A stretch of 64,000 bases of DNA from Cloacibacillus sp. An23 (GCF_002159945.1 NZ_NFJQ01000006.1:62001-126000), one strand, 5' to 3'. Positions 1-64,000 are shown, counted from the stretch's first letter. Numbers and translations: made by a program. Notes: generated by a model not told the origin, from the sequence alone.

Positions 1-506
1 TCGTCGATTATGAAAACTGTTCTCGGGTTGCGTTCCGCCGCCGCGTCGAGCTCCGCGTCGGGAATCAGCGCGCCGGTCGGGTTGCACGGGTTGCAGAGCC
101 AGACGGCGGCGTTTTCCGCGCCTTCGGCCTCGCCTAGCGAGAATATGTTCCGCGTCCGCGCGCCGTAGCCTTCGAGCGCCGTGCGGTATTCGCCGTAGAC
201 GGGCTGGAGCAGGAGGTTTTCGCGCGAGGCCGCGTATGAGGCTATGATGTATATCGCTTCGTTGGAGCCGCTCGTGACGAGCAGGTTTTCCGCCGGAAGG
301 CCGTATTCCCCGGCGAGCGCGGCGCGCAGTGCGATGCAGTCGCCGTCCGGGTAGTCTTCGAGAGCGGCGCGCAGGTCGGGGACGAAGCCCGCGCGCTGCG
401 GCACGGCGTTGGTGTTGGTGCTGAAGTCGTAGATTTTCTCCGGTTTCGGGATTCCGAATTGTTCGTAGAGTTTTTCGGGGTTCGCCCCGTGCGCGCGGAA
501 TTCCAT
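1..506 (-). CDS. cobD: Threonine-phosphate decarboxylase-like PLP enzyme (5' part only)
   Basis: This is the N-terminal part of a fold-type I aminotransferase-like protein; the gene runs off the window edge before the PLP lysine. The translation opens MEFRAHGANPEKLYEQFG and contains DFSTNTNAV, SGSNEAIYII and WLCNPCNPTGALI, typical of the HisC/CobD family. Its place 5 bp after cbiB, with an SD (AAGGTGA) overlapping the cbiB stop, favours L-threonine-O-3-phosphate decarboxylase, which makes the aminopropanol-phosphate arm of cobalamin. Histidinol-phosphate aminotransferase is the alternative; the context argues against it but the missing C-terminus prevents a firm choice. Confidence 0.75.
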   Translation of the reverse strand, partial: MEFRAHGANPEKLYEQFGIPKPEKIYDFSTNTNAVPQRAGFVPDLRAALEDYPDGDCIALRAALAGEYGLPAENLLVTSGSNEAIYIIASYAASRENLLLQPVYGEYRTALEGYGARTRNIFSLGEAEGAENAAVWLCNPCNPTGALIPDAELDAAAERNPRTVFIID

Positions 507-511
507 GTTTT

Positions 512-1444
512 TCACCTTATCGCGAATATCAGCACGGCGCATATCGCGACGGAGATGTTGAGGACGTACTGAGCGCGGAAGATGTCGTCCGGCTCCGGCT
601 CGCGCAGGTCGTCGCCGAGCGTCGGGCGCGGCTCCCACTCGCCGCCGTAGAAGGCCCCGCCGCCGAGCTGTATGCCGAGCAGCCCCGCGAATACGCTTTC
701 GCCGTGCGCGCTGTTCGGGCTTTTGTGGTTGAGCCTGTCACGCCGGAATGTGCGCCACGCGCGCTTCCAGTCCATGCCCGCGAGCGCGCCGGCCGCTATC
801 GCGATGAGGCCGCCGAGCCGCGCTGGGACGAAGTTGAGCAGGTCGTCGAGCTTCGCCGCGGCCCAGCCGAAGTCGTGGTAGCGCTCGTCGTCGTAGCCTA
901 TCATCGAATCCATCGTGCTGGCGGCCTTGAAGAGCCACGCGAACAGCGCCGCCTGCCCGCAGAGCGAGCCGAGCGCCATGTAGAAGAGCACGGAGACTAT
1001 GCCGTCGATGTAGCTTTCCGCTATCGTCTCGACCGTCGCGCGCACGACGCCGCTTTCGGAGAGTTGCTCCGTGTCGCGCCCGACGATGCGTCCGACCTGG
1101 CGGCGCGCCCCCTCGAGGTCGTCGTCGGCCAAAAGCCGCGCGACCGGCGCGGATTCGTCCTTGAGCGACTTGAAGGCCAGCGCCGCGTAGAGCAGATAGA
1201 TGTTGACCGCGGCGTATATCCATTCGCCGAGATAGGCCGCGAAGGAGAGGACGAGCGAGACCGCCGCGCCTGCGGTAACGAGCACGGCTGCGGCGAGCAT
1301 CGCGCCCCCGGCCTTCGAGCCGGGCCGTCCGTAGAAGAATTTTTCATAAAAACTTATGAGCCGCCCTATCCCCGCGACGGGGTGAGGAACGCCGCGCGGA
1401 TCCCCGAACAGCGAGTCGAGCAGCAAAGCCATGATTATCTGCAA
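512..1444 (-). CDS. cbiB: Adenosylcobinamide-phosphate synthase CbiB
   Basis: This integral membrane protein of 310 aa attaches the aminopropanol (phosphate) arm to adenosylcobyric acid. Family hallmarks are the N-terminal LLLDSLFGDPRGVPHPVAGIG, TVETIAESYIDGIVSVLFY and the C-terminal NSAHGESVFAGLLGIQLGG. Several hydrophobic helices are visible. The start is taken as TTG because GGAGG lies 7 nt upstream; an in-frame ATG four codons later (1432) has no comparable SD. A TATAAT hexamer on this strand (1480-1485) is a possible -10. It forms an operon with the downstream CobD-like gene. Confidence 0.93.
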   Translation of the reverse strand: MQIIMALLLDSLFGDPRGVPHPVAGIGRLISFYEKFFYGRPGSKAGGAMLAAAVLVTAGAAVSLVLSFAAYLGEWIYAAVNIYLLYAALAFKSLKDESAPVARLLADDDLEGARRQVGRIVGRDTEQLSESGVVRATVETIAESYIDGIVSVLFYMALGSLCGQAALFAWLFKAASTMDSMIGYDDERYHDFGWAAAKLDDLLNFVPARLGGLIAIAAGALAGMDWKRAWRTFRRDRLNHKSPNSAHGESVFAGLLGIQLGGGAFYGGEWEPRPTLGDDLREPEPDDIFRAQYVLNISVAICAVLIFAIR

Positions 1445-1528
1445 AGCGACACCTCCGAGCTTCGATCTATGCCTTCCGCATTATATTACAATGACGGTGC
1501 AAAAAACGGCGCGCCGCAAACGCGAATT

Positions 1529-1546
1529 AGTGGTATAGTTTTTACC
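1529..1546 (+). promoter_or_regulatory. Extended -10 promoter with GGTA...TACC box, start codon immediately downstream
   Basis: The box AGTGGTATAGTTTTTACC ends at the base before the ATG of the amidohydrolase. TATAGT (1534-1539) with TG one base upstream looks like an extended -10 element, which would place the transcription start at or next to the ATG. No convincing -35 and no SD are present. An almost identical box (one base shorter) lies at 31734-31750. Confidence 0.5.
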
Positions 1547-2341
1547 ATGATTATAGACTTTCATACTCACGTGTTTCCCAATACTCTGGCGCACCCCGCG
1601 ATGCTCAAGCTTCACGAGCAGAGCCGCGTGCCCTACGAATCGGAGGCGAAGGTCGAAGACCTTCTCTCCGCGATGAAAGAGGCCGGCGTGGACAAGAGCG
1701 TCCTGCTGCACATAGCGACGAAGGAGAGCCAGCACCAGCACGTGCTGGAATTCGCAAAGGAGACAAATTCGGAAAAACTCATCTCCTTCGGCTCCGTCAT
1801 GCCCGGCTCCGTCAGCGCGCTCGAATACGTCTGGAAAATTTCGGACGAAGGGCTGAAGGGCGTAAAGCTCCACACGCCGCTCCAGCGCATAGACGCCGAC
1901 GACGAGCGCATCTTCCCCGTCTACGACCTTATACGCGCGCTGAACCTCATACTCGTCTTCCACGCGGGATGGGACGCGACCTACCGCGACGAAATGCGCT
2001 GCTCGCCGCAGATGCTTCTGAATATCCTGAAAAACTTCCCCGGTATAAAGATAATCGCCGCGCACATGGGCGGCCTGCACATGCAGAACGAGGTCATGGA
2101 ATATCTCGCCGGCAAAGCCGATCTGTACTTCGACACCGCCTACACCGCCGACCCGTGGATAGACAGGCCGACGATGGAAAAAATGATACGTATGCACGGG
2201 GCCGAGCGCGTGCTCTTCGGCAGCGACTTCCCGTGGCACAAGCCGCTTCACGAGCTGGAGTTCGTCGATAGCCTCGGCCTGAGCTCCGAGGAGAAGGAGC
2301 TTATCCTCGGCGGCAACGCGCGGAGGCTGCTCGGGATATAA
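1547..2341 (+). CDS. TIM-barrel metal-dependent hydrolase (amidohydrolase_2 family)
   Basis: This is a 264-aa cytoplasmic protein of the amidohydrolase_2 (ACMSD/uronate isomerase-like) family. The N-terminal DFHTHVFPN supplies the HxH metal pair, LVFHAGWD and IIAAHMGG carry further histidines, and LFGSDFPW near the C-terminus has the conserved aspartate. The substrate cannot be read from sequence; relatives decarboxylate or hydrolyse small organic acids. The open frame extends far upstream, but the family start is the ATG at 1547. There is no SD: the ATG directly follows a -10-like element, so the mRNA is probably leaderless. It is divergent from cbiB. Confidence 0.85.
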   Translation: MIIDFHTHVFPNTLAHPAMLKLHEQSRVPYESEAKVEDLLSAMKEAGVDKSVLLHIATKESQHQHVLEFAKETNSEKLISFGSVMPGSVSALEYVWKISDEGLKGVKLHTPLQRIDADDERIFPVYDLIRALNLILVFHAGWDATYRDEMRCSPQMLLNILKNFPGIKIIAAHMGGLHMQNEVMEYLAGKADLYFDTAYTADPWIDRPTMEKMIRMHGAERVLFGSDFPWHKPLHELEFVDSLGLSSEEKELILGGNARRLLGI

Positions 2342-2404
2342 GAGCTCGACGGAGCCGGCGGGCTTCCTTCGCAGCGTCCGGTTCCACGCGGACGCCGCGC
2401 CGCT

Positions 2405-4684
2405 TTACTTCCGTCCTCGCAGTATCTCTTCCGCGAGAGCGCGCACCGCGCCCTTTACGTCGTATTCTCCGCCGAAGACGCCGACGCAGGCCGGGCAGCC
2501 CGTTTTGCAGGGGCAGGCGTTAAGCATCCCGAGCGCCGCGCGCACGAGTTCGTCCTTGACCTCGAAAGCGCCCTCGGCCAGTCCGACGCCGCCGGGTATG
2601 TTGTCGATGACGTATATCGCGGCGCGGCGGAGCTGCAGGTCCTTGAGACGGCTCGTCACGAGTATGTCGCCCCTGTCGCACATGAGGAAGAGCGGCGCGG
2701 CGTTGCGCAGCAGGTGCTCGAGCCCTTCCATCGCGACTTTCAGCTCCGCGTCTCCGGCGCGGCTCTCCGGCGTCATTATCCAGCAGGCGGTCGTGTGCAT
2801 CTGTTCCTCGGGAAGATTTATCTGCCCGAAGCCGGCGTTCTCGTGCGTCGCGAGCTTTATCTTCTTGAATATCGTCGGCGTCTCCGTCACGAGCACCTCG
2901 CCCCAGCCGTAATTCCCCTGCGTCTCGAAATCGTCAGTTATGTTGATGCGCAGCGCCGCGTCGCCGTCGGTATAGTACTCGGCGTCTATCTCGCGGATGA
3001 AGCACTGCATCTTCTCCGTATCGAGCGACTCGACGATGTAGGAGCGGCCGCCGTGGAAGTATATCGCGTCGGGGAATATCAGCGTCGGGGCGGAGCGCCG
3101 GTCCATCGTGCCTATGACCTTCGGCTTCTGCGGTATCGTTATGTCGGTTATCGTGTAGTTTTCGCTCGTCGCGCTGCGCAGAGAGAGCTCCGAGGCGGGG
3201 TAGGAGTCGTCCTGCCAGTAGTAGCGTCCGCCGTCGGCCTCGGAGACTTTATGCAGCACGCCGTGATCGGCGAGATATTCGAGAATTTCGTCCACGTTCT
3301 GCACGCCGAATTTTTCTCCCGAGGCGAAAGGCAGCTCGAAGGCGGAGCATTTTACGTGGCTCACCTGTATGTACGGGTTGTACGGGTCTATGCGCGCCTT
3401 TTCCGCCGGAGCGCCGTAGAACCACTCGGGACGCGAGGCGAGGAACTGGTCGAGCGGGTCGGCGGACGCCACCATGACCGCGGCCGAAAGGCCGCCGCGC
3501 CGCCCTGCGCGCCCTATCTGCTGCCACGCCGAGGCGATGCTGCCGGGATAGCCGTGCAGAACCGCGAGGCCGAGCGAGCCGATGTCTATGCCGAGCTCGA
3601 GCGCGTTCGTCGAGACGACGCCTTTAAGCGCGCCGCTGCGCAGGTCGGCCTCTATCTTGCGGCGCTCCTTCGGCAGATAGCCGCCGCGGTAGCCCATTAT
3701 CATCATAGGGTCGGCTCCGCGCTTCGCGAGGCCGCCGCGTATCAATGTCAGCAGCAGCTCGACGTTGAGCCGCGAGCGCGTGAAGACTATCGTGCTTATG
3801 CCCGAGGCAAGCGCCTCCGTCGCTATCTTCGCCGTCTCGAAGAGCGACGAGCGCCTCATGCCCGTGTTGCGGTCTATCACGGGCGGGTTGTAGATGACGA
3901 GCTCCTTCTCCGAAAGCGGCGCTCCGCTCTCCGTTATCAGCTCCATCTTCCGCCCCGTCAGCGCTTCGGCGTGTTCGGCGGGGTTGGCGATGGTCGCGGA
4001 GCAGCAGATGAAGGTCGGGCGCGAGCCGTAAAATTCGCAGATACGCGCGAGACGGCAGAAAAGGTTGGCGAGGTGCGAGCCGAATATGCCGCGATAGGTG
4101 TGCAGCTCGTCAACGACGATGTATTGCAGATTCTGAAAATAATCGGACCATTTCGTGTGGTGGGGAAGTATGCCGGAGTTCAGCATGTCCGGGTTCGTTA
4201 TGACTACGTGCCCCTCCGTGCGCGCGAGGCGGCGCTTGACCGGCTCCGTGTCGCCGTCGTAGACGAAGCCGTGTATCTTGCCGTCCGAGAACGACGAAAG
4301 CTCGCCCAGCTCCGCGAGCTGGTCTTGAGCGAGCGCTTTCGTCGGGAACAGATAAAGCGCTCGCGCCGAGGGATTCTGCAGCACAGCGTGTAGCACCGGC
4401 AGATTGTAGCAGAGCGTCTTGCCGGAGGCCGTCGGCGTGGCTATGACGCAGTCCCGGCGCGCGAGCGCGCAGGCCACCGCCTCGCTCTGGTGCGAGTAGA
4501 GCGCCTCGACGCCGCGGCGCTTCAGAGCGTTCACTATCCTGTGGTCGAGATCCCCGAACGAGCCGAAAACCGCCGTCTTCGCCGGAAAACGCTTGATAGC
4601 GGGCCGCCGTCCCCCCAACTCCGAAACGTAGCGCACGATATCCTCGACGCCCGGCTTTTTCTTGGCAAAATAATTCTCAAGCAT
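2405..4684 (-). CDS. DEAD/DEAH-box helicase with C-terminal DUF1998 cysteine cluster (MrfA/YprA-like)
   Basis: This is a 759-aa superfamily 2 helicase. Walker A ATPTASGKT is at about residues 82-90, then VVDELHTYRG (DEAH-type box), CSATIANP (motif III), TNALELGIDIG and QQIGRAGRRG (motif VI). The C-terminus carries CPCKTGCPACVG, the four-cysteine cluster of the DUF1998 domain. This architecture matches Bacillus MrfA, a DNA repair helicase acting on mitomycin-type damage; the repair role here is inferred from family. The ATG at 4684 is chosen because a GGGGG SD precedes it by 7 nt and the helicase homology begins soon after. It is monocistronic; the neighbours give no pathway. Confidence 0.85.
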   Translation of the reverse strand: MLENYFAKKKPGVEDIVRYVSELGGRRPAIKRFPAKTAVFGSFGDLDHRIVNALKRRGVEALYSHQSEAVACALARRDCVIATPTASGKTLCYNLPVLHAVLQNPSARALYLFPTKALAQDQLAELGELSSFSDGKIHGFVYDGDTEPVKRRLARTEGHVVITNPDMLNSGILPHHTKWSDYFQNLQYIVVDELHTYRGIFGSHLANLFCRLARICEFYGSRPTFICCSATIANPAEHAEALTGRKMELITESGAPLSEKELVIYNPPVIDRNTGMRRSSLFETAKIATEALASGISTIVFTRSRLNVELLLTLIRGGLAKRGADPMMIMGYRGGYLPKERRKIEADLRSGALKGVVSTNALELGIDIGSLGLAVLHGYPGSIASAWQQIGRAGRRGGLSAAVMVASADPLDQFLASRPEWFYGAPAEKARIDPYNPYIQVSHVKCSAFELPFASGEKFGVQNVDEILEYLADHGVLHKVSEADGGRYYWQDDSYPASELSLRSATSENYTITDITIPQKPKVIGTMDRRSAPTLIFPDAIYFHGGRSYIVESLDTEKMQCFIREIDAEYYTDGDAALRINITDDFETQGNYGWGEVLVTETPTIFKKIKLATHENAGFGQINLPEEQMHTTACWIMTPESRAGDAELKVAMEGLEHLLRNAAPLFLMCDRGDILVTSRLKDLQLRRAAIYVIDNIPGGVGLAEGAFEVKDELVRAALGMLNACPCKTGCPACVGVFGGEYDVKGAVRALAEEILRGRK

Positions 4685-4741
4685 AAAACAACCCCCGTTC
4701 CCTCCGTCAAGTATAGCCCAAAAGCGCGCGGGACGCGCAGG

Positions 4742-4785
4742 AAAATACCGCGCCGCCCTGGGATTATGGGGAGGCGGCGCGGTAT
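4742..4785 (-). terminator. Minus-strand terminator after the Fe-alcohol dehydrogenase
   Basis: A perfect 13-bp stem (4745-4757 with 4773-4785, arm ATACCGCGCCGCC) is followed on the minus strand by a short T run. The rest of the 4685-4899 gap holds a T-rich low-complexity tract and a second hairpin (4872-4887). I see no gene in it. Confidence 0.7.
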
Positions 4786-4899
4786 AGACGAGAGGGCTTG
4801 GTTGTTTTTGTTTTTTGTGTTGCTGCTTTGTGCTATGTGTTTGCTTTGCGTACTTTTTGCTTTCTTCATATCCGCCGCGAGCGGCGGCGGTTTCGGTTG

Positions 4900-6051
4900 T
4901 TAATATGCCTCTTTGTAGATTTTCACAGCGTCCTCGGGCGTAATCTTGCGCGGGTTCTGTCCCATGAGCCTCGCGTTCGCGCAGCACTCCTGCGCAAAAG
5001 GCTCGAAGTCGGCTTCGGTTACGCCGTATTCACGGATTCCCGGCATTCCGAGGTCGTCGCAGAACTTCTGGACGGCTTCGCTCGCCTTGTAGGCGGCTTC
5101 GTGCTTCGACAGCCCGCAGATGTTCTCGCCGAGCATCTCGGCTATTTCGCCGTATTTCTCGAGCGCGGCCGGCGCGTTGAAGCGCATGACCGCCGGCAGC
5201 ATCGAGGCGTTGGCGCGGCCGTGCATCGTATGGTACTTGTTTTCAATGGAATAGGCCATTGCGTGGCTCCCGGCGCAGCCCGCGCCGAGCAGCGCCATGC
5301 CCGCCGACGTCGCCGCGAGGCTCATGCCGCGGCGCGCGTCGAGGTCGTCGCCCTTGAAGTAGGCGCGGCGCAGATGCTTGCCGATGAGCGTGATGGCCTG
5401 ACGGCACCACATGTCGCTCTGGAGCGAGCCGTTGATGTTGGTATAGGCTTCGATAGCGTGCGCGAGCGCGTCCATTCCCGTCGCGGCGGTGAGTCCGGGC
5501 GGCAGGGTAAGAAGAAGCTCAGGGTCTACGACCGCGCAGGTCGCGATGAGGCGCTTCGAGAGGATGCCGCCCTTCTTGCCGGTGTCGTCGAAGAGGATGA
5601 TGCTGCCAGACGTTACCTCGCTGCCCGTCCCCGCCGTCGTCGGCACCGTGAAGATGGGCACGGTGTTGTTCGGGACGATGTCTTTGCCGACGTACTGCTC
5701 GAGCGGGAGCGGGTTCGTCATGAGGAGCGCCGTGGACTTGGCGCAGTCGATGCTGCTTCCTCCTCCGAATCCGATGACGCCTTCGCCCTTCAGCTCTTTC
5801 ATCATTTCGTAGCACGCGAGGACGTTCGACTTGAGCGGGTTCGGATGTACGTCGGAATATACCTTGTACTCGATCTTCGCCTCGTCCAGCGACTTCAGCG
5901 CGTTGTCGAGCATTCCGTTTTCGAATAAGAACTTATCCGTGACCACGAGGACGCGATTTACTCCTTCTGTCGCCACTATGGTTCCGAGCGTCTTGACGAC
6001 GCCGTCGCCGAAATAAATGTTTTTGACTTGCGGATAACGATATGGCTTCAC
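4900..6051 (-). CDS. Iron-containing alcohol dehydrogenase
   Basis: This is a group III (Fe-ADH) NAD(P)-dependent alcohol dehydrogenase of 383 aa, the usual family length. Markers are the nucleotide-binding GFGGGSSIDCAK, VPTTAGTGSEVTSG, GMDALAHAIEAY (iron-ligand histidines) and HTMHGRANA. The GTG at 6051 is preferred: GGAGGA lies 6 nt upstream, whereas the ATG 6 codons earlier (6069) would put that SD inside the gene. The physiological substrate is not evident; such enzymes interconvert primary alcohols or diols and aldehydes in fermentation. It lies 214 bp downstream of the SLC13 carrier, same strand; that gap holds only a small hairpin (6217-6235). Confidence 0.9.
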   Translation of the reverse strand: MKPYRYPQVKNIYFGDGVVKTLGTIVATEGVNRVLVVTDKFLFENGMLDNALKSLDEAKIEYKVYSDVHPNPLKSNVLACYEMMKELKGEGVIGFGGGSSIDCAKSTALLMTNPLPLEQYVGKDIVPNNTVPIFTVPTTAGTGSEVTSGSIILFDDTGKKGGILSKRLIATCAVVDPELLLTLPPGLTAATGMDALAHAIEAYTNINGSLQSDMWCRQAITLIGKHLRRAYFKGDDLDARRGMSLAATSAGMALLGAGCAGSHAMAYSIENKYHTMHGRANASMLPAVMRFNAPAALEKYGEIAEMLGENICGLSKHEAAYKASEAVQKFCDDLGMPGIREYGVTEADFEPFAQECCANARLMGQNPRKITPEDAVKIYKEAY

Positions 6052-6265
6052 AAAAATTCCTCCGTTCATAAATAAAAAGCTCCGCGTCCGATTCCGCCGG
6101 ACGCCGTCTTCCGGCCCTTTGCCTTCACCCGCGAATTCCTCGACCATCTCCTCTCTTTTTCGTTTTTCGCCCGCGCCGCCGCGGCTGAACGCGCGCGTTT
6201 TATATTCTTTCGCGCGGCGGGGTCACAGTCCCCGCGCTGAAATTCAAAAAATACGTCCCGCGTTT

Positions 6266-7579
6266 TCACATGAGCGGGAAGAATACCGGCACGAATATGA
6301 TCATCAGAGCGAGCATCAGTATCTGCACCGGAAGGTTGAACTTCACGTAGTCGGTGAACCTGTAGCCCGCGACGAGCGTCATAGTCACCTGCGCGTGGGC
6401 GAACGGCGTGGCGCAGGCGAGGTTCGCCGCGTAGACGACTCCCAGGCAGAACGGCGTCACGTTGAAGCCGTAAGACTGGCAGGTCGCTATCACTATCGGG
6501 CAGAAGATGACCGTCGTCGTCGCGTTCGCGAGGAAGTTGCTCGTGAGCATGACAGCCGTGACGACTATCGCGAAGAACAGGCGCGGCTCCGGCGACGGGC
6601 CGAGCATGAGCGTTATCGCCCCGCCCGTCATTTCCCCGAGGTCCGTGGCTTCTATGCCCGCCGCTATCCCCATGCAGCAGCCGAGGAAAAATACGCAGTG
6701 CCAGTCGAGCCGCCTCATCGTCTCCTTCGGGTCGGCGCAGCCGGTTATGAAGCAGAGCAGAGCGGCCGAGAGCGCCGTGACCGCCACGGGCAGCCATTCG
6801 AAAACGAAGAAGGTTATCATAACGGCGAAGATGACGGCGAACACCGGGCGCTTTTTCGCCTTATCCTTCGGCTGCGATTCCGCCGGGCCGTCGACGTCGA
6901 GGCTGTCCGCGAGCTTGTCGTAGCGTATGCCCTCGTGCTGCCTGCCGCCCCATATCTTTATCCCCATCCTGTAGCCGATGAGCTGCTCCCATATAAGGAA
7001 GGCCGCGAACATAATCGCGCCGACCGGCATAAAGTCGAACATCTTGAACTCTATGCCCGTAAGCTCCGACATCACGCCCTGCGCCGCGACCTGCGAGGTG
7101 GAGCCGACGAGCGTGCAGGTGCCGCCGTACATTGCGCCGAACGTCACGCTCATGGTGAGATTCTTCATCGTCATGTTCTTCGACGCGCGCGAGACGCTGG
7201 CGAGTATCGGAAGGAAACAGGCGACGACGGCCGTGTTCGCCATCCACATGGACATTAGGCCGCCGACGAGCGCGGCGGCGAATATAAAGAACCGCTCGTT
7301 GTTCTTTGAAATCTTCGCCGCGAAATTGCCTATAAGCCAGTCGGCCCCCGTCTCGGCCATAGCGTCTCCGACTATGAGCATGCTGAATATAAGAATCACC
7401 ACTGAGCTTGAAAAGCCCGAAAAAGCCTCGCTGAAGGAGCATATCCCCGTCAGCGTGAAGGCGAGACACCCGAGCGCCGCCGCGACGCAGGTGTTCAGCC
7501 AGTTTGTAACGAACAGCACTACGCAGGCAGCCAGTATTATTATTGCCGTAACCTCGTCGCTGATAAATCCGGTGAACAT
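6266..7579 (-). CDS. SLC13/DASS-type anion permease
   Basis: This is a 437-aa polytopic inner-membrane protein with roughly a dozen hydrophobic segments and a soluble loop near the middle (AESQPKDKAKKRP). It resembles the citrate/dicarboxylate:Na+ (DASS, ion-transporter) superfamily, with SNFLANATTTVIFCPI and a paired MWMANTAVVACFLPI repeating the family SNxxT-like and TAV motifs. GGAGG lies 6 nt before the ATG. The transported anion is unknown. It is divergent from a LysR regulator that probably controls it, and is upstream of the Fe-alcohol dehydrogenase. Confidence 0.82.
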   Translation of the reverse strand: MFTGFISDEVTAIIILAACVVLFVTNWLNTCVAAALGCLAFTLTGICSFSEAFSGFSSSVVILIFSMLIVGDAMAETGADWLIGNFAAKISKNNERFFIFAAALVGGLMSMWMANTAVVACFLPILASVSRASKNMTMKNLTMSVTFGAMYGGTCTLVGSTSQVAAQGVMSELTGIEFKMFDFMPVGAIMFAAFLIWEQLIGYRMGIKIWGGRQHEGIRYDKLADSLDVDGPAESQPKDKAKKRPVFAVIFAVMITFFVFEWLPVAVTALSAALLCFITGCADPKETMRRLDWHCVFFLGCCMGIAAGIEATDLGEMTGGAITLMLGPSPEPRLFFAIVVTAVMLTSNFLANATTTVIFCPIVIATCQSYGFNVTPFCLGVVYAANLACATPFAHAQVTMTLVAGYRFTDYVKFNLPVQILMLALMIIFVPVFFPLM

Positions 7580-7697
7580 TTTCCCCCTCCTTTCCCGCGA
7601 GCCGGGCGTCTCTTCCCCTTTTCATGACGCCGGACTGTTTGACAGATATTCCGCTGTTGTATATATTTTTAAAAGGACAAAAAAATTAACATATATT

Positions 7698-7717
7698 GCA
7701 ATTTGCCTGCATATTGC
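7698..7717. promoter_or_regulatory. Candidate LysR operator
   Basis: An inverted repeat GCAAT-N10-ATTGC lies in the AT-rich 163-bp gap between the divergent SLC13 carrier and LysR genes, 26 bp from the LysR start. The size and position suit a LysR-type recognition site; the assignment is inference. Confidence 0.4.
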
Positions 7718-7742
7718 CTATACAAATGGGGGTGCCGACGCC

Positions 7743-8630
7743 TTGACCACGAGGCAGATACTTTTCTTTGTGACTCTCGCACGCTGCGGCAGCTTCACGA
7801 AAGCCGCCGACGAGCTCTTTATCACTCAGCCCGGCCTCAGCTACGCCGTGAAGCAGCTCGAGTCAGAGCTCGGCGTGCCGCTCTTCAGCAGGAACGACAA
7901 AGGGGCCTCGCTTACGCGATACGGAGAAGCGTTTCTACCGTACGCGGAGCGCGTGATAAACACCATCAACGAGGCCGTAGGGCTTATAGACGGGCTCAAG
8001 AACCAGCTGTCGGGAAACGTCAACGTCGTGTGCATCGTCACCTTCACGGCCGACGTAATCCCCGACATACTCCGCGATTTCTATAAGGGCGGCGAACGGA
8101 AAGCCATCGACGTGCGTCTGACCGCCGTGCAGACGTCTGCGGAAGTCTCCGCCCAGCTTAAAAGCGGCAGGGCCGACATATCTTTCGGCTACGACGCGCC
8201 GGAGAACGCCGAGAGCGTGCGCGTCTGCGAACAGGAGCTGGTGCTCGCCGTGCCGCGCGGCCACCGCTTCTCGTGGCTGGAGCGCGTCTCGCTGTCCGAG
8301 ATAGGGGACGAGCCGATGATCTTCTGCACCAACGGCTCGCAGCTATACGAACAGACGGAGAAGATGTTCCGCCACGACGGGCTTAAGCCGAACATAAAGT
8401 TCTGCACGCGCGACTGCTCCGCGATGACCGCCTACGCCAGCCTCGGTATTGGTTTGTCAGTAGTGCCGCACGCCGCCGCCGCTCAGAACGCCGGCGTGCA
8501 TATCTGCCGTATAGACAATCCTTATAAGGTGCGCGGCATATATATGTCGAGGCTCAAGAGCCGCAGTCTTCCATATGCCGCGCAGTACTTCTTCGATTTC
8601 TGCCGCGAGAGGTACGGTTCCTCCGGCTAG
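7743..8630 (+). CDS. LysR-family transcriptional regulator
   Basis: This is a 295-aa LysR regulator. The N-terminal winged helix-turn-helix reads LTTRQILFFVTLARCGSFTK...ITQPGLSYAVKQLESELG with the typical LFSRNDKGASLTRYG wing; the rest is a periplasmic-binding-protein-like effector domain. The TTG at 7743 matches the family N-terminus, with a G-run 10 nt upstream as a weak SD; the open frame upstream is not homologous. It is divergent from the SLC13 carrier. Its stop codon overlaps the stop of the convergent MFS gene (8627-8630). Effector unknown. Confidence 0.87.
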   Translation: MTTRQILFFVTLARCGSFTKAADELFITQPGLSYAVKQLESELGVPLFSRNDKGASLTRYGEAFLPYAERVINTINEAVGLIDGLKNQLSGNVNVVCIVTFTADVIPDILRDFYKGGERKAIDVRLTAVQTSAEVSAQLKSGRADISFGYDAPENAESVRVCEQELVLAVPRGHRFSWLERVSLSEIGDEPMIFCTNGSQLYEQTEKMFRHDGLKPNIKFCTRDCSAMTAYASLGIGLSVVPHAAAAQNAGVHICRIDNPYKVRGIYMSRLKSRSLPYAAQYFFDFCRERYGSSG

Positions 8631-9925
8631 TCCGCGGCCTGCTGCGTCTCCGCCGCGGCGAGCTCCGCGTCGCGCTTCTGCTGCCAGAGGCGGCCCGAGC
8701 GCAGAGCCATGAAGGTGAGCGCCACCACTATCAGCGCCAGGGCTATCAGCAGCGCCATCGTGAACGTGTACTGTCCGGTCATGTCGTATTCGAGATGTAT
8801 CGCCGGCATTCCTATCGCGCGCCCTATGTTGAACATTACGAGGCATAGGCCGAGCTGTCCCGGGTGATAGTACTTGCCGAAGGTGTCGAGGACTACGAAC
8901 GCTATCAGGAGCTGGCTCATCGTCCCGCCGACGCCGTGGCCGATGCCGGTCATAAATACGTACAGCTTATCCGAGACCGGGAGCATGACGCCGAGGCAGG
9001 CCGCGATGAAGAATGAGAACACGAGCGGCACGGCGACTTTCGCTCCGCCGAAGCGGTCCTTGATTATCCCTATCACTATCTTCGCCGGCCCCATCAGCGC
9101 GTAGCATAGAGCGTAGGCCGCGGCTCCCGTCTCCGCCGGGAGGCCCTTCGCGTTCGCGAAGGCCGGGATGTTCGCGGTGAAGGGGTGGCCTATCGCCGCG
9201 ACGATGAAGTATATCGCTATCAGCATCCACATTACCGGCATCCTGAGCAGTTCCCTGTTCGTCACGGGCGCGTCGGCCTTGGCGGCCTTGCCCTTGCCGT
9301 CTTTTCCGCCCGATACGCGGCTGCCGTAGAGCGGGTCGTCCGGGCTGGCCTTGACGAGGAAGGCCGAAATCGTGCACATGACCGCCATGATTATCGCGCT
9401 GTAAATCAAAGCCTGTTTATAGCCCTGAGTGGCGAGCCATTTGATAAGGAAGTACGTCCACACCGAAGACCCGAACGTGTTGCAGGCGGAGAGTATCGAG
9501 GTCATGGTCCCGGCGTTTTTCTTGAACCACGGCGGGATGACGGCGAAAACCGTCATCTGTGCGGCGAATGTATAGCCTATGCCGGCGAAGAATCCGCCTA
9601 CCAGCAGCAGCGGAAGAGAATCCGCTATCGCGAAGAGCAGATACTGCGCGACGTAGCCGCCGCCCGCTATAAGAACCGAGCCTTTAGGCCCTATTTTTCT
9701 GTAAATCGTGCTGAACATCGCAGCCGTGACCATCCCGACGATCTTCGAGACCGTCTCGAACATGTTGTAGGTCGTGCGGGGCATGTTCAGCGCTTCCGTT
9801 ATCGGGACGGTGAATATTCCGAAGGCGTTGCTTCCGAGCCCCATAGCCGAGAAGCACATGAAGAACACGCCGACGAACACTATCCACTGCGTCCTCATTT
9901 CCTTGTTGAATTCGATTTTAGCCAT
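8627..9925 (-). CDS. Major facilitator superfamily transporter (oxalate/formate antiporter-like)
   Basis: This is a 432-aa inner-membrane carrier with two six-helix halves joined by a charged loop (SGGKDGKGKAAKAD, about residues 200-215). The order of hydrophobic segments and the IKDRFGG loop resemble OFA/monocarboxylate-type MFS members. It lies 82 bp downstream of the molybdenum hydroxylase on the same strand, so it may import that enzyme's substrate or export its product. An SD-like GGGAG lies about 12 nt before the ATG. Substrate not assignable. Confidence 0.85.
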   Translation of the reverse strand: MAKIEFNKEMRTQWIVFVGVFFMCFSAMGLGSNAFGIFTVPITEALNMPRTTYNMFETVSKIVGMVTAAMFSTIYRKIGPKGSVLIAGGGYVAQYLLFAIADSLPLLLVGGFFAGIGYTFAAQMTVFAVIPPWFKKNAGTMTSILSACNTFGSSVWTYFLIKWLATQGYKQALIYSAIIMAVMCTISAFLVKASPDDPLYGSRVSGGKDGKGKAAKADAPVTNRELLRMPVMWMLIAIYFIVAAIGHPFTANIPAFANAKGLPAETGAAAYALCYALMGPAKIVIGIIKDRFGGAKVAVPLVFSFFIAACLGVMLPVSDKLYVFMTGIGHGVGGTMSQLLIAFVVLDTFGKYYHPGQLGLCLVMFNIGRAIGMPAIHLEYDMTGQYTFTMALLIALALIVVALTFMALRSGRLWQQKRDAELAAAETQQAAD

Positions 9926-9977
9926 TCGTTATCTGCACTCCCTTCGGTCGGAAGAGCCGCCTTCCGGCTTCGGCGGG

Positions 9978-9998
9978 GCCGGGGCGCGAAGCCCCGGC
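9978..9998 (-). other. GC-rich intercistronic hairpin
   Basis: A perfect 8-bp stem (GCCGGGGC with GCCCCGGC, loop 5 nt) lies between the molybdenum hydroxylase and the MFS gene. No T run follows on the minus strand, so it may stabilise or attenuate mRNA rather than terminate it. Confidence 0.5.
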
Positions 9999-10007
9999 GC
10001 GCCGCGT

Positions 10008-12911
10008 TTAATGTCCTCCGCTTCTGATTTCCTCTTCTATCTCTTCGGCTGTCTCGACGTGTTTCTGTTCCGTCCTCGCCCGTTCGAGAGCCTCGTCGAG
10101 TATCTTGTTGTAGTCCTCACCGAAGTCGTAGCGCTCGGGCGCGCAGCTCCGCCCTTCGGCTTTGGCCTTGAGCGCCGCCTTTATCTTGTCCGGCGTAGCG
10201 GGGATTTCATAGACGCGCACGCCCACCGCGTTGTTGATGGCGTTGAGCACGGCTGCGTGTCCGCAGCTCTGGAAGCACTCGGAGGCTCCGCCGGAGCCGT
10301 GCGGCCCCGTCTTGCGCGGCGTCTCCTGGAACTCGAACTCGATGTCGTCCGGCACGTCGTTGCAGCGCGGGAAGCCGCAGCCGAGCGGCGAGCCGTATTT
10401 CTTGACCTCGTCGCAGTAGTCCTCCGTCAGCGCGAATCCTATAGAGTGCATCATGCTGCCGTAGGCCTGACCCTCGACCGCGAGGAAATTGCCTATCACG
10501 CCGACGTCGGCTATCCCGTGTATCGCGAGCACGCGCGTCTTGCCCGTCTCCTCGTTGACCTCCACGCGCGCTATTATCGCGAGCAGGTTGTTGTCCGGCG
10601 TCGGGTCTCCGACTCCCGTGAAGTCGTCGATGGCTTTGTAGAGGCCGACTGTCGAGAATTCTCCGTGATATTTCGTCGGGATGCCCTCGGCGACCATTTC
10701 GTCGTAAGTCCTGTAAGTCCCGTCCGGTTTGCGCATCGCGTTCATCAGGTCGTTCGCGGCGAGAATCGTCGCGTTGCCGGCCATGTAGTGGCTGCGGCTT
10801 CCGGAGGCGGGGCCGGTCGGCGGGCAGAACTTCGTGTCGTTCTGATAGAGCTTTATCTTTTCGACGGGGAGCCCAAGCGGCTTCAGCGCCTCGTGCATGT
10901 GGACGAGCGTGCCTATGCTCGCGCCCTGTCCCATGGCCTCCCAGCAGTTGTACTGCACGACGCTGCCGTCGGGAAGAAGCTCGATGTCTATCTCCGACCT
11001 GTCAGCCGGAGTGCTTACGTGGTAGCCGCCGCAGGCCACGCCGACGCCGCGCTTCCACCCGGCCTCCGCGGGCTGTTTCGCCCATTCGAGCGATTCGTTG
11101 TAATATGGGCGCAGCTTGTTGATCATCGTCTTTATGCCGTAGTTTTTGAACGGGTAACTGTTGTTGGTGAGGTCGCCTTCCTTCGCGCAGTTGAGGTAGC
11201 GAATCTCGAGCGGGTCTATGCCGAGCTTTTCGGCCATCATGTCTATAAGCTGCTCGCTCGACGTGTAGCACTGCGGCGAGCCGTAGGCGCGGTAGGCGAC
11301 GCCGAAGGGCTCGTTCGAGAGGCCGCCGCGCGAAAGGCCGCGTATGTTCGGGATGTTGTACGGATAACCGATGAAGCGCACGACCTTCTTCTCAAGATTG
11401 CCGGCCGAGTTCGCGTTCGCGCCGTGGTCGATGGCGTTGTCGAAGTCGAGCGCGAGGATTTTGCCGCTCTTGTCGCAGGCGAGCTTCGCGTTCGTATAGC
11501 TCGTGGCGCGCTTTCCGGTGAAGCGCTGCGTCTCCTCGTAGGTCTGCGTCCACGTTATCGGGCGCTTCACAACCATTTCGGCGGCGGCTATCATCGCGAC
11601 CGCGTGATGATCCATCGATGCTCCGAAGCTAGCGCCCGACGGTATCTCTATGATACGGAAGGCCTTCGGCGAAACGCCTATGGCGCGCGGCACGTTGACC
11701 ATGCCGGCCCAGAGCGTCTGCGACTTGTAGTTGACGGTCAGCATCCCGTCCTCGTCGTAGTACGCCTGGAGCGACCACGGCTCGAGCATGAGATGCGGCT
11801 GGCGGCTCGAGTAGAAGCTGCCCTCGACGACGTATACGCCGCTGTCCGGGTCGTTCGCCTTCTCGAATATCGCCTGCGTGTTCGCGCCCTTGAACACCGG
11901 CTGGCGCAGCAGGTCGTTCGGCGCCTCTCCGTCGATGCTCACAGCTCCGGGCTTGAAGGATTCGAGTATGTTCTTATAGAACGGAAGGACTTCGTACTCG
12001 ACCTTGACGAGCTTCGCCGCGGCGCGCGCGTTCTCGTCCGTGTCCGCTACGACCAGCGCTATCGGCTCGCCTATGCGCCGCACCTTCGTGTCGCAGAGCA
12101 CCGGCTCCTTGACGCGCTTGGCGAGGCTCATCTTGCTCGTCATCGGCGCGCCGAGGTTGTTCGTGCCCTGTATGTCCTTATAAGTCAGCACGGCGGCGAC
12201 GCCCGCCGCTTTCTCCGCTTCAGACGTGTCTATTGAAAGTATATTCGCGTGGTGATGGTCGGCCCATTTCACACCCATATGCAGAGTTCCTGGCGGCATC
12301 TTGAGCGCGAGGTCGTCGCCGTAGTCGGCCGTGCCGAGGACCTTGTAAAGAGCGTCCGGCCTGGGGTAGCGCGTGTGGTATATCGAGCCGCCTTCGGCGA
12401 CTGTAAATTCGAGATTTTTCTCGGAAATCTCTCCGCGCATGAGCGCGGCCGCCGCCATAACGGCGTCTACGAGCGGTTTGTAGCCGGTGCAGCGGCACAG
12501 GTTGTTGTGCTTCGTGAACCAGTCGCGTACCTCTTCGCGCGTCGGGCTGAGATTTTTGTCGAGAAGCCCCTTCGCCGACATGATGAATCCCGGCGTACAG
12601 AATCCGCACTGAACGCCGCCGTAGGCTATCCACGCCTGCTGCAGAGGATGGAGGTGGGAGGCCGTGCCTATGCCCTCGAGAGTCTCTATCCTCGTATGCT
12701 CCGGAATGTCCCTGAATTTTTTGATACATGCGCGGACAGGGTCTCCGTTGACCAGCACCGTACACGTCCCGCACTGGCCCGTCCCGCATCCGACCTTGAC
12801 GCTCGTCAGCCCGATTCTGCGCAGAACGGACGCGAGCGTGTCCTTCTCGTACTCGGACATGACCACGCGCTCGGCTCCGTTGATTATGTAGATTCCTTTT
12901 TTGACAGACAT
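10008..12911 (-). CDS. Fused [2Fe-2S]/molybdopterin oxidoreductase (xanthine oxidase family, Mop-like)
   Basis: This is a 967-aa single chain. The N-terminus carries a plant-type ferredoxin cluster (GCGTGQCGTCTVLV) and a second [2Fe-2S] domain (GGVQCGFCTPGFIMS...NNLCRCTGY); then comes the aldehyde oxidase/xanthine dehydrogenase a/b hammerhead and the Mo-binding domain. The C-terminal GSGGASE probably contains the catalytic glutamate. No FAD subunit is encoded within or beside it, like Desulfovibrio gigas aldehyde oxidoreductase (about 907 aa), implying electron transfer to ferredoxin or flavodoxin. GGAGG 7 nt before the ATG at 12911 fixes the start; the upstream ATG at 12947 has none. Substrate could be an aldehyde, purine or N-heterocycle. 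Confidence 0.85.
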   Translation of the reverse strand: MSVKKGIYIINGAERVVMSEYEKDTLASVLRRIGLTSVKVGCGTGQCGTCTVLVNGDPVRACIKKFRDIPEHTRIETLEGIGTASHLHPLQQAWIAYGGVQCGFCTPGFIMSAKGLLDKNLSPTREEVRDWFTKHNNLCRCTGYKPLVDAVMAAAALMRGEISEKNLEFTVAEGGSIYHTRYPRPDALYKVLGTADYGDDLALKMPPGTLHMGVKWADHHHANILSIDTSEAEKAAGVAAVLTYKDIQGTNNLGAPMTSKMSLAKRVKEPVLCDTKVRRIGEPIALVVADTDENARAAAKLVKVEYEVLPFYKNILESFKPGAVSIDGEAPNDLLRQPVFKGANTQAIFEKANDPDSGVYVVEGSFYSSRQPHLMLEPWSLQAYYDEDGMLTVNYKSQTLWAGMVNVPRAIGVSPKAFRIIEIPSGASFGASMDHHAVAMIAAAEMVVKRPITWTQTYEETQRFTGKRATSYTNAKLACDKSGKILALDFDNAIDHGANANSAGNLEKKVVRFIGYPYNIPNIRGLSRGGLSNEPFGVAYRAYGSPQCYTSSEQLIDMMAEKLGIDPLEIRYLNCAKEGDLTNNSYPFKNYGIKTMINKLRPYYNESLEWAKQPAEAGWKRGVGVACGGYHVSTPADRSEIDIELLPDGSVVQYNCWEAMGQGASIGTLVHMHEALKPLGLPVEKIKLYQNDTKFCPPTGPASGSRSHYMAGNATILAANDLMNAMRKPDGTYRTYDEMVAEGIPTKYHGEFSTVGLYKAIDDFTGVGDPTPDNNLLAIIARVEVNEETGKTRVLAIHGIADVGVIGNFLAVEGQAYGSMMHSIGFALTEDYCDEVKKYGSPLGCGFPRCNDVPDDIEFEFQETPRKTGPHGSGGASECFQSCGHAAVLNAINNAVGVRVYEIPATPDKIKAALKAKAEGRSCAPERYDFGEDYNKILDEALERARTEQKHVETAEEIEEEIRSGGH

Positions 12912-13042
12912 TGACTCTCCTCCTTCGGCAAATTCCTGTTTCCACATCCCGGCGAAAGCGCGCGGCGGAGCAAAGCCCGCCTGTATGCTCGGGAATTTTC
13001 TGAAAACTTTTAATAAACTTAAACCATAATTAACTGATTAAA

Positions 13043-13070
13043 ATTATATGTATAACTGGACGGCGGTCAA
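13043..13070 (-). promoter_or_regulatory. Promoter for the molybdenum hydroxylase
   Basis: On the minus strand TTGACC (13065-13070) and TATAAT (13043-13048) are separated by 16 bp. This leaves a leader of about 125 nt before the ATG at 12911, rich in A/T repeats. Confidence 0.65.
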
Positions 13071-13099
13071 ATTATCATTTTTTATCAGGTCTATAAAGT

Positions 13100-13151
13100 C
13101 CCCTTATACCCGTCGGCGTAAGCCGAGGCTTATGCCTGGGGCGCGTTTTTT
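13100..13151 (+). other. Structured element with T run upstream of the DtxR-family gene
   Basis: An outer CCCC (13100-13103) can pair with GGGG (13138-13141) around an inner TCGGC-GTAA-GCCGA hairpin (13113-13126), followed by six Ts (13146-13151). No plus-strand gene lies upstream, so it looks like a leader or attenuator rather than an ordinary terminator. It matches no riboswitch class I recognise. Confidence 0.35.
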
Positions 13152-13185
13152 CCAGTTAGCGACTGCATACCTTTGCCCTCCGGCG

Positions 13186-13220
13186 TTGCGCGCGGGGCGC
13201 CGTTTAGGTTAGAATAAAAC
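13186..13220 (+). promoter_or_regulatory. Promoter with DtxR-like box overlapping the -10
   Basis: TTGCGC (13186-13191), 18 bp, TAGAAT (13210-13215) form a plausible promoter. TTTAGGTTAG (13203-13212) contains the classical DtxR/IdeR half-site TTAGGTTAG, and GTTAGAATAAAAC (13208-13220) recurs almost unchanged at the feo promoter (27988-28000). Position over the -10 suggests autorepression. Confidence 0.45.
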
Positions 13221-13267
13221 GGTCGTCTGATACGATATGTCAAAACGTTGAACGGCTGGTGATTTTT

Positions 13268-13636
13268 ATGCAGGAATCCGGCGAAATGTATCTCGAAACT
13301 ATACTGGTGCTGAAAAATAAAAACGGTTCTGTGCGCTCCGTGGACGTGGCGCGCGCTCTTTCCTTCAGCAAGCCCAGCGTGAGCCGGGCCATCGGCATAC
13401 TGAAGGACGACGGCTACGTCACCGTCGAGGACAACGGCGAGCTGAACCTCACAGAAGAAGGGCTCGCGAGGGCCGGGGCCATCTACGAGCGCCACCGCTA
13501 CATAACGAAATTTCTCGCGGACGTGCTCGGGGTGCCGCACGATACGGCGGAGTCGGACGCATGCCGCATAGAGCACATAATCAGCCAGGAGACCTTCGAC
13601 AAAGTCAAGGAGTACCTTGCGCGCGGCAACTACTAA
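13268..13636 (+). CDS. DtxR-family metal-dependent regulator (short, iron-type ligands)
   Basis: This is a 122-aa cytoplasmic repressor with an N-terminal winged helix (DVARALSFSKPSVSRAIGIL) and the DtxR dimerisation/metal domain, without the C-terminal SH3-like domain; the size is MntR-like. EMYLET and DACRIEH align with DtxR EMYLRT and EACRWEH, so the primary-site ligands are Met7, Cys, Glu, His as in iron-sensing DtxR rather than the Asp/Glu set of MntR. Of the ancillary residues, the His of RHRY is kept while positions equal to DtxR E83 and H98 are changed. The ATG at 13268 has GGTGA 5 nt upstream; a GTG at 13259 is possible. Confidence 0.85.
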   Translation: MQESGEMYLETILVLKNKNGSVRSVDVARALSFSKPSVSRAIGILKDDGYVTVEDNGELNLTEEGLARAGAIYERHRYITKFLADVLGVPHDTAESDACRIEHIISQETFDKVKEYLARGNY

Positions 13637-13640
13637 GGTA

Positions 13641-13669
13641 TTGCCATAACAATAATTGTAAGATATAAT
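13641..13669 (+). promoter_or_regulatory. Promoter of the tuf gene cluster
   Basis: TTGCCA (13641-13646) and a consensus TATAAT (13664-13669) are separated by exactly 17 bp. Transcription would start near 13676, giving a tuf leader of about 150 nt. Confidence 0.75.
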
Positions 13670-13687
13670 CCCTGTACATATCTTGTA

Positions 13688-13785
13688 GAGATCCGGCTCT
13701 GGTTTCCGGGTCTCTTTTGATGTTGAGATATGCGGCGCGGAAAGCCGCGCACGCGGGAGCGAAAGAATACGAGCCCCTGAGGGGC
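13688..13785 (+). other. Structured tuf leader with three hairpins
   Basis: A 9-bp stem GAGATCCGG/CCGGGTCTC (13688-13714) followed by TTTT looks like a terminator but begins only about 12 nt after the predicted transcription start. Two more perfect hairpins follow: GCGCGG/CCGCGC (13735-13750) and GCCCC/GGGGC (13773-13785). The first could also terminate the DtxR-family transcript. Confidence 0.5.
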
Positions 13786-13826
13786 ATAATAAAACGTAGA
13801 AACAAATACAGGGAGGCATTCTCACT

Positions 13827-15017
13827 ATGGCAAAGGAACATTTTGTACGTAATAAGCCGCACCTCAACATAGGTACGATAGGACACATCGACCACGGCAA
13901 GACGACGCTGACGGCGGCGATCACGAAGACGCTGGCGCGTCACGGCCAGGCGGACTTCACGCCGTTCGACATGATAGACAAGGCGCCGGAAGAGAGAGAG
14001 CGCGGCATCACCATCAACATAGCGCACGTCGAATACGAGACGCCGAAGCGCCACTACGCGCACATCGACTGCCCGGGCCACGCCGACTACATCAAGAACA
14101 TGATCACCGGCGCCGCGCAGATGGACGGAGCGATCCTCGTCGTCTCCGCCGCCGACGGCCCGATGCCCCAGACCCGCGAGCACGTCCTTCTCGCCCGCCA
14201 GGTCAACGTTCCGGCCCTCGTAGTATTCATGAACAAGTGCGACATGGTAGACGATCCCGAACTCCTCGACCTCGTCGAAATGGAAATCCGCGACCTGCTC
14301 AACAAATACGAGTTCCCGGGAGACGACATCCCCATCATCCGCGGCAGCGCCCTCAAAGCCCTCGAGTCCGACGAAGACAACGAGTGGACCCAGGGCATCA
14401 TGGACCTCATGCAGGCCTGCGACGACTACATCCCCGAGCCTGAGAGAGCGCTCGACCAGCCCTTCCTCATGCCGATAGAAGACGTCTTCACCATCACGGG
14501 CCGCGGCACCGTCGTAACGGGCCGCGTCGAAAAAGGCGTAATCAAGCCCGGCGACGAAGTCGAAATAGTCGGCCTCAAAGACACGCAGAAGACGGTAGCG
14601 ACCAGCCTTGAAATGTTCCGCAAGATCCTCGACGACGCGGAAGCGGGAGACAACGTCGGAGTGCTCCTCCGCGGCGTAGGCAAAGAAGACGTCGAGCGCG
14701 GCCAGGTCCTCGCGAAGCCGGGAAGCATCCACCCGCATACGCACTTCAAAGGCGAAGTCTACGTTCTGAAGAAGGAAGAAGGCGGACGCCACACGCCGTT
14801 CTTCAGCGGATACAAGCCGCAGTTCTACTTCCGCACCACCGACATAACGGGAGAAATCACGCTTGCGGAAGGCGTTGAAATGGTAATGCCTGGCGACAAC
14901 AGCACCTTCGAAGTCAAACTCATCGCTCCTATAGCGATGCAGGAAGGACTTCGCTTCGCGGTCCGCGAAGGCGGACGTACGGTCGGCGCCGGCGTCGTCA
15001 CCGAGATCATCGACTAG
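13827..15017 (+). CDS. tuf: Elongation factor Tu
   Basis: This 396-aa GTPase delivers aminoacyl-tRNA to the ribosome. The sequence shows the P-loop [24 protein letters not shown] (switch I), DCPGHADY (switch II), NKCD and the SALKAL guanine motif, then the two beta-barrel domains. GGGAGG lies 10 nt before the ATG. It heads the cluster tuf-rpmG-tRNA(Trp)-secE-nusG-rplKA, a common bacterial arrangement. Codon use is strongly biased to C/G-ending codons, as expected for a highly expressed gene. Confidence 0.98.
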
Positions 15018-15032
15018 TAATAAGCAATTCGG

Positions 15033-15058
15033 AGGGCGGCTGTCAGCGGCCGCCCTTT
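15033..15058 (+). terminator. Weak hairpin terminator after tuf
   Basis: An 8-bp stem AGGGCGGC/GCCGCCCT is followed by only three Ts. Partial read-through into rpmG is likely. Confidence 0.5.
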
Positions 15059-15090
15059 CAAATTAAAATTTTCGTCTGGAGTGAGTAAGC

Positions 15091-15240
15091 ATGGCTGACA
15101 TCATCGGTCTTCAGTGCACCGAGTGCAAGCGCCGCAACTACGTCACGCTTGTGAACAAGAAAAAAGCGCAGAAAAAGCTGGAGAAGAAAAAATATTGCAA
15201 GTTCTGTGACAAACACACCTTGCATAAAGAGTGCAAATAG
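15091..15240 (+). CDS. rpmG: Ribosomal protein L33 (bL33, zinc-ribbon type)
   Basis: This 49-aa basic protein of the large ribosomal subunit begins [19 protein letters not shown] and ends [15 protein letters not shown]. The two CxxC pairs (TECK, KFCD region) identify the zinc-binding C+ form. It lies between tuf and tRNA(Trp), its usual position. Confidence 0.96.
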
Positions 15241-15261
15241 TGTAGAATACCCGTTGCATGC

Positions 15262-15339
15262 AGGTCTGTAGCTCGAACTGGTTAGAGCACCGCACTCCAA
15301 ATGCGGGGGTTGAGGGTTCGAATCCTTCCAGGCCTGCCA
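15262..15339 (+). tRNA. tRNA-Trp (anticodon CCA)
   Basis: A complete cloverleaf can be drawn: acceptor AGGTCTG/CAGGCCT with one G-T pair, D-arm GCTC/GAGC, anticodon stem CCGCA/TGCGG with loop CTCCAAA, T-arm containing GGTTCGAATCC. The 3' GCCA is encoded. The anticodon CCA reads UGG. It is embedded between rpmG and secE, a conserved location for tRNA(Trp). Confidence 0.96.
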
Positions 15340-15416
15340 TTTTTTTATTCTCCCGGAACGGTTTGGAACTACGCAGAAATTTATATCAAAGTCGATAAAC
15401 GAGGAGGTCGGGGTTG

Positions 15417-15599
15417 ATGGATAAAGTCCTCGACTATGTGCGGGAATCAAGAGCCGAACTTAAGAAGGTGGCGTGGCCGACAAAGCAGCAGCTTTGGTAT
15501 TCGACCCTAATAGTCATCGTCGTCACAGCCATCGCTTCGGCATATCTTGGACTGGTAGATTTAATACTCACCGGAGTATTCTCCAAGTTCATCCAGTAA
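15417..15599 (+). CDS. secE: Preprotein translocase subunit SecE
   Basis: This 60-aa single-pass membrane protein of the SecYEG channel has the amphipathic family motif ESRAELKKVAWPTKQQ followed by one transmembrane helix (LIVIVVTAIASAYLGLVDLIL). GGAGG lies 9 nt before the ATG; a TTG one codon earlier (15414) is an equally spaced alternative. It is followed by nusG as in most bacteria. Confidence 0.95.
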   Translation: MDKVLDYVRESRAELKKVAWPTKQQLWYSTLIVIVVTAIASAYLGLVDLILTGVFSKFIQ

Positions 15600-15642
15600 C
15601 TGTGCCTCTCGGGCGGAACTGAAGCGTCTCGACTGTAATCTT

Positions 15643-15677
15643 GGAGGTGGAGAGGGCTTTCGTCCTCTTTTGAAATG
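15643..15677 (+). promoter_or_regulatory. nusG ribosome-binding site bridged by a hairpin
   Basis: The only strong SD (GGAGG, 15643-15647) is 27 nt from the nusG ATG, with no in-frame start nearer. Between them AGAGGG (15651-15656) pairs with TCCTCT (15663-15668) around a 6-nt loop. Folding would bring the SD to an effective 9-nt spacing. Confidence 0.5.
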
Positions 15678-16226
15678 AGCGAATTATTCGGAAATACACA
15701 GGAGCGCCGTTGGTATATAGTCCAGACCTACTCGGGCTACGAGAACAAGGTCAAGGCGAATCTCGACCAGCGCATCGCGACCATGGGCATGGAGGACAGG
15801 ATATTCCGCGTGCTCGTGCCGGTCGAAGAAAAAGTGACGATAAAAGACGGCAAGACGAAGCGCGTCAAGCGCAAGGTCTTCCCGAGCTACGTCCTGGTCG
15901 AAATGATACTCGAAGACCAGTCCTGGTATGTCGTTCGCCATACGCCGGGAGTGACTGGCTTCGTAGGCTCCGGCAACCACCCTATCCCGCTCTCGCCGAA
16001 GGAAGCCGACGAAATCATGCGTAAGCTCGGCAAGGAGGCCAAGCCGAAGGTGGAGGTCGATTTCCACATCGGCGACATGATCCAGGTCAAGAACGGTCCG
16101 TTCGCGGGCCAGAGCGGGCCTGTGGTCGAGATAGACGCGGACAAGGCCAAGATCAAATTCCGCATCACGGTGTTCGGGCGAGAGACCGACGTCGAAGCGG
16201 ACTACAACGACTTGGAAAAGATATAG
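15675..16226 (+). CDS. nusG: Transcription termination/antitermination protein NusG
   Basis: This 183-aa protein binds RNA polymerase and links it to Rho or the ribosome. The N-terminal NGN domain begins RRWYIVQTYSGYENKVKANL and includes FPSYVLVEM; the C-terminal KOW domain contains GDMIQVKNGPFAGQSGPVVEID. The start follows an unusual hairpin-separated SD. Length and position before rplK are typical. Confidence 0.97.
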   Translation: MSELFGNTQERRWYIVQTYSGYENKVKANLDQRIATMGMEDRIFRVLVPVEEKVTIKDGKTKRVKRKVFPSYVLVEMILEDQSWYVVRHTPGVTGFVGSGNHPIPLSPKEADEIMRKLGKEAKPKVEVDFHIGDMIQVKNGPFAGQSGPVVEIDADKAKIKFRITVFGRETDVEADYNDLEKI

Positions 16227-16312
16227 CCCGTGATCCGCGGCGCAGCACTTTGACAGAGGAATAGCAGTCTCCGCCCAGGCGGAGGCTTTCAATCTAAGGA
16301 GGAAACATCGTC

Positions 16313-16738
16313 ATGGCTAAGAAAGTAGTTGGGGAGCTCAAGCTTCAGCTTCCCGCGGGAAAAGCCACGCCGGCGCCGCCGGTAGGCCCCGCGCTCGGAC
16401 AGCGCGGAATCAACATTATGGAATTCGTCAAGGCGTTCAACGCCAAGACCGCCGACCAGGTAGGGCTCATCATCCCGGTCGTCATCACGGTTTACGCCGA
16501 CCGCAGCTTCACCTTCGTCCTCAAGACCCCGCCCGCAAGCGTCCTCATCAAGAAGGCGGCCGGCAAGGACAAGGGCTCTGCCGTACCGAACAAGGACAAG
16601 GTCGGCAAGCTGACGAAGAAGCAGGTCGAAGAGATCGCGGCCCTCAAGATGCCCGACCTCAACGCGAACGACATCGAAGCTGCGATGAGAATGATCGAAG
16701 GCACCGCGCGCTCGATGGGCGTAGAAATAGTAAAATAA
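16313..16738 (+). CDS. rplK: Ribosomal protein L11 (uL11)
   Basis: This 141-aa protein of the GTPase-associated centre opens [32 protein letters not shown] and contains the 23S rRNA-binding C-terminal domain ([19 protein letters not shown]). AAGGAGG precedes the ATG. A small leader hairpin (16269-16284) lies upstream; in many bacteria the L11 leader carries the L1 autoregulatory site, which I cannot confirm here. Confidence 0.98.
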
Positions 16739-16816
16739 CCAGACAGCCCCGGCCAGTCCGGGAGTGGAAGGACGTTTCGTCAGGGCGTCCGCTATCACCA
16801 CAAGGAGGAAACACAA

Positions 16817-17530
16817 ATGTCAAGAACAGGTAAACGTTACAAGGCGCTGCTCGAAAAAGTAGATCTCACGAAACAGTACCCGCTTTCGGAAGCCGTGACC
16901 CTCGCGAAGGAATGCGCGACGGCCAAATTTGACGAAAGCCTCGAACTTCACGTTCGTCTGGGCGTTGACCCCCGCCACGCGGACCAGCAGGTACGCAGCA
17001 CAATAGTCCTTCCCTTCGGAACCGGCCACACGAAGAGAGTGGCCGTCCTCGCCCTCGGCGAGAAGCAGAGGGAAGCTCAGGACGCGGGCGCGGACATCGT
17101 CGGCGGCGAAGACCTTGTCGCTGAGATCCAGAACGGCAGACTTGACTTCGATGCGGTAATCGCCACGCCGGACATAATGAAGTCGGCCGGACGCCTCGGT
17201 AAAGTCCTCGGTCCCCGCGGACTCATGCCGAGCGCCAAGACCAACACAGTCACGTTCGACGTCGCCGATGCCATCAAAGAGATCAAGGCGGGCCGCGTAG
17301 AGTTCCGCGTAGACAAGACCGCCATCACCCACAACGCGGTGGGCAAGGCTTCGTTCCCGGTCGAGAACCTCATCGCGAACGTCAAGACCCTGCTCCGCGC
17401 CATAGTCAAGGCGCGCCCCGCGGCGGTGAAGGGCACCTACATCAAGGGCATCACCGTCTCCACGACGATGGGCATAGGCATACAGATCGATCCCGTCCAG
17501 GCTCAGAAGGAAGTTTCCTCTGCCGACTAG
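16817..17530 (+). CDS. rplA: Ribosomal protein L1 (uL1)
   Basis: This 237-aa protein of the L1 stalk begins [23 protein letters not shown] and contains [19 protein letters not shown] and the conserved TKRVAVLA region. AAGGAGG precedes the ATG. It is the last gene of the tuf-rplA transcription unit: a strong terminator follows, instead of the usual direct junction to rplJ. Confidence 0.98.
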
Positions 17531-17551
17531 TTCTGGCGACAATAAAAAATC

Positions 17552-17579
17552 AAGCCCCGGTTCATGCCGGGGCTTTTTT
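17552..17579 (+). terminator. Strong terminator after rplA
   Basis: A perfect 9-bp stem AAGCCCCGG/CCGGGGCTT (loop TTCATG) runs into six Ts. It closes the tuf-rplA unit and separates it from rplJL. Confidence 0.93.
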
Positions 17580-17658
17580 CGTACCTTTTGAAACCGTCAT
17601 GGGAAACTATCTGACTGCAAAGACAGGAGGACGTTCTTCCAGAATGTGTCAGAACAAA

Positions 17659-18129
17659 TTACAGCACTACGGCTTTTCCGAGAGGATAATCTCCTATCCA
17701 CGCGCATGGAAAATATCCGTTTTTGTAAATTTCCAGCAAAGCGCAGAAAAAACCGGGCGCGTTTAGTATTTTTTCTATACATGCCCAAGACATGTCTCTT
17801 TTTACCATATCAAGCATTTCATTTTCCAAACCGGCTTCATCCTCTAAATGCCGTTTCGTAATAAAATCGCACCACTTTTTCCAGACTGCATCCCCGATTC
17901 CAGAAGATACCCTCGAAAATACTTCGTCGATTTGCGCGTCGCCTATTCGTTCCGTCGCTGTGCTTTCTAATGAGAGAATATGCGGTTCCCACGTCTTAAG
18001 CATTTGGCTGTTCCAAACGTCATAAGCCTCAAAAACGGAGAATATCATGTGATATTCTCCATTGTGGTCTTTCTCGTGCCCAAACCAATCGATCTGCTTA
18101 ATCTCCAGTAGAAATTCGTCTATATCCAT
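17659..18129 (-). CDS. Hypothetical protein, unrecognised family
   Basis: This is a 156-aa soluble, acidic, Trp/Phe-rich protein (opens MDIDEFLLEIKQIDWFGHEKD) with no signal peptide or obvious catalytic motif. Composition, small size and a nearby run of other unknown genes recall immunity-like or helical-repeat cytosolic proteins, but I do not recognise a family. AGGAGA lies 6 nt before the ATG. The gene is noticeably more AT-rich than the ribosomal genes beside it, suggesting acquisition. No toxin gene is adjacent. Confidence 0.7.
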   Translation of the reverse strand: MDIDEFLLEIKQIDWFGHEKDHNGEYHMIFSVFEAYDVWNSQMLKTWEPHILSLESTATERIGDAQIDEVFSRVSSGIGDAVWKKWCDFITKRHLEDEAGLENEMLDMVKRDMSWACIEKILNAPGFFCALLEIYKNGYFPCAWIGDYPLGKAVVL

Positions 18130-18186
18130 GTGGTTTCTCCTGTATCAGTTCCGGCATGCCGCGCCTTGCTCCGGTACTTGCCGGCT

Positions 18187-18822
18187 TCACGGCTGCGACG
18201 CCTCTTTTTTCAGCGCCGCGAGCCAGCGAGGAAGCATTTTTTCAAGCGGGGTCTTGCCATTTCTGTCGCAGAATGAAAAGAGCTTATGTAACAGCGGCGC
18301 AAAATATTTTCGTCCCTCGCCGGTCAGGTCGCGTTTTATAAAAAACGTGCGGATTATTCGTCCGCGTTTGTCGAGAGGAGGTTCCTTCAAAAGTCCGTTT
18401 TCATAGCAGAAGCGCAGGACGACGGCGTTATCGTCGTAAAAATCTTCCAGTACGGCCGCTCCGGCGCTCACGGCAGCCATGTCGTAGACGTACTCCTTCC
18501 AGCTCAGCGTTTCAAGTTTCGTCAGCCGCAGCGCCTCCTTTGCCTTGTCAAGCGGCACTGGCAGCATTCTGTGGAGCGCCTCGCTTGAATAGCCGCGGTA
18601 GACCGGCTCTGGACGGCCCAGCAGCTCCGCCGCCGCCTCCGTATAGACGAGGCACAGCTCGCCGCCGAAGAGCCCGCCGATAAAATCTCCGTTGCAGTAC
18701 ATCATGAAGTTTCCGTTCTTTGCCGGTGAGAACGAGATGCTGCATCCGGGGGCGTCGATAAGCGCGGAAACTTCCTTAATAAGCGCCAGCGACTCTTCGG
18801 CGCGAGTGCGTCTCTCTGCCAT
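18187..18822 (-). CDS. Hypothetical protein with possible TfoX-like N-terminal domain
   Basis: This 211-aa soluble protein has a stretch around residues 25-75 (ISFSPAKNGNF...GDFIGGLFGGELCLVYTEAA) that resembles the Met-Phe-Gly-Gly core of TfoX N-terminal domains. The second half (FYDDNAVVLRFCYENGLL... RDLTGEGRKYF) could be a winged-helix-like fold. Both assignments are tentative. Its stop is 57 bp upstream of the next unknown gene's start and its own start is 3 bp from the end of the exported-protein gene on the same strand, so the minus-strand genes are probably co-transcribed. Confidence 0.65.
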   Translation of the reverse strand: MAERRTRAEESLALIKEVSALIDAPGCSISFSPAKNGNFMMYCNGDFIGGLFGGELCLVYTEAAAELLGRPEPVYRGYSSEALHRMLPVPLDKAKEALRLTKLETLSWKEYVYDMAAVSAGAAVLEDFYDDNAVVLRFCYENGLLKEPPLDKRGRIIRTFFIKRDLTGEGRKYFAPLLHKLFSFCDRNGKTPLEKMLPRWLAALKKEASQP

Positions 18823-18825
18823 TTT

Positions 18826-19536
18826 CTACTTCACCGGAATTCGTTTTGCGGCGTTCTCGATTACGTTCTGGATATGCTTCGTCAGAGACGGGGCTTCGCT
18901 GAAGAGGTCCGCGCCGGTGTTCGCCGACACCGTCTCGCCGTAGATGAGGCGCCCGTCCTTCGCCGCGCGCAGCTCAACCTTGACCGCGCCAATGGATACG
19001 TTTTCGTCCCAAGCGGCCTTGTATTCCTGATACGGTATCTTCACGCGCTGCGTCTCCCAGCGGTCGTTGCGCCATATAGGCCTCTCTTCGTAGCGGTACT
19101 TCGTTACATATTCTTCCGGATGGTGTATCTTTCCGACGGCGCATTTTGTAACTGTGCACATCAGCACCGCGTCCACGTGGTCCGGCGCGAGGCTGTACGC
19201 TTTGTGCGCGAGCTGCGTCGGCGTCATCGGTTCCGGCTGTCCGCCGGTGATGAAGGCCGCCCGGTCTATGACCTCCTGCGGCGTCCGCATGACGAACGGA
19301 AAGCGTTCTTTCCTTTTCAGCGTAAAGTCCTGCCATTTCTGCTCAGCGGATTCGACGAGAAAAGCTTCGGATTCCGGAACTGCGATTTCGTAGCCTACCG
19401 GCATTACGAGCACGGTTTTGACGCTCGTTATCGGTATCTGCTTGTCCCTGAATTCGCTGACCATAGGCTTCGCGGATGCGGAAACGGCAAACGCCGTCAA
19501 GAACAGGGCCGCCGCGAGCGCCGTTATCTTCTTCAC
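18826..19536 (-). CDS. Exported protein of unknown function
   Basis: This is a 236-aa protein with a clear Sec signal peptide (VKKITALAAALFLTAFAVSASA, cleavage before KPMVSEF). The mature part has VKTVLVMPVG, a long central region and VKVELRAAKDGRLIYGETVSA near the C-terminus, a pattern seen in periplasmic proteins of the GNA1162/CsgG-like type, though I cannot confirm this. GTG at 19536 is preferred because GGGAG lies 9 nt upstream; the ATG at 19542 would be only 3 nt from it. Confidence 0.72.
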   Translation of the reverse strand: MKKITALAAALFLTAFAVSASAKPMVSEFRDKQIPITSVKTVLVMPVGYEIAVPESEAFLVESAEQKWQDFTLKRKERFPFVMRTPQEVIDRAAFITGGQPEPMTPTQLAHKAYSLAPDHVDAVLMCTVTKCAVGKIHHPEEYVTKYRYEERPIWRNDRWETQRVKIPYQEYKAAWDENVSIGAVKVELRAAKDGRLIYGETVSANTGADLFSEAPSLTKHIQNVIENAAKRIPVK

Positions 19537-19569
19537 AGTCATCAACTCCCGTATGTTGTTTGGGCGCTA

Positions 19570-20361
19570 TTATAATCTATAAAGCTCGCCTCTGCGCATT
19601 TCGAGCGTCTTTATGAAGCGCCTCGCCTCTTCCGCTTTCTGCGGATCTATTTCTACGAAGGCCCCGAACGGAGCTTCGCCCGCCTCGCAGAGAGCCGCGC
19701 CCCACGGGTCTATGACGGCCGAGTATCCCGGGAAGCTGTCGGCGGGCGTGTCGCCTACGCGGTTGCAGGCGGCTATGTACATCATGTTCTCGACGGCCCG
19801 CGCGCGCAGAAGAAGGCGCCAATGCTCTATGCGCGGGCGCGGCCACTCCGCGGAGATGAAAAACACCTGAGCGCCGGCGAGCGCCCCCATTCGGAACCAT
19901 TCGCAGAAACGAAGGTCGTAGCATATCGCGAGCGCGCATTTTGCGCCGCCTATCTCGAATGTGCGGAACTCCGAGCCGCTTCGGAGATATTTGTCCTCTT
20001 CCATCATCGGCACGAGGTGCGCCTTGTCGTAGTGCGTCACGTATTCCCCGAGCGGATTCACGACGAGCGCGCGGTTCACGGCCCCGGCGTCCGTCATGGC
20101 GAGCACGGAGCCGCCCGCGAACCACACGCCGTATTCGCGCGCGAGCCGCGAAAGAAAGCCTGCCGCGCGCTCAGCGTCCTTGTCGGCGTATTTTCCGGCC
20201 TCGTCTATAACGTAGCCGACGTCGAACAGTTCGGGCAGCACGACAGCCGTCTCTGTCTCCGACGGCGTCCAGTATTTTTTCATCCACTCCTCGGCCGCAG
20301 CGAAATTGGCCTCGCGGTCTCCGGGCTTTACGTCTAGCTGAGCAAGTCCTATTCTGAGCAT
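19570..20361 (-). CDS. Carbon-nitrogen hydrolase (nitrilase superfamily)
   Basis: This is a 263-aa omega-amidase/nitrilase-fold enzyme with the Glu-Lys-Cys triad in place: LPELFDVGY (Glu), YDKAHLVP (Lys), ALAICYDLRF (Cys). It begins MLRIGLAQLDVKPGD, characteristic of the family, with GGGG 7 nt upstream. Likely substrates are small amides such as omega-amides of 2-oxo acids; specificity cannot be read from sequence. It diverges from the rplJ promoter. Confidence 0.88.
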   Translation of the reverse strand: MLRIGLAQLDVKPGDREANFAAAEEWMKKYWTPSETETAVVLPELFDVGYVIDEAGKYADKDAERAAGFLSRLAREYGVWFAGGSVLAMTDAGAVNRALVVNPLGEYVTHYDKAHLVPMMEEDKYLRSGSEFRTFEIGGAKCALAICYDLRFCEWFRMGALAGAQVFFISAEWPRPRIEHWRLLLRARAVENMMYIAACNRVGDTPADSFPGYSAVIDPWGAALCEAGEAPFGAFVEIDPQKAEEARRFIKTLEMRRGELYRL

Positions 20362-20440
20362 GGAATGTCCCCTTTCTCCGGCTTCTCTTGGATAATTGTA
20401 TAATTTTGCGGCACGGCGCAAAAGCTTTGCGTAAAATGTT

Positions 20441-20469
20441 TTGACAAAGCGGCGCGCCCGGGATATAAT
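20441..20469 (+). promoter_or_regulatory. Consensus sigma-70 promoter of rplJL
   Basis: TTGACA (20441-20446) and TATAAT (20464-20469) match the consensus exactly, with a 17-bp spacer. It would give a leader of about 185 nt ahead of rplJ. Confidence 0.9.
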
Positions 20470-20562
20470 TCTCTCGCATGACTCAAGACAGCAGGCGCCT
20501 TTGTGCTTAATTTCCTGCCGAGGTCTCGCGAAGGATAAATTATGTCCATACGACTATTTTAT

Positions 20563-20597
20563 GGCTTCCGGGCGCTTGAGTTCGGAGGCCGTTTTTT
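20563..20597 (+). terminator. L10 leader attenuator-like hairpin
   Basis: In the rplJ leader GGCTTCCG (20563-20570) pairs with CGGAGGCC (20583-20590, one G-T pair), followed by G and six Ts. The location is that of the ribosomal L10 leader, where L10(L12)4 binding controls expression in many bacteria. Confidence 0.65.
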
Positions 20598-20661
20598 ATA
20601 TCCGCTCCGGCGGCTGTGCGGCATTCCGATCCAACTTATTTTGCAGGAGGTGAAATCGAAA

Positions 20662-21198
20662 ATGCCGACACAGGCCAAACGTGAACACATCGATATGCTC
20701 TGCGAGGCTCTCAACAAGAGCGACGCCGTGATCATCGTCGAGTACCGCGGGCTGACCGTCAAAAAGATCAGCGAGGTCCGCAGGCTCATCCGCAAGGCGG
20801 GCGGCGAGATGAAGGTCAGCAAGAACACCCTCATGCGCATCGCTCTGAAGGAGTGCGGGATGATCCAGGCCCCCGAGTACGACTGCGGCCCGAACGGGTA
20901 CGTCATTTCCTACGGCGACGCGGCGGCCGTCGCAAAGGCGGTTCGCGACTTCGCGAAGGAGAAGGGCAACGAAGCCCTCGTCGTAAAGGGCGCCATCCTC
21001 GGCGGACAGCAGCTTCTCAACCAGCAGCAGGTATTCGCCCTCGCGGATCTGCCCTCGAAGGAGCAGCTTCTCGCCCAGGTCGTCGGAACGATCGCGGCCC
21101 CGCTTCGCGGACTCGTCACGGTCCTTTCCGGCCCGCAGAGAAACTTCGTCACAGTCCTGTCCCAGATCAAGGACAAGAAGGAAGAGACCGCCGCGTAA
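20662..21198 (+). CDS. rplJ: Ribosomal protein L10 (uL10)
   Basis: This 178-aa protein forms the base of the L7/L12 stalk. The real start is the ATG of MPTQAKREHIDML at 20662 (GGAGG upstream), not the longer open frame. It has the family segments VEYRGLTVKKISEVRRLIRKAGGEMKVSKNTL (shown here only as a landmark region, residues 24-55) and a C-terminal helix for L12 dimers. It is co-transcribed with rplL. A hairpin-rich 97-bp gap separates the two. Confidence 0.97.
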   Translation: MPTQAKREHIDMLCEALNKSDAVIIVEYRGLTVKKISEVRRLIRKAGGEMKVSKNTLMRIALKECGMIQAPEYDCGPNGYVISYGDAAAVAKAVRDFAKEKGNEALVVKGAILGGQQLLNQQQVFALADLPSKEQLLAQVVGTIAAPLRGLVTVLSGPQRNFVTVLSQIKDKKEETAA

Positions 21199-21295
21199 GA
21201 CGCGCTGCACGGTTCTCGCGATTCCCGCGCGAGCGGGAGAAAAAGGCGGCCTAGCCGCCTAAAACGAAACAAGAAAATTTCAGGAGGAAAATAAA

Positions 21296-21682
21296 ATGAC
21301 CAGAGAAGAACTCATCCAGGCTATCAGCGAAATGTCCGTGCTCGAGCTTTCCGAGCTCGTTAAGGAACTTGAAGAGAAGTTCGGCGTCTCCGCCGCGGCT
21401 CCCGCGATGATGATGCCGATGGCCGGCATGCCCGCCACCGGCGGCGCGGCCGCTCCCGCCGAGGAAGAGAAGACCGAATTCGACGTAGTCCTCGCCGACC
21501 ACGGCGCGAACAAGATCAGCGTCATCAAGGTCGTCCGCGAGATCACCGGCCTCGGCCTGAAGGAAGCCAAGGACATGGTCGACGGCGCCCCCAAGACGGT
21601 CAAGGAAGGCGTAGCGAAGGAAGAGGCCGAAGAGATGAAGAAGAAGCTCGAAGAGGCCGGAGCGAAGGTCGAACTGAAGTAG
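21296..21682 (+). CDS. rplL: Ribosomal protein L7/L12 (bL12)
   Basis: This 128-aa stalk protein has an N-terminal dimerisation helix ([20 protein letters not shown]), an Ala/Pro/Met/Gly hinge and the C-terminal factor-binding domain ([20 protein letters not shown]). AGGAGG precedes the ATG. A terminator follows, so rpoBC is not downstream as in many bacteria. Confidence 0.98.
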
Positions 21683-21705
21683 TTCGTTCTTTCAAGACGC
21701 ACAAG

Positions 21706-21732
21706 GCGCGCCCCGCGCGGGCGCGCTTTTTT
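21706..21732 (+). terminator. Terminator after rplL
   Basis: An 8-bp GC stem GCGCGCCC/GGGCGCGC (loop CGCGC) is followed by six Ts. Confidence 0.92.
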
Positions 21733-21855
21733 CATGCCTTCACGCCGTCACGCACTTACGCGGCGGCTGTTCTTGTTATAGAATAAAAAGAACCGCGCCG
21801 TGCGCGGACAAAAAATCACGTGGGCGCGAGCCGCGCCTCCGGCGAGGTGTTCGTC

Positions 21856-22554
21856 TTGGATATCATCACTTCCATACCGCTCTTCGGGAGCCTTACAAAC
21901 GCTTTCTGCATAATATGCGGAAGCCTCGCGGGCCTCGCGCTGCGCAGCAGGATACCGCAGAAGATACTCGAACTCCCCGTACAGGGCATGGCGCTCTTCA
22001 TCATAACCCTCGGCGTAGGCATGGCGATAAAGACGGAGCACCCGCTCGCCGTGATAGGAAGCATCGCGCTCGGCTCGCTCGCCGGGGAGCTCGTCGGGAT
22101 CGAAGCCGCTTTCGAGCGGCTCAGCTCACGCATCGAAAAGCGTATGGGCGGCGCCAAGAACTTTTCCTCGGGCTTCGTCACTGCGAGCCTCATGTACTGT
22201 ACCGGCTCGATGGCGGTGCTCGGCTCCTTCGAGGAGGGCCTCGGCGGCTATCCCTCGCTGCTGCTCGCCAAGGCGCTGCTCGACGGCCTCATATCCGTAG
22301 CGATGGCGGCGTCGCTCGGCTTCGGCGTGCCCTTCTCGTCCATATCGGTATTCGTCTACCAGGCTGCGCTGACGCTCGCCGCCGGATGGCTCCAGCCCTT
22401 CATGTCCGAGGCCGCAGTCACCGAGATGAGCGCGACCGGCGGGCTCATGCTCATGGCGATAGGCATAAACCTGCTCGGACTCATGAAGATAAGAATAATG
22501 AACATGCTGCCGGGCCTCGTCTTCGCCGTGCTTCTCGTAAAGTTATTTTTATAA
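21856..22554 (+). CDS. DUF554 family membrane protein
   Basis: This 232-aa integral membrane protein has about six or seven hydrophobic helices. The sequence LDIITSIPLFGSLTNAFCII, GMALFIITLGVGMAIKTEHPL and SSGFVTASLMYCTGSMAVLGS matches the YdfK/YqgA-type DUF554 family, thought to be a transporter but without an established substrate. TTG at 21856 is chosen because GAGG lies 8 nt upstream; an in-frame GTG at 21847 overlaps that SD. Confidence 0.88.
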   Translation: MDIITSIPLFGSLTNAFCIICGSLAGLALRSRIPQKILELPVQGMALFIITLGVGMAIKTEHPLAVIGSIALGSLAGELVGIEAAFERLSSRIEKRMGGAKNFSSGFVTASLMYCTGSMAVLGSFEEGLGGYPSLLLAKALLDGLISVAMAASLGFGVPFSSISVFVYQAALTLAAGWLQPFMSEAAVTEMSATGGLMLMAIGINLLGLMKIRIMNMLPGLVFAVLLVKLFL

Positions 22555-22588
22555 GAATTTGCGCGCCTCCGCCGTTGGAAACTACTGA

Positions 22589-22684
22589 TTTCACAAAGTA
22601 TTTTTCCGTGAAAATATAAATATTCCGCAAAATTATATCAATTATGCGCTGTTTTCTGTATTTCACAAATATTTTGTACAGCGC
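22589..22684. promoter_or_regulatory. AT-rich upstream region of gdhA with two inverted repeats
   Basis: TTTCAC-N13-GTGAAA (22589-22613) and GCGCTGT-N25-ACAGCGC (22646-22684) lie just upstream of the gdhA promoter in an AT-rich stretch that encodes nothing. They are candidate regulator sites; the regulator is unknown. Confidence 0.4.
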
Positions 22685-22690
22685 GCCCCC

Positions 22691-22719
22691 TTTACGAGAA
22701 AACTCTTAGGGCATACAAT
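22691..22719 (+). promoter_or_regulatory. Promoter of gdhA
   Basis: TTTACG (22691-22696) and TACAAT (22714-22719) are separated by 17 bp, leaving a leader of about 80 nt. Confidence 0.6.
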
Positions 22720-22744
22720 ATCCATGTGCGTAAAAATGAATCCC

Positions 22745-22805
22745 GGAGGGGATAACAATTTTATGTCTGCGCCCTAAACGGGCGAAAAAACTAAGGGGGT
22801 TTTTT
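22745..22805 (+). other. gdhA leader: four-codon ORF and SD-presenting hairpin
   Basis: GGAGGGG (22745-22751) precedes ATG TCT GCG CCC TAA (22763-22777; Met-Ser-Ala-Pro). CGCCC/GGGCG (22770-22784) forms a hairpin over its end, and AAAAAAC (22785-22791) can pair with GTTTTTT (22799-22805), placing the gdhA SD in the loop. Translation of the mini-ORF would disrupt the first hairpin. Confidence 0.35.
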
Positions 22806-22807
22806 GT

Positions 22808-24085
22808 ATGGCCGTACAGAAACGTACTTCCAACAACGTTCTTCTCCACACCGCTCTCGAGAACTTCTACGAAGCGGCCGAAGAGATGGGGCTTGAGGAT
22901 GGCCTCATCGAAGTATTGAGCCGTCCGGAGCGCGCGATCTGCGTCTCCATACCCGTCCAGATGGACGACGGCTCCGTAAGGGTGTTCCAGGGATACCGCG
23001 TACAGCATTCGACGGTCTGCGGACCGGCGAAGGGCGGCCTCCGCTTCCACCCGGACGTCAACCTTGAAGAGTGCGAGGCTCTCGCCAGCCTTATGACATG
23101 GAAGTGCTCGCTCGCCGGAATTCCTTACGGCGGCGGCAAGGGCGGAATTTCCGTAGACCCCTTTGAACTCTCGCCGCGCGAGCGCGAGATGATGACCCGC
23201 ACCTTCGCGGCGCGCATCGCTCCGTTCGTAGGCGACTGGACCGACGTCCCCGCTCCCGACGTCAACACCGGCGGCCCCGAAATGGTCTGGATCATGGACA
23301 CTATCTCCAAGCTCCGCGGCCACCTCGAGCCGGGCGTCGTCACCGGCAAGCCCGTAGCCTACTGGGGCTCCAAGGGCCGCACCGCCGCGACCGGACTCGG
23401 CGTCGCCACCTGCGTCCTCGAGCTGCTCAAACGCCAGAACGTGGACCCGAAAGACGCCACCGTCATCGTGCAGGGCTTCGGCAACGTCGGCACCTACAAC
23501 GCGCTCTTCCTGCATGAAGCCGGATGCAAGATCGTCGGAATCAGCGACATCACCGGCGGCTACTACAACCCAAACGGAATCGACGTCGCAGCCGCCAAGG
23601 CCTACGTCGAGAAGCATCCGAAACGCATACTCGACGGTTACTCGGAGCCGGGCCTCGTCAAGATGAACGGCGAAGAGATACTCGAGCAGGAATGCCTCGT
23701 CCTTTCGCCCTGCGCCCTTGAAGGCGTCATCAGCGAAAAGAACGCGCCGCTGCTCAAGTGCAAATACATCGTCGAAGGCGCGAACGGCCCCGTCCGTCCA
23801 GAAGGCGACGTCATACTCGACGAGCGCGGAATCCTCGTCGTTCCCGACTTCCTCGCCAACAGCGGCGGAGTCATCGGCTCCTACTTCGAGTGGGTACAGG
23901 ACCTCGCCGGATTCTTCTGGACCGAGGAAGAGTACAACAACCGCCTCGTTCCGATCATGAAGGACAACTTCAAGAGAGTTTGGGACTACGCGCAGGAGCA
24001 CAACGTCAAAATGCGCCGCGCGGCTTTCCTCGTCGCCATCAAACGCGTCGCGGACGAACTCAAAATCAAGGGCTTCTTCCTCTAA
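22808..24085 (+). CDS. gdhA: Glutamate dehydrogenase
   Basis: This 425-aa NAD(P)-linked enzyme converts glutamate to 2-oxoglutarate and ammonia, central to amino-acid fermentation. Visible markers: CGPAKGGLRFHPDV (Lys75 region), MTWKCSLAGIPYGGGKGG (catalytic Lys111), APDVNTGGPEMVW, and the Rossmann motif VQGFGNVGTYNA near residue 222. Length and start (SD AGGGGG 8 nt before ATG) are typical of the hexameric class. The cofactor preference cannot be decided by eye. Regulatory repeats and an unusual leader lie upstream. Confidence 0.96.
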   Translation: MAVQKRTSNNVLLHTALENFYEAAEEMGLEDGLIEVLSRPERAICVSIPVQMDDGSVRVFQGYRVQHSTVCGPAKGGLRFHPDVNLEECEALASLMTWKCSLAGIPYGGGKGGISVDPFELSPREREMMTRTFAARIAPFVGDWTDVPAPDVNTGGPEMVWIMDTISKLRGHLEPGVVTGKPVAYWGSKGRTAATGLGVATCVLELLKRQNVDPKDATVIVQGFGNVGTYNALFLHEAGCKIVGISDITGGYYNPNGIDVAAAKAYVEKHPKRILDGYSEPGLVKMNGEEILEQECLVLSPCALEGVISEKNAPLLKCKYIVEGANGPVRPEGDVILDERGILVVPDFLANSGGVIGSYFEWVQDLAGFFWTEEEYNNRLVPIMKDNFKRVWDYAQEHNVKMRRAAFLVAIKRVADELKIKGFFL

Positions 24086-24118
24086 TCGAAGAAGATTTCC
24101 CCAAACGCGGACAACAGA

Positions 24119-24146
24119 CGGAGCGGCAGATGCCGCTCCGTTTTTT
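24119..24146 (+). terminator. Terminator after gdhA
   Basis: A 9-bp stem CGGAGCGGC/GCCGCTCCG (loop 4 nt) is followed by six Ts. The remaining gap to 24409 contains no gene; a TATAAT lies at 24339-24344. Confidence 0.93.
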
Positions 24147-24338
24147 ATATCGTTTCACCTGCACCCTGAATTTCAGACAAAATCGTAAAGCCGCGTTTTT
24201 ATAAAAACTGGCGATATTCTTTTGCGTTTTCACGCGCCGTCCCACAGCGTACGCGGCCTTTCGGGCGCGCCACAAAATCCACACAAAACCTCCACGGAAC
24301 AGCCGCATTTCAAACAAAATTCCGCCACATCTCTTTTC

Positions 24339-24344
24339 TATAAT
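24339..24344 (+). promoter_or_regulatory. -10 element for the first proline-rich protein gene
   Basis: A consensus TATAAT lies 65 bp upstream of the ATG at 24410; the -35 region (near AATTCC) is poor. Confidence 0.45.
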
Positions 24345-24409
24345 GACAGAAACAGAGGGGAAGTCCTCGGACAGAACGAACGAGAGAAAGACAAGGGGAG
24401 TGTATGTGA

Positions 24410-24895
24410 ATGTCTGGCAGTTTATTGAAACGCGCGGGAAAGGTAACGGCGGCGTTCATAGCGCTGACGATGGCGGCGGGGTGCTCGGCGGCGTTGGCGG
24501 CTCCGAAGCCGGGGCCGAAGCCCGGAGGGCCGGGGATACACAAGCCCGCTCCGCACCAGGGGCCTGGAATAGGCAAACCCGGGCCTGGGAAGCCCGGACC
24601 GGGAGCGCCTGGAAACAGACCGGGGCCTGGAATAGGCAAACCCGGGCCGGGCAAGCCTGGCCCCGGAGCGCCGGGAATGAACAGGCCCGGCCCAGGAAAG
24701 ACGGGGCCTGGAATAGGAAAGCCGGGGCCAGGCAAGCCTGGGCCCGGAGCGCCGGGAATGAACAGGCCCGGCCCAGGAAAGCCAGGGCCAGGAATCGGTA
24801 AGCCCGTGCCTGGAAAGCCAGGGCCGAAGCCCGGACACGCCGGACCCGGAATGAACAGGCCGGGGCCCGGAAAGCCGGGGCCGGTCAGGATATAA
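24410..24895 (+). CDS. Exported Gly/Pro-rich repeat protein (array member 1)
   Basis: This 161-aa protein opens with a signal peptide (MSGSLLKRAGKVTAAFIALTM then AAGCSAALAA). The Cys in AAGC could be a lipidation site, although the preceding residues are not ideal for a lipobox. The mature chain is almost entirely Gly, Pro, Lys, Ala, Met, Asn and Arg in units such as GPGIGKPGPGKPGPGAPG and GMNRPGPGK. Periodicity is not the strict G-X-Y of collagen. GGGGAG lies 9 nt before the ATG. It lacks the glycine-zipper C-terminus of members 2, 3 and 5. Function unknown; a surface or periplasmic extended polypeptide is likely. Confidence 0.75.
   Translation: MSGSLLKRAGKVTAAFIALTMAAGCSAALAAPKPGPKPGGPGIHKPAPHQGPGIGKPGPGKPGPGAPGNRPGPGIGKPGPGKPGPGAPGMNRPGPGKTGPGIGKPGPGKPGPGAPGMNRPGPGKPGPGIGKPVPGKPGPKPGHAGPGMNRPGPGKPGPVRI
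24561..24812 (+). repeat. 63/81-bp tandem repeats inside array member 1
   Basis: Successive copies of GGCCTGGAATAGG-like starts fall at 24561, 24624, 24705 and 24786, that is one 63-bp and two 81-bp periods (21 and 27 codons). The 81-bp units are nearly identical at DNA level, implying recent duplication. Confidence 0.8.
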
Positions 24896-24961
24896 ACGAA
24901 GATAAGACGACGGCGAGCGATAAGCCGTTATTCTGGAATACGAAAAGCGAGGTGACGGCTT

Positions 24962-25273
24962 ATGATTAGTAAGCTTCTGAAAAAATTTGGAAAGATAGTC
25001 GCGCTTGCTGCGATCGCGGCGACGGTAGCGGGAAGCTCTGCGGCTCTGGCGGCCCCCGGGCCGGGGCACGGCCCGATGAGACCGGGCCCAGCGATGCACG
25101 CGCCGGGCCCTGGGCCGCACACGCCTCCTCCGCCCAAGCCGGCTCCGAGACCGCCGAGGCCGGTTCCGCCTCCGCCTCCCGCTCCGCATCACGGCGGCTC
25201 CGGCGGCTTCGTGACGGGCGCCGTGATAGGCGCGGTACTCGGTACGGTCGTAGGGAGCGCGCTGAACAACTAG
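24962..25273 (+). CDS. Exported proline-rich protein with glycine-zipper C-terminus (array member 2)
   Basis: This 103-aa protein has a signal peptide (MISKLLKKFGKIVALAAIAAT, cleavage near ALAAPGPG), a short Pro/Gly/His-rich middle (PPPPKPAPRPP, PPPPPAPHH), and a hydrophobic C-terminus GGFVTGAVIGAVLGTVVGSALNN. The GxxxG-type spacing could make a membrane-inserting or oligomerising helix. GAGG lies 9 nt before the ATG. The signal region is plainly paralogous to the other array members. Function unknown. Confidence 0.75.
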   Translation: MISKLLKKFGKIVALAAIAATVAGSSAALAAPGPGHGPMRPGPAMHAPGPGPHTPPPPKPAPRPPRPVPPPPPAPHHGGSGGFVTGAVIGAVLGTVVGSALNN

Positions 25274-25280
25274 GCGGACC

Positions 25281-25310
25281 GGCCGGGCCGAAAAGGCCCG
25301 GCCTCTTTCC
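25281..25310 (+). terminator. Terminator after array member 2
   Basis: A 9-bp GC stem GGCCGGGCC/GGCCCGGCC with loop GAAAA is followed by a T-rich stretch. It separates members 1-2 from members 3-5. Confidence 0.8.
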
Positions 25311-25329
25311 TACGCTACGTGGAGTTGGC

Positions 25330-25357
25330 TTAAACTCATGACTGCATTTTCTATAAT
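25330..25357 (+). promoter_or_regulatory. Candidate promoter for array member 3
   Basis: TTAAAC (25330-25335) and TATAAT (25352-25357) are spaced 16 bp in an AT-rich region (25330-25470) that encodes nothing. An inverted repeat AGATAA...TTATCT follows the -10. Confidence 0.5.
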
Positions 25358-25514
25358 ATTTTACAGATAAGATTTTTATAATTTATCTTTTAGTGCCAAT
25401 ATTTTATATTTTTCACTTAAAATTCATGAAAACTGCATGAAATAATCGCGCTCGGATGCTATCATGTGGAACGGAAAGGTTTTTTTACTCTATTAAGAGA
25501 ACGGAGTGAACCGC

Positions 25515-26294
25515 ATGAGTGAATGTCTTTTGAAAAAATTTACCCGTATGGCCGCGCTCGTTACGGCGATCGCGATGACGGCGGGCGCAGGCGCGTATGC
25601 GGCGCCGGGACAACCGCAGGAAAATCAACGGCAGGAAAGGCCGCAGCCGCAGCGCCCCGGACAGCCCGGAAACCAGAAGCCGGGCCAGCAAAAACCCGGA
25701 CAGCCCGGAAACCAGAAGCCGGGCCAGCAGAAACCCGGACAGCCCGGCAGCCAGAAACCCGGCCAGCAGAAACCCGGACAGCCCGGCAGCCAGAAGCTGG
25801 GCCAGCAAAAGCCCGGACAGCCCGGCAGCCAGAAGCCGGGCCAACAGAAACCCGGACAGCCCGGCAGCCAGAAGCCGGGCCAGCAAAAGCCCGGACAGCC
25901 CGGAAACCAGAAGCCGGGCCAGCAGAAACCCGGTCAGCCCGGCAGCCAGAAACCGGGACAGCCGAAGCCAGGACAGCCAGGAAACCATAAGCCGGGGCAG
26001 CAGAGACCGGAAAATCACGGAGTGAACAAGCCTGCGCCTAAGCCAGCGCCGCAGCATACCGGGCCGGCTCCGAGCAGACCGGCTCCGCATCCCGCGCCGT
26101 CCAAGCCGGCCCCGACGCCGCCGAAGCCAGTCCCCCCGCAGCCGGCGCCTCCGGCTCCATATCATGACGGCGGCTATTACTACGACAACGACGATGATGA
26201 CAGCGACGGCGATTTCATCAAGGGGGCCCTTATAGGGGCGATTCTGGGGGTTGTGGTCAACAACGTGATCAGCAACAGCAACAGCGGAAACTAA
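25515..26294 (+). CDS. Exported Gln/Pro/Gly/Lys repeat protein with glycine-zipper C-terminus (array member 3)
   Basis: This 259-aa protein has a signal peptide (MSECLLKKFTRMAALVTAIAM, cleavage near AYAAPGQ), then eight near-perfect 13-residue repeats of the form (N/S)QKPGQQKPGQPG (about residues 53-156), a Pro/Ala/Lys segment, an acidic-aromatic spacer (YYYDNDDDDSDGD), and the hydrophobic tail FIKGALIGAILGVVVNNVI. The ATG at 25515 has GGAG 8 nt upstream; GTG at 25506 is less likely. The highly basic extended region followed by an acidic patch is notable. Function unknown; likely envelope-associated. Confidence 0.77.
   Translation: MSECLLKKFTRMAALVTAIAMTAGAGAYAAPGQPQENQRQERPQPQRPGQPGNQKPGQQKPGQPGNQKPGQQKPGQPGSQKPGQQKPGQPGSQKLGQQKPGQPGSQKPGQQKPGQPGSQKPGQQKPGQPGNQKPGQQKPGQPGSQKPGQPKPGQPGNHKPGQQRPENHGVNKPAPKPAPQHTGPAPSRPAPHPAPSKPAPTPPKPVPPQPAPPAPYHDGGYYYDNDDDDSDGDFIKGALIGAILGVVVNNVISNSNSGN
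25671..25982 (+). repeat. 39-bp tandem repeat, eight copies
   Basis: Eight 39-bp units encode 13-residue repeats, all in frame; a ninth, degenerate unit follows. Differences are mostly Asn/Ser at position 1 and single substitutions (one unit has KLGQ). Such an array can expand or contract without a frameshift. Confidence 0.9.
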
Positions 26295-26527
26295 GGGACG
26301 GCGCGCGCTCTTCTATCTATGGAAGTCCGCAGAGAGTGCGAGCGGTTATGCTCGTGGCAAAAGCGCGTATCCGGCGTTTAGGGAAACGCGCGCCCGCCGT
26401 TATTGTTATTCTGAACCGCGCGTCCGTGCTCTGAAAACGGCTCGCAATCTGCCTGAGTATTCGCGCGGGTAACCCGTGACTTAAAATCTGCCGCTCTGAA
26501 TAGGGCGGCAAGAATGGAGTGATGTGT

Positions 26528-26899
26528 ATGAAAGAAAGCTTTTTCAAGAAAACTGGACGCCTGACCGCCGCGATCGCGGCGGCTGCGATGGTGGCCGGAG
26601 TGTCCGCGGCCTACGCCGCGCCGCCGCCTCCGCCGAAACCTGCGCCCGCCCCGCAGAAGCCGGCTCCTAAGCCTGCGCCCAAGCCGGCCCCTAAACCGGC
26701 CCCGAAGCCTGCGCCCAAGCCGGCCCCTAAACCGGCCCCGAAGCCTGCGCCCAAGCCGGCCCCTAAACCGGCCCCGAAGCCTGCGCCCAAACCGGCTCCC
26801 AAGCCCGCTCCGAAGCCCGCGCCCAAACCTGCCCCGAAACCCGGCCCGCAGCACCCGGCGCCGACCCCGAACCATCCGGGCCCTGCCCCTCATAAGTAA
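26528..26899 (+). CDS. Exported (Lys-Pro-Ala-Pro)n protein (array member 4)
   Basis: This 123-aa protein has a signal peptide (MKESFFKKTGRLTAAIAAAAM, cleavage near AYAAPPPP) followed by about 16 KPAP tetrapeptides and a tail rich in Pro, His and Gly. It lacks the glycine-zipper C-terminus. Such Lys-Pro-Ala-Pro stretches are rigid, extended, periplasm-spanning segments in TonB-like proteins, but no TonB domain or membrane anchor beyond the signal is present. ATG at 26528 has GGAG 8 nt upstream. The gap 26295-26527 holds no gene that I can see. Confidence 0.75.
   Translation: MKESFFKKTGRLTAAIAAAAMVAGVSAAYAAPPPPPKPAPAPQKPAPKPAPKPAPKPAPKPAPKPAPKPAPKPAPKPAPKPAPKPAPKPAPKPAPKPAPKPAPKPGPQHPAPTPNHPGPAPHK
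26672..26779 (+). repeat. 36-bp perfect tandem repeat, three copies
   Basis: Three identical 36-bp units (starts 26672, 26708, 26744) each encode three KPAP tetrapeptides. Identity at every third codon base implies very recent duplication or gene conversion. Confidence 0.93.
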
Positions 26900-26975
26900 A
26901 ACGCAGGCGGCGGCCTATGACCGCCGCTTACGGATTTTGTCGGAATCGTAAGAAAAGGAAACGGTGATTTTGTAT

Positions 26976-27344
26976 ATGAAGGAAAGCTTTTTGAAAAAAT
27001 GCGGACGCGCGACGGCTTTGTTCGTCGCAGTTACGATGATGACGGGGATTTCCGCAGCCGCCTTCGCGGCTCCGGGACAGCCGCCGAGAGAGCCGGGCCC
27101 CGGGCCTCAGCAGCCAGGCCCGCAGAAACCAGGACAGCCCGGGCAGCCGGGCAAGCCGGGGCCGCAGAAGCCGGGGCCGGCGCCTCAGCCCGCTCCCGCT
27201 CCGAAGCCGGCTCCCCAGCCCGCGCCGCCGCAGCCGGCCCCTCCCGCGCCCCGCTATTATGACAAGGACGACAATGACGATTTCGTAAAGGGCGCGCTCA
27301 CGGGAGCCGTGCTCGGGGTAGTCATCGACCGGGTAATAAAATAA
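26976..27344 (+). CDS. Exported proline-rich protein with glycine-zipper C-terminus (array member 5)
   Basis: This 122-aa protein has a signal peptide (MKESFLKKCGRATALFVAVTM, cleavage near AFAAPGQP), a Pro/Gly/Gln-rich middle (QKPGQPGQPGKPGPQKPG then PAPQPAPPQP), an acidic spacer (YYDKDDNDD) and tail FVKGALTGAVLGVVIDRVIK. Its order of segments equals that of array member 3 with a shorter repeat. ATG at 26976 has GGTGA 8 nt upstream. It is 16 bp upstream of the next exported protein and likely co-transcribed with it. Function unknown. Confidence 0.76.
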   Translation: MKESFLKKCGRATALFVAVTMMTGISAAAFAAPGQPPREPGPGPQQPGPQKPGQPGQPGKPGPQKPGPAPQPAPAPKPAPQPAPPQPAPPAPRYYDKDDNDDFVKGALTGAVLGVVIDRVIK

Positions 27345-27360
27345 AGGAGGATATCCAAAT

Positions 27361-27789
27361 ATGGGCAGATTCGTCAGCATATTCGCCGCTCTCGCGCTCG
27401 TGCTCTGCGCATCGGCTTCGGCCTTCGCCGAAAACTACGTCGAGATAGACCGCCACGGCACCAACATCGTCTACATAGACACCGACTCCATCGTAGACGA
27501 GGGAAGCTACGTGACCGCGGTCTCGAAGGTCGCCATCCGGACGAAGGAGGCTCGCGAGCAGTTCAAAGAGCGCAGCGGCGTAGAAGCGAACTATCTCTAC
27601 CTCACCTTCGCCTATAAAAAGGACGCGAAGCAGGATCAGTTCCTCTCCGCGCGCGCCGTCTACGGCATAGAGGAGACCGGCGCCCAGAGCCGCGAATTCT
27701 CGGACGAGCACTGGCGCGACATCCCGAAGGACTCCCTCGGCGAAAAAACGCACGACTGGGTGATAAACTACGCGGCGCAGCAGAAATAA
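27361..27789 (+). CDS. Exported protein of unknown function after the proline-rich array
   Basis: This 142-aa protein has a signal peptide (MGRFVSIFAALALVLCASASAFA) and a compact mature domain beginning ENYVEIDRHGTNIVYIDTDSI and ending SLGEKTHDWVINYAAQQK. The pattern (alternating beta strands, Trp-x-x-Ile-Pro near the end) resembles small periplasmic or surface-adhesin-E-like proteins, but I cannot assign a family. GGAGG lies 10 nt before the ATG. It is unlike the preceding five proteins in composition, and its close spacing to array member 5 suggests a shared role. Confidence 0.75.
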   Translation: MGRFVSIFAALALVLCASASAFAENYVEIDRHGTNIVYIDTDSIVDEGSYVTAVSKVAIRTKEAREQFKERSGVEANYLYLTFAYKKDAKQDQFLSARAVYGIEETGAQSREFSDEHWRDIPKDSLGEKTHDWVINYAAQQK

Positions 27790-27827
27790 CGCCGCCTCCC
27801 GCAAACGAAATAACAAACGCCGGCCCC

Positions 27828-27864
27828 GCCGGGCTTTGGAATTCCATCCGAAGCCCGGCTTTTT
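27828..27864 (+). terminator. Terminator after the exported-protein array
   Basis: A 9-bp stem GCCGGGCTT/AAGCCCGGC (loop 14 nt) is followed by five Ts. Confidence 0.92.
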
Positions 27865-27971
27865 CATGCGCGCGCGGCAAACTGAGGGGCCGCCGGCCGT
27901 TTCGTAAGCGTCGGCTTATCTTATCGTTTCATATCTGTATTCTACGAAGCGTGAAAAATTGCCTTAAACAC

Positions 27972-28003
27972 TTGACTATACATAAATGTTAGCATAAACT
28001 AAC
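27972..28003 (+). promoter_or_regulatory. feo promoter with overlapping inverted repeat
   Basis: TTGACT (27972-27977), 17 bp, TAAACT (27995-28000). A perfect inverted repeat GTTAG-CATAAA-CTAAC (27988-28003) covers the -10. Its first 13 bases differ by two substitutions from the box at the DtxR-family gene (13208-13220), so it is a candidate iron-regulator operator. Confidence 0.5.
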
Positions 28004-28075
28004 GCCAAGAGCGGATTAGAGGCCGCTAACACAACGTGCGCCTGCACCGGGCGCGGAGAAGTGGGATGATGTGAA

Positions 28076-28288
28076 ATGATGCCGCTGACGCTCGCGGGAA
28101 TCGGCGAGAAAAACGTAATAGGAAGAGTCGGGGGAAGCGAGGATACGAGAAGATTCCTCGGCAACCTCGGAATAATCACAGGCGCTGAAATCACGGTAAT
28201 TTCGGCAATCGGGGGAAACGTCATTGTGAACGTCAAGGACTCGCGCGTTGCGATAAACGAGGACATGGCGCGCCACATACTGATATAG
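28076..28288 (+). CDS. feoA: FeoA family protein (first copy)
   Basis: This is a 70-aa SH3-like FeoA domain protein (GEKNVIGRVGGSEDTRRFLGNLGIITGAEITVIS...VINEDMARHILI pattern, residues 10-70). FeoA is a cytoplasmic partner of the ferrous-iron permease FeoB. Two adjacent ATGs (28076 and 28079) follow a weak SD. It is the first gene of the feo operon, just downstream of a promoter with a candidate iron box. Confidence 0.9.
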   Translation: MMPLTLAGIGEKNVIGRVGGSEDTRRFLGNLGIITGAEITVISAIGGNVIVNVKDSRVAINEDMARHILI

Positions 28289-28343
28289 CCCGTTGTATTC
28301 ATAAATATTTGTCCTACGGCTTTTACTGAAAGGAGACGGAACT

Positions 28344-28562
28344 ATGACTTTAGGCGAAGCGCAGGTCGGAAGCACGGTCGTCGTGACGAAGATCGAAGGA
28401 GACGGAGCGTATAAGCGCCGCATCATGGATATGGGTATCACCAAGGGTACGGAGCTTTACATACGCAAGGTCGCCCCGCTCGGAGACCCCGTAGAGATAA
28501 CGGTCAGAGGCTACGAGCTCTCGGTAAGGAAGAACGACGCGCAGTGCGTGCAGGTGAGGTAG
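28344..28562 (+). CDS. feoA: FeoA family protein (second copy)
   Basis: This 72-aa FeoA domain protein reads TLGEAQVGSTVVVTKIEG, MDMGITKGTELYIRKVAPLGDP and ends VRKNDAQCVQV, the more canonical FeoA of the pair. AAGGAG precedes the ATG. Two separate FeoA genes ahead of FeoB are common in anaerobes. Confidence 0.93.
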   Translation: MTLGEAQVGSTVVVTKIEGDGAYKRRIMDMGITKGTELYIRKVAPLGDPVEITVRGYELSVRKNDAQCVQVR

Positions 28563-28613
28563 CCTGCGGAATTTTGGAACCAACAGAGGAATTATCCCAA
28601 GGAGGTAACTGAA

Positions 28614-30800
28614 ATGGCCATGAGATTCGCTCTTGCCGGCAACCCGAACTGCGGCAAGACTACCATGTTCAACGCCATGACCGGGGCCAACCAGTACGTA
28701 GGCAACTGGCCCGGGGTCACGGTGGAAAAGAAAGAGGGACGCCTGAAAAGCGTAAAAACAGGCGAGGAAATCGTTATAACGGATCTTCCGGGTATTTATT
28801 CTCTCTCTCCCTATACGCTTGAAGAGGTCGTCAGCCGCGACTATCTTCTGAAGGACGCCCCCGACGTCATCATCAACCTCGTGGACGCGACGAACATCGA
28901 GAGAAACCTTTATCTCACGACGCAGCTCATCGAGACGGGCATTCCCGTCGTCATAGCGCTCAACATGTCCGACCTGCTCGCGAAGCGCGGCATCAAAGTG
29001 GACACGGAGCGCCTCTCGATGCTTCTCAACTGCCCCGTGGTGGAGACCTCGGCGCTTAAGGAGACCGGCCTCGACGCGCTCGTCAAAGAGGCCGTCAAAG
29101 TCGCGAGGGAGACGGACGCCGACCTTCCGCGCGAGATATTCTCCAAGGAGATGGAAAAGGCCGTCGCCGAAGTCAAGGCCGTGCTGCCCGAATCCGTCAC
29201 CGAGGGCAAAAAGCGCTGGTACGCCGTCAAACTTCTCGAAAACGACAGCAAGGTCGTCGAGAGCATGAAGCTCTCCGCGAAGGGCGAAGAAGTCCTCGCC
29301 GCCGCGAGAAAAGAGCTCGAAGAGAAGCACGACGACGACATGGAGAGCATCGTCACCGACGAACGCTACAAATTCATACAGAAAATAGTCTCCACCGCGG
29401 TCAAAAAAGGCAAAGAGCAGATGACCGCCTCCGACAAGATAGACCAGATAGTCACGAACCGCGTGCTCGGCATCCCGATATTCATGGCCGTCATGTTCGT
29501 GGTCTACTACATATCCGTCACGACGGTCGGGACGTGGGTCACCGACTGGACGAACGACACCTTCGTCGGCTGGGTGCAGGAGCAGGCCGGCGGCATTCTT
29601 GAATCCGCCGGCGCCGGCGACCTCGTCATGAGCCTCGTCGTCGACGGCATCATCGGCGGCGTCGGAGCGGTGCTCGGCTTCGTGCCGCAGATGGCGATAC
29701 TCTTCCTCTTCCTCTCGATACTCGAAGACTGCGGCTACATGGTGCGCATCGCATTCGTAATGGACCGCGTCTTCCGCCACTTCGGCCTCTCCGGCAAGAG
29801 CTTCATCCCGCTGCTCATCTCCTCCGGCTGCGGCATCCCCGGCATAATGGCCTCGCGCACCATCGAACAGGATAACGACCGCCGCCTCACGATAATGACG
29901 GCGACCTTCATCCCCTGCGGAGCCAAGCTGCCCGTCATCGCGCTCATGGGCGGAGTTATAGCCAGCTACGCCACCGGCAGCTACGAGGCCGGCGGAGTCA
30001 TCGCGCCGCTGATGTTCTTTATCGGAATCGCAGCGGTGCTCTGCTCGGCGATAATGCTCAAGAAAACCGCGCCGTTCTCCGGCAAGCCCGCGCCCTTCGT
30101 CATGGAGCTGCCGCAGTACCACGTCCCGTCGGCCAAGACGGTCCTGCTCCACGTCTGGGAGCGCCTTAAAGGCTTCATCGTCAAAGCCGGAACGATACTC
30201 TTCGTAGCCTGCGTGGTAATGTGGTTCCTTGGCGGCTTCGGCTTCGGCGAAGATGGCTTTGGAATGGTCGAAGACAGCTCGGCCAGCATCCTCGCGGTGA
30301 TAGGCGGAGCCATAGCGCCGCTCTTTGCGCCGCTCGGCTTCGGCAACTGGCAGTCCGTCGCGGCCTCCATCTCGGGCTTCACCGCCAAGGAGGCCATAGT
30401 CTCCACGATGGGCGTCCTCGCCAACGTAACGGGCGACGTCGAAGACGCGGTGACCGTGGCCGAAGCGGTGGCGGCGTGGTTCCCGAGCACGCTCGCGGCC
30501 TTCAGCTTCCTGCTCTTCAACATGCTCGACTCGCCCTGCCTCGCTGCGATAGCGACGATGGCGCAGCAGATGCAGAGCCGCAAATGGTTCTGGTTCGCAA
30601 TACTCTTCCAGAACATATTCTCCTACCTCGTATGCCTCTGCGTCTACCAGCTCGGCACCTTCTTCATGGGCGGCGGCTTCACCGCGTGGACCGGAATCGC
30701 GCTCGTAGTCGCGCTCTTCCTGCTCTACATGCTCTTCAGGCCCGACCCCTACAAGAACCAGCGCGTCTACTCCAAGCGCTCCGTACAGCAGGCCGCGTAG
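28614..30800 (+). CDS. feoB: Ferrous iron transport protein FeoB
   Basis: This 728-aa inner-membrane Fe2+ permease has an N-terminal G domain: GNPNCGKTTMFN (G1), ITDLPGIYSLS (G3), ALNMSDLL (G4-like), then a GDI-like helical region and about ten transmembrane segments with gate motifs CGYMVRIAFVMDR, SSGCGIPGIMASRT and IPCGAKLPVI. AAGGAGG precedes the ATG. It sits in an operon with two FeoA and three small proteins. Confidence 0.97.
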   Translation: MAMRFALAGNPNCGKTTMFNAMTGANQYVGNWPGVTVEKKEGRLKSVKTGEEIVITDLPGIYSLSPYTLEEVVSRDYLLKDAPDVIINLVDATNIERNLYLTTQLIETGIPVVIALNMSDLLAKRGIKVDTERLSMLLNCPVVETSALKETGLDALVKEAVKVARETDADLPREIFSKEMEKAVAEVKAVLPESVTEGKKRWYAVKLLENDSKVVESMKLSAKGEEVLAAARKELEEKHDDDMESIVTDERYKFIQKIVSTAVKKGKEQMTASDKIDQIVTNRVLGIPIFMAVMFVVYYISVTTVGTWVTDWTNDTFVGWVQEQAGGILESAGAGDLVMSLVVDGIIGGVGAVLGFVPQMAILFLFLSILEDCGYMVRIAFVMDRVFRHFGLSGKSFIPLLISSGCGIPGIMASRTIEQDNDRRLTIMTATFIPCGAKLPVIALMGGVIASYATGSYEAGGVIAPLMFFIGIAAVLCSAIMLKKTAPFSGKPAPFVMELPQYHVPSAKTVLLHVWERLKGFIVKAGTILFVACVVMWFLGGFGFGEDGFGMVEDSSASILAVIGGAIAPLFAPLGFGNWQSVAASISGFTAKEAIVSTMGVLANVTGDVEDAVTVAEAVAAWFPSTLAAFSFLLFNMLDSPCLAAIATMAQQMQSRKWFWFAILFQNIFSYLVCLCVYQLGTFFMGGGFTAWTGIALVVALFLLYMLFRPDPYKNQRVYSKRSVQQAA

Positions 30801-30824
30801 AAACGGTATAATAGACCAAAACAC

Positions 30825-30859
30825 GCGGAGCCGGGTACGCGACAAGTATCCGGCTCCGC
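30825..30859 (+). other. Hairpin between feoB and its small accessory genes
   Basis: A 10-bp stem GCGGAGCCGG/CCGGCTCCGC with a 15-nt loop lies after feoB, without a T run. A TATAAT at 30807-30812 could be an internal promoter. The hairpin may tune expression of the small genes. Confidence 0.5.
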
Positions 30860-30881
30860 CCTTAGAAAGGGGAGACGATCC

Positions 30882-31070
30882 GTGAAAGCCGACATCATAA
30901 TCCTGGCCGTCATAGCCGCCTACTGCGTATACGTCGTCGTGCGGCGCCTCCGCAAATCGAAAGAGGGCGGCCCGTGCTGCGGCTGCGGCGGAGGCTGCTC
31001 CGGCTGCGGACATTCCTGCGCCGGCCGCTGCAGTTACGAAAACCTCTTCAAAGAAGAAAAGAAGGACTGA
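30882..31070 (+). CDS. FeoB-associated Cys-rich membrane protein
   Basis: This is a 62-aa protein with one N-terminal transmembrane helix (ADIIILAVIAAYCVYVVV), a basic stop-transfer segment and a Cys-rich cytosolic tail (GGPCCGCGGGCSGCGHSC then CSYENLF). It matches the FeoB-associated Cys-rich family found downstream of feoB; a role as iron-handling partner is presumed. GTG start with a GGGGAG SD. Confidence 0.88.
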   Translation: MKADIIILAVIAAYCVYVVVRRLRKSKEGGPCCGCGGGCSGCGHSCAGRCSYENLFKEEKKD

Positions 31071-31073
31071 AAA

Positions 31074-31193
31074 ATGGGAGACTCCACAGGCTCGATGTTC
31101 TACGCCTTCGGGGTGTTCCTCGCGATATACTTCCTGGCGGTCGCCGTCTACTACGGACACAAGTTCGTCAGCGGCAAACTGCGCAGAAAATGA
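31074..31193 (+). CDS. 39-aa single-pass membrane peptide in the feo operon
   Basis: MGDSTGSMFYAFGVFLAIYF continues with LAVAVYYGHKF and a basic end (SGKLRRK). It has one predicted helix and no cysteines. It starts 3 bp after the preceding stop, so translation is probably coupled. I do not recognise the family; its position suggests a small FeoB-complex component. Confidence 0.7.
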   Translation: MGDSTGSMFYAFGVFLAIYFLAVAVYYGHKFVSGKLRRK

Positions 31194-31228
31194 TACAGGC
31201 GTAAAAACGCAAAAAAGGAGATGCCTCA

Positions 31229-31594
31229 ATGGTAGACGCCGTAATACTGGCGCTGGTGGCCGCGCTTATGTTCTTCGCCGTGCGCGGCGCGATAAAACAC
31301 TTCAGGGGCGAAAGCCCATGCTGCGGAGGCGGCGGCTCAGGCCTCGCGCCCGCGGCCGAAAAACGCCTCGAAAACCACGCGATAGGCAAAAAGACAGTGA
31401 AAATATCCGGCATGCACTGCGACCACTGCGTCCGTAGTGTGACCGAAGCGATAAACAAAATCGACGGCGCGTCCGCGAAAGTCAGCCTCAAAAACGAAAT
31501 CGCCGTAGTCTCCTACGACCGCCCCGTCCCCGACGAGGCGATACGCCGCGCAGTAGAAGAGGCGGGGTTTGAAGTCGTCTCGATAAAGGCGTAA
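31229..31594 (+). CDS. FeoB-associated membrane segment fused to a heavy-metal-associated domain
   Basis: In 121 aa, residues 1-35 repeat the FeoB-associated layout (transmembrane helix VDAVILALVAALMFFAV, basic segment, SPCCGGGGSG), and residues about 52-121 are a ferredoxin-like HMA domain with the metal motif GMHCDHC and SYDRPVPDEAIRRAVEEAGFEVVSI. The HMA fold is normally a Cu(I) or other soft-metal carrier; finding it tethered in a feo operon is unusual. GGAG precedes the ATG. Confidence 0.88.
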   Translation: MVDAVILALVAALMFFAVRGAIKHFRGESPCCGGGGSGLAPAAEKRLENHAIGKKTVKISGMHCDHCVRSVTEAINKIDGASAKVSLKNEIAVVSYDRPVPDEAIRRAVEEAGFEVVSIKA

Positions 31595-31638
31595 AACGCA
31601 AAGTGCTGCAACGCGCGGCGGAGCGGATGAAACGCTTT

Positions 31639-31662
31639 GCCGCGCCGTTTTTTCGGCGCGGC
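31639..31662 (+). terminator. Terminator-like structure after the feo operon
   Basis: GCCGCGCCG/CGGCGCGGC with a six-T loop is enclosed by a GGAGCGG (31620-31626)/CCGCTCC (31675-31681) stem, then a T-rich stretch. The compound fold is likely to end the feo transcript. Confidence 0.6.
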
Positions 31663-31715
31663 TCGTCTTTGGGGCCGCTCCAAACGTTTTATAAAAAATG
31701 ATAATTCATTACCAC

Positions 31716-31750
31716 TTGACCGGATTGCCGTTGAGTGGTATATTTTTACC
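31716..31750 (+). promoter_or_regulatory. Promoter of the solitary methylase gene, with recurrent box
   Basis: TTGACC (31716-31721), 17 bp, TATATT (31739-31744), with TG one base before the -10. AGTGGTATATTTTTACC (31734-31750) is nearly identical to the box at 1529-1546. The start codon at 31760 is about 9 nt from the predicted transcription start and has no SD. Confidence 0.65.
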
Positions 31751-31759
31751 GTTAGATGA

Positions 31760-33349
31760 ATGGACAAAACATTTTACGGAAAACAGGGAGCGAGTGAGCT
31801 GAAGCAATACGAGCTGCGTGAATTGAAAAGGGAATACGGAGATAAGGAACTTTTCAGGATGCTGGCGGCGCGCGCGCGTCTCGAGCCGTCGGAGGTGCTT
31901 GAGAGCCGCGGCATGGACGCTCAGGAGGCGCGCGCGTTGGTGACGGAGCCGCAGGCGGAGCTTTTTTCATTCGACCACGATACGACGTCGGAGTCGCTGG
32001 CCGAGCTGGTCATCGGGATACTGCGTATAAAAGATGGCGAGCGCGTCGCGGATCTGTGCTGCGGGAGCGGGGCCTTCCTCATGCGCGCGGCGCGCGAGGC
32101 GCCGGGGGCTTCGTTTCGCGGGATAGAGCTTGACGAATGGCTGGCAGAGGCGGCGAGGACCAGGCTCTCGCTCGTCGCGCCGGGGCGTGCGGAAATATCG
32201 TCCGGAGACGTGTTCGAAGCGCCGGAAGAAAAATACGACAAGATATACTGCGAGCCACCCATCGGCCTGCGCTTCAACGAGGAACGACGCGGCGCGGACT
32301 TCATGCTGCGCGAGCTGCCGTGGATAAAGACGCTGCGCCGCGCGAGCCACATATCGGGCTGCTGGAGCTACGTCTGCAAGGTCATCTCGTCCTTGAAGGA
32401 GGGGGGGCGCGCCGTCTGCGTCATGGCGGGCGGTCCTCTGTGGAACAGCTTCGACGCTCCGGTGCGCGGGCATCTCGTGCGCGAGGGGCTGATAGAGGCC
32501 GTCGTCTCTCTGCCCGGAGGCATGACCTCGTATCCCGCGCCCTCCGTCACGCTCGTCGTGATAAAGCGCGGCTGCGACGGCGTAATCATGGCGGATGCGA
32601 GCTGCATGGAGGCGTCGGGCCGCCGCAGGAAGAAGCTCGGCAGGGAGCAGATAGACGAGATTCTCGCCACGCTCTCCGGCGGCGGGCACGGTAAGCGCGT
32701 CTCCGCGGAGGAGATGGAGCGCGGAGGGTGGCGGCTCGTTCCCGAGCGCTACATGCCAGCGGATGAAGAGCCGGGCGAATACGCGCGCCTCGGCGACATA
32801 GCCGCGATAACGCGCGGCGCGATGATGGGGACGCGGGAGTTCGAGGCGCTCAGCGGAGGCGAGCCGGCATACAGCGTCATAAACTACGCGGACATATCAG
32901 ACGGCCTGCTATCGGACGGGCTCGGCCGCATATCGAAGCTGCCGCCGAAATATCTGGACTGCCTGCTGCGCGACGGCGACATCGTAATATCGAAGATAGG
33001 AGATACGCCGCGCAGCGCCGTGATACGCGGCCTCGGAGACACAAAGATGATACCGAGCGCCAATTTCTACATAATAAGGATAACAAAGCCTGGCTTTGAC
33101 CCGTACTACCTGAAAGCCTACCTCGAAAGCGCGCGCGGGCAGAAGGCCCTCGCGATGCTCTCGACCGGAACGGCGATAAAGACCCTCTCAGCCTCGGCCC
33201 TCAAGGAGCTTCGCGTGCCGCTCGCGCCGGAGGAGGAAATGCGGAAAACGGCGGAAAACTACCGCACTGCCGAGGACGAGCTGCGCGCGGTCAAAGCCAG
33301 AGAAAAAGAGATAAAAGCGGCGATGTCGTCGCTCTTCGACAGGAAATAA
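31760..33349 (+). CDS. Solitary N6-adenine methylase/specificity fusion with altered motif IV
   Basis: This 529-aa protein has an N-terminal helical segment, a Rossmann SAM domain with motif I ADLCCGSGAFLMRAA (about residues 95-110), and the motif IV position reading YCEPPIG instead of (N/D)PP(F/Y). A C-terminal region (about 345-529) resembles a half HsdS target-recognition domain (ARLGDIAAITRG... LRDGDIVISKIGD... LSTGTAIKTLSASALKELRVPLAP). No nuclease gene is adjacent. It may be an orphan methylase or a catalytically altered DNA-binding protein. The transcript appears nearly leaderless. Confidence 0.82.
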   Translation: MDKTFYGKQGASELKQYELRELKREYGDKELFRMLAARARLEPSEVLESRGMDAQEARALVTEPQAELFSFDHDTTSESLAELVIGILRIKDGERVADLCCGSGAFLMRAAREAPGASFRGIELDEWLAEAARTRLSLVAPGRAEISSGDVFEAPEEKYDKIYCEPPIGLRFNEERRGADFMLRELPWIKTLRRASHISGCWSYVCKVISSLKEGGRAVCVMAGGPLWNSFDAPVRGHLVREGLIEAVVSLPGGMTSYPAPSVTLVVIKRGCDGVIMADASCMEASGRRRKKLGREQIDEILATLSGGGHGKRVSAEEMERGGWRLVPERYMPADEEPGEYARLGDIAAITRGAMMGTREFEALSGGEPAYSVINYADISDGLLSDGLGRISKLPPKYLDCLLRDGDIVISKIGDTPRSAVIRGLGDTKMIPSANFYIIRITKPGFDPYYLKAYLESARGQKALAMLSTGTAIKTLSASALKELRVPLAPEEEMRKTAENYRTAEDELRAVKAREKEIKAAMSSLFDRK

Positions 33350-33560
33350 CCAAAGGCCCCGATACGGGGCGCGACCGCGGGCGCTTCTCGCAAATTTTAC
33401 GCGCAGCGCCCGTACCTTCCCCTCATCCATAGATTCGCGAAACGAGCATAGAAGGCGCGGCGGACGAAAGCCGCGCCGCGGGCACGACGTGCGCCGGAAT
33501 TTTCCGAAGGCGCGCGGGACGGTCCGGCGCGCCCGAAAATTCGAAAGGAGAGGACAAGGC

Positions 33561-34172
33561 ATGATAATCAACATCCACGACATCTGTGAAAACGGGAACA
33601 GCGAACTTTACAAATGGCTCAAAGCCAACGCCGGCGGCGAAATATACTCGCCGGATCTCGAATACGGGCGCTACGACCCGCGCGCGACATTCGAGCGCCT
33701 CTCGTCGCGCCGCAATATGTACGAAAAGCTTGCGAAGGGGAAGGACGACCCCGTCCGTGTGGTCGCCTCGGGCTACGGCGGCTTCTTCGGACACATGCTC
33801 CACATCGTGCGTTACCAGATGCAGACCATACTGATAGACCCTCTGCTCATCCCCTTCGCGCCGATGCGCCTCCACAGCTCGTACAGCGGCCGCGAGGCGA
33901 TGGCGCGGCTAATGACTGACGGCTTCTTCGAATGGGAATACGGCTTCGGAGCGAACCTCCACGTGATATGCACGGCGGGCCGCGACGGCAGGGCCTACGA
34001 GGAGCAGATACGGTGCGTCCTGCCCGACGGCTTCAAAAACTATTACAGGGTAAAGTCGGCGGGCGACCTCGGCGGCGAAACGGGCGAAATACTCAAAAAG
34101 CTGCTGAACGAGCCGCCCGTGCGTATAGAGTACATCGACCAGACGGACGTCATCCCCGGCTGGGAGGATTGA
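33561..34172 (+). CDS. Unknown protein, possible degenerate alpha/beta hydrolase
   Basis: This 203-aa soluble protein has VRVVASGYGGFFGHML followed by QTILIDPLLIPFAPM. The order (glycine-rich elbow, then a strand ending in a small loop with Pro) resembles YqiA-type esterases (VVGSSLGGYY...NPAVRP), but the residue at the nucleophile position would be Gly, not Ser. The match is by eye and tentative. GGAG lies 10 nt before the ATG. It is the first of three consecutive unknown genes. The 33350-33560 gap holds a GCCCCG/CGGGGC hairpin and no gene. Confidence 0.7.
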   Translation: MIINIHDICENGNSELYKWLKANAGGEIYSPDLEYGRYDPRATFERLSSRRNMYEKLAKGKDDPVRVVASGYGGFFGHMLHIVRYQMQTILIDPLLIPFAPMRLHSSYSGREAMARLMTDGFFEWEYGFGANLHVICTAGRDGRAYEEQIRCVLPDGFKNYYRVKSAGDLGGETGEILKKLLNEPPVRIEYIDQTDVIPGWED

Positions 34173-34188
34173 AAGGAGAGTGAAAGCG

Positions 34189-34839
34189 GTGCCGTTCAAC
34201 CAGAAATACGGATGCGTGCGGATAGGGAACAAAAAATTTGTGATTTCAGGCGGCGGCGTGACGCCGGCACAAACGGACAGCGTGGAGGAAAGCGCCGAAG
34301 CGCTTTGCAAAGAGCGCCGCGCGCGCGACAGGGAGCATTTCTTCGGCAGCTTCGCCCGCTTCTGGGAAAAGCGTGCCGAAATAGCGGCCAGGCCGGAAAT
34401 ATACGGGATAACCCCGCTTTTCTCCGGCCTATCCCTCGCCTACGCCGGCGGCGGGCCGCTCAGCCTCGGAATGCTGCTTGAGCTCTGGGCCGCGGGCGAA
34501 TGGCGCGTCCCGTGCCCCGGCTGCGGCGAACGGATAAACGGGCGCGCGGAAAACTTCGCCGCGCTCTGGCGGCCCGCGAAAGACCTTCTCGCGCGCGCCG
34601 AAGTCAAAAATGTGGGGAAAAGCGAAAAAAGGCCGCCGCGCCCGCGCGAGGACTTCCGCGCTCTCTCGGCCCGCTGGCTCAGGGACTACGACGAAAAAAG
34701 CGAAGCCGAGCTGAAACGCGCCGCCGCGGAACGCAAAGCGCGGAAAGAGGCGGAACGCGCCCGCGCGCTCGAAGCTGAGCGCAAAAAATACGCGGCGCTC
34801 GGGCTTTCGGCCCCCCCCTGCCCACGGAGACGGCGCTGA
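34189..34839 (+). CDS. Unknown protein with Cys pair and charged C-terminal helix, apparently frameshifted
   Basis: This 216-aa frame contains a single CPGCGER zinc-knuckle-like motif and a long Lys/Arg/Glu/Ala helix. It ends abnormally (PPCPRRRR) just after an eight-C tract (34811-34818). In the frame entered by a -1 shift at that tract the sequence continues LPTETALKMLENIKEEAE and stops at 34872-34874, overlapping the next gene's ATG as a typical ATGA junction. The intact product would have about 228 residues. GTG at 34189 is preferred (GGAG 10 nt upstream); GTG at 34180 is possible. Confidence 0.7.
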   Translation: MPFNQKYGCVRIGNKKFVISGGGVTPAQTDSVEESAEALCKERRARDREHFFGSFARFWEKRAEIAARPEIYGITPLFSGLSLAYAGGGPLSLGMLLELWAAGEWRVPCPGCGERINGRAENFAALWRPAKDLLARAEVKNVGKSEKRPPRPREDFRALSARWLRDYDEKSEAELKRAAAERKARKEAERARALEAERKKYAALGLSAPPCPRRRR

Positions 34840-34870
34840 AAATGCTGGAAAACATCAAGGAGGAGGCGGA

Positions 34871-35554
34871 ATGAGAAAAATCAGAAAAGAAAAGACGATA
34901 CTGGACAGGAGCATGAAAATCCGTAAAAAAATATTCTTCGAAGCGAAGCACGACCTACGTATGCGGCGTTGGACCGAAAATGCGGAATGGTACACGGACA
35001 TGCCCCTCGACCTCTACGACATGTGCGGTGTGATAGACTTTGTGGACATACTCTTCCCGTCGAAGAAGTACCGCAAAATCAACTACTATGCGCATCTCCG
35101 CACCGCCGAAAAAACGGCGCAGATACTCCTGACACACGTCATGGAGGAGATGACGGCCCGGCTGCTCGGATATGAGAATTACAGGGAATACTGCGGAAAG
35201 AACGGCAAAAACGGCGCGAAGCCCGCGCCTCGTGAGCTTGAAGGGATGTCCTTCTACGAAATACTCTACACAAAAATCTGGCCCGAGGTCGAGCCGGAGA
35301 TAAAGACGTACACGCCGCCGGTCTACGGCTGCATGGAGCTCTCTGCGGACAGGTACTGCCTCACACTGACGAAGACGTTGAACTGCGTAGACTTCGGGAT
35401 TTGCGATTACATGTTCATAGACAACTTCGTCAACGGCTTCATAGAAGACGGCGAAAAAATAGAAAACCGAGCACGTGAAGAAAACCTCTTCACCCCCAAC
35501 TGGAGGCTGCTCAAAATGGCCATAGACTCTGAAGCGAAATCGTATCTGAGATAG
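34871..35554 (+). CDS. Unknown protein, third gene of an unrecognised operon
   Basis: This 227-aa soluble protein is basic at the N-terminus (MRKIRKEKTILDRSMKIRKK) and rich in Tyr, Asp and Trp later (DMPLDLYDMCGVIDFVDILF; DFGICDYMFIDNFVNGF). No motif that I know is present. AAGGAGGAGG precedes the ATG, which overlaps the reconstructed stop of the previous gene, so the two are translationally coupled in the intact frame. Confidence 0.72.
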   Translation: MRKIRKEKTILDRSMKIRKKIFFEAKHDLRMRRWTENAEWYTDMPLDLYDMCGVIDFVDILFPSKKYRKINYYAHLRTAEKTAQILLTHVMEEMTARLLGYENYREYCGKNGKNGAKPAPRELEGMSFYEILYTKIWPEVEPEIKTYTPPVYGCMELSADRYCLTLTKTLNCVDFGICDYMFIDNFVNGFIEDGEKIENRAREENLFTPNWRLLKMAIDSEAKSYLR

Positions 35555-35669
35555 CACCGGGCGCAATACGGCAAAACCGCCCTGCTCAGCGCGGCGGGGC
35601 GGTCTATGTGCGATTTTCAAAGGCAAATCACAATAAGGAGGAATCACAGAGAGTAACAGAAAGAAAAAG

Positions 35670-35690
35670 GAGATAGAAGAAATGGCATAG
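35670..35690 (+). other. Orphan ribosome-binding site and two-codon reading frame
   Basis: AGGAG followed 9 nt later by ATG GCA TAG (35682-35690) lies at the junction with the AT-rich insertion. It looks like the truncated beginning of a gene. The rest of the 35555-35768 gap has an ACCGCCC/GGGCGGT hairpin and nothing else that I can identify. Confidence 0.35.
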
Positions 35691-35768
35691 TGAATCTGCG
35701 GGCATCAACCGTATTGTCCTCAGAAGAAAACAATATACTATACAACCTCGACTAGTATGGATTTCCGA

Positions 35769-38381
35769 TCATAAATCCATTAGTGAATCAAAGCCATTCA
35801 AACGAATCTCTCTGTCCGCATGCGACATGCATTCCATCGCACGCATAAACATTTTTCCTGCATCTATCGTAGTTTGGACCATACTCCAATCATCTGGTAT
35901 AGGGATAAGCATTTCCTGAATATGGAGGGGTTGTAAATGTTGCTGTACAGATCCATACTCATCTAATAACATGAGTGATAATGCCGTAGAAGATGTAAAA
36001 TATGCAAGAAGATAAGCTCTCAATGTTGGATCCTTAACTCGAACACGAACAAGATCATCACTTACAATATAATTTTCTGCCAAATCTTTTGTTGCATAAG
36101 TTACCTTGCCAATCGTTCCTGAACGAGAAATTAAAATATCTCCTTCTTGTATTTTTAACAAAGCAATGGACTGCTTTTGCTGTGCAGTCGCCTTTTTTAT
36201 ATCTAACCACTTTATCGTAAATCGTCTTAACTCCAAAGCCGCATTGGCAGTCAAATATGGTACAAGCCCAGACGTGTCATCTGGATTATCAATCTTAATA
36301 TTAGCAGAATTCCAACGTGGGCCAATGTATATACGTATTCCAGCTTCAAGTTGACCGATTGTTGTTGTTGCCCAATTATTCATATTGTCAAAAGCAAGAA
36401 CACGATCCAGAGCGGCATTCAACTTGGGAGAATAATGTTGAGGATTAATATTGATGTGATCCTTAATGTCGCTTTTTTTGATGGAAAAGATGTATTCTGA
36501 TTTTTTGTGTTCTTTGCCAGATATAAAATCGAGATAGGCATCTGCGATTTCATCTAGGTCATGGTTTAATATACCTGTGCTGTTGCCATTCCCGTCAAGG
36601 ACAAAGACAGAATTTCCCTTGGAATCCTGACCGATTCTTTGTGACATTGCCATAAAAATATTATATTCATCTCTAGGTGTTTTACCTTTTTGAGGCTTTC
36701 TCAAGATTAAAACGCAAGTTCTTACACCAGTATCTGGCTGGAAAGTATCTTTATGTAGTGTAACAACGCCAGATAATTCACATCTTTCCAGAATCCATTC
36801 CCTGTATGCTTCATAGCTGACATTATCTAAAATTCCTTTTGGTAAAACAATACCAATCCGCCCACCTGGTTTCAACCAATCTATGCACCTTTCTATAAAC
36901 AACAATTCAGGTGCTTGGTGTTGAAGGATATCTTTATCATCTACAGAAAAAACAAAGCTTCCATTGCTGTTTTTTTTATAGCTATGTCCAAAATAATAAT
37001 TTTTTAAGATAGACCGATCTGAAATCTGAGAGTCAATTTTTTGACCAGAAAATGGCGGGTTTGTAGCAATTACGGACGGGGCATTGCTTTTTCCTTGGGC
37101 ACATCTTGAGACAATCCACGGATCTAACTTAGAATAGAGACCAAGTGAATTCCCTCGTGTCATCCCAGATTGACCGTCGCCCGTTAAGATCATAGCGCAT
37201 TTTGCAATTTTTACCAATCGAGCCGCAATCTCTACAAGATAAACACTGTCTTTGATGGTATTTAACAGACGATCTCTCATTGGTGAATTTGGTTCAGTTC
37301 TTGATAGCACTTTTCTTCTTAAATACCGGAAAATACTTGTTGCAAATCCGCCACTTCCACCTGCAGGGTCTAAAGTGTGTTCGCCTATTTCTGGGGCAAG
37401 CATTTTTACTATCATGTCCACCACTAAGCGATTGGTAAAAAACTGTCCCTGTTGCCGTTTCAAATTAATGTGAGTAAACTGCTCATAGGTTTCCCCCATA
37501 AGATCCCAATCATCAGCGTCATCGTTTCTCGCTGCAAGGCTCCAGTTTTTTAAAACGCCAATAGCTTCTGCAATGCAATCATCTCCCACTTGAATCTTTT
37601 CGTATGAATCAAAAACATCTGGGTACTGATCAGCATATTCTCTAAATAATTTTTGAATTTCTGAAGCAGCATGTTTTCGTCCCTCCGCAGTATGAAAATC
37701 ATTTTCAGTTATCCAAAAACGTGGAAATTCACCAGGGGTAGTCTCATCTTGAATTTTTGCAAGAAGAATTCTTACCATGTCCATTGCAAGGTCAAAATCC
37801 TCATTTTCCATTCCACGACCATAAAGCTTGTTATGGCATGCTGAAAGAAGAAATCTTACATTACGTGGTCTTGGCAAACTACTTTTGCTGGGGATAGAAT
37901 CGTTGCCATACCAACTTTCACGATATCGTGGGAGCGAGAGGATCTCATCTAGCCCAACTTCTACGCCTGGTTTCTTTTTATATACGCTAATGCCAGTTCC
38001 GTTTGTCCAAACTCCTCCGATAGCTGAGGTGTTAAAAATATATGAGACTAATTGTGCATATCCTTCAGTTGCATTTGGTTTTTTGCATTCTACGACAAAC
38101 AAAATATTCCCTTGGTCTTTTTCAAGACAAGCTCTTTTTGATGTGTAAACGACAATATCTGCCCTTATCTCAGAACCATCATTAGTACTAAGTATTTTTT
38201 TAGAGCCCTGTTGTATTGGAACTTCCTTTGCTATATTGGCTTTTGGATAGCCATAATCGAACTGTAAGATATTTATAAAACGCTGACGAATCCGTTCTTC
38301 TGGCGTGTCTTTGATTACTTTCCCAGATAAAACATCAATTATGTCGCCATTTTCATTAAAATTCACTTCTGTTATTTCCAT
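35769..38381 (-). CDS. Single-chain restriction-modification enzyme (nuclease-methylase-specificity fusion)
   Basis: This 870-aa protein combines three parts. Residues 1-160: HsdR-N-like PD-(D/E)xK nuclease with EIRADIVVY, ILFVVECKKP and the QLVSYIFNT follow-on motif. Residues about 250-640: HsdM-type N6-adenine methylase with GQFFTNRLVVDMIV, LDPAGGSGGFATS (motif I) and ATNPPFSG (motif IV). Residues about 650-870: one HsdS-like target-recognition domain (LTANAALELRRF, EGDILISRSGTIGKVTYA, GSVQQHLQPLHIQEMLIPIP). It thus resembles type IIG/type I-like enzymes without a translocase. GAGGTG lies 5 nt before the ATG. Its strong AT bias differs from all neighbours, indicating horizontal acquisition. 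Confidence 0.9.
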   Translation of the reverse strand: MEITEVNFNENGDIIDVLSGKVIKDTPEERIRQRFINILQFDYGYPKANIAKEVPIQQGSKKILSTNDGSEIRADIVVYTSKRACLEKDQGNILFVVECKKPNATEGYAQLVSYIFNTSAIGGVWTNGTGISVYKKKPGVEVGLDEILSLPRYRESWYGNDSIPSKSSLPRPRNVRFLLSACHNKLYGRGMENEDFDLAMDMVRILLAKIQDETTPGEFPRFWITENDFHTAEGRKHAASEIQKLFREYADQYPDVFDSYEKIQVGDDCIAEAIGVLKNWSLAARNDDADDWDLMGETYEQFTHINLKRQQGQFFTNRLVVDMIVKMLAPEIGEHTLDPAGGSGGFATSIFRYLRRKVLSRTEPNSPMRDRLLNTIKDSVYLVEIAARLVKIAKCAMILTGDGQSGMTRGNSLGLYSKLDPWIVSRCAQGKSNAPSVIATNPPFSGQKIDSQISDRSILKNYYFGHSYKKNSNGSFVFSVDDKDILQHQAPELLFIERCIDWLKPGGRIGIVLPKGILDNVSYEAYREWILERCELSGVVTLHKDTFQPDTGVRTCVLILRKPQKGKTPRDEYNIFMAMSQRIGQDSKGNSVFVLDGNGNSTGILNHDLDEIADAYLDFISGKEHKKSEYIFSIKKSDIKDHININPQHYSPKLNAALDRVLAFDNMNNWATTTIGQLEAGIRIYIGPRWNSANIKIDNPDDTSGLVPYLTANAALELRRFTIKWLDIKKATAQQKQSIALLKIQEGDILISRSGTIGKVTYATKDLAENYIVSDDLVRVRVKDPTLRAYLLAYFTSSTALSLMLLDEYGSVQQHLQPLHIQEMLIPIPDDWSMVQTTIDAGKMFMRAMECMSHADREIRLNGFDSLMDL

Positions 38382-38581
38382 TGTTTCACCTCAGACACAC
38401 TGGAACTAGATTTATCTACATACATAAAGGTTAATATCTTTAATTTAATTGACAGTAATTGACAGAAAAATTTATTGAACATTATACATTTTATCTTTTA
38501 ATGAATCACGTAAAACAGGTTCGTGACAGCTTAAAAAAGTTATATGATGCTACCCTTTGTAAGCAATAAATATTATATATA
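38382..38581. other. AT-rich intergenic stretch at the insertion boundary
   Basis: It contains the direct repeat TTGACAG-TAA-TTGACAG (near 38450) and an inverted repeat TCACG-N10-CGTGA. No open frame of note and no tRNA or recombinase site is seen. Confidence 0.4.
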
Positions 38582-39094
38582 TTATTCTTTCCACGTTGAT
38601 TCAAACACAAATTTCTCTCCAACTTTGCCATGTTTATCTTTATTTTCCCCCGCATACCCAATCACGGCGATTCCTGCGCATTCCACGCCTTCGGGTAGAT
38701 TCAGCGCGGCGCGGACTTGGGGTTCCTTGGCGGCGCGGCGGTAGACTCCGTACCAGAGCGCGCCGAGGCCGAGGGCTGTTGCGGCTATCTGGATGTTTTC
38801 AAGCGCCGCCGCGCTGTCTTCAAGCCAGCCTGTGCCGCCAGTGTAACCGCGCGTGTCGGCGCAGACGGCTATCGCCCACCGGCCCTGCTCGAAGGGCTGC
38901 TTCTGGTCTATCGTTTCGGCGAGCTTCGCCATGTCATGTTTGTCCATGAGGATGAAGCGGACGGGGCGGAGGTTCATCGCGCTCGGCGCGGCGGCCGCGG
39001 CGTCCACGAGCTGCATCGCCGTCTCTTTCGTCACGGGCTCTTGGGTGAATTTTCTTATGCTTCTGCGTTTCATTATCGCTTCTATGGCGGTCAT
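38582..39094 (-). CDS. Nitroreductase family protein
   Basis: This 170-aa FMN-dependent NADH oxidoreductase has RRSIRKFTQEPVTKETAMQLV, AAAAAPSAMNLRPVRF and GLGALWYGVYRR, all typical of the family. The physiological substrate is unknown. GGAG is followed 9 nt later by the ATG. Codon use turns AT-rich over the last 20 or so codons, where the insertion boundary lies. Confidence 0.92.
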   Translation of the reverse strand: MTAIEAIMKRRSIRKFTQEPVTKETAMQLVDAAAAAPSAMNLRPVRFILMDKHDMAKLAETIDQKQPFEQGRWAIAVCADTRGYTGGTGWLEDSAAALENIQIAATALGLGALWYGVYRRAAKEPQVRAALNLPEGVECAGIAVIGYAGENKDKHGKVGEKFVFESTWKE

Positions 39095-39620
39095 GCTTTC
39101 CGTCTCCTTCTCGGCGTTTTGTTAAAAATCGCGGCGAGCGCGTTTTTGCGCGCCCGCCTTCAGTTTATCTATTTTATAGCGTGCTCGTTGAAAAACAAAT
39201 AGCGCGCGGCGCGGTCGAAAACGCGGAGGGCGGATAAAACGCCGCATTTGACGAGAACCGGCGGAATCCGGCGCTTTTTTCGTCTCCGCCATGCTCTTGC
39301 AGTCTAACGAACGGAACGCCGCTGTAGTAAAAAACCGCATCTCGCGAGCGCCGCGGCGGCGGCTCGAGCCATAGCCGCCTTGTGCTTCTAAGGCCGTCCG
39401 TATTGCCAAAGCGGCGATGAAATTCAAAATTATATCCGTTGGGGCGCACAAGACTTTGCGTCAGACACGAAATGACGATGAGGCGCGCCGCCATTCTTTG
39501 GCGGTTAAACATCTACGGCTGCGCGCTGCTCCGCCGGCGCGGACGGCGCGCGGCGCTGAAAGTCGGAACTATGATATGCGGCCGTTTTCTTAAATAGTCG
39601 AGATGGTATATGAGCGCGCG
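39095..39620. other. 526-bp gap without a recognisable gene
   Basis: Only short unconvincing frames are present. A CCGG-N6-CCGG hairpin followed by six Ts lies near 39260-39285 on the plus strand, and a GCCGCC/GGCGGT hairpin near 39490. It may be degraded coding sequence. Confidence 0.4.
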
Positions 39621-41435
39621 TTACGCTCGGCGCTTCCAGTCACGGACCACCGACAGGAAGGCTTCGCCGTAGCGTTCGAGCTTCGCCGCGCCTACGCCTG
39701 GGATTTCAAGGAAGTCGTCCTCGTCCTCGGGCATCGCCTCGCATATCGCGGCGAGCGTCTTGTCGGAGAAAACGACGTAAGGCGGCACGCCGTTTTCCGA
39801 CGCTATCGCGCGGCGCAGTACGCGCAGCTCTTCGAAGAGGCCTTCCGACGCGGAGGCCGATATTTCGCGCGTGCGTTTTTTTATGTGCTCGGCCTTTTTC
39901 TTCTCGCCCTCGCTGACGCGCATGAGGAGCGGCGCGGGGCTGCGGAAGAACTGCATCGCGCGCTTGGTGAGCGAGAGTGTCGGGAAGTCGCTTCCGAGAC
40001 TGAGGTAGCCCTCGGCGATGAGGAAGTCCGCCATGTCGCGCACCTCGCGCGCGCTGCGCTCTTTGAGCAGGCCGTAGGTGGATATTTTGTCGAAGGCGAG
40101 CTCCTTCACCTCCGCGCGCTGCGAGCCGCGTATCACGTCTACGAGCATAGAGATCCCGTAGCGCCGTCCGCCGCTCGCCTGAGCCATGCGGTAGACGCAG
40201 GAGAGCAGCTTCTGCGCCTCGGTAGTTATATCGACGCGCTCAGTTTCGCCGACGCAGTTGCCGCATGCGGAGCATTTCTCGGGCGCGTCCGTCTCGCCGA
40301 AGTAGTTGAGTATGAAGGCGCGCAGGCATCCCGTCGTATGGCAGTAGTCTATCATCGCGCGCAGCTTTTTATTCGCCGAGGCTCGCGTATCCTCGGGGCT
40401 CTGCGATATGAAGAATTTCGCCGTCACGACGTCGCGCGCGCCGTAGAGCAGCAGGCAGTCGGAGGGCAGTCCGTCGCGTCCCGCGCGCCCCGCCTCCTGA
40501 TAGTAGGCGTCGAGGTTCTGCGGCATGTTGTAGTGCAGCACGTAGCGGACGTTCGATTTGTCTATGCCCATGCCGAAGGCGTTGGTCGCGACCATGACGG
40601 GGGCGCGGTCGTGGATGAATTCTTCCTGATTGTGCGCGCGCTCCGCGTCGGACAGCCCCGCGTGGTAGCGCACGGCTTTGATCCCCTTGCCGCGCAGCCG
40701 TTCGCAGACGGTCTCGACGGTTTTGCGCGTGGAGCAGTAGATTATCCCGGAGGCGTTGGGGAATTGGGCGACGTAGCGCAGCATCGCGGCGTTTTTGTCG
40801 TCGGGGCGCTCGACGTGGAAGAACAAGTTTTCGCGGTCGAAGCCGGTCGTGAGCGAAAATGGGCCGCGCAGGCCGAGCTGGGCTATTATGTCGTCGCGCA
40901 CTTCGGGCGTCGCGGTCGCGGTGAAGGCGGCGACGGGCGGACGCACGGGCAGGCTTTCTATGACCGGCGCGATGTTCAGGTACGAGGGACGGAAGTCGTG
41001 TCCCCAGTGCGAGACACAGTGCGCCTCGTCCACGACGACGAGCTTCGGGGCCGCGTCGCGCAGGAAGTCCGCGAAGCCGCCTTCGAGCCGCTCGGGTGCG
41101 ACGTAGAGCAGCCGTATTCTTCCGTTTCTCGCGGCTCGGAATACCCCGGCGGCCTCCTCCCAGTCCATCGCGCTGTTTATGGTCGCGGCGCTGACGCCGT
41201 TCTCACGCAGCGCGTCCACCTGGTCCTTCATAAGCGAGATGAGCGGCGAGACGACTACGGCGAGGCCGCCCGTCATTATCGCCGGTATCTGGTAGCAGAG
41301 CGACTTGCCCGCGCCGGTCGGCATGACGCCCATCGCGTCGCGTCCGGAGGCTATCGCCTCTATCAGCTCGAGCTGGCCTTTGCGGAATGTGTCGTAGCCG
41401 AATACTTTTTTTAAGATTTCGTGAGGCGTTGACAT
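39621..41435 (-). CDS. recQ: ATP-dependent DNA helicase RecQ
   Basis: This 604-aa 3'-5' helicase has GVMPTGAGKSLCYQIPA (Walker A), VVDEAHCVSHWGHDFRPSY, ATATPEV, NAFGMGIDKSNVRYV and QEAGRAGRDG. The RQC zinc cluster is at CxxxxxxxNYFGE...CSACGNC (about 370-395), and a C-terminal HRDC domain ends IPGVGAAKLERYGEAFLSVV. It starts 10 bp downstream of the TPR gene, so the two are probably co-transcribed. Confidence 0.97.
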   Translation of the reverse strand: MSTPHEILKKVFGYDTFRKGQLELIEAIASGRDAMGVMPTGAGKSLCYQIPAIMTGGLAVVVSPLISLMKDQVDALRENGVSAATINSAMDWEEAAGVFRAARNGRIRLLYVAPERLEGGFADFLRDAAPKLVVVDEAHCVSHWGHDFRPSYLNIAPVIESLPVRPPVAAFTATATPEVRDDIIAQLGLRGPFSLTTGFDRENLFFHVERPDDKNAAMLRYVAQFPNASGIIYCSTRKTVETVCERLRGKGIKAVRYHAGLSDAERAHNQEEFIHDRAPVMVATNAFGMGIDKSNVRYVLHYNMPQNLDAYYQEAGRAGRDGLPSDCLLLYGARDVVTAKFFISQSPEDTRASANKKLRAMIDYCHTTGCLRAFILNYFGETDAPEKCSACGNCVGETERVDITTEAQKLLSCVYRMAQASGGRRYGISMLVDVIRGSQRAEVKELAFDKISTYGLLKERSAREVRDMADFLIAEGYLSLGSDFPTLSLTKRAMQFFRSPAPLLMRVSEGEKKKAEHIKKRTREISASASEGLFEELRVLRRAIASENGVPPYVVFSDKTLAAICEAMPEDEDDFLEIPGVGAAKLERYGEAFLSVVRDWKRRA

Positions 41436-41445
41436 GCCGCCGAAT

Positions 41446-42708
41446 CTATCCGGCGGAGCCGAATTCCATGAGCGGGAAGCCGTTCACGCCGTCGATGCTG
41501 ACGTCGCCCCTGTGGACGCGGAATTTAGTCTCCTCCGCCGAATCCCCGCCGCCGTCGGGCCTGTAGGCGTAGAATGTGAGGCCGCCGCCCTTCGCCAGGC
41601 AGACGAGCACGCCGGCGTTAGTCTCGCGCTTCCATTTGAGTTTGTCCGCGTTCTTCGCGAGCAGGAAGTTCGAGAGGCCTAGGCCGTCCTCGGTCTTGTA
41701 AAGCGGCGAGCTGCTCTCTATCTCGTGTACCTCGCCGCCGATGAAGATTATGCGCATAGCGCGCGAGCCTCCGTAGCGCCATATCTCGACGGGGCGGTCT
41801 GCGAGCATCGACTTCCCGCCGACGGTCCCGAATTCCTTCGCGTCGGGCGAGCGCCCGTCCATCGCGGCCTTGGCCTCGGCCTTCGTCGCGCCGAGACGTA
41901 CCGCGCCGAGCGCCTCGCCCGGGGATATGACGAGCCTCGGGTTCGTCGGCAGGCCCAGCATCGCCTTCGCGGCTGCGAGGCCGTGAAGCGGCGCTTTGTC
42001 GTCCGGCGCGGCCTTCGCGGCGAGCTCGTAGGCCGCAACGGCCGCGCGGTAGTCGCCTATGCGCAGCAGCTCTTTGCCGCAGGCCATGATATCTTCCGCG
42101 CTTTCGCCGCATTTCGCCGCCGCCAGCCACGCGGCGGAAGCTTCGGACGCGTCGCCGGATTTTTCGGCGGCCTGGGCCGTGAGACGCCACAGGGCCGCAT
42201 CTTTCTTCTCGCGCTTCGCCGCCTCGCGGAACCACTTCAGCGCCGCGTCGTAATCTTTACGGTCGAGATAGAGCCAGCCGAGGCGCACCATCGCCTTCAC
42301 GTCTTCCGGCTCGCTTTTTAGGTGCTCCTCGTAATATTTTATCGCGTCGTCTTTGCCGCCCTGCTGTTCGCGGCAGTAGGCCTTATAGTAGAACAGGTCG
42401 CGCCGCTCCGGGCGCAGCTTCATAATTCTGTCGAAAAGCTCTTCCGCGCCGGGATAATCCCCGGCCTTGAAAAGCTCAGCCGCGCTGAGATAATATTTCT
42501 CAGGCAGCACGTTCGAGCGGTAATACCACCAGCCGCCGCCGGCGAACGCCAGAAGCAGCAGAGCCGCGGCTCCCGCGAAAACGGACCTCGGCACGCGCGG
42601 CCGCCGCGGCTTCTCCGCGCTCCAGCTCCGCTCCGCGTCGGTCAGCCCCTTCTGCTCGTCGGGCACGGTCTCCGGGCATTTTATATCTTCGTCGTCATTG
42701 AACGCCAT
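41446..42708 (-). CDS. TPR-repeat membrane-anchored protein
   Basis: This 420-aa protein has a short acidic cytoplasmic N-terminus, one transmembrane helix (SVFAGAAALLLLAFAGGGWWYY, about residues 42-63) and at least four tetratricopeptide repeats (ELFKAGDYPGAEELFDRI; IKYYEEHLKSEPEDVKAMVR; LGWLYLDRKDYDAALKWFRE). The C-terminal 150 residues form a separate domain (GAVRLGATKAEAKAAM, then beta-rich). It is probably a periplasmic scaffold. TTG at 42714 is an alternative start; neither has a good SD. Confidence 0.8.
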   Translation of the reverse strand: MAFNDDEDIKCPETVPDEQKGLTDAERSWSAEKPRRPRVPRSVFAGAAALLLLAFAGGGWWYYRSNVLPEKYYLSAAELFKAGDYPGAEELFDRIMKLRPERRDLFYYKAYCREQQGGKDDAIKYYEEHLKSEPEDVKAMVRLGWLYLDRKDYDAALKWFREAAKREKKDAALWRLTAQAAEKSGDASEASAAWLAAAKCGESAEDIMACGKELLRIGDYRAAVAAYELAAKAAPDDKAPLHGLAAAKAMLGLPTNPRLVISPGEALGAVRLGATKAEAKAAMDGRSPDAKEFGTVGGKSMLADRPVEIWRYGGSRAMRIIFIGGEVHEIESSSPLYKTEDGLGLSNFLLAKNADKLKWKRETNAGVLVCLAKGGGLTFYAYRPDGGGDSAEETKFRVHRGDVSIDGVNGFPLMEFGSAG

Positions 42709-42865
42709 CGTCAAAAACCGCGGGCCGCGCTCGTATTTCGGGAAATATCGGCCCCGCGTTCCTTTCTTCGGAAATTGTAGCAGAAATTATATAACTTTTG
42801 GCTATGAGCCTTTCCGCAAATGGGGTAAAATCTTATAGCGAAAGACTTGGCTGGAGGTAATTTGT

Positions 42866-43771
42866 GTGAATTTGGATTTCCATGATATAACGCTCGACGA
42901 GGCGCAGCATTATCTGGAACACTGGAACATGTGCGCCCAGCGCACCTCGGACTACTGCTTCCCAATAATATGGAGCCTCGGCCCCGACTACGGAACGAAG
43001 ATTGCCTACGACGAAGAAAACGACCTATACTGGCTGCACCAGCGCAAGGAGGGGCTTAACGACCTCGCGCCGGTCGGACGCTGGGAGCGGGACGACTGGC
43101 CAGAGATACTGCGCGCGCACTACGGAGACGAGATAGAGATAGACCTCGTGCCGGAGGCGCTCGCCGAGATATGGACGCGCGAGCTCGAAGGACACGCGAA
43201 GGTCGAGGTGACCGAGGACCGCGGCACGTGGGAATATCTCTACGACATACACGCGCTCGCGACGCTTTCGGGCAACAAATATATGAAGAAGCGCAACCGC
43301 GTGAACCAGTTCCGCAAAAACTACGACTACACCTACGAGCCGCTGAACGACGCGCTGCTGGAAGAGATCATCGAATTCCAGCAGTCGTGGTGCCAGATCA
43401 ACAACTGCGGGCAGAACGAGGGGCTCGTCGAGGAAGACCACGCGATTCACCGCATCCTGCACAACTGGCACAGGATACCGAACCTCTGCGGCGGAGCCAT
43501 CCGCGTCGGCAAAAAGATAGAAGCCTACACGGTAGGCGAGCTGGCCGGAAACATGATAGTCGTCCACTACGAAAAGGCGAGCCTCGAATACGGCGCGGCC
43601 TATCAGGTGATCAACAAGGAGTTCCTCGCGCACATGGTCGCCGAGCACCCCGAGCTCGAGATAGCGAACCGCGAGGAGGACATGAACGACGCGGGCCTGC
43701 GCGCCGCGAAGATGTCCTACATGCCCGTCGGCTTCCTCAAAGAGTGCAAGGTCAACATTAAATTTATATGA
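42866..43771 (+). CDS. DUF2156 (phosphatidylglycerol lysyltransferase C-terminal-like) protein
   Basis: This 301-aa soluble protein has two GNAT-like halves; landmarks are [39 protein letters not shown], and [23 protein letters not shown] near the end. This matches stand-alone DUF2156 proteins, which resemble the catalytic part of MprF/FemX-type acyltransferases but lack its membrane domain. Substrate unknown. GTG start with GGAGG 8 nt upstream. Confidence 0.87.
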
Positions 43772-43814
43772 TAAAATGCAGGAGCTGATCAACATGATGA
43801 AACGGAGGACGAAA

Positions 43815-44369
43815 ATGATGAAAATTCTTGCTCTCAGCGCGATAGCGGCGGCGGTTATGTTCCCGTTCGCGGCTAAGAAGGCGGAGGCCGCGGAGGCCGC
43901 GCCAGCGAGGCAGACGGCCGTGTTCGAGACGAACTACGGCACGTTCAAGATCGAGCTCTACAACGACCTCGCGCCGAACACGGTGAAGAACTTCACCGAC
44001 CTCGCGGAGAAGGGCTTCTACAACGGGCTGACTTTCCACCGCGTCATCGACGAGTTCATGATCCAGGGCGGATGTCCGAAGGGCAACGGCACCGGCGGCC
44101 CGGGCTACGTCATTAAGGACGAGTTCGGCAAGGGGCTTAAGCACGACAAGCCCGGAGTGCTCTCGATGGCGAACGCAGGGCCGAACACCGGCGGCTCGCA
44201 GTTCTTCATCACTCTCGTGCCGACGCCGTGGCTCGACGGAAAACACGCGATATTCGGACAGGTGAAGGAAGGCATGGACGTCGTCGAGACGATAGGCAAG
44301 CTCCCCACAGACTCGATGGACCGCCCGCTTAAGAAGGTCGTCATAGAGAAGCTGACGATCGAGGGCTAG
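43815..44369 (+). CDS. Exported cyclophilin-type peptidyl-prolyl isomerase
   Basis: This 184-aa protein has a signal peptide ([25 protein letters not shown]) and a full cyclophilin domain: [65 protein letters not shown] and [14 protein letters not shown]. It assists folding outside the cytoplasm. Upstream in-frame ATGs (43776, 43794) exist; the ATG at 43815 has GGAGG 6 nt upstream and gives the tidier signal peptide. Confidence 0.92.
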
Positions 44370-44394
44370 ATTGGTAAAAAATTACAAAATCGCA

Positions 44395-44425
44395 CGGGCG
44401 GCCCGCTTCGAGCCGCCCGTTTTTT
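44395..44425 (+). terminator. Terminator after the cyclophilin gene
   Basis: An 8-bp stem CGGGCGGC/GCCGCCCG with 9-nt loop is followed by six Ts. Confidence 0.93.
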
Positions 44426-44506
44426 GTGCAAATCGCGCGCCGTTGTGCTAAAATGCTTAAATGTAGTCTAATGCTTGGCTCTCTGCCTGCAAATGGGGGA
44501 AACATC

Positions 44507-46147
44507 TTGAGCTTTGAAATACAAATAAAAGGAGCACGTACGCTTACAAGCGACAAAACCGTTACGGCCCGCGAGGCGCTCGAGCTTACAGACTTCCCTA
44601 AGAAAGAGACTGTCGTGGCGTGCCGCGTCAACCGCGAGCAGAGGCCGCTTTCGTGGGAACTCGTGATGGACTCCTACATAGAATTTATAACGACGGACAG
44701 CATCGAGGGAATAGAGGTCTATACGCGCACGATAGCCTTCATGCTCACTGCGGCGGCCACGCGGCTGCTGGGCGTGAGGCTGCACCTCACGCAGTCGATG
44801 TTCTACTCCTATTATTACGAGTCGCCGGAGCGGGCGCTGACAGAGGACGACTGCCGCGCGCTCGGCGAGGAGATGCGACGCATGGCGCGCGAGGACGAGC
44901 CGATACGCCGCGAGGTGTTCCCGTTGGACGTGGCGCGCGCGATAATGCGGGCGCAGGGCTACGAGGACAAGGATCAGCTTCTGCGCTACGCGGGGACCGA
45001 TCCCGTGATACTCTACCGCTGCGGCGGCGTCTACGACTTTTTCGGCGGCGCGCTCGCCGACCGCGCGTCGCTCACTCCGACCTTCGAGCTGCATCCGTAC
45101 CGCGGCGGAGTGTTCATATCGGGGCCGACCCTCTCCGATCCGTCAAAGACGACCGCCTTCTCGGAGTCGCCGAAGCTCTTCAAACTCATACAGGAACACA
45201 CGGCGTGGCTGAAGAACCTCAGCGTCAGCACCTGCGCCGGCATACATAAGATAGTCACGGCCGGCGGCTCGCGCGACCTCATCATGCTCTGTGAGGCGCT
45301 GCACACGAAGATGCTGAGCAAGATATCCGAGGAGATAGAGGCGCGCCCCGATGTGCGGCTGCTCTGTCTCGCCGGCCCGTCGAGCTCCGGCAAGACCACT
45401 TCGTCGCGCCGCCTGCGCGTGCAGCTGTTGGCCTCAGGCATACGCTCGCGCACTCTTGAGCTCGACAACTATTTCGTGGACCGCGAGCACACGCCGCTTG
45501 ACCACAACGGGAAGCCCGACTTTGAAGCGCTTGAGGCGCTCGACCTGAAGCTCGTCAACGAACAGATTGCGGCGCTGCTTTCAGGCGAAGAGGTGGACGT
45601 TCCGAAATTTGACTTCATCACCGGCAAACGCACGAAGGGCTGGAAAATGCGCCTCGCGCCCGGAGAGATGCTCGTCATCGAGGGCATCCACGGCCTCAAC
45701 AGCCGCCTCACTGAGAGCGTGCCCGCCGGTAAAAAATACAACATTTTCATCTGCCCGCTCACGGGCACGAACATAGATTTCCACAGCCGGCTCGGTACGA
45801 CGGACACGCGGCTGCTGCGCCGCCTCGTGCGCGACGCTCGGACGCGCGGACATTCCGCCGAGGCCACGCTCGCTCAATGGCCTTCCGTCGTGCGCGGTTC
45901 GTTCCGCTACATATTCCCTTACCAGGACAACGCGGACGCAATATTCAACACCGCGCTCGCCTACGAGGTTCCGGTGCTTAAGGGCTACGTAGAGCCGCTG
46001 CTTCGCACCGTGCCGGAAGATTCGCCGGTCTACGGCGAGGCTCAGAGGCTGCTCGCCATGCTGCGTTTCGTTCCCGTGATACCGTCGGACGACGTGCCGA
46101 ATCTTTCTATCATCAGAGAGTTCATCGGCGGGAGCTGCTTTGAATAG
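44507..46147 (+). CDS. Uridine kinase-like protein with TGS/ThrRS-editing-like N-terminus
   Basis: This is a 546-aa protein. The N-terminal part (LSFEIQIKGARTLTSDKTVTAREALE) is TGS-like, followed by a tRNA-synthetase second-additional-domain-like region. The C-terminal third is a P-loop nucleoside/phosphoribulokinase: CLAGPSSSGKTTSSRRL (about residues 288-304), ELDNYFVDREHTP, VIEGIHGLN. Such fusions are annotated as nucleoside kinases, presumed to phosphorylate uridine or cytidine. TTG at 44507 follows GGGGGA by about 6 nt; the open frame extends upstream but overlaps the previous terminator. Confidence 0.9.
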   Translation: MSFEIQIKGARTLTSDKTVTAREALELTDFPKKETVVACRVNREQRPLSWELVMDSYIEFITTDSIEGIEVYTRTIAFMLTAAATRLLGVRLHLTQSMFYSYYYESPERALTEDDCRALGEEMRRMAREDEPIRREVFPLDVARAIMRAQGYEDKDQLLRYAGTDPVILYRCGGVYDFFGGALADRASLTPTFELHPYRGGVFISGPTLSDPSKTTAFSESPKLFKLIQEHTAWLKNLSVSTCAGIHKIVTAGGSRDLIMLCEALHTKMLSKISEEIEARPDVRLLCLAGPSSSGKTTSSRRLRVQLLASGIRSRTLELDNYFVDREHTPLDHNGKPDFEALEALDLKLVNEQIAALLSGEEVDVPKFDFITGKRTKGWKMRLAPGEMLVIEGIHGLNSRLTESVPAGKKYNIFICPLTGTNIDFHSRLGTTDTRLLRRLVRDARTRGHSAEATLAQWPSVVRGSFRYIFPYQDNADAIFNTALAYEVPVLKGYVEPLLRTVPEDSPVYGEAQRLLAMLRFVPVIPSDDVPNLSIIREFIGGSCFE

Positions 46148-46157
46148 GTAAATATCG

Positions 46158-46191
46158 AAAGGGACGGAGAAGCGAATTACCGGCCCTTTTT
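46158..46191 (+). terminator. Weak terminator after the kinase gene
   Basis: AAAGGG-a-CGG pairs with CCG-g-CCCTTT (one internal mismatch), ending in a T stretch. Confidence 0.55.
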
Positions 46192-46208
46192 ATGCATCGA
46201 GGTTTCAA

Positions 46209-49200
46209 ATGCTGATTCTACATTTGGCGTACGAACAGAATTGCGTATATCTTTGGGGAGAGGTCTCGTTCGAGAGGCCGCGCCGCGCGCGCGCGGGCGA
46301 GGACGGCCAGCCGCTGCTCCCGTGGAGCGCGAAGCCGGCGGACCTGCGCGCCGCGCTCAAGGAGACCGGCGTCAGGGGCGCGCGCAAAACGAACGAAGCT
46401 CCGACGCACATATATCTGCTGCTTCCTGCGAAGAACGGTATGCCGTCTCCGTCGGACGGCATACTCGGCGAGACGCCGCAGGAGCCTGGCGAGGCGGAGC
46501 TTCAGCCTTTCCGCGTCCCGGCGCTTCCGGTCGAGTTCTCGGAATTCTCCGCGATGCTGCGCATGATGCGCGAGTGCGGCGACCGGATACCGGCGCCCGG
46601 CGTGCTGCTCGCCGACGACTTCAAATACCTCTGCCGCGCGCTGGAATACGCGGCGGCTTTCGTGCAGCGCGGGACGTACATCCCAGATATGGCTCCGTTC
46701 GGAACCACCTTCGTCTCGCAGTGGCGGCCAGTCATACTCGCCAAGTACCAGGACGAATTTTCGGCCTTCGCCAAGGCTATGCCGGCCGTCCTGTGCGGCG
46801 TATCTTCGGACGCCCCGCGCACGGCTCCGCGCAGGAGACGCGAGACCGCCGCTCTGATACTCGAAGGGCTGATCGACGCGATGATACGCGCGTCGCAGCA
46901 CGGGACCTCCGAGCGCGGGCGGCACATAAACTCGAGCAACCCTCACGAAATATGGATACGCTCGCTGATATGGGCGAAAACGCCGCTCGACAAATGGCAG
47001 GACGAGATGGAGGCGCTCTACCCTCAGATACGCGACTGGGCCGACTCGCTCAAGGCGATGACCGCGCAGCCGTGGCGTCTCTTCATGCGCATAGAGGAGC
47101 CGTCCGATGGCGAGAACGTCTGGCGGCTCACGTGGCACCTCCAGTCGGCGCAGGACCCGTCGCTCATAATCCCGGCCGACCGCGTATGGAGCCCCGGCGA
47201 CGCCGAGCGCGCGTGGTTCGAGCGCACTCGCACCAACCCGCGCCGCTACATGCTCCAGATATTGGGGCACCTCGCCTCGCACATACCGGCGATAGCCGAA
47301 AGCCTCGAAACGCCCTTCCCGTGCGAGTGCAGGCTCGACTCCGACGGGCTGTTCGACTTCCTGCAGAATCACGTGACCTCGATAATAGACCAGGGCATAC
47401 AGGTGCAGCTTCCCTCCGCGTGGGGGCAGCTCTCCGACCGCCCGCGTCTCTCGGTGCGCGCGGAGATACACGACTCGGCGGCCTTCGTCCCGGGCGGACA
47501 GATGTCCATGACTGACCTGCTCGACGTGGACTGGTCCGTCGCACTCGGCGGCGACCTGCTGACGCTTGAGGAGCTCGAAACGCTCGCCGAGCTCAAGTCT
47601 CCGCTCACGAACCTGCGCGGACGCTGGGTCATAATCTACCGCGACGAGGTTGAAAAAATCACGGCGGCGCTTAAAAAAATGCCGCAGAAGATAGAACGCC
47701 GCGAGGCGCTGCTCTCGTCGCTGCGCCAGGACTACAACGACGCGCCGCTCTCCGCCGTCACGGGCTCGCCGTGGCTTGACTCCGTGCGCGCGCTGCTCTC
47801 CGGCTCCGCGCCGCTCGAGGAGATGGACGCTCCAGAGGGCTTCCGCGGCCGCCTCCGCCCCTATCAGGCGAAGGGGCTCGCGTGGCTCGCGCGCCTCATA
47901 CGGCTCGGCATGGGCGCCTGCCTCGCCGACGACATGGGACTCGGCAAGACCGTACAGACGCTCGCGCTCATCAAAAATCTCCAGGTGCGCGGCGAGACGA
48001 GGCCGATACTGCTCATCTGCCCGACCTCCGTGATGGAGAACTGGCGGCGCGAAACGGAGAAATTCATCCCCGGCACCAAGACGCTCATACACCACGGCAT
48101 AAAGCGCAGCCGCGGCAACATCTTCACGAAGGGCGGCCTCGACGGGACGCTCGTCATATCGTCGTATTCGCTGCTCCACCGCGACAGCGCGCTCTTCGCC
48201 AAGGTCGAGTGGGCTGGGATAATACTCGACGAGGCGCAGAACATAAAGAACCCCGACACCTACCAGTCGCGCGCCGCGAGATCGATCAAGGCCGACTGGC
48301 ACATAGCGCTCACCGGCACGCCGGTCGAGAACCACGTCGGCGACATGTGGTCGCTCATGGAGTTCCTCATGCCCGGCCTCATGCCTAACCGCACGCGCTT
48401 CGCGCGCGAGATACTGCGTCCCGTGCAGGCCGGTGAGAAAAAGGCGATGGAGCGCGTCCGCCGCATGACGGCTCCCTTCATCCTGCGCCGCCTCAAAACG
48501 GACAAGGAGATAATCGACGACCTCCCAGAAAAAATAGAAACGAAAGAATTCTGCACGCTGAGCCGCGAGCAGGCGAGCCTCTACAGCGCCGTCACCACCG
48601 CGCTCACCGAGGAGCTCGAGGGCATGGACGGCATAAAGCGCAAAGGCGTCGTCCTCGGCGCGATAACCGCGCTCAAACAGATATGCGACCATCCGCTGCT
48701 CTACGTAAAGGACAAATCGGACTATAAAAACCGCTCAGGCAAAATGGCGCGCCTCGCCGAAATCGCAGAGGAAATGCTAGCCGCCGGCGACCGCGCGCTC
48801 ATCTTCACGCAGTACGCCGAAATGGGCGCGATACTCAAAAAATTCCTCCAGGAGACCTTCGGACGAGAGGCGCTCTTCCTCCACGGCGGCGTCCCGCGCG
48901 AAAAGCGCGACGAAATGGTGCGCCGCTTCCAGGAAGAAGACAACGCGCCGCCCTTCTTCATACTCTCGCTCAAGGCCGGAGGCACTGGGCTCAACCTCAC
49001 GCGCGCCAACCACGTCGTCATGTTCGACCGCTGGTGGAACCCCGCCGTCGAACAGCAGGCCGTTGACCGAGCCTACAGGATAGGCCAGCGCAGCAACGTG
49101 CAGGTGCACTACTTCTGCTGCCGCGGCACGCTCGAGGAAAAGATAGAATCTCTGATAGAATCCAAAAAGGAGCTCGCCTCCATGCTCGTCGGCACCGGCG

Positions 49201-49280
49201 AAAGCTGGCTCGCCGAGATGAGCGACAGCGACCTTTACGAGCTCTTCTCGCTCGAAAAAGAGGCGGTGGAAACGATATGA
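46209..49280 (+). CDS. SNF2-family DNA-dependent ATPase/helicase
   Basis: This is a 1023-aa protein. The first 500 or so residues are the SNF2-associated N-terminal region seen in bacterial members. The motor has ADDMGLGKTVQTLALI (Walker A, about residue 575), LDEAQNIKN (about 673), ALTGTPVENHVGDMWSLMEFL, LKAGGTGLNLTRANHV and QAVDRAYRIGQRSNV (about 953). Family members remodel protein-DNA complexes; the bacterial role is uncertain. GAGG lies 6 nt before the ATG. It overlaps the SWIM gene by an ATGA junction. Confidence 0.95.
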   Translation: MLILHLAYEQNCVYLWGEVSFERPRRARAGEDGQPLLPWSAKPADLRAALKETGVRGARKTNEAPTHIYLLLPAKNGMPSPSDGILGETPQEPGEAELQPFRVPALPVEFSEFSAMLRMMRECGDRIPAPGVLLADDFKYLCRALEYAAAFVQRGTYIPDMAPFGTTFVSQWRPVILAKYQDEFSAFAKAMPAVLCGVSSDAPRTAPRRRRETAALILEGLIDAMIRASQHGTSERGRHINSSNPHEIWIRSLIWAKTPLDKWQDEMEALYPQIRDWADSLKAMTAQPWRLFMRIEEPSDGENVWRLTWHLQSAQDPSLIIPADRVWSPGDAERAWFERTRTNPRRYMLQILGHLASHIPAIAESLETPFPCECRLDSDGLFDFLQNHVTSIIDQGIQVQLPSAWGQLSDRPRLSVRAEIHDSAAFVPGGQMSMTDLLDVDWSVALGGDLLTLEELETLAELKSPLTNLRGRWVIIYRDEVEKITAALKKMPQKIERREALLSSLRQDYNDAPLSAVTGSPWLDSVRALLSGSAPLEEMDAPEGFRGRLRPYQAKGLAWLARLIRLGMGACLADDMGLGKTVQTLALIKNLQVRGETRPILLICPTSVMENWRRETEKFIPGTKTLIHHGIKRSRGNIFTKGGLDGTLVISSYSLLHRDSALFAKVEWAGIILDEAQNIKNPDTYQSRAARSIKADWHIALTGTPVENHVGDMWSLMEFLMPGLMPNRTRFAREILRPVQAGEKKAMERVRRMTAPFILRRLKTDKEIIDDLPEKIETKEFCTLSREQASLYSAVTTALTEELEGMDGIKRKGVVLGAITALKQICDHPLLYVKDKSDYKNRSGKMARLAEIAEEMLAAGDRALIFTQYAEMGAILKKFLQETFGREALFLHGGVPREKRDEMVRRFQEEDNAPPFFILSLKAGGTGLNLTRANHVVMFDRWWNPAVEQQAVDRAYRIGQRSNVQVHYFCCRGTLEEKIESLIESKKELASMLVGTGESWLAEMSDSDLYELFSLEKEAVETI

Positions 49281-50251
49281 CGCAATCGGAACGCGAAGAA
49301 AAATTCTTCCGCTACAAAAGGCCGCGCGAAACCCGCTGCGGCATAAAATCGCGCACCGCGCGCGGGCACGCCTACGGCTCCAACTGGTGGTCGCGCCGCT
49401 GGATAACCGTCATCGAGCAGTGCATAGACGCCCCGCGCATCTCGCGCGGCAAAAGCTACGCGAGGCGCGGACAGGTCGTCAGCATCAGCATAGAGCCGGG
49501 ACTCGTCACGGCCTTCGTGCAGGGCACGCGAAAGACGCCCTACCAGATACGTCTGGGCTTTGAGACCGTCACGCCGGAGGCGCGCGAGCTGATACTCTTC
49601 CGCTTCCGCGAACGCGCCGCCTACGCCGCGCAGCTCCTCGCCGGCGAAATGCCCGACGAGATAGAGCAGATATTCCGCGAGTCGGGCACGCCGCTCTTCC
49701 TCAACAAAAACACGCTGCGACGCTTCAAATGCTCCTGCCCCGACGACGCGACGCCGTGCAAGCACATCATCGCCGTGCTGCTGATACTCGGCGAAGAGCT
49801 CGAGGACGACCCCTTCATCCTGCTGCGGCTGCGCGGCCTCGACAAAGAGTCGCTCATAAACCTGCTCACGCTCGAATGCCCGCGCGACGACGGCCCGCTG
49901 CCCATAGACGAGGACGACGCGGAGCCGTGGACTCCGGGCGAAGAGACGGAAAGCATAACCGGAGGCGCGGAAACGCCCGAAGAAGACGAAGGCGCGGCGG
50001 TATCCGAACAGCCGCCGCAGCCGTGCGAAAACTGGTACGCCGCGGGAGACTTCTCCTTCGAACAGCCCGAGACCGACCGCACGCGCCGCGCCGCCGCGCT
50101 CGACGTGATGAACGACTTCCCCTTCTGGCGCGGCGAACATCCCTTCCGCCAAATGCTAGCCCCCTGCTACGAACAGGCCGCAATCTTCGCCGGCGAAATA
50201 CTGACAGGCGAAAAGAAAAAGCCCGTAGGCCGGCCGCGCAAACTGATATAG
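49277..50251 (+). CDS. SWIM zinc-finger protein paired with the SNF2 helicase
   Basis: This 324-aa protein has the SWIM motif FKCSCPDDATPCKHIIAVLLILG (Cys-x-Cys...Cys-x-His, about residues 151-170; shown region is within the central part). N-terminal GSNWWSRRWITVIE is typical of bacterial SWIM partners of SNF2 proteins. The middle-to-C-terminal part is acidic and low-complexity. It starts inside the helicase stop, so synthesis is coupled and the proteins likely act together on DNA. Confidence 0.92.
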   Translation: MTQSEREEKFFRYKRPRETRCGIKSRTARGHAYGSNWWSRRWITVIEQCIDAPRISRGKSYARRGQVVSISIEPGLVTAFVQGTRKTPYQIRLGFETVTPEARELILFRFRERAAYAAQLLAGEMPDEIEQIFRESGTPLFLNKNTLRRFKCSCPDDATPCKHIIAVLLILGEELEDDPFILLRLRGLDKESLINLLTLECPRDDGPLPIDEDDAEPWTPGEETESITGGAETPEEDEGAAVSEQPPQPCENWYAAGDFSFEQPETDRTRRAAALDVMNDFPFWRGEHPFRQMLAPCYEQAAIFAGEILTGEKKKPVGRPRKLI

Positions 50252-50267
50252 AAAACCGGAAAATGAC

Positions 50268-50302
50268 AAAACGCCCCGTCCGCAAAAGACAAGGGCGTTT
50301 TT
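50268..50302. terminator. Bidirectional terminator between SWIM and cupin genes
   Basis: AAAACGCCC (50268-50276) pairs with GGGCGTTTT (50293-50301), giving T runs in both directions between two convergent genes. Confidence 0.88.
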
Positions 50303-50323
50303 CATTTTGAGCGCTACGTCCGT

Positions 50324-50656
50324 TCAGTCCACGATAAACAGCTTCGCTCCGTTCGGAGAAAAAGACCTGTGGCGGTTGTGCGCGTCGTCCTCGGCCACAT
50401 AGCCCATGCCAGCCGTCAGTTCCTCACAGCTGCCGTCCTCCAGCTCCGAAATTATCGACCCTTCGATAACGTACAGCACATGCCCGCGCGGACACCAATG
50501 GTCGGCGAGATAGCCCGGCCCGTACTCCACAACTCGCGCGCGTACGTTGCCCTGCGAAAACGTGCGCCAGAACGCCGTCCCGGTCTCCCCCTTGTGCTCC
50601 TCAGCCTCGATGCCGTTCCAATCCACGGTTCTGTAAGGAACGCCTTCAATCTTCAT
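50324..50656 (-). CDS. Cupin-domain protein
   Basis: This 110-aa single-domain beta-barrel has the cupin motifs PGYLADHWCPRGHVLYVIEG and GMGYVAEDDAHNRHRS, with potential metal-binding histidines. Small cupins of this type bind sugars or act as isomerases or sensors; no specific role can be given. ATG at 50656 is preferred since GGAGAG lies upstream; the ATG at 50674 would include it. Confidence 0.87.
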   Translation of the reverse strand: MKIEGVPYRTVDWNGIEAEEHKGETGTAFWRTFSQGNVRARVVEYGPGYLADHWCPRGHVLYVIEGSIISELEDGSCEELTAGMGYVAEDDAHNRHRSFSPNGAKLFIVD

Positions 50657-50700
50657 TCTTATCTCTCCGTTCAATAAAAAATACAGCCGCTGATTCCGCG

Positions 50701-51654
50701 CTACGCCCAGCAGCGGTCGGGGCTTGTAAGAAATTTTACGAAATCCATTGCAAGCGGCGAAAACTCCCTGTCTTTCCGGTAATTCAGCAGCAGGTCGCGG
50801 CTCGCGAAACGGTCGTCTATCTTATAAAACACGACGCCGTCCGTCGGCGCGACGTGGCGCGCGACCCCGTCGCGCACGAATGCGACGCCGCCGCCGTTCA
50901 GCACCATGCGGAAAGACGAAAGCATCTGGTCGAACTCCGCGACAACGTTAGGCGTAAACCCAGCCTCGCCGCATATCTCAAGCGCGCGCCGCGTCATGTC
51001 ATGCCCCTTGCGCAGCAGGATAAAAGGTTCATCCCGGAAGAGCCGCATATCGACGGCCCGCATGGAACCGTCGATGTGCGCGCCGCGCCTCACATCCTCA
51101 AAGCCCATCCTGTAATTCCCGAGCTTCGCGTTTACCGAAAACTGCGACGGAACCGCGAGCAGTATATGCTCCTGATAAAGCGTGAAACTCGCGATATCGT
51201 CCGGCAGCTCCTTGCGCACGTCGATGACGAAATCGGCAGTGTCTTTCAGAAGATGCTCGCTCGTGTCCGTAGCGTTCAGCTCGAGTATATTTATCTGACA
51301 GCCGGGGCAGCGCTGACGGAATTCCTTTATAAATTCAGGCAATATGTAGACGCAGAAAAAAGAAGCGGCTCCGATATTTACGACCGTCATGCTCTGAGTC
51401 CTGAGATTTTTGAAATAGTCCTCCATCTCGTATTTTATGCGAAGTATCTTTTCGGCGCAGCCTACGTAATATTCTCCCGCGTGAGTCAGCGTTATCGGTG
51501 TAGTGCTTCGGTCGAAGATAGGCGCCCCTAAATTATTTTCGACCTTCTTAACCATTCCGGAGAGCGCGGGCTGGGAGACGTGCAGAGTCTTGGCAGCCTG
51601 CGAAAAGCTCTTTTCCTTGTATATTGCCAGAATATATTCCATTTCGCGAATCAT
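50701..51654 (-). CDS. LysR-family regulator of the ureide/hydantoin operon
   Basis: This 317-aa LysR protein has an N-terminal helix-turn-helix (FSQAAKTLHVSQPALSGMVKKVENNLGAPIFDRS) and a co-inducer domain. GGAGG lies 8 nt before the ATG. It is divergent from the racemase-symporter-amidohydrolase operon, 220 bp away, and probably controls it with a substrate-derived effector. Confidence 0.9.
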   Translation of the reverse strand: MIREMEYILAIYKEKSFSQAAKTLHVSQPALSGMVKKVENNLGAPIFDRSTTPITLTHAGEYYVGCAEKILRIKYEMEDYFKNLRTQSMTVVNIGAASFFCVYILPEFIKEFRQRCPGCQINILELNATDTSEHLLKDTADFVIDVRKELPDDIASFTLYQEHILLAVPSQFSVNAKLGNYRMGFEDVRRGAHIDGSMRAVDMRLFRDEPFILLRKGHDMTRRALEICGEAGFTPNVVAEFDQMLSSFRMVLNGGGVAFVRDGVARHVAPTDGVVFYKIDDRFASRDLLLNYRKDREFSPLAMDFVKFLTSPDRCWA

Positions 51655-51795
51655 GCCGCGTCCCTCCGTCGTTTGCCGGTCCGGCTTATTTTTTATCTGC
51701 TGGGCGCTCTCCTTTATCTTCTCGTATGTATTGTATCATGTGCTCATACGCCGCCCCCATAAGCAAAAACTGATAGCTGCATACAAAAATATATA

Positions 51796-51825
51796 TTGGA
51801 CGATGATTTTTGACAGAAATAAAAT
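51796..51825 (+). promoter_or_regulatory. Candidate promoter of the ureide/hydantoin operon
   Basis: TTGGAC (51796-51801), 18 bp, TAAAAT (51820-51825). The surrounding 220-bp divergent gap is AT-rich and holds GTATG...CATAC repeats near 51725-51750 that could bind the LysR regulator. Confidence 0.45.
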
Positions 51826-51874
51826 ATTTACGTCAACATTGAACAGACAACTTCTTTAGAAAAGAGGTGAAAAC

Positions 51875-52549
51875 ATGAAGATAGTAGTTATAAATCCGAA
51901 CAGCAGCGAGGAAATGACGAAAGACATCAGGGCGGCTGCTGAGAGCTACGCCGCGGGGCGTTTCGATGTCGTCACGCTGCCAACCCCCGGCGCTTCGAAG
52001 TTCATCGGAACGTTTGAAGACGTGGCGAAATCCGCCCATGGAATGAGTACGATAGTGCGCGAATACGAACGGGAGGCTGACGCTTTCGTCGTCGCCTGCG
52101 GGCGCGACCCGAACCTCGCGCTGATGCGCGAACTGACGGACAAGCCCGTCGTCGGCATAGCGCAGGCCGCGATATACATGGCCTCCATGCTCGGCAACTC
52201 GTTCACGATACTCCAGACGGACGGATACACCGTGCCGAACAAAATCAACGTCGTGCGCGGCTACCATATGGAGCCGTATCTCGCTTCCGTCAGGGACGCG
52301 AGCACGGAACCGGGCGGACGCTTCGAGCAGTATCTCGAAGCCGGGCGCAGGGCGATAGACGAAGACGGAGCGGAAGTAATAATACTCGGATGCGCGGGGC
52401 TGTGCGATATGGCTCGCGAACTTTCTGAGCAACTCGGAGTACCAGTACTCGACGGCGTAGTCTGCGGCCTGTCAGTGGCGGAAGGGATGGTCCGCCTCGG
52501 CTTCAAGACTAGCAAAGCGCGCTATTACAGCGCGGGACGCAAATGGTAA
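51875..52549 (+). CDS. Asp/Glu/hydantoin racemase family protein (allantoin or hydantoin racemase-like)
   Basis: This 224-aa protein opens MKIVVINPNSSEEMTKDI and carries the two catalytic cysteines in VVACGRDPN and ILGCAGLCDM, typical of hydantoin racemase HyuE and allantoin racemase HpxA. With a downstream cyclic amidohydrolase and M20 enzyme the likely role is racemising a 5-substituted hydantoin or allantoin so that one enantiomer-specific hydrolase can use both. AGAGGTG precedes the ATG. Confidence 0.87.
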   Translation: MKIVVINPNSSEEMTKDIRAAAESYAAGRFDVVTLPTPGASKFIGTFEDVAKSAHGMSTIVREYEREADAFVVACGRDPNLALMRELTDKPVVGIAQAAIYMASMLGNSFTILQTDGYTVPNKINVVRGYHMEPYLASVRDASTEPGGRFEQYLEAGRRAIDEDGAEVIILGCAGLCDMARELSEQLGVPVLDGVVCGLSVAEGMVRLGFKTSKARYYSAGRKW

Positions 52550-52556
52550 ATATAAA

Positions 52557-52635
52557 TCGAAGAATTAAGTTTTTGACTTTATGCCGCCGCTTTGTTGCGA
52601 AAACGCGCGGCATACATATCTTGGTTAATCTTCGA
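52557..52635 (+). other. Intercistronic stem-loop in the ureide/hydantoin operon
   Basis: TCGAAGAATTAA (52557-52568) can pair with TTAATCTTCGA (52625-52635, one bulged A), closing an apical TGCCGC/GCGGCA stem (52582-52612). It lies between the racemase and symporter genes and could differentially regulate them. Confidence 0.55.
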
Positions 52636-52693
52636 AGCAAAGGCCTTTAATTTTTTCGGACGATTCAATATAGACTGAAGGGTGTGGTCACTG

Positions 52694-52810
52694 ATGGCAT
52701 TGTTTGGTGGTTCCACTGAACTTACTATTATGTGGATTTTTTTTATAGCGTTAAGCTTCTTCCCGATGATTTATGTAAAGCATAAAGAAAAAAAGGAAGG
52801 TAAAAATTGA
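52694..52810 (+). CDS. Small membrane accessory subunit of the SSS symporter
   Basis: MALFGGSTELTIMWIFFIAL continues SFFPMIYVKHKEKKEGKN: 38 aa with one transmembrane helix and a basic cytosolic tail. Its stop overlaps the next ATG by one base, so translation is coupled. Short partners just upstream of sodium:solute symporters are known (for example YhdT with PanF), although this one is much smaller. Confidence 0.8.
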   Translation: MALFGGSTELTIMWIFFIALSFFPMIYVKHKEKKEGKN

Positions 52811-54234
52811 TGTCTAACAGTATGGTCTATTTGATTATTACCATCGGTTTTATGCTCGGCCTGGCCTGCATCGGTATAATGATTTCCAGGGGGATAAAAA
52901 CGTCGGAAGATTGGATGGTCGCCGGAAAGTCGCTCGGCATCATACCGCTTACCGGAACTTATTTCGCAACGCTTATAAGCGCCGCGGGAATGGTCAGCCA
53001 TCCAGGATATTACTATCTCAACGGATGGCCCGGCTGGTGGAACTGCGCCGGAACGATACTGACTTCGTTTATCGCCTGTATATGGATTGCCAGGCGTCTG
53101 CGCCGCACCGGATACAACACCTATTCGGAATATATAGCGGGTCGTTTCAGTGAGAAGCTTGCCATATGGGCTTCGTTCCTTGTCGTAATATGCTCCATCG
53201 TTATGCTGTGCGCTCAGGTCATGGGCGGCGTCGCTATACTTCAGACTTTCGTCGATTGGAACAAGGCTACTTGCTGTATAGTCCTTCTTCTTGTGTTTAT
53301 AGCGTTCACCGCTATCGGAGGAATGAAGGCCGTCGCGTGGACGGATACCATCTGTGCGTTCATCATTATCTGCGGTGTGTGGATTATGGCGGTGTTTTTC
53401 CTTGGCGAAGTCGGAGGATTTACCGCTATGAATGAAAAAATAGCGGCCATCAATCCTGATTTTATCAAACCGTTCAGCGTTAAGATACCGCCCATCACCG
53501 CTCTGTCATGGGTCGTTACGTGGGGCTTCTGCAACTTCGGCGCTCCCGTCTTCGTCGTAAGGTTTCTTACCGCGACCACGCCTGAGGTCGCTGAGCGTAC
53601 TCAGGGCATCAACGCCATATGCCTGTTCTTCTTCTATCTGCCGCTTATAATCATCGGCCTTTGCGGAATGATTATTCTGCCTGGCATAGAGGCTCAGGAC
53701 CGCGTGTTCCTTTCGCTCGTCACTCAGAAGTTGCATCCGATAGCTGGCGGGATAATGTTCGCCGCAGTAGTCGCCGCCATAATCTCAACGGCGGATTCGA
53801 TACTGCTGCTTGCCGCAGCGACGTTCAGCAACGACGTGTACGCGAAATTCAGGAAGGTCAGCGACCAGGAACAGCTTAAAGTTTCCAGAATCGCAACGGT
53901 AGTTATCGGCGTCGCCAGCGTCGCTCTGTCGTTCTTTATGGAAGACGCCATTCTTTTCATACAGGCGAAATCCGTGACGCTTATGGGGAGCGCTATGGCC
54001 ATGCTTACGATAGTCGGAGTTATGTGGAAGCGCGCTAACAAAGCCGGAGCCGTCGCGTGTATGGTATGCGGCCTCGCTGCCGCCTGTATTTGGTACGCGC
54101 TCGGCGAGCCTTACGGCGTGATGGCCGCGCTGCCTGGAATAATAGTTTCGCTTATCGCTCTGATAGTGGTAAGCTGTATAACTCCGCCGCCTTCCGATAA
54201 GGTCATAGCGAAGTTTTTTCCGGAAAGCAAGTAA
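52810..54234 (+). CDS. Sodium:solute symporter (SSS family)
   Basis: This 474-aa inner-membrane carrier has about 13 hydrophobic segments and the SSS layout: SEDWMVAGKSLGIIPLTGTYFATLIS near the N-terminus (residues about 30-57), RRTGYNTYSEYIAGRF, and AAIISTADSILLLAAATFSNDVY with the conserved Ser/Thr sodium-site region. GGAAGG lies 9 nt before the ATG. Its place among hydantoin/allantoin enzymes implies that it imports their substrate. Confidence 0.92.
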   Translation: MSNSMVYLIITIGFMLGLACIGIMISRGIKTSEDWMVAGKSLGIIPLTGTYFATLISAAGMVSHPGYYYLNGWPGWWNCAGTILTSFIACIWIARRLRRTGYNTYSEYIAGRFSEKLAIWASFLVVICSIVMLCAQVMGGVAILQTFVDWNKATCCIVLLLVFIAFTAIGGMKAVAWTDTICAFIIICGVWIMAVFFLGEVGGFTAMNEKIAAINPDFIKPFSVKIPPITALSWVVTWGFCNFGAPVFVVRFLTATTPEVAERTQGINAICLFFFYLPLIIIGLCGMIILPGIEAQDRVFLSLVTQKLHPIAGGIMFAAVVAAIISTADSILLLAAATFSNDVYAKFRKVSDQEQLKVSRIATVVIGVASVALSFFMEDAILFIQAKSVTLMGSAMAMLTIVGVMWKRANKAGAVACMVCGLAAACIWYALGEPYGVMAALPGIIVSLIALIVVSCITPPPSDKVIAKFFPESK

Positions 54235-54287
54235 ATTGGCAAGTTTATGTTTTTAGGGTAAACGCATAATAAGGAGAGAAAATAAAA

Positions 54288-55676
54288 ATGTTAGACCTTG
54301 CAGTAATCAACGGGACGGTTTTCATAGAGGGCGGATTCCGTAAAGCGGACGTGGGCGTCAAGGACGGGAAGTTCGCGATGATTGCGGAGCCCGGCTGCCT
54401 GCCGGAGGCGGCGCGCGTAATAGACGCGGAGTGCAAATACGTCCTGCCGGGCGGCATCGACACCCACGTGCATTACCGCGACCCGGGGCACGCGGAGCGC
54501 GAGACTTTCAAAGTCGGGACGCGCGCGGCCGCCGCGGGAGGATGCACGACTTTCTTCGAGCATCCGATATCGACGCCGCCGCAGTACAACGCGAAGATAC
54601 TCCACAACCGCGTTGATCTCTGCAAGAAGGGAAGCTGCGTAGACTTCTGCTTCTTCGGGGCGGCGGGCGGAGAGTTCCCCGAAGAGATAGAGCCGCTTTC
54701 GCACGAGGGCATCGTCGCGTATAAAACGTTCCTCCACGAAGCGCCGGAAGGACGCGCCGACGAGTTCAAGGGGCTGACGAGCGCGAATAACTTCCAGCTT
54801 ATGCGCGCGCTCGAGGAGACGAAGAAGACCGGGCTGACGCTCGCCGCGCACGCCGAGGACAACGAGCTCGTGACCGGCAATATCAAGCGCCTGCGCGCCG
54901 AGGGCCGCGTAGACAATCTCGCGCACTGCGAGTCGCGCCCGCCCATCGTCGAAATCGAGGCGATTGCGAAGATTCTGCGCTTCAGCGAAGAGGCCGGCTG
55001 CCCTGTGGAGCTCGTCCACGTTTCCACCTGCGGCGCGATGGAGCTCGCGAAGAAGGAAAAGCAGAAAGGGCGCAGGATACTCGTCGAGACCTGCCCGCAT
55101 TATCTGCTGCTCGACGAAAGCTACGTCGAGAAGTACGGCGCTTACGCGAAGTGCAACCCCGCGCTGCGCAAGAAGGAAGAGGTCGAGGGGCTCTGGAATT
55201 ACATCGCTGACGGAACGGTCGATTTTATAGGAAGCGACCACAGCCCGTATCTGGTCTCCGAAAAGGAGAAGGGAAAGGACGACATCTTCACCGCGCCCGC
55301 CGGCTTCCCAGGCATCGACCTCCGCATGCCGCTTATCCTGACGGAGGCGAAGAAAGGCCGCCTTTCGATGGAGCGCGCGGTCGAGCTGCTCTGCGTGAAC
55401 CCAGCGAAGCTCTTCAACATTTTCCCGCAGAAGGGCACCATATCCGCGGGAGCCGACGCCGACCTCGCGATTGTCGATATGAATAAGGAACACATCTTCC
55501 ACGCGAAGGACAGCTATTCGCAGGCGAGGGACATTATGAAAGTGTTCGAGGGCTGGCAGCTCGGATGCATGGTCGACTACACGGTGGTACGCGGACGCGT
55601 CGTGATGGAGAACGGCGTCGTCGACGAGAGCGCGGCCGGCTGGGGCGAGTTCGTCAAGCCGGCGCTTAAGAAGTAA
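54288..55676 (+). CDS. Cyclic amidohydrolase (allantoinase/hydantoinase/dihydroorotase family)
   Basis: This 462-aa metal-dependent ring-opening hydrolase has GGIDTHVHYRDPGHAERE (metal His60, His62), the carbamylated Lys in IVAYKTFLHEA, LAAHAEDNE, ELVHVSTCGAMEL and FIGSDHSPY (catalytic Asp). The HxHxRDPG form favours the allantoinase/dihydroorotase branch, but pyrimidine enzymes are not nearby. Together with racemase and M20 hydrolase, allantoin or a 5-substituted hydantoin is the likely substrate. AAGGAGAG precedes the ATG. Confidence 0.88.
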   Translation: MLDLAVINGTVFIEGGFRKADVGVKDGKFAMIAEPGCLPEAARVIDAECKYVLPGGIDTHVHYRDPGHAERETFKVGTRAAAAGGCTTFFEHPISTPPQYNAKILHNRVDLCKKGSCVDFCFFGAAGGEFPEEIEPLSHEGIVAYKTFLHEAPEGRADEFKGLTSANNFQLMRALEETKKTGLTLAAHAEDNELVTGNIKRLRAEGRVDNLAHCESRPPIVEIEAIAKILRFSEEAGCPVELVHVSTCGAMELAKKEKQKGRRILVETCPHYLLLDESYVEKYGAYAKCNPALRKKEEVEGLWNYIADGTVDFIGSDHSPYLVSEKEKGKDDIFTAPAGFPGIDLRMPLILTEAKKGRLSMERAVELLCVNPAKLFNIFPQKGTISAGADADLAIVDMNKEHIFHAKDSYSQARDIMKVFEGWQLGCMVDYTVVRGRVVMENGVVDESAAGWGEFVKPALKK

Positions 55677-55722
55677 AACGGACACGCCGCGCCAGCGCGG
55701 CGAAGTAAAACAATAATATCGG

Positions 55723-55796
55723 AAAAACTCCGCCGTCCCGCGAACTTCCGCTCCGTTTCCCACGGCGCGGGCGCTCTCTGGAACGGCGGAGTTTTT
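55723..55796. terminator. Long inverted repeat between the cyclic amidohydrolase and M20 genes
   Basis: A perfect 14-bp inverted repeat AAAAACTCCGCCGT (55723-55736 with 55783-55796) encloses a GC-rich loop with an additional CCCGCG/CGCGGG pair. The right arm ends in five Ts. It could act as a partial terminator inside the operon. Confidence 0.7.
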
Positions 55797-55818
55797 GGGT
55801 ACGGGAGTGAGATTTTCA

Positions 55819-57006
55819 ATGAATTGCGTAAACGACATACTGCGGTCGATTGGAAAGGCGGGGCGCAACGAGGACGGCTCGTACACGCGCGCCTGCTACA
55901 GCGCGGAATACTTCGCGGCCGTTGACATAACGGAGAAGCTTATGCGCGAGTACGGCATGGAGACCTCGCGCGACGCGGCGGGCAACCTTCACGGCGTCCT
56001 GCCCGGGACGGAGCCGGGGCTCAAAAGCATAATCATAGGCTCGCACCTCGACACAGTGCCGGAGGGCGGGCTTTTCGACGGCGCCTACGGAGTCGCTGGG
56101 GGGCTCGAGGTCGTGCGCCGCTTGAAGGAAGAAGGCAGGAGGCCGCGCCACACGATAGAGCTGTACGGTTTCAACGCGGAGGAGTCGAGCCCGCTCGGCG
56201 GCACCTTCGGCAGCCGCGCGGTGACTGGGCTCGTGTCGCCGGAGCAGCCCGGGCTCGCGGAGGCGCTTAAAAGCTACGGGCACACGGTAGAAGAGATAAT
56301 GGGATGCCGCCGCGACTTCTCGGACGCGAAATGCTATCTCGAACTTCACATCGAGCAGGGCGACTACCTCTTCAGCGAAGGGCAGAAAATAGGCGTCGTC
56401 AGCGGCATCGTCGGCGTCATCCGCTACAAAGTGACCGCGCTCGGCCACAGCAACCACGCGGGGACGACAATGATGAAGAACCGCCGCGACGCGATGGTCG
56501 CGATGGCGCGGCTGATAACGGAAGCCGACAGACGCTGCCGCGCGATAGACGACAGGCTCGTGCTCACGGTCGGCACGATAAAATGCTGGCCGGGCTCGGA
56601 GAACGTCATCCCCGGCAAAGTCGAATGCTCGTTCGAGATGCGCCACATGGACAAGGCGAAGACCGACGAGCTTATCAGAGAGATACGAGAAATCGCGGAA
56701 AACATCGCCACGGTTGAATTTGAAATCGTGAATATGATCGACAAGGGCGCCGTTTCATGCGACGCGCATCTGATGGACGTCATATGCGAAGCAGCCGAAG
56801 AAGCCGGCGAATCGCACGTGGTCATGCCGAGCGGCGCCGGCCACGACGCTAACCCTATGGCGCACCGTGTGCCTATCGGCATGATTTTCGTGCCGAGTAA
56901 AGACGGCATGAGCCACTGCCCCGAAGAGTGGACGGATTCGGAGGAAACAGCGGCGGGAGCGGAGGTGCTCTACCGCACGGTGCTCGCGCTCGACGCGGAG
57001 GATTAG
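55819..57006 (+). CDS. M20-family amidohydrolase (N-carbamoyl-L-amino acid hydrolase/allantoate amidohydrolase)
   Basis: This 395-aa binuclear metallo-hydrolase has GSHLDTVPEGGLFDGAYGVAGGL (first metal ligands), FNAEESSPLGG, ELHIEQGDYL, GHSNHAGTTMMKNRRDA (dimerisation lid) and PSGAGHDA near the end. These match HyuC and AllC proteins, which hydrolyse the ring-opened product of the preceding enzyme. The start is ATG 55819 with GGGAG upstream. Confidence 0.9.
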   Translation: MNCVNDILRSIGKAGRNEDGSYTRACYSAEYFAAVDITEKLMREYGMETSRDAAGNLHGVLPGTEPGLKSIIIGSHLDTVPEGGLFDGAYGVAGGLEVVRRLKEEGRRPRHTIELYGFNAEESSPLGGTFGSRAVTGLVSPEQPGLAEALKSYGHTVEEIMGCRRDFSDAKCYLELHIEQGDYLFSEGQKIGVVSGIVGVIRYKVTALGHSNHAGTTMMKNRRDAMVAMARLITEADRRCRAIDDRLVLTVGTIKCWPGSENVIPGKVECSFEMRHMDKAKTDELIREIREIAENIATVEFEIVNMIDKGAVSCDAHLMDVICEAAEEAGESHVVMPSGAGHDANPMAHRVPIGMIFVPSKDGMSHCPEEWTDSEETAAGAEVLYRTVLALDAED

Positions 57007-57046
57007 CGGCGCGCCGACTAATCTCTGAAGTTTTCCATATTTTCCG

Positions 57047-57084
57047 GCGCGGACGGAGAGCCCCGGCTTTTCCGTCCGCGCTTT
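57047..57084 (+). terminator. Terminator after the M20 gene
   Basis: An 11-bp perfect stem GCGCGGACGGA/TCCGTCCGCGC (57047-57057 and 57071-57081) is followed by a T-rich stretch. The rest of the 57007-57285 gap has no gene. Confidence 0.8.
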
Positions 57085-57285
57085 GCTTTGCGGGCGGTTT
57101 TGACGCTCCGTCGGAGGCTTGACGGAATTTTGCGCGCGCCCGCAGCTTTGCGGCGCAGGCTGAGTGCGGAAAATCTGCCCTTGACGTGATACAATTATTT
57201 TGTCTCGCCATGTTCTTGTGGGGCTAAAAAGTACCGCGCGGACGGACGGAAGCCGCCGGGCGCGCGGCGTGATAAGGTGATTGTT

Positions 57286-60200
57286 TTGCAGAGCGGCGTG
57301 GAAGAAAACATAAACGCGGAAGCCGTCGAGAATAAAGATAATAAAAGAGAAAAGAAGCCCCGCCCGAGGGGACGCTGGTGGCAGGTGTTCATCGTGCTGC
57401 TGCTCTTCGTGCTGGCGGGCGGCGGCGGGATAGCCTATTATAAGATGGACGCGCTGAGCGGCTTTGTGCGCGCTCAGATTTCTATGTATGCGAAGCAGTA
57501 TCTCGACGCTGATCTGACTATCGGCGCGCTGCGCTGGCATCCGGTCTTCGGCCTTTCGGTGCGCGACGTAGAGGTCTCGCGAGGCGGCGAAAGGCTGCTT
57601 TTCGTCAGGCGCATCTCGGCCACCGTGTCTGTGCCTAGCCTCGCCGGAGGTTCGCCGCGTCTCGCGCGGCTCGCGGTGGACGGCGCTGATACCTCGATGG
57701 ACGATATAATGGCGCTCATCCCGAAGTCGGAAAAGAAGGACGACGCTCCGCTTAATATCCCGATAGAGCTTATTTTTATCAAAAACAGCAAAATAGACAC
57801 GCCGTACGGCGTGGTGGAGTTCGCACGCGGTGCTCTGCGCATCGCGGATTCGTCGCATTTCGACGCTGAGGCCGAGCTTTCGGTCAACGGCGTGCCGGTC
57901 ACGCTCGACGGCGAGGTCGAACACGCCTCCGACGGCTCGTGGCGCTCCGGCGGCCTCGCGGTGGGGCTCGCGGGAGGCAGGGCCGAGGTGTCGGGGGCGT
58001 TTCTCCCGTCGGCGGACGTGAAGTTCTCGCTTTCGGACATTGATCTGTCCTCCGTCGCGAAGCTCGCGCCGCAGGTCGCGTCCTACGGCGTCAGCGGGCT
58101 TTTGTCTGGAAACGGCTCCGCGTCCTTCGGCGGCGGACGGATCGTCTCCGAGGGGACGGGCACGCTGAACAGGGCGGTCGTCCGCGGCCTTCCCCTCGAC
58201 GGCGTGGAGCTCAGGTGGAGCATGTCGCCCGAGCTGATAAAGGCGGAGCTGAATCAGGGCAAGGTCTTTGACTCTGAGCTTGCCGGCAGCGTCGAGCTCG
58301 ACCTGACGCAGCCCGGAAAGTATCTGAAACTTTCCGCCTCTGCCAAAAATCTGAAATTCGACGACTGGAAGAGCAGCCTCGCCGGCGGAGCGACGGAGGC
58401 CGCGGCTTCCGTCAGCGGCGGCGTTTCGTCGCTCTCGGCCGACCTCGAGGGGCCGCTCAACGCGCTCAGGGGGAGCATAGAGCTCGGCCCGTCCGAGGTG
58501 GCCTATAAGCAGATAAAACTCAAAGAGCTGCGCGGCTCCGCGGTGTTCGACGGGCGTCCAGCCGGCGTGCTCGACATGACGGCCTCATGCGAGGGGCGCG
58601 TGATGTCCCTCAAGGGGACGCTGAGCCTCGGCGAGAAAATACCGACGGACCTTGTCTTTGCGAGCGAGGGCATAGTGCTGGACAAGGTGCTTAAAAGCTT
58701 CCCGCAGACGGCTAAATTCAAGACAGAAGGCAGCGTCGCCGTCTCCGGTACGTGCAAGGGGCTGTTCGGCAAATGGGTCGTCGGACTGCGCGCATCGACC
58801 CCTTCAGTGAGCCTGGATAAATTCGGCGCGGTCTCCGACATCAGCCTTATTTCCTCCTACGCCGTGGAGAGCGGAGTGTTCACCGTCGAGAGGGCCTCGG
58901 CCCGGTGGAACGGCGTAACCGCCACGGCGTCCGGGACATTCTCGCAGAAGGCGGCGGACGGCGGCGCGCTCGACTTCAAGGGTACGTTCAAGAACGCCGA
59001 CGTGTCGCGCTTCTATTCTTACGCCGCGATACTGAAGGAGCTCAACGTCGCCGGCGTCGCGCACGGCGAGTGGAGCGTCAAGGGCTCGCCCGCCTCTCCG
59101 GCCGTCTCGGCGAAGGTCGCGACTGGTAAGGCGCGCTTCCGCACTCTAGATATAGCGAAGCTCGAGGCAGGGATAGCTTATTCGGGCGATTCCCTCAAGC
59201 TTTCGCCCGTCACGGCATACGCCGGCGGCGGCTCCGGCACCGTGGCGTGCGACGTGACGCTTCCGCACAAGGACACGAAGGGGGCCGCAGTCCCGGCCTC
59301 GTGGAGCATGAGCGGCAAATTCTCCAAGGTGGATTTTTCGATAATAAACGGCCTGCTCGGCGCGAATGAGGACATTTCCGGCGAGGTGTCGGGCAAGGTG
59401 ACGGCCGAAGACACGGGCGGCGGCCTCAACTGGAGCTTCGACTTTTCGGGCAAGAAGCTGTCGTGGCGCGAGTTCCGCGTGGACGAGCTCAGCGGCGTGC
59501 TGACGGGCAGCCCGAAGGAGATTCTTATAAAAAGCACCTCGGGCGTGTTCCTCAAGGGAGAGACCTCGGGCACGGGGCGCATAGCGATGCCGGAGCCCGG
59601 GCAGTCTTTCTCCGACTGCGCGCTCGAGATACGCGCGGGCGTAAAGAGGCTCAACATCTACGAGCTCGTGCGCCGCCATCTGCCGTCTGTGCGCTCCGTG
59701 CAGGGGCTTGTGGACGGCGACGTCGTCGTCTCGGGCACCGTAGGCGACCCGAAGTTCGCGGTCACGGCGCGCGTCGCGCCGTTCAGATACCGCGGCTTCA
59801 TGCTTCCGATAATCGACGTGAAGTGCGGCGGCTCGATGAAAGAGGTCGAGATAACCGAAGCGAAGGCCGTGCTGCGCGACGGCGACTTCGGCGCGCACGG
59901 GCGCTTCTGGCTCGAGAACGGCGAATGGTACGGCGATTTCGGCATCAAGGGCGACGATATAGACGTGAGGCAGTTCGGAGCGTACTTCCCGGACAGCTTC
60001 CGCTCGCGCCTCGGCGGGACGGCCAACTTCTCGATGGAGGGCTCCGGCAGGCTCGCGGAGATCTCCGGCACGGGCTCCATAACCTCGCCCTATCTCAAGC
60101 TGCTCGGCGTGGAATTCAAGAACGTCAGAGCGCCGTTCTTCGTCTCGAAGCATTACCTGATAGTCGAGGACCTGAAGGCCGAGACCAACGGAGGCACTCT

Positions 60201-61065
60201 CTCGGGCGGAGCCGGCTTCGACTTCGAGAACAGCGCGTGGGGCGGAAACCTCACTGTGATGGGGACCGACCTCAAGGCGCTGATGGGGCAGCTCGCGCCG
60301 AATATGAAGGGCTCGATAAGCGGCACCGCCGACCTCAAGATACGCGGCGGCGGCGAGACGGGACGCCTTTCCACGCTCAAGGGCGGCGGCGCTCTATCGC
60401 TCAAGAACGGCGAGATATCCGGCTTCAGCTTCGTCGAGAAGGCGAAGAAATTCACCGGGGGCAAGCCGATACGCTATCAGACTGTGCAGGCGACGTTCAC
60501 TTACATGGACGGAATCTTCACGCTTCTGCCGGGCAGCCAGGCCGTGGCCCCGGCCGGCGATATGCTCTACCGCAACGTCATGGTCGACGGCTCGGTGAAC
60601 AGCGATAAGGAGCTCTCGTTCTTCGCGCTCGGCAAGGTCAACATCCGGGCGCTGAACTCCGTGCTCGGGGCTTTCCAGGGCATCATCAGCGCCGGCTCCG
60701 ACCTCGCCTCCGGCACGCTCAACAAGGAGGAGGCGCTTCAGAGCGTCCTCGGCGGCGTCATCTCGGGCTTCGCGAAGAACGAGTTCAAGTTTATCAGCAT
60801 GGGTATAGGCGGCACGGTTTCGGAGCCGGAGATAAAGCACCTGCGCGTATCGCAGGCGATGAACATGCGTTCGTCGAAATCGCTGATACCCTCGAGCGGC
60901 GGCGACCCCGAGGAAAACGAGACGAAGGACGGCAACACCACAGTCCGCTTCAAATTCGAGATACCGATGGGGCCGGGCGCCGACACCGGCGGAGGGCTCA
61001 GCAAGGGAGACTTCGTCGGGCAGACGCTCGAGAATCTCATCAACAACATAGATTTCGGGCTGTAG
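57286..61065 (+). CDS. Large AsmA-like envelope protein
   Basis: This is a 1259-aa protein. A basic cytoplasmic N-terminus (KREKKPRPRGRWW) precedes one transmembrane helix (FIVLLLFVLAGGGGIAYY), then a very long beta-rich periplasmic region starting YLDADLTIGALRWHPVFGLSVRDVEV, typical of AsmA/TamB-type proteins that bridge inner and outer membranes and carry lipid. The C-terminal third includes AsmA-C-like LKGGGALSLKNGEISGF. TTG at 57286 has AAGGTGA just upstream; GTG at 57277 is the alternative. Its presence implies a diderm envelope. It ends 2 bp before cobU. Confidence 0.82.
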   Translation: MQSGVEENINAEAVENKDNKREKKPRPRGRWWQVFIVLLLFVLAGGGGIAYYKMDALSGFVRAQISMYAKQYLDADLTIGALRWHPVFGLSVRDVEVSRGGERLLFVRRISATVSVPSLAGGSPRLARLAVDGADTSMDDIMALIPKSEKKDDAPLNIPIELIFIKNSKIDTPYGVVEFARGALRIADSSHFDAEAELSVNGVPVTLDGEVEHASDGSWRSGGLAVGLAGGRAEVSGAFLPSADVKFSLSDIDLSSVAKLAPQVASYGVSGLLSGNGSASFGGGRIVSEGTGTLNRAVVRGLPLDGVELRWSMSPELIKAELNQGKVFDSELAGSVELDLTQPGKYLKLSASAKNLKFDDWKSSLAGGATEAAASVSGGVSSLSADLEGPLNALRGSIELGPSEVAYKQIKLKELRGSAVFDGRPAGVLDMTASCEGRVMSLKGTLSLGEKIPTDLVFASEGIVLDKVLKSFPQTAKFKTEGSVAVSGTCKGLFGKWVVGLRASTPSVSLDKFGAVSDISLISSYAVESGVFTVERASARWNGVTATASGTFSQKAADGGALDFKGTFKNADVSRFYSYAAILKELNVAGVAHGEWSVKGSPASPAVSAKVATGKARFRTLDIAKLEAGIAYSGDSLKLSPVTAYAGGGSGTVACDVTLPHKDTKGAAVPASWSMSGKFSKVDFSIINGLLGANEDISGEVSGKVTAEDTGGGLNWSFDFSGKKLSWREFRVDELSGVLTGSPKEILIKSTSGVFLKGETSGTGRIAMPEPGQSFSDCALEIRAGVKRLNIYELVRRHLPSVRSVQGLVDGDVVVSGTVGDPKFAVTARVAPFRYRGFMLPIIDVKCGGSMKEVEITEAKAVLRDGDFGAHGRFWLENGEWYGDFGIKGDDIDVRQFGAYFPDSFRSRLGGTANFSMEGSGRLAEISGTGSITSPYLKLLGVEFKNVRAPFFVSKHYLIVEDLKAETNGGTLSGGAGFDFENSAWGGNLTVMGTDLKALMGQLAPNMKGSISGTADLKIRGGGETGRLSTLKGGGALSLKNGEISGFSFVEKAKKFTGGKPIRYQTVQATFTYMDGIFTLLPGSQAVAPAGDMLYRNVMVDGSVNSDKELSFFALGKVNIRALNSVLGAFQGIISAGSDLASGTLNKEEALQSVLGGVISGFAKNEFKFISMGIGGTVSEPEIKHLRVSQAMNMRSSKSLIPSSGGDPEENETKDGNTTVRFKFEIPMGPGADTGGGLSKGDFVGQTLENLINNIDFGL

Positions 61066-61067
61066 CG

Positions 61068-61634
61068 ATGGGAAACATAACTCTAGTGCTCGGAGGAGCG
61101 CGCAGCGGCAAAAGCACCTACGCCGAGAAAATAGCCCTCGCCTACGACGGCCCCGTGACTTACCTAGCGACGGCGGACTGCGCCGACGCGGAGATGGAGA
61201 AGCGCATAGAGCTGCACCGCGCGCGCCGGCCGGCCTCGTGGGCCACGTGGGAGGGCGGCCCGCGCGATCTGCCGCGCGCGGTCGCGGAGATGCGCGGGCT
61301 TATGCTGATGGACTGCCTCACGATGTGGCTGACTCGGCTCTTCCTCGCCTCGCCAGCGTCGGAGGATGGGAGCGAGGAGGAATGGCTCGCCGCCGAGGCT
61401 GAGATTACGGCGCTCGCGCGCGGGCTTTTTGAGAGCGTCCGTGCGGACGCTTCGCTCGTCGTCGTCAGCAACGAGGTCGGCCTCGGCCTCGTGCCGCCCT
61501 ACCGCATGGGGCGGCGCTTCCGCGACGCGCAGGGGCGTATGAACCAGCTCTGCGCCGGATACGCGGAGAACGTCGCGCTCGTCGTCGCCGGATGCCCGCT
61601 GTGGGTCAAGGGCGGCGCGCCGGCCGGCCTGTAA
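61068..61634 (+). CDS. cobU: Adenosylcobinamide kinase/adenosylcobinamide-phosphate guanylyltransferase
   Basis: This 188-aa enzyme opens MGNITLVLGGARSGKSTYAE (P-loop), followed by TYLATADCADAEMEKRIELHRARRP with the guanylylated His region and MDCLTMWLTRL, VVSNEVGLGLVPPYRMGRRFRD. It activates cobinamide to GDP-cobinamide in corrinoid nucleotide-loop assembly. It is followed closely by cobS. Confidence 0.96.
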   Translation: MGNITLVLGGARSGKSTYAEKIALAYDGPVTYLATADCADAEMEKRIELHRARRPASWATWEGGPRDLPRAVAEMRGLMLMDCLTMWLTRLFLASPASEDGSEEEWLAAEAEITALARGLFESVRADASLVVVSNEVGLGLVPPYRMGRRFRDAQGRMNQLCAGYAENVALVVAGCPLWVKGGAPAGL

Positions 61635-61663
61635 AAATTTCGTTTTCTCTTTATTTTACGGAG

Positions 61664-62488
61664 GTGGCTTCGATAGAGGATTTCAAAGGCAAATTCCGCG
61701 AATGCTCCGAACGGCTCGAGGCGGAGCTGACGGCTTCTTCCATGCGCCGCGAGCTCGCGGCGCGCTTCGTAGTGATATGGACTCTGCTCACGCGCATCCC
61801 GCTGCCGCGAAAATGGTGGCCCGAGACGATGCCGGAGGGTAACCGCACGCTCGCGCTTGCGCCCGTCGCGGGCGGCCTCATGGGGCTGCTCACGGGGCTC
61901 GTCGTGACCGCGGCGGGCTGGCTCGGCCTCGCGCCGCTTCCATGCGCGTGGATAGGCGCGGCCTTCTATTTCGTCATAGGCTGGGCGCTGCACCTTGACG
62001 GCTGGGGCGACGTCTGGGACGGCGTGGGCTCCGGGCGCTCGGGCGACAAGCTGCGCGAGGTGATGAAGGACAGCCGCCTCGGCTCGTTTGGCGGCGCGTC
62101 GCTTGTGCTCGCCTTCGGCCTCTGGACGGCGCTGCTTTCGTCGGTAGCGCCCGGCGACAGGCTCGCCGCCTGCGTCACGGCGGCAGCGGCGGCGCGCTTC
62201 GGCGAGAACGCGGCGGCCTATTTCGGGCTGTACCCGTGGGAGAGCGGTATGGCGAAGGGCTGGGTGGACGGCTTCACTCTCTACGACCTTTTCACGGCTT
62301 TGGTCTCTCTCGTTGTTTTTCTGCCGTTCGCTCCGCTCCGTCTGCCGCTCTGCGCGGCGGCCGCGGGGCTCGCCGGATTCGCGGCGGCGCGGTATATGAA
62401 CGAAAGGCTCGGCGGGGTCAACGGCGACGTTATGGGAGCCGTCGCCGTGGCCTCGGAAATTATTTCAATGGCGGTGTGGGCGATATGA
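61664..62488 (+). CDS. cobS: Adenosylcobinamide-GDP ribazoletransferase (cobalamin synthase)
   Basis: This polytopic membrane enzyme of about 274 aa joins GDP-cobinamide to alpha-ribazole. FVVIWTLLTRIPLPRKWWPE, LHLDGWGDVWDGVGSGRSGDKLREVMKDSRLGSFG and the C-terminal LGGVNGDVMGA are family signatures. The start is uncertain: GTG at 61664 is annotated, but the best SD (GGAGG, 61660-61664) is ideally placed for ATA at 61673. Its stop overlaps the next ATG (62485-62488). Confidence 0.93.
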   Translation: MASIEDFKGKFRECSERLEAELTASSMRRELAARFVVIWTLLTRIPLPRKWWPETMPEGNRTLALAPVAGGLMGLLTGLVVTAAGWLGLAPLPCAWIGAAFYFVIGWALHLDGWGDVWDGVGSGRSGDKLREVMKDSRLGSFGGASLVLAFGLWTALLSSVAPGDRLAACVTAAAAARFGENAAAYFGLYPWESGMAKGWVDGFTLYDLFTALVSLVVFLPFAPLRLPLCAAAAGLAGFAAARYMNERLGGVNGDVMGAVAVASEIISMAVWAI

Positions 62489-63297
62489 AAAGACCGAAAC
62501 TTATTGCGCTTGATATGGACGGGACGATGCTGGACGGCGAGAGCCGCCTGACGCTTCGGACGAAAGCCGCTCTGCGCGCCGCGCAGAAGGCCGGGATAAA
62601 GGTGGTCGTGGCGACGGGCCGGATGTACCCCTCGGCGATGATACACATAGAGGACATAGGCATAAAAGGCGCGTGCATCTTCTACAACGGCGCGCTGATA
62701 CGCGACACCGGGACGGGCGAGACCATATACGAGCGCAACCTCGGCCCCGAGCTGGCCGCCGAGATAATGTCGTTCTTCCATAAAAACGGCTGGTACATAC
62801 AGATGTACTCGAACGACACGCTCGTCGTCGAGGACGACGCGGACGAGCGCTGCAGATTTTACGAAAAAATCTGCGGGCAGAAGGCCGTCGCGCTCGGCGA
62901 CAAATTCTGGACATGCGGGCTGGACACGGCGAAGCTTCTCGGCGTCTCCTTCGACAAGGAGATTTTCGCCGCGATGTGCGAGGCGGTGCGGCGCGAGTTC
63001 GGCGGGCGCATATATCAGGCGACGTCGTGGAACGCCTTCATCGAGATGGTACACCCGTCTGTGAACAAGGCCGCGGCGCTGCGGCGCGTCTGCGAGCTGT
63101 ACGGCATAGCGCGCGAGGACGTGATGGCGATAGGCGACGGAGGCAACGACGCCGAGATGGTGCGCTGGGCCGGCACTGGGGTCGCTATGGGCAACGCGCG
63201 CGATTCGGTGAAGGAGGCGGCGGACGTGGTCGCCCCGCCGAACACGGAGGACGGCGCCGCGCGGATAATAGAAGACCTCCTCGTCGCCGCGGAGTAG
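62485..63297 (+). CDS. Cof-type HAD-superfamily phosphatase
   Basis: This 270-aa protein has LIALDMDGTMLDGESRL (motif I), VVATGRMYPSAM (motif II), a C2B cap, the Lys of MVHPSVNKAAALRRV (motif III) and AIGDGGNDAEMVRWAGTGVAMGNA (motif IV). These sugar- or flavin-phosphatases are promiscuous; the ATGA overlap with cobS suggests a possible corrinoid role (for example alpha-ribazole-phosphate phosphatase), which is only inference. Confidence 0.93.
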   Translation: MKRPKLIALDMDGTMLDGESRLTLRTKAALRAAQKAGIKVVVATGRMYPSAMIHIEDIGIKGACIFYNGALIRDTGTGETIYERNLGPELAAEIMSFFHKNGWYIQMYSNDTLVVEDDADERCRFYEKICGQKAVALGDKFWTCGLDTAKLLGVSFDKEIFAAMCEAVRREFGGRIYQATSWNAFIEMVHPSVNKAAALRRVCELYGIAREDVMAIGDGGNDAEMVRWAGTGVAMGNARDSVKEAADVVAPPNTEDGAARIIEDLLVAAE

Positions 63298-63311
63298 AGA
63301 GGAGAAACGCA

Positions 63312-64000
63312 TTGAAGAATTTTTTCAAGCTCGACAAGCCCACGTTTTCATTTGAGATTTTCCCGCCCAAGGGCAAGGGCGACCTTACGCAGATTTTCAA
63401 CACGGTGGACGCTCTCGCGAGCCTCGACCCGGACCTTATAAGCGTCACCTACGGCGCGGGCGGCTCGAGCCGCGAAAACACGGCGGAGATAGCCTCGCGC
63501 ATACAGCGCGACTACGCGATCCCCGCGCTTGCGCACCTTACCTGCATCGGCTCCACGCGCGGCGAGATGCGCGCCATCCTCGACACGCTGCGCGACAAGG
63601 GGATACAGAACATCCTCGCTATGCGCGGCGACATCGTAAACGAAGGGACGAAGGACTTCGCCCACGCGAGCGACCTAATCAAATTCATCAAAGAAAATTA
63701 CGGCTTCCGCATCTTCGCGGCCTGCTATCCGGAAAAGCACATCGAGGCCTACTCGATGGAAGAAGACCTGAAATACCTCAAGGCCAAGTGCGAATGCGGC
63801 GTGGACGCGCTGATAAGCCAGCTTTTCTTCGACAACGAACATTTCTACGAGTTCCGCGATAAAGCTCGCGCGATGGGGATAACCCAGCGCATCGAGGCCG
63901 GCATCATGCCGATAACGTCGCCCTCGCAGATAAACAAGATGGTGACGATGTGCGGCGCTTCCGTCCCGGCGGGCGTGCAGAAGATAATCCGCGCCTACGG
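63312..64000 (+). CDS. metF: 5,10-methylenetetrahydrofolate reductase (3' end beyond window)
   Basis: The 229 visible codons match MetF: FSFEIFPPKGKGDL, LISVTYGAGGSSRENT, AHLTCIGSTRGEM, ILAMRGDI, FAACYPEKHIEA and SQLFFDNEHFYEF. It reduces methylene-THF to methyl-THF, the methyl donor of methionine synthase or corrinoid proteins, which fits the adjacent cobalamin genes. TTG start: GAGGAG lies 7 nt upstream. The gene is cut by the window end. Confidence 0.95.
   Translation, partial: MKNFFKLDKPTFSFEIFPPKGKGDLTQIFNTVDALASLDPDLISVTYGAGGSSRENTAEIASRIQRDYAIPALAHLTCIGSTRGEMRAILDTLRDKGIQNILAMRGDIVNEGTKDFAHASDLIKFIKENYGFRIFAACYPEKHIEAYSMEEDLKYLKAKCECGVDALISQLFFDNEHFYEFRDKARAMGITQRIEAGIMPITSPSQINKMVTMCGASVPAGVQKIIRAY

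Follow-up and report, generated by a model that had tools for sequence, protein, structure and literature searches.

Five consecutive genes (g1 to g5) of Cloacibacillus sp. An23, a gut bacterium of the phylum Synergistota, are paralogues that have a common signal segment at the N-terminus, differ in the proline-rich repeats that follow it and, in three cases, also have in common a C-terminal glycine-zipper helix; they are followed by a sixth gene (g6) whose product is predicted to adopt the protein E fold. The chances that g1 to g5 encode Sec-exported cationic polyproline envelope spacers, some of them anchored by their C-terminal helices, with the protein-E-fold product of g6 as partner, are judged to be about even. 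The genes lie on contig 6 of a 2.9 Mb genome, within the 64,000-nucleotide stretch of DNA analyzed here (the window), where an earlier note had described five open reading frames and a further one 16 bp past g5; the coordinates agree, and all are located on the + strand together with the following features.

24410 to 24895, +: g1, 161 aa; signal peptide, basic GPGKPG-type repeat, mature pI ∼12, without a C-terminal anchor.
24962 to 25273, +: g2, 103 aa; signal peptide, Pro-rich region, HH/Gly tract, C-terminal glycine-zipper helix.
25281 to 25303, +: terminator-like hairpin 3′ of g2 (pattern scan only).
25360 to 25465, +: AT-rich stretch that holds promoter-like sites, 5′ of g3 (pattern scan only).
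25515 to 26294, +: g3, 259 aa; signal peptide, nine 13-aa PGQPG(N/S)QKPGQQK repeats, KPAP-rich segment, YYYDNDDDD tract, glycine-zipper helix.
26528 to 26899, +: g4, 123 aa; signal peptide, at least 15 PAPK repeats, mature part 50% Pro, without a C-terminal anchor.
26976 to 27344, +: g5, 122 aa; signal peptide, Pro-rich region, RYYDKDDNDD tract, glycine-zipper helix.
27361 to 27789, +: g6; predicted exported protein with a signal peptide and a predicted protein E/surface-adhesin E (PF16747) fold, strong ribosome-binding site.
27828 to 27859, +: terminator-like hairpin between g6 and feoA, 13-bp stem and T tail (pattern scan only).

The start of g3 is the ATG at 25515, the GTG at 25506 being a mechanical start only. 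Hairpins with a T tail were found by pattern scan after g2, after g6 and also at the close of the glutamate dehydrogenase (GDH) gene upstream of the array, while no Rfam element was found in the array region. With a hairpin after g2 and promoter-like sites before g3, g1 to g5 and g6 probably do not form a single operon, and the pattern matches would divide them into a g1–g2 and a g3–g6 transcription unit, with the feo genes apart. A link to iron uptake through the downstream feoA and feoB was considered and rejected on account of the strong terminator-like hairpin and the separate TTAGCATAAACTAA site upstream of feoA. This site (window positions 27989-28002), which recurs in the sister species, is possibly an iron-regulator site.

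The paralogy of g1 to g5 is most evident in the signal segment. At E < 1e-15, a profile of this segment found g1 to g5 and no other place in the whole 2.9 Mb genome, the next match being at E 0.057. Since that profile had been trained on g1 to g5 themselves, leave-one-out models were run in which four signal segments served to find the fifth among all six-frame segments of the window. Every member was recovered at an E value between 1.2e-6 and 1.8e-14 (g1, 3.6e-10; g2, 2.1e-7; g3, 1.2e-6; g4, 1.8e-14; g5, 5.2e-12) against 0.17 for the best non-member, which bears out the proposal of the earlier note that the five are paralogues with a common N-terminus. Judged by sequence, g1 to g5 and their relatives carry the basic n-region, the hydrophobic h-region and the following AxA of a Sec/signal peptidase I substrate, the putative cleavage site of g1 to g5 lying at about residue 30, so that the Sec-type export signal previously proposed for all five is also predicted here. 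The signal motif itself is common to the five and looser than was first written, reading SKLLKK in g2 and ECLLKK in g3, with AAPG found only in g2, g3, and g5 and replaced by AAPKPG in g1 and AAPPPP in g4. A lipoprotein reading of g1, whose signal contains TMAAGC, was not adopted because the cysteine occurs in the orthologue and in no other paralogue, and because AxA follows. Recent duplication of whole genes was likewise rejected, as the 5′ coding DNA is just 61–71% identical among g1 to g5; the genes are thus diverged copies, in which only the inner repeats look recent.

The mature parts contain 23–50% Pro, with a pI of 9.5–12 and a net charge of +3 to +20, a composition consistent with the extended repeat polymers envisaged earlier. 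Scans of g1 to g5 against Pfam and NCBIfam gave nothing above cut-off, low-complexity matches falling far below it, and a scan of g2, g3, g5, and g6 against PHROGs gave no match above cut-off for g2, g3, and g5, in keeping with the view that g1 to g5 belong to no characterized family. At the DNA level the array holds tandem repeats of 36, 39, and 81 bp. Among the 15 PAPK units of g4, all pairwise differences (265/265) are third-position and synonymous; in g3, synonymous changes account for 118 of the 170 codon pairs that differ, and first-position differences are absent. This pattern indicates that the repeats expanded as DNA and were kept as peptide and, judged from their codons, they are real protein-level features under selection. 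The repeats had been called fast-evolving, which is true between species, where they are re-made (the g1 repeat of the sister species differs in sequence and is the same in character), but not of the g4 units, which vary by synonymous change alone. Other reading frames, including long antisense and shifted open reading frames, were rejected because it is at third codon positions of the called frame that the repeat units differ from one another, and a collagen-like g1 because its glycines, read directly in the sequence, keep no GXY period. Near-neutral expansion of slippage-prone, GC-rich repeats behind a signal peptide, leaving extra copies with little function, would account for the tandem DNA repeats, the variable copy number among relatives (0–5) and the remnants in one relative that show the locus to be dispensable; it is nevertheless considered very unlikely, given the synonymous-only variation of g4, the synonymous excess of g3 and the conservation of the signal and anchor segments.

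The second conserved segment is found in g2, g3, and g5, and is lacking in g1 and g4. It is composed of an acidic/aromatic (H/Y/D-rich) tract and a single C-terminal helix in which small residues recur at glycine-zipper spacing (for example DFIKGALIGAILGVVVNNVI, of the g2/g3/g5 type), and is also present in the single-copy relatives that were found. Leave-one-out models of the C-terminal segments recovered g2 (7.9e-5), g3 (2.5e-11), and g5 (5.1e-10) in the window; taken with the signal models, this makes g2, g3, and g5 alike at both ends and unlike in mid-protein, and g1 and g4 alike at the signal end only. The export segment had been described as conserved and the rest as divergent, a description that is correct for the signal and overlooks the helix retained by these three proteins. 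Hydropathy maxima over 19 residues reach 1.6–2.3 at the C-terminus of g2, g3, g5, and their relatives and are absent in g1 and g4, although the C-terminal helices might pass the translocon because their hydrophobicity is borderline (1.59 in g5). In the AlphaFold2 model of g5, which is of low confidence (pLDDT 63), helices are present only at residues 2-24 and 98-121, with nothing between them.

The conserved tail helix in three of the five proteins suggests anchored rather than free polymers. An extracellular matrix built of secreted cationic Pro/Gly polymers that have no anchor, with the C-terminal helix as an aggregation motif, would fit the anchorless g1 and g4, the tandem internal repeats and the strongly basic character, but no outer-membrane export route was found, and conservation of the tail, both in the array and in single-copy relatives, makes this reading unlikely. 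Sec-secreted bacteriocin-like or antimicrobial peptides, for which a short basic chain with a GxxxG-type helix and a match of the sister-species g2 to Bacteriocin_IIc (E 0.35, a hint only) might speak, are highly improbable: a double-glycine leader is absent, no dedicated exporter or immunity gene was seen at the locus, the Pro-rich stretches are long, and g6 is predicted to have a different, known fold.

The product of g6 had been described as a compact exported protein, which is also how it is predicted here; it is not anonymous, being predicted to adopt the protein E/Adhesin_E fold. Its AlphaFold2 model (pLDDT 84, pTM 0.72) was matched by Foldseek with a probability of 1.00 to protein E of H. 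influenzae (3zh5, 3zh6, 3zh7, 6gus, 6gut), which accounts for nine of the 11 top matches, at a query TM of up to 0.53 and an identity of about 11–15%. Against PF16747 (Adhesin_E), g6 scores 16.8 bits (E 0.0086), below the curated cut-off of 23.7, and its orthologue in genome G059 scores 19.6 bits. Relatives in three other Synergistaceae genomes (G005, G007, G011) pass the cut-off, and the g6 profile picks them up at E values of 2e-6 to 1e-13, which ties g6 to the family by sequence too, while a sequence search of the PDB with g6 found no relative, the fold search alone finding one. Among the fold matches was also the muramidase TdeM, which means that the fold by itself does not say adhesin. 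Adhesin_E-like genes are also found in another Synergistaceae genus (G062 C158; L044, L048, L050), where they stand in tandem and alternate with genes for larger exported Gly-rich proteins.

Protein E of Haemophilus is a surface adhesin, and the Pro-rich proteins could accordingly be stalks that present a protein-E-like adhesin, or could themselves bind mucus or extracellular matrix in the gut, as a host- or matrix-binding module of the cell surface. The predicted fold of g6 and the change of repeat sequence from one species to the next, a trait of many surface proteins, would agree with this, as would the chicken-gut habitat of sister genus members (PMC8035907). The low identity to protein E, the score of g6 under the PF16747 cut-off, a locus at which no surface route was found and a fold match that is not a function, TdeM having been matched too, leave such a module rather unlikely.

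Comparison with related genomes found the locus to be orthologous across Synergistaceae (G001, G039, G059 and, in decayed form, G015). In the nearest relative, Candidatus Caccocola faecipullorum (G001, DVKA01000286.1; Synergistaceae, Synergistota), whose neighboring GDH is 97.9% identical to that of the window, the order is GDH, g1′, g2′, g6′, feoA, feoA, feoB (primes denote orthologues), and g2′ and g6′ are separated by ∼250 bp with a hairpin between them, so that the pairing of Pro-rich genes with g6 is not absolute. Two other genera have a single anchored Pro-rich gene 12 bp before the g6 orthologue, the genes being listed as feoB, feoA, feoA, g6 orthologue, Pro-rich gene in G039 and as Pro-rich gene, g6 orthologue in G059 (JAUNJZ010000004.1, Synergistaceae bacterium S2R_St_13); g5 is the positional counterpart of this gene. 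G015, of the same genus as G039, retains GDH, chromate-transporter-like genes, the tail of a Pro-rich gene and a truncated g6, with feoA-feoA-feoB farther on; the remnants of the anchored gene and of g6 (L075:5515-5794) lie 10 bp apart and, to judge from their sequence, the two decayed jointly.

The exact signal family was found, in the genomes searched, only in the genus that comprises the window species and Ca. Caccocola faecipullorum. The tail profile matched just 12 of 151 genomes of the order, several of them weakly, and the proteins are therefore not a core envelope part. A first scan of genome contigs with g5 as the query gave no match, and the weak profile matches in other families proved, when checked, to be out of frame or unrelated in several cases and distant Pro-rich/zipper proteins in a few. 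The paralogy of g1 to g5 and a copy number higher in the window (five) than in the sister species (two) and in other genera (one) support the origin by duplication proposed earlier. Most simply, a single anchored gene, coupled to g6, gave rise to two in Caccocola and to five in the window species; alternatively, copies were lost in the sister species.

As envelope spacers, the array proteins would be cleaved at AxA, and the mature chain, mostly Pro with Lys, Gly, Gln, and Ala, would be a stiff and extended rod, polyproline-II-like, with lysines that would bind anionic polymers of the wall or outer membrane. In g2, g3, and g5, as in the single-copy genes of other genera, this rod would end in the acidic/aromatic tract and a glycine-zipper helix that would be inserted in the membrane and probably self-associate, while g1 and g4 would be soluble spacer versions and g6 the likely partner of the anchored proteins. 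Export and rod-like extension are suggested by the signal and the composition, anchoring by the tail helix, and partnership with g6 by the gene pairing in three genera and the joint decay in G015; the side of the membrane on which the rods would lie is likewise putative. Synergistetes are reported to have a diderm envelope with OmpM-type tethers (PMC9388160), and two proteins encoded in the window genome have SLH domains and a size like that of OmpM; OmpM-type proteins are therefore probably the main tether of the outer membrane, to which g1 to g5 would be accessory. That SLH-type proteins are already there for tethering counts against the spacer reading. For Synergistota, most of what is known about wall-to-membrane links concerns SLH proteins of OmpM/SlpA type (PMC9388160), and basic stiff repeats, an anchor-like tail and a protein-E-fold neighbor together make a testable candidate for an accessory envelope part, in which the array may be the partner of one of the scattered Adhesin_E-like proteins of the phylum. 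A wider conjecture, that anchored cationic polyproline rods of varied lengths and a protein-E-fold partner form a lineage-specific Synergistaceae spacer system that sets or braces the distance between membrane and wall and diversifies by gene duplication and repeat expansion, is regarded as doubtful.

The categorical claim of a new envelope system goes too far, since exported Pro-rich proteins, like those with glycine zippers, are of common kinds and Synergistaceae offer related architectures elsewhere. The literature, searched for periplasmic proteins rich in proline and with a glycine zipper, gave no matching system. G015 and G039 each have two more tandem Pro-rich/zipper genes near an ftsZ-like gene (L073:5441-6374 and L074:4743-5659), with other signal segments and no g6 neighbor. 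An unlinked gene of the window genome itself (L006:1504-2745; G000:C7, ∼143.3 kb) encodes a signal peptide, a long Pro/Arg-rich region, a YYHRYHHWHDDW tract and a glycine-rich helix, followed at the C-terminus by a PDZ domain (PF00595, 30.2 bits, above cut-off), and a similar neighborhood is found in G060 C20. These proteins, and another in G059 C28, have the same domain order as the array proteins and a similar DD/HDGG-zipper segment; they differ in locus and signal segment, lack a g6 neighbor and, in one case, carry the PDZ domain. On this comparison, g1 to g5 are rated as a lineage-specific variant of ordinary, predicted exported Pro-rich/glycine-zipper proteins.

Among families of wider distribution, glycine zipper 2TM proteins (PF05433, Rick_17kDa_Anti) are likewise small exported proteins with a G/A-spaced hydrophobic helix after an H/Y/D-rich tract, whereas g2, g3, and g5 have one helix, not two, at the extreme C-terminus. 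Correspondingly, g2 scores 16.6 bits, below the cut-off of 24.2, and matches profile positions 19-41 of 43, each protein having one hydrophobic segment besides the signal; g3 and g5 gave no match to PF05433, and nothing in the whole genome scored above its cut-off. The protein E family (PF16747; PDB 3ZH5/3ZH7/6GUS) resembles g6 in predicted fold, but the identity to the solved protein E chains is low (11–14%), g6 scores below the Pfam cut-off, and its gene neighbor encodes an anchored Pro-rich protein. Like g1 to g5, the periplasm-spanning Pro-rich region of TonB is extended, non-globular and Lys-Pro/Pro-rich, with an anchor at one end, and may work alike; the array proteins are not members of that family, as they lack the TonB C-terminal domain, have their anchor at the C-terminus rather than the N-terminus and have no ExbBD at the locus.
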